From NCBI GenBank assembly GCA_027622315.1, contig JAQBZW010000005.1, positions 1 through 35,747 of the forward strand: 35,747 bases of DNA. The letters run 5' to 3'. Origin of the DNA: Chloroflexota bacterium (GTDB taxonomy: Bacteria; Chloroflexota; Dehalococcoidia; UBA2979). Every line of letters starts with the position of its first letter. Positions within the stretch are counted from its first letter, which is position 1. Under the pieces are notes generated by a model. That model had not been told where the DNA came from, searched no databases, and saw nothing but the letters and a program-made list of their open reading frames with translations. Shown in pieces: positions 1-35,747 of this stretch. The position numbers and the translations under genes are program-made.

Positions 1-268
1 CGGGCGGTGCCGCGAGCGCGAACGAGCGCGGTGCCCGCACCTCCCCCAGCGTGCGCAGTGCCGAGCGCACGTCGCGGAGCAACTCGAACTCCGTGCGCAG
101 CGCCGTGTCCTCGCCGAGCTCGCGCTCGAGCGCGGCCGCGTCGGCCGCCGCGAGCTCGCCGTCGAGGTAAGCCGACAAACGCTCGTCGCGGAGCTGCTCG
201 GGCGTCGCGGACGCCGAAGCGTCCCCATCCCGTCCAAAGAGCCCGTGCAACCAGCGCATGCGATTCAC
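1..268 (-). CDS. Anti-sigma factor, N-terminal part (cut by window edge)
   Basis: Seen: reading leftward from a GTG at 268, the frame stays open to the window edge (about 89 residues). It encodes a short basic start, then LSAYLDGELAAADAAALE followed by an acidic/Leu helix and RAPRSFAL. Known: the YLDGEL.....ALE pattern is the N-terminal cytoplasmic sigma-binding domain of anti-sigma factors encoded beside ECF sigma genes; a membrane helix and outer domain normally follow, here off the window. Start choice: AGGAGGG at 282-276 lies inside the end of the sigma gene, 7 bases before GTG 268; the ATG at 259 is 16 bases away and less likely. The gene begins 3 bases after the sigma stop, so the two are probably translationally coupled. 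Inference: it holds the upstream sigma factor inactive until an envelope or stress signal arrives. No Cys/His zinc motif is visible in the part present. Confidence 0.8.
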   Translation of the reverse strand, partial: MNRMRWLHGLFGRDGDASASATPEQLRDERLSAYLDGELAAADAAALERELGEDTALRTEFELLRDVRSALRTLGEVRAPRSFALAAPP

Positions 269-271
269 CAC

Positions 272-886
272 CTATCCCTCCTGACGTCCGGCGACGGCAG
301 GAAGTTCCCCGGACGCGCGCAGGATGTCGCGCAGGCGTCCGCGGGCGCGGCTCAATCGCGACTTGACGGTGCCGATCGGCAACCCCGTCGATTCCGCCGC
401 TTCCTCGTACGCGAGCCCGTGCACGTCGACGAGCACCACAAGCTCGCGCCAGTCAGCGGGCAGCTCCTGGAGCGCGCCTTCCAGCAGGCGGCGCAGATCG
501 GCCTGCTCGGCACGGGCATCCGGCAGCGGATCGGGGTCCGCGGGATCGAGATCGGCGCGATCGGGGTCGTCCCGCGCGCGATCGAGCGAGAGCTGTGGTC
601 GGCGGCCGCGACGACGCAGTTCGTCGCGAGAGACGTTCGCAACAATCGTGAAGAGCCACGAGCGGAAGTTGCCGCCGCGGAAGGTGTCGAGGCGGCGGTA
701 CGCACGGATGAACGCCTCCTGCGTCGCGTCCTCGGCCGCTTCGCGCGAACCGAGCATGCGCACCGCGAGACTGAAGAGCGCGTCCTGATGGCGAAGCACG
801 AGCTGATTGAAAGCCGGGAGATCGCCGCTACGCGCACGAGCGATCAGCGCGTCGATCTCAGGACTCTCGCTGACGGGTGCTGCCAT
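272..886 (-). CDS. ECF-family RNA polymerase sigma factor
   Basis: A 204-residue sigma-70 family protein. Region 2 spans about residues 20-95: the core-binding helix around LAVRMLGSREAAEDATQEAF and the -10 recognition part RSWLFTIVANVSRDELRRR. Region 4 spans about residues 138-190, with the helix-turn-helix YEEAAESTGLPIGTVKSRLSR. There is no region 1 or region 3, as in ECF sigma factors, and the length is typical. The linker (about 100-135) is rich in Asp/Pro/Arg. The frame is open further upstream, but ATG 886 is preferred because a -10-like TACGAT lies 6 bases before it and homology starts just after it. It precedes the anti-sigma gene (3-base gap), so the pair should be co-transcribed and probably self-regulated. 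Target genes cannot be told from this window. Confidence 0.93.
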   Translation of the reverse strand: MAAPVSESPEIDALIARARSGDLPAFNQLVLRHQDALFSLAVRMLGSREAAEDATQEAFIRAYRRLDTFRGGNFRSWLFTIVANVSRDELRRRGRRPQLSLDRARDDPDRADLDPADPDPLPDARAEQADLRRLLEGALQELPADWRELVVLVDVHGLAYEEAAESTGLPIGTVKSRLSRARGRLRDILRASGELPAVAGRQEG

Positions 887-892
887 CCGCGG

Positions 893-898
893 ATCGTA
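893..898 (-). promoter_or_regulatory. -10 box of the sigma/anti-sigma operon (leaderless)
   Basis: TACGAT on the minus strand, 6 bases before ATG 886. With a transcription start about 7 bases downstream, the mRNA would begin at or next to the start codon. No clear -35 box is seen at 16-18 bases upstream. Confidence 0.5.
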
Positions 899-1008
899 CC
901 GGTCCCACACGGTGCGGAGCGATCCTCCACGGTCGCGGGAGGCAGGCGTCGAAGCCGGCTTGCCCGGTGCGCCGCCCCTCGTTCGCGACCGTGCGCACGA
1001 ACGCGATC

Positions 1009-1063
1009 TTGACGCGCTCCGCGGCGCGCGCGTCACTGGTGGTGACGCACCGGCGCCCGCCGG
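1009..1063 (+). promoter_or_regulatory. TTGACG box and two adjacent inverted repeats before the USP gene
   Basis: In the 240-base gap between the divergent sigma and stress-protein genes, TTGACG lies at 1009-1014. It is followed by a perfect inverted repeat GCGTCAC-N5-GTGACGC (1030-1048) and then CCGGCG-CC-CGCCGG (1050-1063). The first repeat sits where a -10 region would be, so it could be an operator; no TANNNT box is obvious. The function is a guess. Confidence 0.3.
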
Positions 1064-1126
1064 ATCAGCCTTCCGACGCGCCGGGACGCGACGCGCTCGA
1101 GCCGCGCTCGAGAGAGGAAGGCCGCG

Positions 1127-1820
1127 ATGGCCCGCTAGATGATCGTCGCGCACCAGACGGCGACCAGCCCGCAGCTCATGAATCGCCTGCACGACATCGT
1201 CAACCGGGACGGGGCGGCGCGCTTCCCGCTCGTCGTCCCCGAGACCGCGGTCGCGCATCTCCTGCTCGAGGACGTGGTCGAGTCGCAGCAGGCGGCGCGA
1301 ACGGTCGCGGACGAGGCGGAGCGCATCATGCGCGCCGCCGGCCTGCCGCTCGATCACGTCGCGATCGGCGCCGCATCGCCGATCGCCGCGATCGAGGACG
1401 AGCTGCGCGCCCGGGACGACTACGACGCCGTCGTAATCTCGACGCTTCGCCCCGGTGCCTCGCGCTGGCTCGACATGGACGTCCACCACCGCATCGAACG
1501 CCTGGCTGGCGCTGCCGGTGATCCATGTGTGCGAAGGCGGCGACGCGGCGTGGGCCGGGCGTTCCGCGGTCGCCGACGTGCCGATTCCCCCACCGCGGCG
1601 CGTCCCGCCACCCCCGCCCGACCGGGACCTCATGCCGCCGGCGCGAGCCTCGCGCTGGCCGATCGTCGTGACCCTGATGTTCGGCTACCTGCTGATCACC
1701 GGCGGACTGGCGCTCGGGGTGAACCGCACGTTCTTCCTCGTCGACGCGATCGCGATCCTGGTGTTCGCGATCATGATCGCGGGCGTGCGCGTCATGGAGC
1801 ACCGCGAGACGGCTGCCTGA
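1127..1820 (+). pseudogene. Universal stress protein-like gene with C-terminal membrane segment, disrupted
   Basis: The first frame (from ATG 1139) reads MIVAHQTATSPQLM, then VVPETAVAHLL and DYDAVVISTLRPGASRWLDMDV, which resemble USP-like proteins of Chloroflexota/Actinomycetota. After HHRIERLAG the family would continue LPVIHV. That sequence is present, but in another frame; removing one base near 1511 restores it. The restored frame runs on without a stop through a Pro-rich linker to two hydrophobic helices (about 1647-1790) ending at TGA 1820. A second defect is possible: the start best placed behind the AGGAAG site is ATG 1127, but it reads ATG-GCC-CGC-TAG, stopping directly before ATG 1139, which has no well-spaced ribosome site. 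Alternatives: sequencing error, or two genes (USP-like, and a small membrane protein from ATG 1632). The TAG plus the frameshift favour a decaying gene or a poor-quality patch. Confidence 0.6.
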
Positions 1821-1864
1821 CCGGCGCGCCGAGCGCGCCGTCCCGCGAGCGATCGCGGCTCTGC

Positions 1865-1870
1865 TAGGGT
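1865..1870 (+). promoter_or_regulatory. -10-like TAGGGT before the alpha/beta hydrolase
   Basis: TAGGGT lies 34 bases before ATG 1905, in the short gap after the stress-protein remnant. A good ribosome site, GGAGG at 1892-1896, sits 8 bases before the ATG. No clear -35 box. Confidence 0.35.
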
Positions 1871-1904
1871 GTCCCGCGTTCGAGCGAACACCGGAGGCAC
1901 GATC

Positions 1905-2734
1905 ATGGCCGAGCTGATCCCGGGACGCGTAACCATCGACGAGGGCGTCCCGTTCGGGACCGGCGGCGGCCGCCGGTTGCACGCCGACGTGTTCACGCCG
2001 CCGGGCGGGGCATCCGCCGGTGCGCCCGGCGTGGTGATCGTGCACGGCGGCGGCTGGCGCGAAGGAGACCGCAGCCAGCTGCGGTCCTATGGCATCCAGC
2101 TGGCGCGCCGCGGCTTCGTCGCCGCCGCGATCGAGTACCGGCTGCTCGCTGAGGCGCCGTGGCCGGCGCAGATCCATGACGTGAAGGCGGCGATCCGCTG
2201 GATGCGCGCAAACGCGCCATCGCTCGGCATCGACCCTGAGCGCACGCCGTGAGCGGAAACTCCGCGGGCGGGCACCTCTCGCTGCTCGCCGCGGGCACGC
2301 CGACGCTCCCCGAGTTCGAGGGCGACGGTGGTCACGACGGCGTTTCGAGCGCAGTCGCCGCCTCGATCGCCTTCTATCCCGTCGTCCGCTTCGTGGACGG
2401 TGCCGGCCGTCCGGACATCCGCAGCTTCCTCTTCGGCGAGCCGCCCGATCCGGAAGCGATGCGCGCGGGCAGCCCGATCACGTACGTGGCGGCCGATTTC
2501 CCGCCGACCCTGCTGATCCACGGCACGAGCGACGAGGTGGTCGCCCCGTTCCACAGCACCGAGATGCATGAGGCGCTGCGCGCCGCCGGCGTGCCCGCGG
2601 AGCTGCACCTGTTCGCGGAACAGCCGCACGGCTTCGACGCCGACTCCCGCTTCTCGCGGCTGTGCGCGGAGACGATGTCATTGTTCCTCGAGCGTTATGT
2701 CGTAGAGCGCATGGCGCTCACGGCGACCAGCTAG
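1905..2734 (+). pseudogene. Alpha/beta hydrolase (esterase/lipase type), split by a 1-base frameshift
   Basis: Seen: the first part (from ATG 1905) holds the oxyanion-hole motif HGGGW at residues 47-51 and runs to LGIDPER, then reaches TGA at 2250-2252. A second frame continues at once with SGNSAGGHL (nucleophile elbow GNSAG), then LLIHGTSDEVV (acid region) and EQPHGFD (catalytic His), ending at TAG 2734. Together they form one complete hydrolase of about 276 residues, as in the HSL/BD-FAE esterase group. The usual family text is DPERIAVSGNSAGG; adding one base in CGCACGCCGTGAGC (2241-2254) restores exactly that. Known: such enzymes hydrolyse small acyl esters or related carboxylic substrates in the cytoplasm. 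The aldolase starts 17 bases downstream, so they probably share an mRNA. The indel may be natural or an assembly error; all catalytic residues are intact. Confidence 0.75.
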
Positions 2735-2751
2735 CCCGGGGCCTGCGCACG

Positions 2752-3582
2752 GTGCCACTGGCGAACGGACGTGAGCTGCTCGCCGCCGCGGAGCGCGGCC
2801 GCTACGCCGTGCCCGGCTTCAACGTCTCGAACCTCGAGATCGCCCAGGGGGTGATCGACGCGGCGGAGGCGAAACGCGCCCCGATCTTCCTCCAGTTCAA
2901 CCCCGCCAACCTCCGTCACTTCGGCGGCATCGAGGTCGCAGCGGCGCTGGGGCGGCTGGTCGCGACGCGCGCGCGCGTGCCGGTCGCGCTGCACCTCGAC
3001 CACGGGCCGGACATCGCGACGCTGCGCGCCGCCACAGGGTGCGGGTTCACGTCGCTCATGTTCGATGGTTCGACCTTCCCGCTCGAACGCAACCTGCGCG
3101 AGACCCGCGAGGCGTACATCGTCGCGCTCTCGGCGGACGTGGCGCTCGAGGCCGAGCTCGGCCACGTGGGCGGGCGGGAGCCCGGCGTCGTGACGTCGGA
3201 GGCGGTGCTCACGGAGCCCGAGGCGGCGCGCCGCTTCGTGGACGAAACGCGCGTGGACTCGCTTGCGGTGTCCGTGGGCACGGCCCACGGCCTTGCCGGC
3301 GATGTGAACATCGCGCTGATCCAGGAGCTGCGCGTGGCGACCTCTGGCCGCCCCCTCGTGCTCCACGGCGGCTCGGGGGTCTCGCCGCGGCAGATGCGCC
3401 AGGCGGTGTCCGCGGGCATCCGCAAGGTGAACATCTCGACCGAGATCCACGCCGCCTTCGCCCGTGCGCTGCAATCCGCCTCGGGCAACGACCCGCGGCC
3501 GGCGCTGCGCGCCGGTCGCGAAGCCGTCGCGCAGGCCGCCTCAGACCGCATCGACCTGCTGGGCGCTGCGCTGCGCGCCTGA
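2752..3582 (+). CDS. Class II aldolase (fructose/tagatose-bisphosphate aldolase family)
   Basis: A 276-residue zinc-dependent aldolase. Motifs in order: PGFNVSNLE (21-29), LHLDHG with the proton-transfer Asp83 and zinc-ligand His84, MFDGS (103-107), EAELGHVGG (133-141), GTAHG with zinc-ligand His179, LHGGSG with His205, and phosphate-binding KVNIST (225-230). Known: the family reversibly cleaves ketose bisphosphates to dihydroxyacetone phosphate and an aldehyde. The segment after FLQFNPAN differs from ordinary FbaA, so the sugar (fructose-, tagatose- or another ketose-bisphosphate) cannot be fixed. Start: GTG 2752 is the first start in frame after the preceding hydrolase stop and gives the usual N-terminus; longer starts would overlap the hydrolase. 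The ribosome site is poor, suggesting coupling to upstream translation. Confidence 0.9.
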   Translation: MPLANGRELLAAAERGRYAVPGFNVSNLEIAQGVIDAAEAKRAPIFLQFNPANLRHFGGIEVAAALGRLVATRARVPVALHLDHGPDIATLRAATGCGFTSLMFDGSTFPLERNLRETREAYIVALSADVALEAELGHVGGREPGVVTSEAVLTEPEAARRFVDETRVDSLAVSVGTAHGLAGDVNIALIQELRVATSGRPLVLHGGSGVSPRQMRQAVSAGIRKVNISTEIHAAFARALQSASGNDPRPALRAGREAVAQAASDRIDLLGAALRA

Positions 3583-3650
3583 GCTGCGTGGCTCGCGGAT
3601 CCGTGGTGGCGACGCCGGGAGCGCGTGGGGCGGCAAGCGTGCGCGGTGCC

Positions 3651-3656
3651 TATACT
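3651..3656 (+). promoter_or_regulatory. -10 box TATACT, leaderless start of the lepB-pyrE operon
   Basis: TATACT is followed by exactly 7 bases and then ATG 3664. It is close to the TATAAT consensus in otherwise GC-rich DNA, and there is no ribosome site before the ATG. The mRNA should therefore start at the AUG. No convincing -35 box is seen. Confidence 0.6.
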
Positions 3657-3663
3657 TGATCGA

Positions 3664-4434
3664 ATGACGGATTTGATCGCTATCCCCGACCGCGCTCTCG
3701 ATGAGCCGTTGTTCCAGCCGATCTCAATCGCCACGCACGACGGTTTGTCGGATCTCGATCCGTGGGCGCCGCCCAGCGGCCCTTCGTGGCTGCGCATGCT
3801 CTGGCCGTGGGGGCTCGCGCAGGTCTCCGAGACGCTCGAGGTCGTCGCGCTCGCGATCGTCATGTTCGTCGCCGTGCGGGCGGTGGCACAGAACTTCATC
3901 GTCGACGGCGCCTCGATGGTGCCGTCGTTCCACAACGGCGAGCTGCTGATCGTGAACCGGCTCGCCTACCGCACCTTCGACCTCTCGTGGGTCCCGGGCG
4001 TGGCCGACGAAGCGTGGCGACCCTTCGGCGAGCCGGAGATCGGCGACGTGATCGTGTTCAAGTTCCCGCGTGACCCTTCGCGGGACTTCATCAAGCGTGT
4101 CGTGGCACTTCCCGGTCAGACGGTGGAGGTGCGCGACGGGACCGTCTACGTGGACGGGCTGGCGCTCGACGAGCCATATATCGAAGACCCGCCGGGCTAT
4201 GTCTACGGGCCCGAAACGGTCCCGCCGGGACAGCTGTTCGTGCTCGGCGACAACCGCAACAACTCCTACGACTCGCACTCGTGGGGCATGCTCGAACAGA
4301 GCCTGATCATCGGCCGCGCCGATCTGCGCTACTGGCCGCTCTCCGAGGTCGGTCGCATTACGCATGACGAGCCGTTGCCGCAGAGCGCGCTCTTCCAGCC
4401 CACCCCGGCCCAGACCGCAGGAGCACTGCCATAG
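3664..4434 (+). CDS. lepB: Signal peptidase I
   Basis: A 256-residue membrane serine protease that removes signal peptides from secreted preproteins on the outer face of the membrane. After a 55-residue cytoplasmic N-terminus comes one membrane helix (about 57-76). Family boxes follow: DGASMVPSF with nucleophile Ser84, GDVIVFKFP (128-135), DFIKRVVALPG with general-base Lys144, and VLGDNRNNSYDSHSWG near residue 200, the conserved C-terminal box. A single N-terminal anchor and this length fit Gram-positive/Chloroflexota enzymes rather than the two-helix E. coli form. ATG 3664 is chosen over the upstream in-frame start at 3625 because a TATACT box sits 7 bases before it. The stop is 2 bases before pyrE, indicating an operon. 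Confidence 0.95.
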   Translation: MTDLIAIPDRALDEPLFQPISIATHDGLSDLDPWAPPSGPSWLRMLWPWGLAQVSETLEVVALAIVMFVAVRAVAQNFIVDGASMVPSFHNGELLIVNRLAYRTFDLSWVPGVADEAWRPFGEPEIGDVIVFKFPRDPSRDFIKRVVALPGQTVEVRDGTVYVDGLALDEPYIEDPPGYVYGPETVPPGQLFVLGDNRNNSYDSHSWGMLEQSLIIGRADLRYWPLSEVGRITHDEPLPQSALFQPTPAQTAGALP

Positions 4435-4436
4435 CT

Positions 4437-4994
4437 GTGGACCCCGAGATGATCACGATCCTGACATCGGCCGGGGCGTTTCTGGAGGGCCACTTCCAGC
4501 TCAACTCCGGCCGCCACTCCGATCGCTATCTGGAGAAGTTCAACCTCCTCCAGTGGCCGCAGTACACGGAACTCGTCTGCCGAAAGATGGCCGAGGCATC
4601 CCGCGCGCTCGAACCGCGGACGGTGGCCGGACCGACCACGGGCGGCATCCTGCTCGCCTACGAGGTCGGCCGCCAGCTCGGCGTGCGCGGCATCTTCTGC
4701 GAGCGCGACGAAGCGGGCGGCCGCTCCTTCCAGCGAGACTTCCAGCTCGAAGCGGGCGAGCGCGTGCTCATCGTGGACGACGTGCTCACGTCCGGCGCCT
4801 CCGTGCGCGACACGATCGATGCGGTGCGCGCCGCCGGTGGCGAGCCGATCGGCGTCGCCGTGATGGTGGACCGCTCGAGCGGCGCCGTGGACTTCGGCCT
4901 GCCGTTCTTCGCGGCCACCGAAGTGGACATGCAGACCTACGACGCCGGCGACTGTCCGCTCTGTCGTGACGGCATGCCGCTGAAGATCACCTAG
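4437..4994 (+). CDS. pyrE: Orotate phosphoribosyltransferase
   Basis: A 185-residue type I phosphoribosyltransferase of de novo pyrimidine synthesis, converting orotate and PRPP to orotidine 5'-phosphate. The N-terminal FLEGHFQLNSGRHSDRY hood segment (15-31) is typical of PyrE; VAGPTTGGILLA (63-74) follows; the PRPP-binding loop is VLIVDDVLTSGAS (110-122). The C-terminal CPLCRDGMPL resembles a subgroup of PyrE proteins that end in a small Cys pair. Start: GTG 4437, 2 bases after the lepB stop; no separate promoter is seen, so it is expressed from the lepB promoter. A small membrane protein gene starts 12 bases after its stop. Pairing of pyrE with lepB has no obvious functional logic and may be simple co-transcription. 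Confidence 0.93.
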   Translation: MDPEMITILTSAGAFLEGHFQLNSGRHSDRYLEKFNLLQWPQYTELVCRKMAEASRALEPRTVAGPTTGGILLAYEVGRQLGVRGIFCERDEAGGRSFQRDFQLEAGERVLIVDDVLTSGASVRDTIDAVRAAGGEPIGVAVMVDRSSGAVDFGLPFFAATEVDMQTYDAGDCPLCRDGMPLKIT

Positions 4995-5006
4995 GCGCCA
5001 CAGACC

Positions 5007-5180
5007 ATGCGCGACGCGCTCATGCTCAGCCTCGCGGTCAGCGGCCTGGTGCTCTTCGTCGCCGGCGACATCCTCTGGCTAATGCGCCGCCGCCAGAACC
5101 GCCCGATGAACCTGCGGTTCACGGGCACGCTGATTGCCGCGGGCATCACGATCTTCCTGATCGCCAGCCTGCTGCGGTAG
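5007..5180 (+). CDS. Small two-helix membrane protein
   Basis: Reading from ATG 5007 to TAG 5180 gives 57 residues: a short start MRDALML, a hydrophobic helix (about 7-26), a strongly basic turn RRRQNRP, and a second hydrophobic helix (about 38-56) ending in LLR. Two close helices with the basic loop between them predict both ends outside and the loop in the cytoplasm. It follows pyrE by 12 bases on the same strand and has no promoter of its own, so it should be the third gene of the lepB-pyrE operon. I do not recognise the family and assign no function. The dense third-position G/C and clean start/stop support it being real. Confidence 0.65.
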   Translation: MRDALMLSLAVSGLVLFVAGDILWLMRRRQNRPMNLRFTGTLIAAGITIFLIASLLR

Positions 5181-5205
5181 CCGTCCAACCTCACTCCGCT
5201 CGCCG

Positions 5206-5994
5206 TCACTCCGACCGCGAGGGGCCTCGCGAGAGGGCCGGCGAGCGCGCCGTGAGCAGGTACCGGCAGTCCGTGAGCACGAGCCCGTCCGCCGTCGTGC
5301 AGTCGCTCTCCAGTGCGATCAGCGCGTCCAGGTCACGCTCGATGTCGAAGTCGGGGACGTACCAGGGGGCCGTGATCAGCATGTAGGCGAACGCGCCGAG
5401 CGACGTGTAGGCGACGCGTCGGTGATGTTCGCGCGTCTCTACCTCACAGCCGAGCGCCCGGAACTCCTCCGCGTATCGCGTGCGGTGATCTCCGAAGTCC
5501 GTCCATCGCGGGAAGCGAGCGGCGGCCTCTTGCCAGTGATGCATGCCCACCTGCTGCGTGATGGCCCAGCGGCCCGGCTGCAGCACGCGCACGATCTCCG
5601 CCGGATCGAGCGCCTCGTGACGATCGATCACCAGATCGAAGCGCGCGTCGGCGAAGGGGAGCACAGTCGTGGTCGCCTGCACCACGTCGACACCGAGCGG
5701 CGCGAGCCGACGCGCCGCCACCGGGGCGTTCACGTGCCACTCCTCCGTCGCGACCACGCGACGGGGGAGCGACGGGCGCAGCTCCGCGAGGCGTTCGCCG
5801 CCACCCGTGCCGAGATCGAGCACCGCGGTCGTGGCCTCCGCGTGCTCGCGCACGAGCGCGCGGTACGACCATGGCTTGTCGTCTTCGAGGATGCGTTCGC
5901 CGATCGCGTCGAACGACCAGCCGGAGAATCCGTTCGCGCGCTCGACCCATGGGCGCAAGCGCGCGAGCGCAGCTTCGCGTGTTCCGGCCGTCAC
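5206..5994 (-). CDS. SAM-dependent class I methyltransferase
   Basis: A 262-residue protein with the Rossmann SAM-binding motif AVLDLGTGGGERL (57-69), an acidic residue after strand 2 (VVATEEWHVN), and a DLVIDRHEALDP motif IV region. The C-terminal half contains MHHWQEAAARFPRW and YMLITAPWYVPDFD, seen in methyltransferases of Firmicutes/Actinomycetota annotated only by domain. The substrate is unknown. The start is GTG 5994; there is no strong ribosome site, and other starts just downstream are possible. It lies 77 bases behind the SPFH gene on the same strand and may be co-transcribed with it. It converges with the lepB operon, whose last stop is 25 bases away. Confidence 0.82.
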   Translation of the reverse strand: MTAGTREAALARLRPWVERANGFSGWSFDAIGERILEDDKPWSYRALVREHAEATTAVLDLGTGGGERLAELRPSLPRRVVATEEWHVNAPVAARRLAPLGVDVVQATTTVLPFADARFDLVIDRHEALDPAEIVRVLQPGRWAITQQVGMHHWQEAAARFPRWTDFGDHRTRYAEEFRALGCEVETREHHRRVAYTSLGAFAYMLITAPWYVPDFDIERDLDALIALESDCTTADGLVLTDCRYLLTARSPALSRGPSRSE

Positions 5995-6071
5995 ACCCGG
6001 GGATCCGCCGTGAGACGCGGCAGCGATCGCGGCCGGACGGCCGGCGACGCGGAGCTCCTCGGCACGCGTGA

Positions 6072-7040
6072 CTACTCCCCGCCCGCGGGCGGCGTCGCCC
6101 GGTCTCCGCCCGCGAGCAGCGTCGCCGGGTCGATGATGATCCCGTTTCCGCTCGGGATCAGCGCAATTTGCACGTTGTCCGCGAGCTTCTGCACGGCCTG
6201 GAACTGGATCAGCAGTGGTGTCAGCGAATCGTTGATCAGCCGGTTCGCGTCGGCTTGTCCCTGCGCTTCGATGCGCAGCTTGTTGGCGTTGCCCAGTGCT
6301 TCGGCGGCGCGCTGCTCCGCCTGCGCGCGGGCGATCGAGACCTTGTTCTGCTCCGTGAGCGCGTCCTGCTCGGCCTTCACTTTCGCCTCGATCGCTGCCT
6401 TGAACTCCGGTCGGAAGTCGATGTTCGTGATCAGCAGGTCCTCGACCTTGATGGAGTTCTCGGCCAGCTCGGCGCCCAGCCGTTCGCGCACGGCCTGCCT
6501 GATCTGCTCGCGATTCGGCGCAATGTCCACGCTCCGGTACTGAACCGTGGTGTCCTTCACGATCTGGCTCAGTCGCGGCAGCACGAGCCGGTCGACGTAG
6601 TTGCCACCGACGGTGCGGGCGAGCTCCTGCACGTCGCGTGGGTCGACCCTGAGGTTAACGACGGCACCGATGAACACATCCTGGCTCTCAGACGAGAAGG
6701 CGTTGAGGCAGTTCACCGACCCGTCGCCGCACTGTGACTCCGGCACGACCGTCTGGAGCCTGATGTTCCACTTCTCGACGTCTTGCCACGGCCACGTGAG
6801 CTTGAACCCTTCGTCCACCTGTCCGGTAATCGACCCGAAGGTCCGGACCACGCCCACCTCACCGGCCTGCACCACGTGCGCGCTGAACATCGCGGTCGCA
6901 ACGACGCCGATCAGGATGCAGACCCCGGTGAGCACGAGCGCACCGGTCCGTCGCTCCGGAGTTCCTCCAGAGGCGATCGCCGCAAGCAGCGCGCCGAGCC
7001 CGACGACTGCGACGAGGAACGTGAGGATGATCCAGAGCAT
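6072..7040 (-). CDS. SPFH/prohibitin-family membrane protein
   Basis: A 322-residue protein with two N-terminal membrane helices (about 2-22 and 32-54), then an SPFH domain (about 57-240: GEVGVVRTFGSITGQVDEGF, LQTVVPESQ, VFIGAVVNLRVDP) and a long Ala/Glu/Gln-rich helix (about 240-280, KAEQDALTEQNKVSIARAQ...), typical of oligomerising HflK/HflC/prohibitin proteins. Known: the family forms ring-like membrane scaffolds and often modulates FtsH-type proteases. Odd: a short insert with two cysteines (about 104 and 111) sits in the SPFH domain, and there are two helices where most relatives have one. Start: ATG 7040 has GGAGG 7 bases upstream; the in-frame GTG/ATG at 7055 is inside that site. No partner protease is nearby. 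Confidence 0.88.
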   Translation of the reverse strand: MLWIILTFLVAVVGLGALLAAIASGGTPERRTGALVLTGVCILIGVVATAMFSAHVVQAGEVGVVRTFGSITGQVDEGFKLTWPWQDVEKWNIRLQTVVPESQCGDGSVNCLNAFSSESQDVFIGAVVNLRVDPRDVQELARTVGGNYVDRLVLPRLSQIVKDTTVQYRSVDIAPNREQIRQAVRERLGAELAENSIKVEDLLITNIDFRPEFKAAIEAKVKAEQDALTEQNKVSIARAQAEQRAAEALGNANKLRIEAQGQADANRLINDSLTPLLIQFQAVQKLADNVQIALIPSGNGIIIDPATLLAGGDRATPPAGGE

Positions 7041-7067
7041 TCGACGCACCTCCACCAGCGAACCGTT

Positions 7068-7100
7068 GATCCCGCACTGAGACTCTCACGATCCCACACT
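7068..7100 (-). promoter_or_regulatory. Direct repeat AGTG(C/T)GGGATC, 22 bp apart, before the SPFH gene
   Basis: On the minus strand, AGTGTGGGATC (7100-7090) and AGTGCGGGATC (7078-7068) are 22 bp apart (two helical turns), with TGAGAGTCTCA between them. They lie 28-60 bases before ATG 7040, where a regulator could bind. No regulator is known for them. Confidence 0.35.
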
Positions 7101-7236
7101 GCCGCTTCGCGCGATCGCGAGCGCGCGTATGCGCTACGGCGGCCGGCTCGTCAGCGTGCGTCGCGGGTGGCGTCTAGCCGAGCCGACTGAGGACGAGCCG
7201 CGTGGGGCCCGAGCCGAGGCCCGGGATTTCAGCGAT

Positions 7237-7260
7237 CTTCAACGAGCTCAGGATGAACCG
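7237..7260 (+). repeat. Dispersed CTTCAAC-GCTCA-GAAC repeat
   Basis: The 254-base gap 7041-7294 has no convincing gene. It holds CTTCAACGAGCTCAGGATGA (7237-7256) plus ACCG. From memory, near-identical CTTCGACAAGCTCAGGANGAACGG units are scattered between genes in many bacterial genomes. A relative lies at 11909-11934. Here it follows the CoA-transferase stop by about 35 bases. Confidence 0.5.
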
Positions 7261-7294
7261 ACGCGCGCGCGGGCAGGGCCTCGCCCCGTCGCGG

Positions 7295-8569
7295 CTAGAT
7301 CGCGCCGGCCTGCGCGAGCTTCGCCAGCTCTGCCTGCTCGACGCCGAGCATGCCGACATAGACCTCGTGGTTGTGCTCGCCGAGCAGGGGCGGCCGGCGG
7401 CGCAGCCGCACCGGCGAAGCGTTCATCAGGTACGGGGCGCCCGCATAGCGCACCGGCGTCGGATGCCCCGGCGCCTCGCCCGTCCAGAAGAAGCCGCGAT
7501 CCTCCCATTGCGGGTCATCGAGGTTTTCCTCGGGCTTGCGCACGAGTCCCCACGGCAGGTGAAGCGACTGACCGCGCCGGTACACCTCCTCGGACGGCCG
7601 GGACTGCACGAACTCCCCGATCGCGGTCGCCACCATCGTGCGCACCTCGGGGTGGGAGCGCGGGTCGCGGTAGAGCACGACCTCGACCTCCGGTGCGCGC
7701 AGGCGCTCCGCCAGTTCCGGCTTCGTCTCTTCGATCCAGGCGATCAGGGCGTCGAGAATGCGCTTCTCGCGCGGCACGCCGCCGCCCATGAGCAGGATGT
7801 ACTTGCCGTCGGCGCAGACGTACTGCCACGGCGGCGTGCCGTCCGCGGACGCATGGCGGCCGGTCTGTCGCTGGACGACGCGGCCCATGTACTCCCAGTT
7901 CGCGAACGAACCCTCGGTCGTGGCGCTCGCAGACTCGTGGATCGACACGTCGATGAACTCGCCGCGACCGGCGCCCGGCCGGTCGTCATCGCGCAGCCAC
8001 AGCGCGGCGAGAATCGCCGACACCGCGTATTCGTTGCTCATCGCCACCGTGTGCTCGCCGTCCGGCCGGATCGGCGGGAGATCGTGATCCTCGTACCCGG
8101 TGCTCATCATCGAGCCACCAAGCGCGAGGTTCACGAGATCGGCGTGCGCCCAGTCGCGCCACGGACCGGTCAGCCCGAACGGTGTGATCGAGCACCACAC
8201 GAGCCGATCGTCGTCGAACGCGTCGTAGCCGGCGGCGCTGCCGTCGAGCACGTCGGGCCCGGAGCTGTCGATCACCACCTCGGCCCAGCCGACGAGCCGC
8301 CGCCAGAGGTCGCGACCACGTTCCGATTCCAGATCGAGCGTGACGCTGCGCTTGCTCGTGTTGCGAGCGTGGAAGGCGAGCGAGTGGTTGACATCGGCAC
8401 GGTCGCCGACGAACGGTCCGATCTGTCTCGAGCGCGCGCCCGCCGGCGGCTCCACACGAATCACTTCGGCGCCGGCGTCCGCGAGCAGCTTGCCGGCGAC
8501 CTCGCCGCGGTCGCCGATCTCGATCACGCGCAGGCCCTCGAGCGGACCCGGACGCTCGGAGTTCGTCAT
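7295..8569 (-). CDS. Class III (CaiB/BaiF) CoA-transferase-like protein lacking the usual Asp
   Basis: A 424-residue CaiB/BaiF family protein: GLRVIEIGDRGEVAGKLLADAG at the N-terminus, EVIRVEPP, RNTSKRSVTLDL, ITPFGLTGPW, and GRGEFIDVSIHES before the small domain. Family enzymes carry a catalytic Asp in a D-x-x-x-G stretch just before the helix leading to this last motif. In the partner gene this is YLDHTAGYYG (Asp180); here the aligned stretch is VAMSNEYAVS, with Met177 at the Asp position. Start: ATG 8569 overlaps the TGA of the preceding 65-residue gene (ATGA), indicating tight coupling. Inference: a non-catalytic or altered subunit paired with the upstream CoA transferase, as in two-subunit class III enzymes such as BbsEF. 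It could instead act alone in a different way. Confidence 0.85.
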   Translation of the reverse strand: MTNSERPGPLEGLRVIEIGDRGEVAGKLLADAGAEVIRVEPPAGARSRQIGPFVGDRADVNHSLAFHARNTSKRSVTLDLESERGRDLWRRLVGWAEVVIDSSGPDVLDGSAAGYDAFDDDRLVWCSITPFGLTGPWRDWAHADLVNLALGGSMMSTGYEDHDLPPIRPDGEHTVAMSNEYAVSAILAALWLRDDDRPGAGRGEFIDVSIHESASATTEGSFANWEYMGRVVQRQTGRHASADGTPPWQYVCADGKYILLMGGGVPREKRILDALIAWIEETKPELAERLRAPEVEVVLYRDPRSHPEVRTMVATAIGEFVQSRPSEEVYRRGQSLHLPWGLVRKPEENLDDPQWEDRGFFWTGEAPGHPTPVRYAGAPYLMNASPVRLRRRPPLLGEHNHEVYVGMLGVEQAELAKLAQAGAI

Positions 8570-8763
8570 GAGGGCACGCCAATCCGGCCGAGCGCCTGGG
8601 CCAGCACGGGAGCGAACGACACCGGGAGCGTGAGCCGCTGCTGCTCGACGCCGCGCTCGTCCAACAGCGCCACGTGGAGGCAGCGGTGCTCGCGGTCCTC
8701 GGACAGGCGGTACATCACGCCGCCGGCGTCCGGCACCCATTGCTGGAGTATCTGTTCGGCCAT
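8566..8763 (-). CDS. Small protein between two CoA-transferase genes
   Basis: 65 residues from ATG 8763 (GGGAGA just upstream): MAEQILQQWVPDAGG, then a charged strand-rich core (YRLSEDREHRCLHVALLD, RQRLTLPVSFAPVLAQAL) and a short Gly/Pro tail. There is no signal peptide and no membrane helix; it is probably cytoplasmic. It starts 40 bases after the upstream CaiB gene stop and ends in an ATGA overlap with the downstream CaiB gene, so all three are one operon. I do not recognise the family. Position and coupling suggest a small subunit or accessory factor of a CoA-transferase complex; this is inference only. Confidence 0.7.
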   Translation of the reverse strand: MAEQILQQWVPDAGGVMYRLSEDREHRCLHVALLDERGVEQQRLTLPVSFAPVLAQALGRIGVPS

Positions 8764-8803
8764 CGTTTCTCCCGTCGTTCGCTCTGGTCGCGGCACGTCG
8801 CGC

Positions 8804-10051
8804 TCAGACGGCGGCCTCGCCCTGGAGTTCCGCGACCTCTTCCGGTGCGTAGTTCAGGAGGCGCGTGAGCACGTCGAAGGTGTCCTGGCTGAGCAGCGGC
8901 GCGCCGCGATCCATGCGCCAGCGCGCGTTGCGGAAGGCGAAGGGCAAGCCTTCGTAGCGGTGCTCGCCCAGCTCGTCGTGCGGGGCCATGAGGTAGAAGC
9001 CGCGTGCCGCCAGCTGAGGGTCACGCTCCATCTTGTCGTCGCTGCGCTGACAGAGCCCGGCGGCCACGCCGCGCGCCTGCAGCGCGTACATGAGCTCCGT
9101 GCCGTCGCGCGTACGGGTGCGCTCCGTGATCGCGGCGTCGAGCGCATCCTGGTTTGCGATGCGATCCGCGTTCGACGCGAAGCGCGCGTCGTCCGCCAGC
9201 GCGGGTGCGCCGAGCTCCTCGCTCAGCGCGCGCCAGGCGTCGTCCGTGTCCGCGACGATCGCGACCCAGCGATCCGTCAGCTCGTCGTCGCGGCAGCGGT
9301 AGGTGTTGTGCGGCGCGATTTCGGGGTAGCGCGAGCGGTTGCCGATGCGCTCGTAGTCGCGCCCGTTGATCTGCTTGTCGAGCACCGGGATGCCGCCAAG
9401 CACCGCGCCCGTTTCGATCTGCGCCATGTCCACGTACTGGCCCTCGCCCGTGCGCCGGCGATGGGCAAGCGCCATGAGCACCGCGATCGCGCCGTAGTAG
9501 CCGGCGGTGTGGTCGAGGTACGAGAACCCCCAGCCCGCGGGCGGCTGATCTGGCAGTCCGGACATCTGCGTGGCGCCCGAGACGGCCTGCGCCGTCGGCC
9601 CCCACGTCACATACGAGTTGTCACGGCCGAGGTGTCCGAACCCGGACAGCGACACGTAGATGATGCGCGGGTTCAGTTCGACCAGCCGATCCCAGCCGAA
9701 GCCCATGCGCTCGAATGCGCCGGCGCTGAAGTTCTCGATCACGACGTCCGAGATCGAAAGCAGGCGCTCCACGACCTCGCGCCCTTTCGGATGGTGGATG
9801 TTCGCGGTGATCCCGAGCTTGTTGCGATTGAAGTTCGAATGGAAGCCACTACCGTTCACGGACGGGCGTTCCGGGTTCGCCTGCAGGCCGATGCGCATCG
9901 AGTCCAGATAGGACTCGTTCTCGACCTTGACCACCTCGGCGCCCATGTCGGCGAGGATGCGCGTGGCGGTCGGTCCCGCGACGATCCACGAGAAGTCGCA
10001 CACTCGAATGCCTTCGAGCGGCAGCGGCTTCGGGTTCCCGTCCGGCATCAT
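8804..10051 (-). CDS. Class III (CaiB/BaiF) CoA transferase
   Basis: A 415-residue CaiB/BaiF family enzyme that would move CoA between acyl donors and acceptors through an aspartyl intermediate. Motifs: GIRVCDFSWIVAGPTATRILADMGAEVVKVE (14-44), FNRNKLGITANI (74-85), VVIENFSAGAFERMGFG, VSLSGFG (133-139), YLDHTAGYYG with candidate catalytic Asp180, then GEGQYVDMAQIE. Length and order are normal for the family. Start: ATG 10051 follows GGAAGG; a second ATG is adjacent at 10048. It is first gene of a three-gene operon with a 65-residue protein and a second CaiB-like protein, and is divergent from a SIS-domain gene. The substrate cannot be read from sequence; the neighbouring acyl-CoA dehydrogenases make an organic-acid or aromatic-acid degradation role plausible. 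Confidence 0.9.
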   Translation of the reverse strand: MMPDGNPKPLPLEGIRVCDFSWIVAGPTATRILADMGAEVVKVENESYLDSMRIGLQANPERPSVNGSGFHSNFNRNKLGITANIHHPKGREVVERLLSISDVVIENFSAGAFERMGFGWDRLVELNPRIIYVSLSGFGHLGRDNSYVTWGPTAQAVSGATQMSGLPDQPPAGWGFSYLDHTAGYYGAIAVLMALAHRRRTGEGQYVDMAQIETGAVLGGIPVLDKQINGRDYERIGNRSRYPEIAPHNTYRCRDDELTDRWVAIVADTDDAWRALSEELGAPALADDARFASNADRIANQDALDAAITERTRTRDGTELMYALQARGVAAGLCQRSDDKMERDPQLAARGFYLMAPHDELGEHRYEGLPFAFRNARWRMDRGAPLLSQDTFDVLTRLLNYAPEEVAELQGEAAV

Positions 10052-10091
10052 GCCCACCTTCCGACCGTCCGTCGTCCCACGATCCGCGGGG

Positions 10092-10097
10092 ATGATA
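10092..10097 (-). promoter_or_regulatory. -10-like TATCAT of the CoA-transferase operon
   Basis: TATCAT on the minus strand, 40 bases before ATG 10051, in the 111-base gap shared with the divergent SIS gene. No good -35 box. Confidence 0.4.
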
Positions 10098-10162
10098 GCC
10101 GGGCAAACAAGCACAACCGGAGCCTGCGCGAATCGCGACGGCCCGACAGCGAGGAGCGTGCC

Positions 10163-11212
10163 ATGGCGCGATCGATCGGTGACTACCGCCTCTACGGCGC
10201 AATCACTCGACAGCCCGACGAACTCCGCAGGTTGCTCACTGCCGACGAACCGGTCGCTGAGGCGGCGGCGCGTATCGGCGCCGCCGGCCGCGTGTTCACG
10301 ATCGGAATCGGCACATCGACGAATGCGGCCACGGCCGCGGCGACGATGCTCCGTGCCGCGGGCGTGGACGCGCGCGCGTGGTCGTCGCACGATTTCGTGA
10401 GCTACCCGCCGACCCTCCGGACTGACGACGCCGCGCTCGTGTTCACGCACTCGGGCCGTAAGCGCTTCTCACGTGGCGTGCTGGCGCCGCTCGCGGCCGC
10501 CGGCGTCGGCGCGGTCGTGATCACCGGCACCGAGACGGCGCTGACGGACGACGACCTCGCCGCGGGGACCGTCGTGCTGAAGACGGTGCCGCGCGATCCG
10601 TCCGCGATGTTCACCGTCTCGCACACGACGGCGATGCTGCTCGCCGCACGCATCGCCGACGCGGTGCGGCCGGGGAGCGTCGGCGAGCTCGCCGCGCTGC
10701 CCGAGGCGGTGGCGGGCGCGCTCGCGCACGAGCCGGAGATCGAGGCGCTCGCGCAGGCGTGGGTGACACGCGGGGCGATCGTCGCGCTGGGCGCCGGCCC
10801 GCATGAGCCGAGCGCGCATGAGGCGCACATCAAGATCGCAGAGGCATCGCGGCGAGCCGTGCGCTCGTACGCCGTCGAGCAACTCGTGCACGGCCCTCAG
10901 GTCCAGGTCACCGCCGACGAGTCGTTCCTCGTCTTCGCCGGCGAAGGCCCGGCGCTCGCGCGCACGCGCGAGGTGGTCGCGTTCGTGCGCGCCCTCGGCT
11001 GCGAGGTGGCATGGGCATCCGCGCTCGAAGCGCCCGAGGGCGCGCGCTGGCTGCACGTTCCGGCGATCGCGGAGCCGCTCGCCCCGATCGTCGAAGCCGT
11101 GCCGGCACAGCTGCTCGCGGGTCACCTCGCCGCGCTCGCCGACGTGGATGCAGACAACTTCCGCAGCGACGACGAGGCCCACCGCGCTGCCGTGACCGCG
11201 CTCGGCCTCTGA
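10163..11212 (+). CDS. Double SIS-domain sugar-phosphate isomerase-like protein
   Basis: 349 residues with two SIS domains, like the isomerase half of glucosamine-6-phosphate synthase but with no glutamine amidotransferase domain. SIS 1: GRVFTIGIGTSTNAATAAATML (about 43-64) and LVFTHSGRKRFSRG, where GlmS has the phosphosugar loop SQSGET. SIS 2: GAIVALGAGPHEPSAHEAHIKIAEASRRAV and AVEQLVHGPQV, resembling the GlmS segment ending in E..HGP. Known: such stand-alone proteins include fructosamine- and sugar-phosphate isomerases or deaminases; some only bind. The changed SIS 1 loop argues against true GlmS. Start: ATG 10163 has GAGGAG 6 bases upstream; a long open frame before it is antisense to the CoA-transferase operon. 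The next gene starts 29 bases after the stop. Confidence 0.82.
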   Translation: MARSIGDYRLYGAITRQPDELRRLLTADEPVAEAAARIGAAGRVFTIGIGTSTNAATAAATMLRAAGVDARAWSSHDFVSYPPTLRTDDAALVFTHSGRKRFSRGVLAPLAAAGVGAVVITGTETALTDDDLAAGTVVLKTVPRDPSAMFTVSHTTAMLLAARIADAVRPGSVGELAALPEAVAGALAHEPEIEALAQAWVTRGAIVALGAGPHEPSAHEAHIKIAEASRRAVRSYAVEQLVHGPQVQVTADESFLVFAGEGPALARTREVVAFVRALGCEVAWASALEAPEGARWLHVPAIAEPLAPIVEAVPAQLLAGHLAALADVDADNFRSDDEAHRAAVTALGL

Positions 11213-11241
11213 TCCCCGGGACACCGAGCGCCTCCCGCCGT

Positions 11242-11862
11242 ATGTCGACTGAGCTTTCGATCCCGACCTCGCGTGGTGCGATCGCGGCACGCTATGACGC
11301 GCCGGCGACGGGGCGCCGCGCGGCGGCGCTGCTCGTCGGCGGCGCCGACGGCGGCTTCGATGGCCCCGCCGAGGCCCTCTACCCCGATCTCGTCGCGGAT
11401 CTCGGGGCGATCGGCTGTGGCGCGCTCCGCCTCGACTTCCGCATCCACAGGTTCCCGAACGATCCGGAAGAGGGCGTCTTCGACGTACTCGCGGGCATCG
11501 CGCACCTCGCCGGCGAAGGCATTGACCGCGTCGCGCTCGTGGGGCACTCGTTCGGAGGTGCGGTGGTGATCGAGGCCGGCGTGCGCGACCGCCGCGCGGT
11601 GTGCATCGCCACACTCGCGACGCAAACCGCCGGCGCGCAGTGCGTCGCCGAACTCGCGCCGACGCCGTTGCTGCTGATCCACGGCCTCGCGGACATCCGC
11701 CTGTCGGCGAAGGGCTCGCGGCTGCTCTACGAGCATGCCCGCGAGCCGAAGCGCATCGAGCTGCTCGAGGGCGCCACGCACAGCCTCCGCCAGCGCCGCG
11801 CGGACGTGCGGCGGTTGCTCGTCGCGTGGTTCACGGAGCACCTGGGGACGAGCGATCCGTGA
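11242..11862 (+). CDS. Small alpha/beta hydrolase (dienelactone-hydrolase/Tex30-like)
   Basis: 206 residues. The N-terminus SIPTSRGAIAARYDAP leads to LLVGGADGGFDGPAE; the nucleophile elbow is GHSFGG (about 101-106), the acid lies in LLIHGLADIRL, and the base in LEGATHSL. The triad is therefore Ser/Asp/His, in the fold order of small serine hydrolases of the KANL3/Tex30 and DLH-like group. The substrate is unknown. Start: ATG 11242, 29 bases after the SIS gene and probably co-transcribed; the ribosome site is weak. A GC-rich hairpin 16 bases after the stop may end the transcript. Confidence 0.85.
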   Translation: MSTELSIPTSRGAIAARYDAPATGRRAAALLVGGADGGFDGPAEALYPDLVADLGAIGCGALRLDFRIHRFPNDPEEGVFDVLAGIAHLAGEGIDRVALVGHSFGGAVVIEAGVRDRRAVCIATLATQTAGAQCVAELAPTPLLLIHGLADIRLSAKGSRLLYEHAREPKRIELLEGATHSLRQRRADVRRLLVAWFTEHLGTSDP

Positions 11863-11877
11863 GCGGTCGAGGGTGGG

Positions 11878-11899
11878 GCCCGCGCCTCCCGGCGCGGGC
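11878..11899 (+). terminator. GC-rich hairpin after the hydrolase gene
   Basis: Perfect 9-bp stem GCCCGCGCC-TCCC-GGCGCGGGC. There is no T-run after it, so intrinsic termination is uncertain, but the position just past the stop fits. Confidence 0.45.
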
Positions 11900-11908
11900 G
11901 GAGCGTGT

Positions 11909-11980
11909 GGTTCGACTGGGCTCACCACGAACGGAAGAGGCTCACCACGAACGGAGGAGGCTCACCACGAACGGAGGGGG
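11909..11980 (+). repeat. 20-bp direct repeat, three copies, grown from a dispersed repeat
   Basis: The unit CTCACCACGAACGGARGAGG occurs at 11921-11940, 11941-11960 and 11961-11980 (last copy ends GGGGG). The first copy is preceded by GGTTCGACTGGG, so 11909-11934 reads as one unit of the TTCGAC-GCTCA-GAAC repeat family also seen at 7237. Part of that unit seems to have duplicated in tandem. It lies in the 464-base gene-free stretch 11863-12326. Confidence 0.85.
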
Positions 11981-11992
11981 ATGAACGCTTCC

Positions 11993-12297
11993 CGCAAGCG
12001 GCACCCGACAGGGTGCCGACACGCCCCGCCGCCAACGTCCCGCTCGCTTCCCGCAAGCGGCACCCGATACGGTGCCGACACGCACCGAGCCCAACGTCCC
12101 GCCCGCTCGCCGCAAGCGGCACCCGATAGGGTGCCGACACGCCCCGCCCGCCAACGTCCCGCCCGCTTGCCGCAAGCGGCACCCGATAGGGTGCCGACAC
12201 GCCCCGCGCCCGACGTCCCGCTCGCATGCCGCAAGCGGCACCCGATAGGGTGCCGACACGCCCCGCCGCCAACGTCCCGCTCGCCTGCCGCAAGCGG
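11993..12297 (+). repeat. 59/60-bp tandem repeat array with two hairpins per unit
   Basis: CGCAAGCGG recurs at 11993, 12052, 12111, 12171, 12230 and 12289, giving five full units (59, 59, 60, 59, 59 bp) plus a partial sixth. Each unit carries a palindrome GGCACCC-GATA-GGGTGCC (7-bp stem; variants in units 1-2), a conserved CGACACG, then a variable CCCCGCCGCCAACGTCCCGC-like part. A second palindrome spans the junction, CCGCTTG-CCG-CAAGCGG in its best copy near 12163-12179. The non-multiple-of-3 period makes coding unlikely. The whole unit is conserved, so it is not a CRISPR with unique spacers. It ends 29 bases before GTG 12327. Confidence 0.92.
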
Positions 12298-12326
12298 CAC
12301 CCGCCGTTCACAGAAAGGACCCGCCC

Positions 12327-12740
12327 GTGCTCTACGTCTCGATGTTGACCTCCGACCGGGAACGCGACCCCGAGCTGTGGGCGACGATCTGGCAGGCGAC
12401 GGCGCCGCCCACGCTCACGTTGCATGCCGCGTACAACCTCGGCGGCGACAAGCGGCTGTTCGTATGGGAAGGCGAGTCGGTCGCCGACCTTCAGTTCATG
12501 GACAACTTCAATGCGCTCGGAGTGCTCGAGACACAGCCGGTGTTCGACCGCACTGCCGGATGGCAGGCGGCGTTCGCGGGCGACCTCGATGCCTTCGCGA
12601 CACGCATGGGAGCGCGCGCGGAGACAGACGCCGGGCGCGCCGCGCTCGACCTGCGGCGGCGCGGGCTCGAGGCCCCGACCGGCCCCGTCGCACGGCGCCT
12701 CGCGCGCGAGTGGATGGAGGAGCAGGAGTTCCCCGAGTGA
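12327..12740 (+). CDS. Conserved hypothetical, DUF3303-like N-terminal domain
   Basis: 137 residues. The N-terminal 90 residues (LYVSMLTSDRERDPELWATI ... RLFVWEGESVADLQFMDNFN) have the strand-helix-strand look of small dimeric alpha/beta-barrel proteins and recall DUF3303. The C-terminal 45 residues are charged and helical (RAALDLRRRGLEAP...REWMEEQEF). There is no signal or membrane segment. Start: GTG 12327 with AAAGGA upstream (12315-12320). The stop overlaps the next start (GTGA at 12737-12740), so it is coupled to the DUF3052 gene. The repeat array lies directly upstream, where its promoter should be. The function is unknown. Confidence 0.75.
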   Translation: MLYVSMLTSDRERDPELWATIWQATAPPTLTLHAAYNLGGDKRLFVWEGESVADLQFMDNFNALGVLETQPVFDRTAGWQAAFAGDLDAFATRMGARAETDAGRAALDLRRRGLEAPTGPVARRLAREWMEEQEFPE

Positions 12741-13177
12741 CGGCGCCGCGCCCGCCCGCCGGCTACTCCGGCACGCCGTTGCCCCAGAAGCTCGGCATCA
12801 AGCCGGGCTCACGCCTCGCGCTGATCGCGGCCCCGGACGGCTTCGACGAGACGCTCGGTGCGCTCCCGCCCGACGTCACGGTGCGCACGGACACGCGCGC
12901 CGCGGCCGACGTGATCGTGTACTTCACGACGCGCCGGTCCGACTTCACGCGCCGCCTCGAGCGCTTCGGACGCGCGATCGCGCCGGACGGCGCGCTCTGG
13001 GTGTCCTGGCCGAAGCGCGCCTCCGGCGTCGCGACCGACGTGACGGAGGACGTCGTGCGCGAGGTCGCGCTCCCGACGGGACTCGTCGACAACAAGGTGG
13101 CCGCGATCGACGAAACGTGGTCGGCGCTGCGGCTGGTGTGGCGACGGGAGTTGCGCGCCGGCCTCCAGCGGGGGTGA
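12737..13177 (+). CDS. DUF3052 domain protein
   Basis: 146 residues. GYSGTPLPQKLGIKPGSRLA at the N-terminus, a central SAM-fold-like strand (DVIVYFTTRRSDFTRRL), then LWVSWPKRASGVATDVTEDV and GLVDNKVAAIDETWSALRLV. These match my memory of DUF3052, a family common in Actinomycetota and Chloroflexota with no established activity. GTG 12737 overlaps the previous stop by 4 bases, so translation is coupled. A long perfect palindrome 36 bases past the stop likely terminates both this gene and the converging acyl-CoA dehydrogenase. Confidence 0.88.
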   Translation: MTAPRPPAGYSGTPLPQKLGIKPGSRLALIAAPDGFDETLGALPPDVTVRTDTRAAADVIVYFTTRRSDFTRRLERFGRAIAPDGALWVSWPKRASGVATDVTEDVVREVALPTGLVDNKVAAIDETWSALRLVWRRELRAGLQRG

Positions 13178-13212
13178 CCCCGCCGGCCTCGCCGTCCCGC
13201 CCGCCGTCCCGG

Positions 13213-13254
13213 ACGCGAACGAGGCTCGGCCGTGCGGCCGAGCCTCGTTCGCGT
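13213..13254. terminator. Bidirectional terminator-like 20-bp perfect palindrome
   Basis: The left arm 13213-13232 (ACGCGAACGAGGCTCGGCCG) pairs perfectly with 13235-13254 around a 2-base loop. It sits midway between converging genes that stop at 13177 and 13272. There is no T-run on either side, but the stem is exceptionally stable. Confidence 0.7.
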
Positions 13255-13271
13255 GTGTGCGGAAGCGCGCG

Positions 13272-14501
13272 CTATCCGCGAGGCAGGCCGAGCCCGCGCG
13301 TGGCGATCACATTGCGCTGGATCTCCGAGGTGCCGCCCGCGATCGTCGACGACACGCTCGAGAGGTACATCGTCGCCCAGCGACCCTTCATCGGGGTGTA
13401 CTGCTCCGGCCCGTCGCGCACGTCGCCGTAGCGGCCGAGCAGCTTCGTGGCCGTGCGCGCGATGCGCTGGTTGAACTCCGTGGAGAACACCTTCGTCATC
13501 GACGCCTCGTAGTTCGGAATGAGGCCGCGCGCCTGCATGCTGATCACGCGCTGCGACAGCGTCTTCGCGACGGTCGCCTCGATGTAGCGATCCGCCAGCT
13601 CGGCGCGCGGACAGTCGGTCTGATCCAGGCGCGAACGGCCGCTCTTCGCGTCCCGCTCCGCCACGAGAAAGTTCTTCAGCGCGTCGAGCATCTGGCGCTG
13701 CCCGATCGCGGATCCGATCGACGAGCGTTCGAAGTCGAGGTGCGTGGCACCGACGTACCAGCCGCGGTTGATCTCGCCCACGGCGTTCTTTACCGGCACG
13801 CGCACATCTTCGAAGAAGACCTCGTTGAAGCCGCGAGCGTCGCTCATCTGGACCAGCGGACGCACCGAGATGCCGGGGCTCTCCATGCTGAAGAGCAGGT
13901 ACGTGATGCCACGGTGCTTGGGCGCCTCGGGGTCCGTGCGCACGAGCGCGAAGATCATGTTCGAGAGGTGGGCACCGGAGGTCCAGATCTTCTGACCGTT
14001 GATCACGAAGTCATCGCCGTCGCGCACAGCGCGCGTCTGAAGCGAGGCGAGGTCGGAGCCCGAGCCGGGCTCGGAGTAGCCCTGGCACCAGCGCGTCTCC
14101 CCGCGCACCATCGGCGGCAGGAACTCCGCCTTCTGCTCGTCGGAGCCGTGCACCATGATCGTGGAACCGACGTCCGGAACGCCGAGCCGCGGGGCGCGGC
14201 TCTCGGTGAACGTCTCGTTCATGACGAACTGTTCCATCGGGCTGAGGTCCGCGCCGCCGTACTGCTTCGGCCATGCGGGCGCGATCCAGCCCCTGTCGAC
14301 GAGGGCCATCCGCCAGGTCTTCAGCGCCGCCCGACGCTCGGCGCGGTCGTCGCTCGGGCTCTCGCCGTCCTCCTCTTCGAAGCCGCGGAACGCGGCCTCG
14401 TCGGGTCGGAGCTTGAGCACGGCGGGCAGGTTCGAATCAATGAACTCCTGCACTTGCGTACGAAACTCGGCCTGGTCAGGGGTATCCGCGAAGTCAACCA
14501 T
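13272..14501 (-). CDS. Acyl-CoA dehydrogenase
   Basis: A 409-residue FAD enzyme that forms an alpha,beta double bond in acyl-CoA. Seen: WCQGYSEPGSGSDLASLQTRA (138-158, flavin/substrate loop), INGQKIWTSGAHLS (167-180), RGITYLLFSM, FFEDVRVPVKNAVGE (229-243), the GWYVGATHLDFERSSI helix, and C-terminal GGTSEIQRNVIATRGLGLPRG. The catalytic Glu of medium-chain enzymes (YEGT) is replaced by Gly (AGGT). Glu258 in LDFER sits where isovaleryl- and long-chain enzymes keep theirs, so it is the likely base. Length and N-terminal insertion fit bacterial FadE-like enzymes of unknown acyl specificity. Start: ATG 14501, preceded by GAGAGG and a TACAAT box. A related gene lies at 33226-34395. Confidence 0.93.
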   Translation of the reverse strand: MVDFADTPDQAEFRTQVQEFIDSNLPAVLKLRPDEAAFRGFEEEDGESPSDDRAERRAALKTWRMALVDRGWIAPAWPKQYGGADLSPMEQFVMNETFTESRAPRLGVPDVGSTIMVHGSDEQKAEFLPPMVRGETRWCQGYSEPGSGSDLASLQTRAVRDGDDFVINGQKIWTSGAHLSNMIFALVRTDPEAPKHRGITYLLFSMESPGISVRPLVQMSDARGFNEVFFEDVRVPVKNAVGEINRGWYVGATHLDFERSSIGSAIGQRQMLDALKNFLVAERDAKSGRSRLDQTDCPRAELADRYIEATVAKTLSQRVISMQARGLIPNYEASMTKVFSTEFNQRIARTATKLLGRYGDVRDGPEQYTPMKGRWATMYLSSVSSTIAGGTSEIQRNVIATRGLGLPRG

Positions 14502-14555
14502 CGTAGGATCCTCTCCCGCGGCGGCTTCGGCTCTCAGCCGCTCGCGACACGCGGG

Positions 14556-14561
14556 ATTGTA
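14556..14561 (-). promoter_or_regulatory. -10 box TACAAT of the acyl-CoA dehydrogenase gene
   Basis: TACAAT on the minus strand, 54 bases before ATG 14501; transcription would leave a leader with the GAGAGG ribosome site. No clear -35 box. Confidence 0.5.
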
Positions 14562-14625
14562 GGCCGCGGTCAGAGGCGATGCCCACCGCGGTGAGACGCC
14601 TCGGCGGCCGGGCGGAGACGCACGA

Positions 14626-15216
14626 GTGCCGGCGCCACACCTGCCCGAGACAATTCACACGGACCGCCTCGAGCTGCTGCCGCAGACGCTCGACTTCGTG
14701 ACTCTCGTGCTGCGCGGCGAGCGGGCGGCGGCCGGTGAGCTGATCGGTGCCGCCCTGGGCGCGTGGCCGTCGGGCGGAGAACTCGAGTTCGGATTCGCCG
14801 GCTCGGCCGCGACTCTGCGCGCGGATGCGGGCGCGATCGCGTGGCTGAGCCGCACCGTGGTGCTCCGCGACGAGCGCCGTGTGATCGGGTCCGTGAGCCT
14901 GAAAGGACGGCCGGACGCCGCCGGGCAGGTTGAGATCGGTTACGGCATCGAGCCGGCGTGGCGCCGGCGCGGGTTCGCGCGCGAGGCGGCGGGCGCGCTG
15001 CTCACGCACGCGTTCCGTCCGCCGGCGGTGCGCCGCGCGGTAGCCGCCATCGTCCCGTCGAACGAACCGTCGGTCCGCATCGCGGAGGCGCTCGGTCTGC
15101 GGCATACGCCGGAGCGCACCGCGAAGTACGGGAACGGTGAGGTGCTGTGGGCGATCACGCGTGACACGTTCGCGTCATCGCTCGCCGGCGACCACCGGAC
15201 GGGCCGTCCGCGCTGA
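14626..15216 (+). CDS. GNAT acetyltransferase (RimJ/RimL type)
   Basis: A 196-residue acetyl-CoA-dependent N-acetyltransferase. IHTDRLELLPQTLD at the N-terminus, VIGSVSLKG (strand 4), VEIGYGIEPAWRRRGFAREAA with the acetyl-CoA pyrophosphate loop RRRGFA, then AIVPSNEPSVRIAEALGLRH, the Asn and C-terminal helix of the RimL group. Known targets in this group are protein N-termini, amino acids or antibiotics; the target here is unknown. Start: GTG 14626 is the only good start before the conserved HTDRLEL; no clear ribosome site. It diverges from the acyl-CoA dehydrogenase with a 124-base gap. Confidence 0.85.
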   Translation: MPAPHLPETIHTDRLELLPQTLDFVTLVLRGERAAAGELIGAALGAWPSGGELEFGFAGSAATLRADAGAIAWLSRTVVLRDERRVIGSVSLKGRPDAAGQVEIGYGIEPAWRRRGFAREAAGALLTHAFRPPAVRRAVAAIVPSNEPSVRIAEALGLRHTPERTAKYGNGEVLWAITRDTFASSLAGDHRTGRPR

Positions 15217-15243
15217 GGGGTTGGCGGTCACCCGTGAAGCGCG

Positions 15244-15498
15244 TCAGCTCAAGAAGATTGCGGCGCCGAAGAGGGCGATCGTCGCTGCGATCAGACCAAG
15301 CGCGAGGCCGTAGTTCAGCAGTCGATAGGCCTGAAAGGTGCGCTCGCGACGGATGCGCTGCGCGGCCTCGGCGCGGCGGCCGTCGGCGACGACTTCGTGC
15401 AACCCCGCGCGCGGTCCACCGCTCACGGCCATCGCGAACGATGCGAGCGCCCAGAGCATGACGACGCCCCCGGCGGCGAACGGAATCCAGTCGAACAT
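15244..15498 (-). CDS. Small membrane protein, two helices
   Basis: 84 residues from ATG 15498, which has GGGAGG 4 bases upstream. Helix 1 (about 6-25, IPFAAGGVVMLWALASFAMA), a charged cytoplasmic-type loop (LHEVVADGRRAEAAQRIRRERTFQAYRL) and helix 2 (about 60-83, ending FLS). I do not recognise the family. It converges on the upstream acetyltransferase gene, which stops 27 bases away. Confidence 0.65.
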   Translation of the reverse strand: MFDWIPFAAGGVVMLWALASFAMAVSGGPRAGLHEVVADGRRAEAAQRIRRERTFQAYRLLNYGLALGLIAATIALFGAAIFLS

Positions 15499-15811
15499 CG
15501 CGCCTCCCGGGCTGTGCATCGCGTGGGTCACTCAATCGCCGGGGCGCTCCACGTGGGATTACGCCACAGCTCCGCGCCAGTCTCGGACGCGCTCCGGACA
15601 GTGACAAGCGTGCCGTCCGGCACCGCGGCGAAGTGCGGCGGCCTGCGGCGAGCGCCGGCCAGCACCGCCGCCGGTTGCGGACCGACAACACGTTCGTTGC
15701 TATCACCTCCACAGAGGCGACCATAGAATGGCGCGAAACTCCCGCTCTTCGCCACATGCTCACGCGCCGAAACGCGCGGACGATGCGCGCGACGCGCTAT
15801 TGGAACGCCCA
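15499..15811. other. 313-base stretch without a confident gene
   Basis: On the minus strand, a GTG at 15665 opens a 45-residue frame ending VRSASETGAELWRNPTWS and then APAIE at 15528, 29 bases before ATG 15498. It looks faintly protein-like but has no ribosome site. A strong GGAGGTGATA (15710-15701, minus) lacks a start at normal spacing. On the plus strand, TAGAAT at 15724-15729 could be a -10 box for the beta-propeller gene at 15812. The rest holds nothing I can name. Confidence 0.35.
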
Positions 15812-17209
15812 ATGACCAACGAAACCGCGAACGCCGTCACGTGCGCGCAATGCGGGGCGACCTCCCCCGCGGGGACGCGCCTGTGCCGGCATTGCTGGGC
15901 GCCCCTGACCGCGGCGCCGTCGGTGCGCGCGGACGATGTCGCGATCGCCGCGAGCGATCGCGAGCGTCGCGGGCTGAATGCGCGCTCCTGGGTGCGCATC
16001 TTCGTCACCGCGGCGCTCGTGCTGTTCGTCGCGTGGATCGTCTACCGGACGCTCGACGGCCGGCTGATCAACCGCCCGGGCCCGCTCCCGGCGGGCAGTT
16101 CTGCAGCTTCTGCGCCGGCACTGCCGGGGGCCTGGCCGCTCAGCAACGGCGGCCCGGCCGGCACGCGTACGACCTCCGCGACCGTCCCGATCGACGGCGA
16201 TTCGGCCTGGCGCACCACGCTGCCCGCGACTTTGATCGTGCCGCCGCTGGCCGACGCCGAGCGCGTCTACGTCTCGCTCAGCGACGGCACGCTGCGCGCC
16301 TATCGCGCGGACGACGGGGCTGAGGCGTGGGTGGCGGCCGTTCCGGGTGTGCTCGACGCCGCACCCGCGATTGGCGACGGCCGCATCTACGCCGGCCTGC
16401 GTGACAGCACGGTGATGGCGGTGGACGCGGCGACCGGGGCGCAGATCTGGCGGATCCACGTAGGGACCTCCGTCTCCGCCGCGCCACTGATCCTGGACGG
16501 CACGGTCTACATCGTGACGAACACGGAGTTCGTGGGGATGGACGCCATCACCGGCAAGGTGCTGTGGCGCCAGGCGCTGCGCGACAAGCTGGCGACCGTG
16601 GTGCCGGTGGCGAACGAGGACTACATCGTGATCGCCACGTTCCGGCGCGTCTCGATCCTCGATCGCGAAACCGGCCGCGAGCTGTTCGAGTGGGAGATTC
16701 TCGGCGGGAACGGCCCGATCCGATCGGTCGCGATCGACGGCAACGTGCTCGCGATGACCGCTGAGAGCGGCGTGTTTGTCATCGACATCGCCCAACGCCG
16801 CCCCTGGTGGGAGGGCGTGCGCCGCGTGTGGGAATTCTTCCACCTCGTCGGCCTCGGGCCCGACTCGCCCTGGCGCGCCTTCCTGTTCTCGACGCGTGGC
16901 GCGCGCGACAATACCCCCGTGGTCGCCGCGAACGGCGTGCTGTACGCCGCCGACCGCGGTGGCGCCCTGCGTGCCTTCGAGTCGACGACGGGGGTCCTGT
17001 TGTGGACGGCGCCGGGGCCGGTCACCGCCCCCGTCACACTCACGGCGAGCGGCCTGCTCGTGCCCACACGCACGGGCGTGTCGCTGCTCGACCCCGCGAC
17101 CGGCGCAGTGAGCGCCGAGCGCCCACTGCCCGAACCCGTGCGTTACGCGGTCGTCACCGAGGACGCTCTATACGCAATCAGCGAAAGCTCGATCACCGCG
17201 ATTCGGTAG
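15812..17209 (+). CDS. Membrane-anchored zinc-ribbon and PQQ-type beta-propeller protein
   Basis: 465 residues in three parts. Residues 11-28 form a zinc ribbon CAQC-x10-CRHC (Cys11, 14, 25, 28). A single membrane helix lies at about 60-80. From about 105 on, repeated strands such as VYVSLSDGTLRAYRADDGAEAW, IYAGLRDSTVMAVDAATGAQIW and VYIVTNTEFVGMDAITGKVLW form a PQQ-like beta-propeller outside the membrane. There are no residues suggesting bound PQQ or catalysis, so it is more likely a binding/scaffold propeller like BamB. The zinc ribbon should be cytoplasmic. Start: ATG 15812 is chosen because homology starts there; a longer frame from 15728 adds an Arg/Ala-rich stretch with no domain. It is transcribed alone. 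The function is unknown. Confidence 0.85.
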   Translation: MTNETANAVTCAQCGATSPAGTRLCRHCWAPLTAAPSVRADDVAIAASDRERRGLNARSWVRIFVTAALVLFVAWIVYRTLDGRLINRPGPLPAGSSAASAPALPGAWPLSNGGPAGTRTTSATVPIDGDSAWRTTLPATLIVPPLADAERVYVSLSDGTLRAYRADDGAEAWVAAVPGVLDAAPAIGDGRIYAGLRDSTVMAVDAATGAQIWRIHVGTSVSAAPLILDGTVYIVTNTEFVGMDAITGKVLWRQALRDKLATVVPVANEDYIVIATFRRVSILDRETGRELFEWEILGGNGPIRSVAIDGNVLAMTAESGVFVIDIAQRRPWWEGVRRVWEFFHLVGLGPDSPWRAFLFSTRGARDNTPVVAANGVLYAADRGGALRAFESTTGVLLWTAPGPVTAPVTLTASGLLVPTRTGVSLLDPATGAVSAERPLPEPVRYAVVTEDALYAISESSITAIR

Positions 17210-17335
17210 CCGCCGAACGCTTGAACGCTGCGGACGTGCTCGGGCCCGTCCCGAGTGCCCACGTGCGGGTCACGGCCGCACGGTCGATAGCCCGGTCTCC
17301 GAGCGACAGCGCTCACGCGCGAAGGCGAACTGGCC

Positions 17336-18451
17336 GTGAGCCACGAACACACCACTGCGAAGCACGCCGCGTTCATCGAACTCTTCTTCGACCTCGTCTT
17401 CGTGTTCGCGGTGACACAGGTGGCGGGCTTCGTCCGCGATCACGCCACGCCGCTCGGCTGGGCGCGCGCTGCGATCGTCTTCGCGCTCGTGTGGTGGGCG
17501 TGGACCCAGTACACGTGGCTCGGCACAGGCGTCGACCTCGATCGGCGCTCCCGTCGGGCGATCATGCTCGCAGCGAGCGTGCCCACGTTCTTCCTCGCCC
17601 AGGCCGTACCAGACGCGTGGGGCGCGGACGGCGAATGGTTCGCCGCCACCTACGTGTTCGTGCGCCTGATTGCGTTGGGGCTGTTCTGGTGGGGCTCCCG
17701 CCCGACGCCGGAGCACCTCCATGCCGTGCGCGCGTTCATCCCGCTGGCGCTGTTCGCCACGATCGCGGTCGGGGCCGGGGGATGGCTCGATCCAGATCTG
17801 CGGCTGTGGGTCTGGGTCGCGGCGCTCGCACTCGAGGTGCTCAACACGCTGCTCGTCGGTCGCCAGGAGTGGGCAGTCAACGCCTCGCACTTCGTGGAGC
17901 GGCACGGGCTGTTCGTGATCATCGTGCTCGGCGAATCGATCATCGCCGTCGGCGTGGCCACCGGGCATGTCGAACGCACCGGTGACGTCATCATCGCGAC
18001 CGTGATCGGTCTGATCGGCGTCGCCGTGCTCTGGTGGTCGTACTTCGATCGCCTCACGGAGGTGGCCGAGGAGCCGCTCGCGCGGGTCGACGCACACAGG
18101 CGTGGCCCGCTCGCGCGCGACGCCTTCTCACTCCTGCACGCTCCGATCATCGCCGGCGTGATCCTCTACGCCGTCGCGCTCGAGGAGGCCGTCTCCCATC
18201 CCGAGGACGTGCTCTCGCTCGCCGGTCGCATCGCGCTCGCCGGCGGCGTGGCGCTCTTCATCGGTGGCATGGCCGCCGTGCGCTTTCGCACGACGGGCAA
18301 GGTGGGTGTAGGGCGGTTGATCGCCGTCGTGCTGATCGCGGTCGCCGTCGTCGCGCTCGCCTCGGCGCCGTCAGCGATCGTGCTCGGCGCGGTCGTGGCC
18401 ATCACTGCGGCTGCGGTTGCGGTGGAGGCCGCGCTCTGGCGCTCGGAGTGA
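17336..18451 (+). CDS. Low-temperature-requirement A (LtrA) family membrane protein
   Basis: 371 residues, almost entirely membrane helices (about ten). Family signatures: FIELFFDLVFVFAVTQVAGF near the N-terminus, ALVWWAWTQYTWLGTGVDLD, and FVERHGLFVIIVLGESIIAVG around residue 190. Known: LtrA was named from Listeria mutants unable to grow in the cold; its molecular role is not settled. Start: GTG 17336, a few residues before the conserved HTTAKHAAFIELFFD; GAAGG is 11-15 bases upstream. It follows the beta-propeller gene by 126 bases and probably has its own transcript. The C-terminal third (GRLIAVVLIAVAVVALAS...) is lower in complexity. Confidence 0.9.
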   Translation: MSHEHTTAKHAAFIELFFDLVFVFAVTQVAGFVRDHATPLGWARAAIVFALVWWAWTQYTWLGTGVDLDRRSRRAIMLAASVPTFFLAQAVPDAWGADGEWFAATYVFVRLIALGLFWWGSRPTPEHLHAVRAFIPLALFATIAVGAGGWLDPDLRLWVWVAALALEVLNTLLVGRQEWAVNASHFVERHGLFVIIVLGESIIAVGVATGHVERTGDVIIATVIGLIGVAVLWWSYFDRLTEVAEEPLARVDAHRRGPLARDAFSLLHAPIIAGVILYAVALEEAVSHPEDVLSLAGRIALAGGVALFIGGMAAVRFRTTGKVGVGRLIAVVLIAVAVVALASAPSAIVLGAVVAITAAAVAVEAALWRSE

Positions 18452-18545
18452 GTCCCGGCTTTCGTTCGCGAGCCTGACGACCCGCGCGAGCGATCGCCCG
18501 CGGGGTAACCCCCGGCACGCGCTCCTCGAGCGCGCGGCATCCTCT

Positions 18546-18616
18546 GCGCTGTGGAGCACCTCCACCCCCCGGACGAGGCCACACGCTCCCGGCTGTGTGA
18601 TCACCGCTCCACAGCG
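18546..18616 (+). promoter_or_regulatory. Inverted repeat pair in the LtrA-lipoprotein gap
   Basis: The gap 18452-18692 has no gene. CGCTGTGGAGC (18547-18557) and its complement GCTCCACAGCG (18606-18616) face each other 48 bases apart, and GTGGAG-CAC-CTCCAC (18551-18565) forms its own hairpin. TAGCCT at 18633-18638 could be the -10 box of the next gene. The same TGCGCTGTGGAGC occurs again at 34437-34449. Role unknown. Confidence 0.35.
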
Positions 18617-18692
18617 ACGACAGCCCGCCGGGTAGCCTCGACGAGAGACACCGCAGGTTGCCATGCCACGCGCGAGCGGGGGGGTGATCATC

Positions 18693-19208
18693 ATGCGCCG
18701 CGGAGCGCCGCTTCCACTGCTCGTCCTGCTTGCGGCCGCGCTGGTGTGCGCGGTGGCGTGCGGGCCGACCGCGGCGGACGCACGCGATGGGCGGGAACAA
18801 CGGCTCAGGCGGCTTCTCGATCGCCGCGACGAGCTCGTCACTCAGGTCGCAGCGCTGGAAGCGCAGATCGCAACGTCGGCACGCGCCGCTCCGGCGCCCC
18901 CATCGGCGGGCGCAGCCTCAGTGGCAGACCGCTCCGCCCGCCTGACTCAGTCGGCGGACGGCGCGGCGCAATTCCTCCTGTGCCTGCACATCTACGTGCT
19001 TGACGGGGAGATCAGCCCGGGAACACCACTGGTCTTCCAGAACGAGATCTGTCAGGTGCTTCCCATTGACGATCTGCCCTCCGATCCCGCCGCAACGATC
19101 GCCACCCTGCTGGAGCGGGAGACGTTCCGCTGCTGGATGCTCGCTGTGCCCGCTGAGGAGGTCCCTCCATGCTGGTACCGCGTTGCGGTTGCATCGGCGG
19201 GCTCGTGA
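18693..19208 (+). CDS. Putative lipoprotein with coiled-coil segment
   Basis: 171 residues. The N-terminus MRRGAPLPLLVLLAAALVC continues AVACG, a signal peptide with a lipobox-like AVAC (Cys23; the -3 residue is Ala, so somewhat weak). A charged helix (about 33-60, REQRLRRLLDRRDELVTQVAALEAQ) looks like a coiled coil, followed by a Pro/Ala linker. The C-terminal domain (about 85-171) has four cysteines (LLCLH, NEICQ, FRCWM, PPCWY), which could form two disulfides outside the cell. I do not recognise the family. Start: ATG 18693 with a run of G at 18677-18683; an in-frame ATG at 18663 would lengthen the signal peptide. Confidence 0.65.
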   Translation: MRRGAPLPLLVLLAAALVCAVACGPTAADARDGREQRLRRLLDRRDELVTQVAALEAQIATSARAAPAPPSAGAASVADRSARLTQSADGAAQFLLCLHIYVLDGEISPGTPLVFQNEICQVLPIDDLPSDPAATIATLLERETFRCWMLAVPAEEVPPCWYRVAVASAGS

Positions 19209-19306
19209 CGACTTGATCTCGCTCCGGGCTTTCGGATGGAGTGCCGGGCGCTCGCCACCGCTGAGCCTGCCCCCCGGTCCATCCGCTGGGACCGGGTCCG
19301 TTGCGC

Positions 19307-19312
19307 TACAGT
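19307..19312 (+). promoter_or_regulatory. -10-like TACAGT before lhr
   Basis: TACAGT, 27 bases before GTG 19340; GGGGG at 19330-19334 is the likely ribosome site. No clear -35 box. Confidence 0.4.
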
Positions 19313-19339
19313 ACGGATGTTCGTATCGCGGGGGTACGC

Positions 19340-22300
19340 GTGACCGAGCACACCGAACACGACGTCGTCGAGGCGTTCCATCCCGCCGTGCGGGAGTGGT
19401 TCCGCCGCCGCTTTGGCGCGCCCACAGACGCGCAGGTGGCGGGCTGGCCGCGCATCCGCGAAGGCGGGCACACGCTGCTCGCCGCGCCGACCGGCTCCGG
19501 CAAGACGCTGGCCGCGTTCATGGTCGGCATCGACGCCCTCCTACAGGACGCGGCACGCGCCACGCTCGAGCCGGGCACGGCCATCGTCTATGTCTCGCCA
19601 CTGAAGGCGCTCGGCAACGACATCCAGCGCAACCTCGAAGAGCCGCTTGCCGGCATCGCCGCGGTCGCGGCCGAGCTCGGCTACGAGCTCCCGACAATCA
19701 CGACGGGCGTCCGCACCGGCGATACCCCGCAGTCCGAGCGCCAGGCGATGGTGCGACGCCCGCCGCACATCCTGATCACGACCCCCGAGTCGCTATACCT
19801 GCTGCTCACCGCCGAGCGCGGCCGCGAGACGTTGCGCCACGTGCGCACCGTGATCGTCGACGAGATCCATGCGCTCGCTCGCGACCGCCGTGGCAGCCAT
19901 CTCGCGCTCTCGCTCGCGCGCCTCGACCACATCGCAGCCGGTGACCCGCCGGCGCGCCTCGGGCTCTCTGCCACCCAGCGTCCGATCGAGGAGATCGCAC
20001 GATTCCTGGTCGGACACGGCCGGGACGGGGTGGAAGCGCCGTGCACAATCGTCGACCTCGGACACCAGCGCGACATCGAGCTGCACATCGAGGTGCCGCC
20101 GACCGACCTCGAAGCGGTCCCGCCGCGCGAGCAGTTCGACGAGATCTACGACCGGCTCTGCGAGCTGATCGCCGGGCATCGCACGACGCTGATCTTCGTG
20201 AACACGCGGCGCATGTCGGAGCGCGTGGCACACGAGCTGGCGAAGCGGCTCGGCGAGGACAGCATCGCCAGCCACCACGGGAGCCTGTCGCGCGAACGGC
20301 GTTTGCGCGTCGAGCAGCGTCTGAAGGCGGGCGAGCTGAAAGCGCTGGTGGCGACCGCTTCGCTCGAGCTCGGCATCGATATCGGCGCGATCGACCTCGT
20401 GTGCCAGGTGGGTTCGCCTCGCAGCATCGCGACGTTCCTCCAGCGCATCGGTCGCTCGGGCCACGCGCTCGGGCTGCGGCCGCACGGCCGCATCTTCCCC
20501 ACGACGCGCGACGAGCTGATCGAGTGCGCCGCGCTCGTGCGGGCGGCGCGCGCCGGCCGGCTCGACCGCATCTGGCAGCCGGTGGCGCCACTGGACGTGC
20601 TCGCGCAGCAAATCGTCGCCGAGAGCGCGTGCGAGGAGTGGCGGGAGGACGATCTGTTCGCGCTCTTCCGCAGCGCCGCCCCATTCGCCGCCCTCGCGCG
20701 CGAGGACTTCGACGAGATCCTCCAGGCGCTTGCCGATGGGATCGGCGACGGCGCGGGGCGCTCCCCGGCGATGATTCACCGCGACCGCATCAACGGCATG
20801 ATCCGCGGCCGTCGCGGCGCCCGGCTCGCCGCGATCACGAATGGCGGGACCATCCCCGAGATGGGCGACTACCGCGTGATCGCGGAGCCCGAGGAGATCG
20901 TGGTCGGTTCGGTCAACGAAGACTTCGCGATGGAGAGCTCAGCCGGGGACGTCTTCCTGCTGGGGTCGACGTCGTGGCGCATCCAACGGGTCGAACAGTC
21001 CGCGGTGCGCGTAACGGACGCGCGCGGTGCGCCGCCGACCGTCCCCTTCTGGCTCGGCGAGGCGCCCGGGCGGACGGTCGAGCTCTCCGAGGAAGTGGGC
21101 GGACTGCGGCGCGACATCGCGATCGGACTCGACGGCGATCGCGGTGATCGCGGCGATCGCGAAGCGCTGCGCGAACGGCTAATGGCGGAGTGCGCGCTGC
21201 CGGACATCGGCGCGCGCCAGATGATGGACTACGTGCGAGCGACCCGCGATGGGCTCGGTGTCGTGCCCTCCGACACCGATGTCGTGTTCGAGCGCTTCTT
21301 CGACGAATCGGGCGGCATGCAGCTGGTGGTGCATGCCCCGTTTGGTCAGCGCATCAACCGCGCATGGGGGCTGGCGCTGCGCAAGCGCTTCTGCGTGGCC
21401 TTCGACTTCGAGCTACAGGCTGCGGCAAACGACAACTCGATTCTGCTCTCGGCCGGTCCGCAGCACTCGTGGCCGCTCGAAGACGCGTACGACTGGGTCA
21501 CGCCGGCCAACGTCGAGGAGTCGGTACAGCAGTCGATCTTCTACGTGCCCTTGTGGCCCACGCGCTGGCGCTGGAATGCCACGCGCGCCCTGGCCGTGCC
21601 GCGGCAGCGCGGCGGCCGGCGTGTGCCGCCCTTCATCCAGCGCATGCGCGCCAACGACCTGATGGCGGCCGTGTTCCCGGAGCAGGTCGGCTGCCAGGAG
21701 AACGTGACCGGCCCGCTGACGCTGCCCGATCACCCGCTCATGCAGCAGACGATGCACGACTGCATGTACGAGGCGATGGATGTGGCCGGGCTGACCGAGG
21801 TGCTCGAACGCGTCGAGCGCGGTGAGATTCGCTACCACGCGATCGACACCGTCGAGCCGTCGCCGATGGCGCACGAGATCGTGAGCGGGCGGCCGTACAC
21901 CTACCTCGACAACGCGCCGATCGAGGAGCGCCGCACACGCGCGGTGACGCTGCGGCGCACGCTGCCCGAGGACGCGCGCGACCTTGGCGCGCTCGACGCC
22001 GAGGCGATCGCGCGCGTCGCGGACGAGGCGTGGCCCGAGCCACGCGACGCCGAGGAGGTGCACGACGCGCTGCTCGGCTTCGTCGCAGTGGCGGAGTCGC
22101 TCGTCACGGACTGGATCGAATGGCTCGAGGCGCTGGCGGCGGATGGCCGCGCCGGGGCGTTCGAACGTGACGGCGTGCGCGCGTGGTTCCCCGCCGAGCA
22201 CATCGAGGTCGTGCGCCTGCTCTACCCCGATGTTGCCCTGCCGCCGATTGCGCTGGCGGACGGCGTGGCGACACGGGTGGAGCATCGCGAGGCGGCGCGC

Positions 22301-23788
22301 ATGCTTGCGCTGCGCGGTCACGCGGAGGCGGCGGGCGTGGCGACGGCGGCGGATTTCGCGGCGCGCGCGGCCCTCGATCTCGCCGACGCGCGACGCGGGC
22401 TGACGATGCTCGAGGCCAGCGGTTATGTCCTTTCGGGGCACTTCACTCCCGGCGGCGCGCGTGGGTTCGTCGCGATCGCCGCCGGCGCTGCCGGAGCGGC
22501 GGGCGAGTTCGAGGCGGATCTGGCTCTCGATCCTCCGCTCGACAGTGATCGGACCGCTGTCTCCGATGATCGGAGCGCGGTGGAGTACTGCGACCGGCGG
22601 CTGCTCGCTCGCATCCATCGCTACACGCTCGACCGCCTACGGCGCGAGATCGACCCCGTCTCGGCACAGGACTTCATGCGCTTCCTCCTGCGCTGGCAGC
22701 ACGCCACTCCGGCAACCGCCCTGAGTGGGCGCGGCGGGCTGCGTGAGGTGCTTGCGCGCCTGCAGGGCTACGAGGCGCCCGCCTCCGCCTGGGAGAGCGA
22801 GTTGATCGCGGCGCGTGTGCGCGACTACCAGGCGGGGTGGCTCGACGAGCTCTGCCTGGCAGGCGAGGTCGCATGGGCGCGACTGACGCCGCGTCGCGCG
22901 AGCGGCGAGGGCGCACCCCGCGGCGGCACCGCCGCCACGCGCGCGACGCCCGTGACGCTCGCGCTGCGCTCCGAACTCCCCGCGCTGCTCGCCGGCGTCC
23001 GCGCCGGCGCCACCGACCCCGCGGAGCCACCGAACACGGGCGCCGCAGGGGAGATCTACGCGGTGCTCGAGACACGCGGGGCGTTGTTCTTCGACGAGAT
23101 CGTGAGCGGGACACGGCGCCTCGCCAGCGATGTCGAGCAGGGGCTGCGCGAGCTGATCGCGGGGGGCTTTGTCGCTGCGGACGGGTTCCAGGGTCTGCGC
23201 GAGATCGCAGGCGGCCGGCGCAAGCACGGGCGGCGCTCACGACTGGGCAACCGCGTCTCACGCGGCACCTACCTCCGCGGCGGCCTCTTCGCCGGCGGCG
23301 GACCGCCGGGCCGCTGGTCGCTCGTGCGCGCCCCCGAGATCGAACCGGGCGAAGCGGAGGATCTCGCGGAGCACGCCGCCACCGTCTTGCTTCAGCGCTA
23401 CGGCGTCGTCTTCCGTGATCTGGCGCGGCAGGAGAGCGTGACCGTGCCGTGGCGGGAGATCCTGCGCGCGCTGCGCCGCTTCGAAGCGCGCGGGACCGCG
23501 CGCGGCGGGCGCTTCGTGGCCGGCTTCGTCGGCGAGCAGTACGCGCTGCCGGAGGCGGTGGCGCTGCTCCGGCGCGTGCGACGCGAGCCCACCTCCGGCG
23601 AACGCGTCACGATCAGCGCGGTCGACCCGCTCAACCTCACCGGCATCGTGATCCACGGCAGTCGTATCCCGGCACAGGCCGGCCGCAGCATCGTGCTGAT
23701 CGACGGCCTCCCGGAGGACGCCACGGCGAACCTTCGGTTCCGCGGCCCCGGCGGTCACTTCACGCCCGAGCCGGTCCCGGCGGGTTAG
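19340..23788 (+). CDS. lhr: Lhr family ATP-dependent DNA helicase, full length
   Basis: A 1482-residue superfamily 2 helicase, close in length to E. coli Lhr (about 1538). Motif I APTGSGKT (49-56), motif II DEIH (174-177), motif III SATQ (210-213), [10 protein letters not shown] with [11 protein letters not shown] before motif VI, and QRIGRSGH (368-375). The Lhr-core winged-helix region follows (about 400-850: [43 protein letters not shown]). The last 600 residues are the bacterial Lhr C-terminal extension (VFFRDLAR..., [12 protein letters not shown]). Known: Lhr translocates 3'-5' on DNA, unwinds DNA and RNA:DNA hybrids, and is linked to DNA repair. Odd: a short GDRGDRGDR repeat near residue 601. 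Start: GTG 19340 behind GGGGG; the TTG at 19301 is less likely. No repair nuclease lies beside it. Confidence 0.95.
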
Positions 23789-23819
23789 CCCGCAAGGCGC
23801 CGAAAGGACCGACCCGGCC

Positions 23820-23825
23820 TACGAT
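23820..23825 (+). promoter_or_regulatory. -10-like TACGAT before the nitrilase gene
   Basis: TACGAT, 51 bases before ATG 23877; AAGGGAG at 23864-23870 is the ribosome site. No clear -35 box. Confidence 0.4.
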
Positions 23826-23876
23826 GCTGCGCATTGCGGTCACACCGATCCTCACGAGCGCCGAAGGGAGCACTCG

Positions 23877-24881
23877 ATGGGCGAAGACAGCTTCACGCTC
23901 GCAGCGATCCAGGCGGCACCGTGCTTCTTCGACCGCGCCGCCTCAACGGCGAAGGCCGTTCGGCTGATCGGCGAGGCCGGGCGCGCGGGCGCGGACCTCG
24001 CCGCGTTCGGCGAGACCTGGCTCCCGGGCTATCCGTGGTGGGCGGGCGCGCCGCGCACGCCCGCAATCAGCAGCGCGCGCTCGGCGTATATCGATCAGGC
24101 GGTCACGATCCCCGGCCCCGAGACCGACGCGCTGTGCGAGGCCGCCCGGCAAGCGCACGTTGATGTGGCGATCGGCGTCGTCGAACTCGACCCACACACG
24201 GGCGGCAGCGTGTACTGCACGCTGCTGTTCATCGGCCGCGAGGGTGCCATCCTCGGCCGCCATCGCAAGCTGAAGCCGACCGACGTCGAGCGGCGGATCT
24301 GGGGCGAGGGCGACGGTTCATCGCTCGTCACGTACGACCGCGGCTACGCACGGATCAGCGGGCTGAACTGCTGGGAGCACCAGATGATGCTGCCCGGCTA
24401 CGCGCTCGCTGCCCAGGGCACGCAGGTGCACATCGCGACCTGGCCGGACGTCGCCGGATCGGAATCGGAGCTGCTCTCGCGCGCGTTCGCGTTCCAGGCC
24501 GGCGCCTTCGTCGTGAGCGTCGGCGGCGCCGGAAACGTCTCGCACGTCCCCGAGCACCTCCGGGAGCTGCCCGAGCCACGCTTCAGCGCACGCAGCCAGA
24601 TCATCGATCCGCGCGGGCGCGTGATCGCAGCTGCCGCCGAGAACGAGGAAACGATCTTGACCGCGACGGTCTCACTCGAGTCCGTGCGCGAGCGGAAGTC
24701 GATGGGCGACATCGCCGGTCACTACTCGCGGCCGGACGTCTTCCAGCTTCGGGTGGACGCCACGAGGCACGAGCGGATCGTGATCACGGGCCGCGGAGAG
24801 CCGGCCAATCTCGTCGCCGCTCGAGGCAGCGAGTCGCCCCCAGCGACCGGCAACGGCGACCCCGCGGCCGTGACGGTCTGA
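23877..24881 (+). CDS. Nitrilase family carbon-nitrogen hydrolase
   Basis: 334 residues with the Glu-Lys-Cys triad: Glu46 in [12 protein letters not shown], Lys131 in [16 protein letters not shown], Cys165 in [12 protein letters not shown]. The PGYPWW and HRKLKPT/ERxxW forms and GLNCWEH are those of true (aliphatic/aromatic) nitrilases and cyanide-dihydratase relatives rather than amidases or omega-amidases. The residue numbers 131 and 165 match those recalled for the Rhodococcus enzyme. Known reaction: nitrile to carboxylate plus ammonia. The last 30 residues ([15 protein letters not shown]...) are disordered. ATG 23877 has AAGGGAG upstream. A small coiled-coil gene follows 10 bases after the stop. 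Cytoplasmic; the natural nitrile is unknown. Confidence 0.92.
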
Positions 24882-24891
24882 GGCGGATCTG

Positions 24892-25083
24892 GTGGCGCGC
24901 GAACGGCCCGACGTCGAGCGCGAGCTGTCCGCGGCACGCGGCGAGCTCACACGTGCGTGGCCGACCGAGAAGCCGAGCTTCGCGATGAACAAGGCACCGT
25001 CGAAAGCCGCGCGCGAGGCATTGCAGCGCGTCATCCGGCTGCAGAACGAACTCGACAGCCTCGGCGGACACGGCGAACGTTAG
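24892..25083 (+). CDS. Small helical protein, unknown
   Basis: 63 residues from GTG 24892 (10 bases after the nitrilase stop): MARERPDVERELSAARGELT, then RAWPTEKPSFAMNKAPSKAA, then REALQRVIRLQNELDSLGGHGER. Two charged amphipathic helices with heptad-like Leu/Ile spacing suggest a small coiled-coil protein. There is no signal or membrane segment. It probably sits on the nitrilase mRNA. The family is not recognised; a chance open frame cannot be excluded, but the residue pattern looks natural. Confidence 0.5.
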   Translation: MARERPDVERELSAARGELTRAWPTEKPSFAMNKAPSKAAREALQRVIRLQNELDSLGGHGER

Positions 25084-25133
25084 CGAGCGGTCCGGACGGC
25101 GTGGCCGGGGGACGCTGAATCGTGGACGGGACA

Positions 25134-25565
25134 ATGCGGTATCTCGAGAGCGCGAACGACCTACGAGCGGACCAGTTGCGTAGCGGCTTCTTTGAGGGGT
25201 GGCCGAACCCGCCGGATCCGGACACGCATCTGCGCCTGCTCCGGCAGAGCGACCGCATCGCGCTCGCGCTCGACGAGCAGTCCGACACAGTGATCGGCTT
25301 CGCGACCGCGCTCACCGACGGTGTGCTTGCCGCCTTTGTCTCGTTCCTCGAGGTACTCCCCGCCTGGCGCGGGCGGGGAGTAGGCACGGCGCTGATCCAG
25401 CGCCTCGTGGCAAGCATCGAGCCGATCTACGGAATCGATGTCATCTGTGATCCGGAGCTGCAGCCGTTCTACGAGCGCGCCGGACCCTTCCGGCCCGGCA
25501 CAGCGATGATCGCACGCAGCTACGCACACCAGAGCGGGCAAGCGGGCGCCGCGTCCGGCGATTGA
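25134..25565 (+). CDS. GNAT family acetyltransferase
   Basis: A 143-residue acetyltransferase. Strand-4 text DTVIGFATALTDGVLAAFVSFLEVLPAWRGRGVGTALIQRLV contains motif A with the acetyl-CoA loop RGRGVGTA; DVICDPELQPFYERAGF-like text at about 102-118 (here ERAGPF) is the usual last helix-strand. GxxNPPDPDTHLRLLR near the start matches small GNAT proteins described only by domain. Start: ATG 25134; an in-frame GTG at 25122 behind GGGGGA would add four residues. The substrate is unknown. It converges on the VOC gene with a 62-base gap containing two palindromes. Confidence 0.85.
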   Translation: MRYLESANDLRADQLRSGFFEGWPNPPDPDTHLRLLRQSDRIALALDEQSDTVIGFATALTDGVLAAFVSFLEVLPAWRGRGVGTALIQRLVASIEPIYGIDVICDPELQPFYERAGPFRPGTAMIARSYAHQSGQAGAASGD

Positions 25566-25573
25566 CGAACCGA

Positions 25574-25627
25574 GGGCCCCAACGGGCCCGTCGACACGCC
25601 TGAATCTGCCGCCGCGGGGCCCCGCGG
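25574..25627. terminator. Two palindromes between converging genes
   Basis: GGGCCC-CAAC-GGGCCC (25574-25589) and the perfect CCGCGGGGCCCCGCGG (25612-25627), the latter touching the VOC stop codon. No T-runs. They probably act on both transcripts. Confidence 0.5.
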
Positions 25628-25969
25628 TTACTCCGCCTTGATGATGCCCACGACGTTGCCCTCGGGGTCGGCGAAGTGAGCCATCGTCACCATGTCCGGG
25701 ATGACCGTGACGTCCTGGATGACCTTCCCGCCGAGCGCCGTGACCTTCTTCAAGTACGCGGCGGGGTCGTCGACCTGAATGTAGAAGGTGACGGCGGGCG
25801 CGTCGCCACCGGAAATCCCCCCGCCAATGCCCTCGCCCTGGTTGTCGACCATGCCGTAAGCCATCGGGTTGCTCGCGTCGATCTTCCAACCGAAGGCGTC
25901 GGCGTAGAACTTCTGGAGCTTCGCTCCGTCTTTGCCCGTGACCTCAAAGTGCACAACCGGGTTTGCCAT
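25628..25969 (-). CDS. VOC (glyoxalase/bleomycin-resistance fold) protein
   Basis: 113 residues, one VOC unit with two babb modules: MANPVVHFEVTGKDGAKLQKFYADAFGWKI (1-30), then GGISGGDAPAVTFYIQVDDPAAYLKKVTALGGKVIQDV and FADPEGNVVGIIKAE at the C-terminus. Family metal positions are visible as His7 and the Glu of ADPEGN. Known: VOC proteins isomerise, cleave or bind small metabolites at a metal site; this subgroup has no fixed activity. AAGGGGG precedes ATG 25969. It is last in an ArsR-SRPBCC-VOC set on the minus strand (60 bases after the SRPBCC stop), a common combination in Actinomycetota and Chloroflexota. Confidence 0.88.
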   Translation of the reverse strand: MANPVVHFEVTGKDGAKLQKFYADAFGWKIDASNPMAYGMVDNQGEGIGGGISGGDAPAVTFYIQVDDPAAYLKKVTALGGKVIQDVTVIPDMVTMAHFADPEGNVVGIIKAE

Positions 25970-26029
25970 CTCGTACCCCCTTGCCGAATGCGTCGTTGAC
26001 AGTTTGCTCGTACGGACCGACGCAGAAGA

Positions 26030-26510
26030 TCAGTCCGCGGGCATCATCATCTCGTCCGGGCCCGGATCACCGCCCATAGCGGCAATCGCGAGTCGGCCCA
26101 GGAAATGCTCCCAGCCGATCGCGTGTTGCGCCCGCTGCTCGGCGTTCGGCAGATCGCGGTGCTCGAGGCGCACGATCGTCTCCTCACCGTCCGGCGTGAG
26201 CGTGACCTCGACCGTGGACGAGCCGGGCGGCAGCTGGTCGTTGCCCTCCCAGCCCCACGTAAACACGAGTCGTCGGAACGGCTCGAGCAGCACATGCTCA
26301 CCGACCGCGATGTCACGGTCGCCGTGGACGTCGATCCGGCGCACGCCGCCCGGGCGCGCGTCGATCTGCGCAGAGACGCCCTTCCATTGCGTCACCTTTT
26401 CCGGGTCGACGAAGAACTCCCACACCGTCTCCGGCCGCGCGGATGCGGATCTCGCGGACGACCACGTCGTCGGCGGTCGTGGGTGTGGTCGGTCTTGGGT
26501 CACTCGTCAT
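26030..26510 (-). pseudogene. SRPBCC (AHSA1-like) protein with an N-terminal frameshift
   Basis: The body WEFFVDPEKVTQWKGVSAQI, RRLVFTWGWEGND, VTLTPDGEETIVRLEHRDLP and GWEHFLGRLA is a normal SRPBCC hydrophobic-pocket domain. Its natural N-terminus MTSDPRPTTPTTADDVVVRE then IRIRA lies in another frame beginning at ATG 26510, which overlaps the ArsR stop by 11 bases as expected for this pair. The two halves meet in a CG-dinucleotide run at about 26435-26440; adding one CG pair gives IRIRARPETVWEFF, the family text. As sequenced, only a product with a non-native N-terminus (start about 26503) could be made. This is natural slippage decay, phase variation, or an assembly error. Known: ArsR-linked SRPBCC proteins are thought to bind small hydrophobic ligands. 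Confidence 0.75.
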
Positions 26511-26823
26511 TGCGCCGTCGCTCCTCTTCCGCCTCGGCTACGCCCCGGAGCGCCTCGAGGCGTTGATCCCAGAAGCCTTCGAGATATGCACGGAGCTCCG
26601 TGATGCCCTCGGGAAGGGCGCGATAGAAGCGTCGCGTGCCATCTCGTCGCTCAGACACGAGACCCGCCTCCCTGAGCACACGCAGGTGCTGTGAGATCGC
26701 CGGCCGTGTCACGTCGAACTGGCCGGCGATATCGCCGACCGTGCGCTCCTCGCGCCAGATCAACCGCAGAATCTCGCGGCGTCGAGGCTCGGCGATCGCC
26801 TGCAGCACCTGTTCGATCGTCAT
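26500..26823 (-). CDS. ArsR-family transcriptional regulator
   Basis: A 107-residue winged helix-turn-helix repressor: LQAIAEPRRREILRLIWREE, recognition region FDVTRPAISQHLRVLREAGL (about 36-55), wing VSERRDGTRRFYRAL, then a helical dimerisation tail (TELRAYLEGFWDQRLEALRG). It has no Cys or His cluster, so it is not a metal sensor of the ArsR/SmtB type but belongs to the group paired with SRPBCC proteins. ATG 26823 lies 7 bases after a -10 box with an inverted repeat in the promoter spacer (see next entry), fitting self-repression. Its last 11 bases overlap the SRPBCC start. The ligand may be what the SRPBCC or VOC partner binds or converts. Confidence 0.92.
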   Translation of the reverse strand: MTIEQVLQAIAEPRRREILRLIWREERTVGDIAGQFDVTRPAISQHLRVLREAGLVSERRDGTRRFYRALPEGITELRAYLEGFWDQRLEALRGVAEAEEERRRNDE

Positions 26824-26830
26824 GGGCTTA

Positions 26831-26860
26831 TTGTTAGCACGACCTTACGTAAGTTGCAAC
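26831..26860 (-). promoter_or_regulatory. ArsR promoter with embedded palindromic operator, leaderless
   Basis: On the minus strand, TTGCAA (-35, 26859-26854), a 17-base spacer, TAACAA (-10, 26836-26831), 7 bases, then ATG 26823. The spacer holds the perfect palindrome CTTACGTAAG (26853-26844), and GTTGCAAC (26860-26853) is itself palindromic. ArsR proteins commonly block their own promoter this way. There is no ribosome site, so the mRNA is predicted to be leaderless. Confidence 0.65.
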
Positions 26861-26905
26861 GCACTCTCGCGGCACCTCCGCCGCCCCCGCCTGGCGGGAC
26901 GCCCC

Positions 26906-27610
26906 TTACGCGAGCGAGCGCGCGCCGCCGACCAAGAAGAGCGCACCGATCGCGACGAGGAAGATCCCGCAGCCGGCAAGCAGCCCCCGGTACCAGCCGT
27001 CGCCGCCGAACCACCGCCGTCCGGAGGAGACAAGCACTGCGACGGCAGTCAGCCAGACGAGGTCCGAGAGGATGTGCCCGACAAAGAAGGCGGCGGGACC
27101 CGACCAGCCCGCTGAGAGCGAGTCCGCAGTCAGCTTCGTCCCGACCGTGGCCCACCACACGACCCAGTACGGGTTCGCGATGCTCACCAGGGCAGCGAGC
27201 GAAGCGACGGCCGCGATCTCGCGTATGCCCGGGAGCGCGGCGAGCGCGACGCGCGCGGCACCGCCGCCACTCACGGCAGACTCCTCGGCAAGGGTGCGCG
27301 GCACCGGGTCGAGCGAGGCGCCGCGAACGCTGCGGAGCAGCGCGACGCCCATCCAGATCAGCAGCGCGCCGCCCACGATCGCGATCACGGCGGTGCCGGT
27401 GCCCTGCTTGACGAAGGCGGACAGGCCGAGCGCCAGCGCGATCACCAGCGCGAGCTCGACCACGCCATGGCCGAGCGTGGCCAGCGGCCCCGCACGCCAC
27501 CCGCGCCGCGGCGCCTCGCGCATCACGAGCACGGTGAGCGGGCCGGGGATGAGCGCACCGCTCAGCCCGACGCCGAAGGCGACGGCTCCGATCCCGAGCA
27601 ATTCGAGCAT
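26906..27610 (-). CDS. LysE-family exporter
   Basis: A 234-residue membrane protein with about six helices. The opening GAVAFGVGLSGALIPGPLTVLVMREAPRRGWRAG matches the LysE/RhtB signature (…GPLTVLVM…), followed by a long basic loop, LSAFVKQGTGTAVIAIVGGALLIWMGVALL, and PYWVVWWATVGTKL in the C-terminal half. Known: the superfamily exports amino acids and other small molecules by proton exchange. Start: ATG 27610, with TATCCT 7 bases upstream and no ribosome site; the open frame extends further upstream, but over the divergent VOC gene. It is transcribed toward the ArsR gene (82-base gap) but the latter has its own promoter. The substrate is unknown. Confidence 0.87.
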   Translation of the reverse strand: MLELLGIGAVAFGVGLSGALIPGPLTVLVMREAPRRGWRAGPLATLGHGVVELALVIALALGLSAFVKQGTGTAVIAIVGGALLIWMGVALLRSVRGASLDPVPRTLAEESAVSGGGAARVALAALPGIREIAAVASLAALVSIANPYWVVWWATVGTKLTADSLSAGWSGPAAFFVGHILSDLVWLTAVAVLVSSGRRWFGGDGWYRGLLAGCGIFLVAIGALFLVGGARSLA

Positions 27611-27617
27611 CGTCCGG

Positions 27618-27623
27618 AGGATA
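27618..27623 (-). promoter_or_regulatory. -10 box TATCCT of the LysE gene (leaderless)
   Basis: TATCCT, 7 bases before ATG 27610; no ribosome site. Confidence 0.45.
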
Positions 27624-27664
27624 GCCACGCGCCGGCCGGCGGGCTGATCGCCCACACGCGCCGA

Positions 27665-27670
27665 TAGACT
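27665..27670 (+). promoter_or_regulatory. -10 box TAGACT of the VOC gene (leaderless)
   Basis: TAGACT, 6 bases before ATG 27677; no ribosome site. It lies 41 bases from the divergent LysE -10 box. Confidence 0.45.
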
Positions 27671-27676
27671 GCCGGC

Positions 27677-28204
27677 ATGATTCTGGCGCGACTCTCCGTG
27701 GTCACACTCGGCGTCCGCGACTTCCCGCGCATGCGCGCGTTCTATCGCGCGCTCGGCTGGGCCGAGTCGACGCACGCCACCGAACACTGGACGGCGTTCG
27801 CGACCGCGGGCGCACGACTCGCGCTCTACCCGGTCGATCTGCTCGCGAAGGAGTCGGGCCTCGCACATCGTGCCGGCAGCGACGACGGCTTTGGCGGCGT
27901 ATCGCTCGCGATCAACGTCGAAGCTGCCGGCGGCGTCGACACCGCCTTCGAGACGATGATCGCCGCGGGCGGGCGCCCGCTCGCCACCCCGGTGACGCAG
28001 CACTGGGGTGGCCGCTCGGCATACGTCGCCGATCCCGAGGGCAACACGTGGGAGATCGCGTTCGCGCCGAACGCCACCTTCGACAGCTCCGGCGCGCTCG
28101 CGGACCTGTCAGCGAAGGCGATCCGAGGGCATGTGCCCGGGACACATACCCAGGTACCGAACGCAACTCAGATCCGAGCGCTACCGCCCGGGTCGCTCCC
28201 GTGA
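27677..28204 (+). CDS. VOC family protein with a repeat-derived C-terminal tail
   Basis: 175 residues. The VOC domain fills about 1-140: LSVVTLGVRDFPRMRAFYRALGW, FGGVSLAINVEAAGG, FETMIAAGGRPL and YVADPEGNTWEIAFAPN, with the Glu of ADPEGN/WEIAF as expected metal or active-site positions. The domain ends at about residue 147 (DLSAKA). The last ~28 residues (IRGHVPGTHTQVPNATQIRA...) are encoded by a palindromic, MITE-like DNA element that also supplies the TGA at 28204, so the native stop was probably lost. Start: ATG 27677 with TAGACT 6 bases upstream. It is divergent from the LysE gene; the acyl-CoA dehydrogenase downstream has its own promoter. Substrate unknown. Confidence 0.87.
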   Translation: MILARLSVVTLGVRDFPRMRAFYRALGWAESTHATEHWTAFATAGARLALYPVDLLAKESGLAHRAGSDDGFGGVSLAINVEAAGGVDTAFETMIAAGGRPLATPVTQHWGGRSAYVADPEGNTWEIAFAPNATFDSSGALADLSAKAIRGHVPGTHTQVPNATQIRALPPGSLP

Positions 28205-28255
28205 CGGGCAATGCGCGGGTCCCCCGTATCCGAGGGCGCATGCCCTCGGCTCGCC
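28117..28255 (+). repeat. MITE-like 139-bp element with 20-bp inverted ends
   Basis: The left end GGCGATCCGAGGGCATGTGC (28117-28136) is the inverted match of the right end GCGCATGCCCTCGGCTCGCC (28236-28255) at 18 of 20 positions. GCGAA occurs right before the left end (28112-28116) and 2 bases past the right end (28258-28262), a possible 5-bp target duplication. The right end also forms a hairpin CCGAGGGC-GCAT-GCCCTCGG (28230-28249). The element carries no gene and overlaps the 3' end of the VOC gene. A second copy of its right end is at 35504-35536. Confidence 0.6.
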
Positions 28256-28281
28256 TGGCGAACCGTGACGCATCCCGATGC

Positions 28282-28287
28282 TACGCT
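28282..28287 (+). promoter_or_regulatory. -10 box TACGCT of the DszC-like gene (leaderless)
   Basis: TACGCT, 7 bases before ATG 28295; no ribosome site. It lies just downstream of the MITE-like element. Confidence 0.45.
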
Positions 28288-28294
28288 CGCGCGC

Positions 28295-29467
28295 ATGTAC
28301 CCCCGCGACGATCGCCAGGCCGCACTCCTGCGCACCGCGCAGCACCTCGCCGCCGGCTTCGCGGAACGCGCGGCCGAGCACGACCGCGAGGGTTCGTTCC
28401 CGCACGAGAACATCGCCGCCATGCGTGACGCCGGATACCTCGCGATTGCCGTGCCTACCGAGTACGGCGGCGCGGGGCACAGCCTGACGGCCGTCGCCCT
28501 CGCTCAGATCGCGCTCGCGAAGGGCGACGGCTCCACCGCGGTCGCAACCGGCATGCACCTCATGGTCTGCGGCACCGAAGGAGCCGCCCACGCGTGGCCC
28601 GAGGCGCTGCGCACGCGCATCTTTCGCGACATCGTCGAGCACGGCGCGCTCGTGAACAACGTGGCAGCGGAGCCGGAGCTCGGGTCGCCGCAGGGCGGCG
28701 GACGTCCGGCGACGAGCCTTCGGCCGGATGGGCCGGGGCGCTGGCGGCTGAGCGGGCACAAGACCTTCACCACGCTCGCGCCGGCGCTCACGTACTTCAT
28801 CACCTACGCCGCGGTTGAGGACGGCTCGGGCGATGTCGCGCGCGTCGCAGTGCACCGCGACCGGCCGGGCATCCGCATCGAGGAGACGTGGGACGCGCTC
28901 GGGATGCGCGCGACCGGCTCGCACGACGTCTACTTCGACGATGTCCCCATCAGCGACGACGAATTCACGAACCGTCGCGACCCACGCGACCGCTCCGTCG
29001 CGCCGGCCGCGGGCGCGGCGTGGTTCCCCACACTGATCGGCGCGGCGAGCCTCGGCGTCGCCGAAGCGGCGCGCGACTACACGGTGCACTTCGCGCGCAC
29101 GCGGCAGCCCACGGGCGCCCCCCACCCGATCGCGAAGATCCCGGCGGTGCGTGAGCAGATCGGCCGCATGGACGCCGCGCTGATCGCCGCGCGCACGCTC
29201 CTGCTCGCCACCGCGAGCGACTGGGACGAGCACCCGGAGGCGCGCGTGGCGCTCGGGCCGCAGGTGGCCGCGGCGAAGCGCCTCGCGACGAACGCCGCGG
29301 TGGAGATCGCCGAGATCGCGATGCGCGTCGTCGGCGGCGTGGCCCTGCAGCGCTCCGAACCGCTCGAGCGCTACTTCCGCGACGTCCGCAGCGGTCTGGT
29401 CAACCCGCCGATCGACGCACGCGCGCTCGAAACGATCGCCGCCGCGGCGCTCGACGGCGACGCATAG
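28295..29467 (+). CDS. Acyl-CoA dehydrogenase family protein, DszC/HsaA-like
   Basis: 390 residues with the acyl-CoA dehydrogenase fold: FPHENIAAMRDAGYLAIAVPTEYGGAG (36-62), TAVATGMHLM, LSGHKTFTTLAPA in the middle beta domain, GMRATGSHDVYFDDVPISDDE, and C-terminal RYFRDVRSGLVNPPIDARA. The last motif and the absence of the GGTSEIQRN ending place it with the type-2 C-terminal group that includes flavin-dependent monooxygenases such as DszC and HsaA as well as true dehydrogenases. No flavin reductase gene is nearby, so either activity is possible. Start: ATG 28295 with TACGCT 7 bases upstream. It converges on the first MFS gene (26-base gap). Different from the two other acyl-CoA dehydrogenases in this window. 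Confidence 0.87.
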   Translation: MYPRDDRQAALLRTAQHLAAGFAERAAEHDREGSFPHENIAAMRDAGYLAIAVPTEYGGAGHSLTAVALAQIALAKGDGSTAVATGMHLMVCGTEGAAHAWPEALRTRIFRDIVEHGALVNNVAAEPELGSPQGGGRPATSLRPDGPGRWRLSGHKTFTTLAPALTYFITYAAVEDGSGDVARVAVHRDRPGIRIEETWDALGMRATGSHDVYFDDVPISDDEFTNRRDPRDRSVAPAAGAAWFPTLIGAASLGVAEAARDYTVHFARTRQPTGAPHPIAKIPAVREQIGRMDAALIAARTLLLATASDWDEHPEARVALGPQVAAAKRLATNAAVEIAEIAMRVVGGVALQRSEPLERYFRDVRSGLVNPPIDARALETIAAAALDGDA

Positions 29468-29476
29468 CTCGACCCC

Positions 29477-29506
29477 GGACGCGCGTCCGCCGGCTAGGGG
29501 GCCGGC
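29477..29506. terminator. Palindromes between converging genes
   Basis: GGACGCGCGTCC (29477-29488) and GCCGGC-TAGGGG-GCCGGC (29489-29506); the second includes the stop codon of the minus-strand MFS gene. No T-runs. Confidence 0.4.
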
Positions 29507-30786
29507 TCGGCCGGGTGGTCGGCACCCGCCCGCGGCTCCCGGCGCGACGCCCACCCATACAACGGCAGCGAGGGCACGAGCACGAGCCCCACCGCCAGGA
29601 GCGCGGCGCGCACAGAACGCACGGTTGCGAGTACGCCGAGCGCGGGGCCACCGGCGACCTGGCCGAGCGCGTCGGCCTGGCTGAAGACGGAGAGCACGGT
29701 CGCGCGCGAGCGTGAGTCGAGGCCGCGGTTCACCCAGGCGAGGAAGAGCGGCTCCTGCGCCGCCCGCACCCAACCCGTTACCCACAGCGCAACGAGCGCC
29801 ACGCCAAAGCCACCCGCCAGCGCGAAGCCGAGCGCGGACGCGATCAGCAGGGTCGCGAGCAAGAAGACGCTGCGCCCGAGCGAGCGTGGATCGTCGAGCG
29901 CGGTGAGCCGCCCCGCCACCCACACCGCCCCAATCCCGCCGACCAACGATCCGGCCTGGATCAGGCCGAACCAGCCGACCGCGCCGAGCCCGAAGAACGG
30001 CGGGAACGAGAACCGCCCCACGAGGTGCAGCGGCCAGAGCCGGTCGAGCGCCTCGCTCGACACCCCGCCGAGCAATGCGATCACGAGGATCGTGAGTAGC
30101 ACCGGCCGGCCGCGCACGCTTCCCGCCGTGAGGCGCATCGTGGCGGTCAGCGCACGCCACTGCCCTTCGCCCGGGCGGCGTCCGGGCGGGGTGTAGCCGC
30201 GCTCGCCCATCGTGACCGCAACGCCAAGCGCATAGACGAGGAAGAGGGCGCCACCGACGAGGAAGGGCGCCTGCAGGCCGATCAGCGCGAGCCCCGTCCC
30301 CAGCGGGATGCCAGCCAGGCGCCCCACGCGCGACACCTGGGCGGCGCGCAGGTATACGCGCGCCGCCGGACCTTCACCGATCTCGTCGGCGAGCCAGGCC
30401 TCGCGCGCGCCGCTTCCGAACGTGTAACCGACGCCCCAGACCACCTGCCCGAGCAACACGAAGGCGAAGCTCGGGACGGCGCCCATGAGCGCGAAGCCGG
30501 CCGCGGTGATGACGTGCCCGATCACGATCGAGAGCCGGCGGCTGTACACGTCGGCCACAACGCCGGTCGGGACCTCCGAGATGAACGCCGCGGCTTCGAG
30601 CCCGGTGCCGGCGAGCACAAGCTGTAGTGGGGTCAGGTGCGCCGCGTCGACGACGTACAGGCCATACGTCGTCAGCGCGAGCGTGAACAGCACGCCGTTG
30701 ATCAGCGCGGTGCCGAGATACAGAGCTGCAGGCGGGAGGGCGCGGCCGGGCAGCAGCGTGGCGCGCCCCTCGGATTGCATCGTCAC
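29494..30786 (-). CDS. MFS transporter (paralogue 1)
   Basis: 430 residues, about 12 membrane helices. Signature loops: EVPTGVVADVYSRRLSIVIG (the 2-3 loop G-x-x-x-D-x-x-x-R-R/K), GSGAREAWLADEIGEG between the halves' early helices, and DRLWPLHLVGRF. The C-terminal half has AWVNRGLDSRSRATVLSVFSQADALGQ. The pattern resembles macrolide/multidrug or tetracycline-type exporters annotated only as MFS. Start: GTG 30786 behind AGGAG at 5 bases, followed closely by an ATG at 30780. A paralogue of about the same length lies upstream on the same strand (stop 274 bases away), with matching start layout and promoter boxes. Probably a drug or metabolite exporter; the substrate is unknown. Confidence 0.88.
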   Translation of the reverse strand: MTMQSEGRATLLPGRALPPAALYLGTALINGVLFTLALTTYGLYVVDAAHLTPLQLVLAGTGLEAAAFISEVPTGVVADVYSRRLSIVIGHVITAAGFALMGAVPSFAFVLLGQVVWGVGYTFGSGAREAWLADEIGEGPAARVYLRAAQVSRVGRLAGIPLGTGLALIGLQAPFLVGGALFLVYALGVAVTMGERGYTPPGRRPGEGQWRALTATMRLTAGSVRGRPVLLTILVIALLGGVSSEALDRLWPLHLVGRFSFPPFFGLGAVGWFGLIQAGSLVGGIGAVWVAGRLTALDDPRSLGRSVFLLATLLIASALGFALAGGFGVALVALWVTGWVRAAQEPLFLAWVNRGLDSRSRATVLSVFSQADALGQVAGGPALGVLATVRSVRAALLAVGLVLVPSLPLYGWASRREPRAGADHPAEPAP

Positions 30787-31008
30787 GATCGCTCCTCGTG
30801 TGGTCCGGCGCGCGGCGGCCGCGCGTTCACAGCGGACGGTCCCCGAACCGGAACGAGGTCGACGTCACGCTGGCGAACCGACGGCTCGCGAGGGCGGCGA
30901 TCGGACGCGTGTTCTGTGCTAGCGGCGGAGAGCCGTGGAGGCGGGTCGGGGGACGAGCGTGCGTGCTGCCATCGAGGGCTCCCATCCCGGGTGACACGAG
31001 GTCGCGAC

Positions 31009-31037
31009 ACTCTCCGGTGCGAGCGATCGCCCGTCAA
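31009..31037 (-). promoter_or_regulatory. TTGACG-N17-GAGAGT promoter-like motif of MFS paralogue 1
   Basis: TTGACG (31037-31032), 17 bases, GAGAGT (31014-31009), leaving a 222-base leader before GTG 30786. The same two boxes with the same spacing precede paralogue 2. The -10 half is far from TATAAT, so an alternative sigma factor or shared operator is possible. The rest of the 274-base gap 30787-31060 shows no gene. Confidence 0.5.
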
Positions 31038-31060
31038 GCGCCCCGAATTGCCACGAGCGG

Positions 31061-32359
31061 TCAGTCGGGCGGGAGATCTCCCGCCGGCGGCCGGTCGAGC
31101 TCGATGCGGCCCTCGCGGCGCGCGAGCACACGGTAGACGGGCAACGTGGGCGCCAGCACCAGCGCGACGCCGACCAGTGCTGCGCGCACGCTGCGGATCG
31201 TGGCGACGATGCCCAGGGCGGGGCCGCCGCCGAACTGGCCCAGCGCATCGGCCTGGCCGAAGATCGAGAGCACGGTGGCACGCGATGCGGGATCGAGACC
31301 GCGATTGACCCAGGCGATGCGCAGCGGCACCGCGCCCTCGCGCAGTGAGTCGGTCGCCCACAGCGCGATCAGAGCGACCCAGAAGCTGCCCGAGAGCGCG
31401 AACGCCAGCGCCGCGAGGATCAGCAAGGCGGTGATCGTGACCAGCGTGCGCGCGATCGACACGGCGCTGTCCAGGCGCGTGAAACGAGCGGCAAGCCAGA
31501 CACCGGCCATCGAACCGACGATCGAGCCCACCTGGATCACGCCGAACCAGCCGACATCGCCCAGTCCGCCCATCGCGGGGAACGCGAAGCCCTCGATCAG
31601 CCAGAGCGGCCACAGCCGGTCGAGGCCTTCGCCTGCGACCCCGAAGAAGAACGCGGTCGCGAAGATCCCGAGCAGGACGGGACTGATGCGCACCGCGCGT
31701 GCACCCGTGCGCAAGGTGTCACCCATGTGGTGCCACGCCCGACGGCTGCCGCGCGGCGCCGGACGCCAGTGTCGCTCCGTCATCGCCACGAGCAGCACGA
31801 GCGCGGCCACGATGTGCACGATGGCGGCGCCGCCGATCGCCAGCCGCACCGAGATCAGGCCGAGCGCGACGGAGAGCGGGGTGCCAATCAGGTGACCGAC
31901 AAGCCAGAACTGACGCTCGCGTGCGTAGATCGGCGCTGCGGCCGCTTCCCCGATCTCATCCGCGAGCCAGGCTTCGCGCGCGCCGCTGCCGAACGTCGCA
32001 CCCACGCCCCACACGATCTGCCCGGCGAGGACGAACGCGAAGGTGGGAACGGCCGCCATCATCAGCCAGCCCACTGCGGTAATCACGAGGCCGATCACGA
32101 CCGAGAGCCGCCGGCTGTAGGCATCGGCCACGATCCCCGTGGGGATCTCGGCGATGAACATCGCCACCTCGAGCCCGGTGCCCAGCAGCACGAGTTGGAG
32201 AGGATTGAGCCCGACATCGCGCACGACGTACAGGCCGTACATGGCGAGCGCGACGCCGATCGCCAGTCCGCGCGCAAGACCCTGCGTGAGGTAGAGCCGT
32301 TCGGCGGAGATCGCGCGTCCTGGAAGCAGTGTGTCTCGACCGGCAGGATGCAGGCTCAG
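31061..32359 (-). CDS. MFS transporter (paralogue 2), apparent CTG start
   Basis: 432 residues if started at CTG 32359. It aligns with paralogue 1 along its length: TLLPGRA, YGLYVV, PLQLVLxGTGLE, EIPTGIVADAYSRRLSVVIG, GSGAREAWLADEIGE, DRLWPLWLIEGF, WVNRGLDPASRATVLSIFGQADALGQ. Upstream of ATG 32242 there is no in-frame ATG, GTG or TTG back to a stop (TAG 32389-32387), yet the frame encodes the missing first helix and TLLPGRA at the same distance from the start as in paralogue 1. GAGGAG (32371-32366) lies 6 bases before CTG-AGC-CTG, aligned with GTG-ACG-ATG of paralogue 1. So initiation at CTG is the simplest reading; starting at 32242 would delete helix 1. Substrate unknown. Confidence 0.85.
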   Translation of the reverse strand: MSLHPAGRDTLLPGRAISAERLYLTQGLARGLAIGVALAMYGLYVVRDVGLNPLQLVLLGTGLEVAMFIAEIPTGIVADAYSRRLSVVIGLVITAVGWLMMAAVPTFAFVLAGQIVWGVGATFGSGAREAWLADEIGEAAAAPIYARERQFWLVGHLIGTPLSVALGLISVRLAIGGAAIVHIVAALVLLVAMTERHWRPAPRGSRRAWHHMGDTLRTGARAVRISPVLLGIFATAFFFGVAGEGLDRLWPLWLIEGFAFPAMGGLGDVGWFGVIQVGSIVGSMAGVWLAARFTRLDSAVSIARTLVTITALLILAALAFALSGSFWVALIALWATDSLREGAVPLRIAWVNRGLDPASRATVLSIFGQADALGQFGGGPALGIVATIRSVRAALVGVALVLAPTLPVYRVLARREGRIELDRPPAGDLPPD

Positions 32360-32523
32360 CGCGTACTCCTCAACCGTCCGATACCGCTACCGATGAAGAG
32401 TGCCGATCGACTGCACTGACGCGCAGAACGGACGCGCGGTCCGAGGTCGCCGCGCAACGCCGCTCGTCGGAACATGATGGGCATCGACCGTGATGGGGGC
32501 GCGGGCCGACCGGTGACTGGATC

Positions 32524-32552
32524 ACTCTCCCCATGGCCTCGCGCGACGTCAA
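32524..32552 (-). promoter_or_regulatory. TTGACG-N17-GAGAGT promoter-like motif of MFS paralogue 2
   Basis: TTGACG (32552-32547), 17 bases, GAGAGT (32529-32524), 164 bases before CTG 32359. It has the same boxes and spacing as the motif of paralogue 1. The 259-base gap 32360-32618 otherwise holds no gene. Confidence 0.5.
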
Positions 32553-32618
32553 GCGGAGACGAATCCCGCGCTCGGCGCGCGTGGGCGTAGTGGGCGCCGC
32601 ACGGGCGACGGAGCCGGA

Positions 32619-33224
32619 TCAGCCGGATCGATGTAAGCGCAGCGACCGCCAGTCCTCGGCAAGCATCCCGTACCAGACGCGGTCGTGCCAGCGATCGCGG
32701 TACCAGCGCGCGGCCGTGAACACGCCCTCCTGGCGGAACCCCAGGCGCTCCGGGATCGCACGACTGCTCGTGTTGCCGCCGTAGACCGCGATCGCGACGC
32801 GGTGCATCTCCAGCGACTCGAAGGCATATTCGGCGAGCGCGGCCACTGTCCGTGTCATGAGGCCGCGGCCGACGAAGGGCAGGCCCAGCCAGTAGCCGAT
32901 CTCGGCCTCGCGATGCGCGGGTACGACGTCGACGAAGCCGCACGACCCGGCGATTGCGCCGCCGACCTCCAGCGCCAGCTCCAGCATCTCACCCCGCGAG
33001 GCTCGCTCGTTCGCGCCGGAAATGAAGTGCTCCGCGCGCCCGAGTTCGTAGCCGTCCACCCAGTCGAGCCACTCGGCGAGGTGCTCCCGGCTGCCATCCA
33101 CGGCTTCGTAGAGCGGCACGGCGTCTGCCGCTCGCCATGGGCGAAGCACCGCATTCCCATCGACGCGAAGCGTCGGCGGCTCGAGCGCCGGTCGGTGGGA
33201 TCGCCCCCGCTCGTGCTGCGGCAT
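32619..33224 (-). CDS. GNAT acetyltransferase (RimL-like)
   Basis: 201 residues. PTLRVDGNAVLRPWRAADAV (N-terminal RimL pattern), WLDWVDGYELGRAEHFIS, AIAGSCGFVDVVP (strand 4), EIGYWLGLPFVGRGLMTRTV with the acetyl-CoA loop VGRGLM, and GNTSSRAIPERLGFRQEGVF with the family Asn and last helix; it ends with WHDRVWYGMLAEDW. Known relatives acetylate ribosomal protein N-termini or small amines; the target here is unknown. Start: ATG 33224 begins 1 base after the acyl-CoA dehydrogenase TGA, so the two are translationally coupled. The MFS gene lies 259 bases downstream with its own promoter. Confidence 0.88.
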   Translation of the reverse strand: MPQHERGRSHRPALEPPTLRVDGNAVLRPWRAADAVPLYEAVDGSREHLAEWLDWVDGYELGRAEHFISGANERASRGEMLELALEVGGAIAGSCGFVDVVPAHREAEIGYWLGLPFVGRGLMTRTVAALAEYAFESLEMHRVAIAVYGGNTSSRAIPERLGFRQEGVFTAARWYRDRWHDRVWYGMLAEDWRSLRLHRSG

Positions 33225-33225
33225 C

Positions 33226-34395
33226 TCAGCCGCGCGGCAGGCCGAGGCCGCGTGTCGCGATGATGTTGCGCTGGATCTCGCTCGTGCCGGCGGCAATCGT
33301 GAGCGACACGCTCGACATGTAGTAGGTGCCGAACTCGCCGCCGAGCGGCGCGCGCGGCTCGCCGCCACGCAACGTTCCAGCGAGCCCGAGCATGTTGACC
33401 CCGCGCCGCGCCAGCCGCTGCTGCGTCTCGGAACCGAACATCTTCGACATGGACGACTCCATGTTCGGGACGAGACTGCGCGCCTGCATCCAGGTCACGC
33501 GGTAGCCCAGCAGCTTCCCGACCTCGATCTCGGTCGCGGTGTCCGCCAGGGCGAGCCGATGCACCGGGTTCTCCACCACACGCCGGCCGTCGCCGGCGCT
33601 GTCCGGCTGCCGCGCGAATTCGAACAGCCGCCGGAACGGCGGCACCGCCGCCGCGATGCGATGGATGCCCGATCGCTCGAAGTCGAGCGTGGTCGTCGAG
33701 ACGTACCAGCCGCGGTTCTCCTCGCCGATCATGTGCTTCGCGGGCACGCGCACGTCTTCGAAGAAAGTCTCGTTGAACCCGCTCTGATCGTGGAGCTGGA
33801 CGATTGGACGGAGCGTGATGCCGGGCGTGTCCATGGGCACCATGAAGTACGAGATGCCGCGGTGCTTCGGAGCGTCGGGGTCGGTGCGCGTGAGCACGTG
33901 GATCCAGTCGGCGTGCTGTGCGCCTGACGTCCAGATCTTTTGTCCGTTGATCACGAAGTCGTCGCCGTCCCGCACCGCCCGCGTCTGGAGCGAGGCGAGG
34001 TCCGACCCCGCGCCCGGCTCGGAGTACCCCTGACACCACTCGACCTCGGCGCTGGCGATGCGGGGGAGGTGTTCCTGCTTCTGGGCTTCATTGCCGTGGA
34101 TGATCAGCGTCGGGCCGACGCGATCGGCGCCCTGCCCGCCGGTGGGGGCACTCGAGTACGCCGACTCCTCGGCGAAGATCAGCTGCTCGAAGTACGAGGC
34201 GTCGGCTCCGCCGTAGGCCTTCGGCCAGGCGCGCGTCAGCCAACCGTGCTCCGCGAGGCGCTTCTGGTACGCCCGCGCGCGCTCCCACGGCTCGAGCTCG
34301 CGTTCTCGGCGCGCGCCTCGTGTCCAGTGCTCGTCAATGAAGGCGCGGACCTCCGCGCGGAAACCCGCCTGCTCGCCGTCCCACCCGAAGTCCAT
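33226..34395 (-). CDS. Acyl-CoA dehydrogenase
   Basis: A 389-residue FAD enzyme related to the one at 13272-14501: WCQGYSEPGAGSDLASLQTR (120-139), VINGQKIWTSGAQHADWIHV, FFEDVRVPAKHMIGEENRGW, TTTLDFERSGI and C-terminal GGTSEIQRNIIATRGLGLPRG. As in that paralogue, the medium-chain catalytic Glu position is Gly (AGGT), and Glu240 in LDFER is the likely base. The N-terminus (MDFGWDGEQAGFRAEVRAFI) lacks the acidic insertion of the other. Start: ATG 34395 with an AAAGGTGG site and a TACGAT box. Co-transcribed with the RimL-like gene (1-base gap). Acyl specificity cannot be read; the group often acts on branched, aromatic or steroid side-chain CoA esters. Confidence 0.93.
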   Translation of the reverse strand: MDFGWDGEQAGFRAEVRAFIDEHWTRGARRERELEPWERARAYQKRLAEHGWLTRAWPKAYGGADASYFEQLIFAEESAYSSAPTGGQGADRVGPTLIIHGNEAQKQEHLPRIASAEVEWCQGYSEPGAGSDLASLQTRAVRDGDDFVINGQKIWTSGAQHADWIHVLTRTDPDAPKHRGISYFMVPMDTPGITLRPIVQLHDQSGFNETFFEDVRVPAKHMIGEENRGWYVSTTTLDFERSGIHRIAAAVPPFRRLFEFARQPDSAGDGRRVVENPVHRLALADTATEIEVGKLLGYRVTWMQARSLVPNMESSMSKMFGSETQQRLARRGVNMLGLAGTLRGGEPRAPLGGEFGTYYMSSVSLTIAAGTSEIQRNIIATRGLGLPRG

Positions 34396-34420
34396 GGAGC
34401 CACCTTTCGTGCGCGCGCGG

Positions 34421-34426
34421 ATCGTA
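34421..34426 (-). promoter_or_regulatory. -10 box TACGAT of the acyl-CoA dehydrogenase gene
   Basis: TACGAT on the minus strand, 25 bases before ATG 34395, leaving a short leader with AAAGGTGG. No clear -35 box. Confidence 0.45.
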
Positions 34427-34487
34427 CGACGCCGCGTGCGCTGTGGAGCGGACGATGATCCCCTCGCAGGGGCGCCCGAGGCCGGGC

Positions 34488-34513
34488 TACGCTCGCCCGC
34501 CTGACGGCGAGCG
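34488..34513 (+). promoter_or_regulatory. -10 box and hairpin before the quinone-reductase-like gene
   Basis: TACGCT (34488-34493) overlaps a perfect hairpin CGCTCGCC-N8-GGCGAGCG (34490-34513), followed by GAGGAG (34513-34518) 8 bases before ATG 34527. The hairpin covers the expected transcription start. Confidence 0.4.
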
Positions 34514-34526
34514 AGGAGCGTGCGCG

Positions 34527-35489
34527 ATGAAGGCAGCGGTCTACTACAGCACCGGCGGGCCCGAGGTCTTTCGCTACGAGGATGTGCCCGACCCGAAGTG
34601 CCACCCCAGGGGCGTGCTGATCGAGACGCAGGCGGTGAGCATCGAGGGCGGCGACGTGCTTAGCCGCGCCGGCGGGGAGCTCGCGACGACGCCCCACGTC
34701 GTCGGTTACCAGAGCGCGGGCGTGATCCGCGAGGTGGGCGCGCACGTCACCGACCGCCACGTCGGGCAGCGCGTAGTCACGGTGTCGCCATTCGGCTCGC
34801 ACGCGGCGCTGCGTTCGGTGCCGGTGCGTTCGACATGGCTCGTCCCCGATGGCCTCGCGATCGACGAGGCCGCGTGTGTGCCGATCCCGTTCGGCACGGC
34901 CGATGACTGCCTCTTCGAGTTCGGCCGGCTCCAGCGCGGCGAGACGGTGCTCATCCAGGGCGGTGGTGGCGGCGTCGGTCTCGCCGCGATCCAGCTCGCG
35001 AAGCGCGCCGGGGCGCGCGTGTTCGCGACGGCTTCGAGCGACGCAAAGCTCGAACGGCTGCGGCCGTTCGGCATGGACGAGGGCATCAACTACCGCGAGG
35101 CCGACCTCGTGCGCGAGATCGCGCGGCTGACCGAGGGCGTGGGCTGCGACGTGGTGGTCGACCCGGTGGGCGGCGACGTGCTGCAGCAGAGCCTCGCCTG
35201 CCTCGCCTATCGCGGCCGCGCGATCACGGTCGGCAACGCCAGTCGCGGCGGCCGGCTGCTCGACGTGAGCAGCCTTGGCGGTGGCAACCGTTCGCTCACG
35301 GGCGTGTACCTCGGTGCCGAGATCGCGACCGACCGTGCATACGACATGATCCAGCGCCACATCGACGATGTGGCCACGGGCGAACTGACCGCTGTGATCG
35401 ACCGCACGTTCCCACTCGCGGCGGCGGCAGACGCCCACGCGTACATCGAGAGCCGGCAGGCGGTCGGCCGCGTGGTGCTCGTGCCGTAG
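34527..35489 (+). CDS. Quinone oxidoreductase-like zinc-independent MDR dehydrogenase
   Basis: 320 residues of the medium-chain dehydrogenase/reductase superfamily: MKAAVYYSTGGPEVFRYEDV at the N-terminus, GYQSAGVIREVGAHVTDRHVG, then the NADP-binding Rossmann motif IQGGGGGVGLAAIQLAKRAGA (144-164), GMDEGINYREADLVREI, DVVVDPVGG, and the C-terminal DAHAYIESRQAVGRVVLVP. The cysteine-rich structural zinc loop and catalytic zinc ligands of alcohol dehydrogenases are missing, as in quinone oxidoreductases (Qor/zeta-crystallin). Likely NADPH-dependent reduction of quinones or enones; could also be a crotonyl- or enoyl-type reductase relative. Start: ATG 34527 with GAGGAG 8 bases upstream. It diverges from the acyl-CoA dehydrogenase gene. 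Confidence 0.9.
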   Translation: MKAAVYYSTGGPEVFRYEDVPDPKCHPRGVLIETQAVSIEGGDVLSRAGGELATTPHVVGYQSAGVIREVGAHVTDRHVGQRVVTVSPFGSHAALRSVPVRSTWLVPDGLAIDEAACVPIPFGTADDCLFEFGRLQRGETVLIQGGGGGVGLAAIQLAKRAGARVFATASSDAKLERLRPFGMDEGINYREADLVREIARLTEGVGCDVVVDPVGGDVLQQSLACLAYRGRAITVGNASRGGRLLDVSSLGGGNRSLTGVYLGAEIATDRAYDMIQRHIDDVATGELTAVIDRTFPLAAAADAHAYIESRQAVGRVVLVP

Positions 35490-35503
35490 GCAGTGCGCGC
35501 ACC

Positions 35504-35536
35504 GTGTCCGAGGACGCATGCCCTCGGCTGGCCGGG
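35504..35536 (+). repeat. Second copy of the MITE-like right end
   Basis: 29 of 33 bases match 28226-28258, including the CCGAGGNC-GCAT-GCCCTCGG hairpin. It begins 14 bases after the reductase stop, in the gap 35490-35554. No matching left end is seen within about 140 bases upstream. Confidence 0.65.
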
Positions 35537-35554
35537 GCGCGGCTGTCGGACGGG

Positions 35555-35747
35555 TTACAGCCTCGGCTCGACCGGCGGGGCCGCACGTCCCCGGCTCACC
35601 ACGCGCCGCACCAGCGCGGCGCCGAGCGCCGCAACCGCGGCGCCGGTGATCACCAGCCACGCCGTGCGGTTCGTGCCACCGGCACCGACGCGTGTGATCG
35701 CACCCAGCGCGGGCGGCGCGGGCGGCGCGCCTGCACTCAGCATGACG
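35555..35747 (-). CDS. C-terminal end of a membrane-anchored protein (cut by window edge)
   Basis: The frame, read leftward from the right edge to TAA 35555, gives an Ala/Pro stretch (SAGAPPAPPALGAITRVGAG), GTNRTAWL, one hydrophobic helix (LVITGAAVAALGAALV) and a basic tail RRVVSRGRAA. That is the usual end of a secreted, Pro-rich-stalked protein held in the membrane by a C-terminal helix. An ATG at 35743 exists, but 62 residues with no signal peptide make a longer protein reaching beyond the window more likely. No LPxTG motif is visible. Confidence 0.5.
   Translation of the reverse strand, partial: VMLSAGAPPAPPALGAITRVGAGGTNRTAWLVITGAAVAALGAALVRRVVSRGRAAPPVEPRL

Follow-up and report, generated by a model that had tools for sequence, protein, structure and literature searches.

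A probable CTG start codon in a TetA(P)-like transporter gene of a Chloroflexota bacterium and similar candidates in the same genome

The window, i.e., the whole stretch of 35,747 nucleotides that was analyzed, comprised positions 1–35,747 of the forward strand of contig JAQBZW010000005.1 from the draft assembly GCA_027622315.1 (309 contigs) of a Chloroflexota bacterium (GTDB: Dehalococcoidia, UBA2979). Two tandem genes encoding TetA(P)-like MFS transporters, hereinafter paralogues 1 and 2, were flanked by acyl-CoA dehydrogenase genes, and a GNAT gene lay upstream. The features considered were as follows:

29494–30786, minus strand: MFS paralogue 1, start GTG-ACG-ATG, 56–57% identical to paralogue 2
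30792–30797, minus strand: GAGGAG of paralogue 1, 5 nt ahead of GTG 30786
31061–32359, minus strand: MFS paralogue 2 (432 codons if started at the proposed CTG, TGA stop), a putative efflux transporter resembling TetA(P)
31063–31061, minus strand: TGA stop of paralogue 2
32240–32242, minus strand: ATG, first canonical codon of the frame, within helix 1, with no Shine–Dalgarno sequence (SD)
32351–32353, minus strand: second CTG (codon 3), an alternative start, 12 nt past AGGAG
32357–32359, minus strand: CTG, the proposed start codon, with no ATG, GTG or TTG in any frame near the SD
32366–32371, minus strand: GAGGAG, the proposed SD, its AGGAG ending 6 nt before CTG
32387–32389, minus strand: in-frame TAG in the sequence, closing the frame upstream
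32619–33368, minus strand: upstream ORF for a GNAT acetyltransferase (Acetyltransf_3), ending about 260 nt before CTG

The product of paralogue 2 belonged to the MFS according to Pfam (MFS_1, 3e-18, 66.3 bits against a gathering score of 33.4). Its best curated matches were the NCBIfam models of the tetracycline efflux MFS proteins TetA(P) (NF000043, 274 bits) and Tet(40) (NF000049, 209 bits), which aligned with it over nearly the full length; however, these scores lay far below the curated cut-off of 750 and the naming cut-off of 800, respectively, so the protein was not assigned to TetA(P), and its efflux role is putative. No PDB chains were found for it at E ≤ 0.001.

The start stretch of paralogue 2 was RYRTVEEYALSLHPAGRDTLLPGRAISAERLYLTQGLARGLAIGVALA. 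Its frame was open from the TAG at 32389–32387 to the TGA at 31063–31061 and intact over 441 codons. An earlier note on this DNA had proposed translation from CTG 32359 and reported no in-frame ATG, GTG or TTG between the TAG and ATG 32242; the sequence check agreed, and these codons were likewise absent between the upstream in-frame stop and the conserved start of the protein. The order described there, with GAGGAG (32371–32366) six bases ahead of CTG 32359, followed by AGC and CTG (32353–32351), was confirmed. As for the correspondence claimed with the start of paralogue 1, the number of residues ahead of TLLPGRA was indeed equal (nine in either paralogue), whereas the distance from GAGGAG was not, being five bases in paralogue 1 and not six. 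Outside GAGGAG, the paralogues resembled each other in their 40-nt leaders no more than shuffled sequences did (p about 0.49); thus, GAGGAG may be regarded as a common signal, with homology of the leaders not demonstrated. In the window, AGGAG was found 4–9 nt ahead of 0.50% of all positions and of 5 of the 1071 CTGs, and the chance of such an arrangement, given two or three near-cognate codons on offer, was about 1–1.5%. The spacing between AGGAG and ordinary starts in this genome peaked at 6–7 nt (26 and 24 cases, respectively); CTG 32359, at 6 nt, was found to have an SD at the proper spacing. An SSU rRNA for checking the anti-SD was not found in the assembly.

The stretch ahead of ATG 32242 had been said to encode TLLPGRA and the first membrane helix, and alignment with paralogue 1, family relatives, and the TetA(P) model bore this out. 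The model alignment began at residue 18 of the CTG-started protein, 22 residues before ATG 32242, and in residues 1–37 the synonymous divergence between the paralogues exceeded the non-synonymous one (dS 1.33, dN 0.52). Homologues were drawn from searches among relatives and at the family, order, class, and phylum levels (in the last case, the best 29 among the matches listed outside the bacterium's own genome), as well as from named genome contigs of Anaerolineae, Caldilineaceae, Litorilinea, and Thermomicrobiales assemblies, names that point to Chloroflexota. There were 55 aligned stretches, among which that of the congener, starting at residue 167, was unusable and one place was duplicated; this left 53 distinct homologous places, paralogue 1 counted in; in late-beginning matches, the anchor was placed by ungapped extrapolation. 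A canonical start upstream of helix 1 was present in 52 of the 53, the sole exception being the copy in the window. In this alignment, TLLPGR or a near form was confined to closer relatives, and the start region of farther relatives contained ATG, GTG or TTG. Judging by its conservation, the stretch before ATG 32242 is coding.

The single copy of the MFS gene in the only congener (genome G001; L007, G001:C259, 1436–2274) lacked the first 166 residues, and with them the N-terminus, and lay shortly after an acyl-CoA dehydrogenase-like gene (named by eye); it was 66% identical to paralogue 2 and 55% to paralogue 1. Its missing N-terminus may reflect a deletion or a misassembly. Since the copy is present only from residue 167 on, it is silent on the first helix, the absence of which from relatives would, according to the earlier note, refute the proposed start; across the other relatives, the helix was present. 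The truncated orthologue also makes loss of the paralogue 2 gene in the genus possible. No CTG-start cases were found among the 276 ORF calls of the congener sample (402,951 bases). In congener locus L235 (7725–9338, minus strand), GGAGG was located 6 nt before ATC, with no canonical start before the coding region, so that an ATC start is possible there.

The sample of the bacterium's own genome, including the window, covered 1,148,416 of 3,133,293 bases (37%). Calling ORFs by codon usage gave 783 calls, including some spurious ones. These were ranked by the coding signal ahead of their first canonical start, and the top 30 were inspected by eye. Three further genes apparently needing CTG were found among the 783 calls, namely, those of an enoyl-CoA hydratase, a phosphotransferase, and a small HAD-like protein. 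In the hydratase gene (L081:11208), AGGAG preceded CTG by 6 nt, and the first canonical codon was located 38 codons on; the ECH_1 match started at residue 19, i.e., 20 residues ahead of the first ATG, and all ten of the relatives fetched had a canonical start at the corresponding place. In the phosphotransferase gene (L161:4258), GGAGG preceded CTG by 5 nt, and the first canonical codon was again 38 codons on; the case is weaker, since the Pfam match, obtained with a query started one codon before CTG, began only about eight residues ahead of that codon. In the gene of the HAD-like protein (L187:5373), a name given by eye with Pfam matches under their cut-offs, only GAG GGA CCG CCG separated the in-frame TGA from CTG, and relatives, the congener included, matched from residues 1–4 with up to 68% identity. 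Thus, with paralogue 2, no fewer than four genes of this genome look CTG-started by their sequences, and as the other three share this type of start, it is not specific to the pump.

For comparison of codons, those preceding the first canonical start and followed by a coding signal were examined for AGGAG or GGAGG at 5–8 nt, which was found for 3 of 32 CTGs versus 8 of 991 other codons (P 0.002, the window gene included); with the window gene removed, 2 of 31 CTGs remained (P about 0.03 by our own arithmetic). The gene of the HAD-like protein, with a weaker signal (GAGG 8 nt ahead of CTG), was missed by this test. In a crude count of codons preceded by an SD with no coding filter, there was no excess of CTG (2/136 for CTG versus 81/9023 for all codons), and none was seen in a second count (3/212 versus 167/15816), the excess appearing only with the filter for coding evidence.

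The CTG start at 32359 is thus well supported by the conserved N-terminus, AGGAG at the preferred spacing, three similar genes, and the lack of ATG, GTG or TTG after it in every frame. It is quite likely that the efflux-type transporter gene of paralogue 2 is intact, is translated from CTG 32359 by means of a strong SD, and is one of at least four genes that look CTG-started. Because three other genes appear alike in the partial survey of the same genome, a genuine CTG start is more probable than a sequence or assembly error. On the error reading, an ordinary gene would have GTG or ATG at 32359 or at 32353; this is unlikely: paralogue 1 does carry GTG and ATG at both corresponding positions, a single wrong base would be enough, and the genome contains some broken genes, whereas CTG stands at the same kind of place in three other genes. 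Two nonsense breaks were noticed in the 783 calls, a TAG in the gene of a solute-binding protein and a TGA that may encode selenocysteine; this count was made by eye at the top of the ranked list and may be low. On this bound, about 0.01–0.02 start-to-CTG changes would be expected in the 783 calls (0.025 for two breaks, 0.12 for ten), and random substitution explains the recurrence of CTG poorly. An indel near the start was rejected, as ATG, GTG and TTG are absent after the SD in every frame, and it would not by itself rescue an ordinary start.

As to the broken genes themselves, the TAG in L085 (G000:C30, about 819–822) splits the gene of the solute-binding protein (named by eye), with coding sequence in the same frame on either side. 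The TGA was found in L130 (G000:C230, 16500–16213, minus strand), which together with its upstream open frame encodes an AhpD/CMD-like protein (named by eye); in the CxxC-like motif NDCAV-TGA-QAARIPL, it stands where the second Cys would be, and no Pfam match was found for the downstream piece. As the genome contains a tRNA-Sec (G000:C272:5376–5468, 70 bits, anticodon tca) and AhpD-like CxxU selenoproteins are known (excerpts of PMC2398784), this protein is a candidate selenoprotein. Three genes named by eye, those of a haloalkane-dehalogenase-like (L123:7675–7968), an LVIVD-like (L127:2219–3709), and a solute-binding-like protein (L179:149–1120), continue from another upstream reading frame, which may be due to frameshifts by assembly error or decay; the assembly thus shows some faults or decay. 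A frameshift is possible in a lipoprotein-like gene (by eye; L116:3514–5259), which has GAGGAGG at its start and lacks a canonical codon in frame ahead of the signal peptide. In the gene of an ECF sigma factor (Sigma70_r2, r4; L174, G000:C31, 2209–1493, minus strand), neither ATG, GTG or TTG before region 2 nor a nearby CTG was found; just upstream of the frame lies an inverted repeat, TTAGCACTC/GAGTGCTAA, which we take to be CIRCE-like.

It is rather improbable that paralogue 2 is a recent pseudogene, its start codon mutated away and the remainder still undecayed. The truncated state of the sole congener copy and the adjoining, apparently redundant paralogue would suit such a history, but the frame of 441 codons is intact, dN/dS is about 0.36 relative to paralogue 1 and 0.42 relative to the congener, the strong SD is retained at the right spacing, and three unrelated genes are arranged similarly. 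Very improbable is a coupled start, in which ribosomes terminating at the TGA of an upstream frame restart at the CTG that it overlaps: the CTGA overlap is present at 32359–32356 and likewise at the CTG of the hydratase, whereas both overlapping frames are non-coding by codon usage (scores −54.4 and −44.0), on which ground a leader peptide was also rejected, and the CTGs of the phosphotransferase and the HAD-like protein have no overlap. A start at ATG 32242, yielding a transporter without half of helix 1, was rejected as scarcely credible, since this first canonical codon of the frame has no SD ahead of it and cuts the helix, the codons upstream are conserved as protein, and the other homologues examined start ahead of helix 1.

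With translation from CTG 32359, GAGGAG would hold the 30S subunit at the best distance from this codon. Because the ribosome would be held there by a strong SD, the ordinary initiator tRNA most likely reads CUG via a weak first-position pair; CTG 32359 rather than CTG 32353 would be the site of initiation, giving an fMet-initiated protein. By analogy with known cases, initiation should be weak and IF3-sensitive, and expression of the pump may be low, as the earlier note had supposed. An IF3 gene was located in this genome. As to an initiator tRNA with an altered anticodon, ARAGORN called Met(cat) five times and Leu(cag) three times across the sampled loci, overlapping loci being counted more than once.

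CTG initiation is of a known but rare kind, and it is the recurrence within one genome that raises the present case. According to excerpts of PMC5472188, infC starts with ATT in E. coli and with ATC in Streptomyces, Streptomyces sigR starts with GTC, IF3 represses non-canonical starts, and initiation at the GTC of sigR is weak and IF3-sensitive; given such repression, the codon could set dosage. Like these genes, paralogue 2 begins at a codon other than ATG, GTG or TTG; unlike them, it has CTG and encodes a transporter. In prokaryotes, switches to CUG numbered 4 among about 68,900 ancestral starts (2/61,358 from AUG, 1/5,080 from GUG, and 1/2,468 from UUG), and weak start codons tended toward stronger SDs (PMC5622118, in part). 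An ancestral AUG, GUG or UUG would similarly have been replaced by CUG here; four candidates in 783 ORF calls are a much higher apparent share, although the measures are not the same, and against such rarity four in one partial genome are unusual. CTG is described as a poor initiator in E. coli, with cryo-EM of CUG complexes formed by a variant initiator tRNA showing a weak first-position pair (PMC11497404), and as a poor initiator in mycobacteria that is not enriched as a leadered start (PMC4633059).

We tentatively suggest that, in this lineage, CTG may have joined the three usual start codons in regular use, enabled by strong, well-spaced SDs in at least about half a percent of the genes, across unrelated functions. 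Gene callers generally take only ATG, GTG, and TTG; CTG-started genes therefore lose their N-termini in annotation, and transporter models from such genomes may lack helix 1. If CTG is in regular use, gene finders limited to these three codons would truncate all such genes. A genome with several CTG starts would be a natural case for how SD strength, IF3, and the initiator tRNA permit initiation at CTG.
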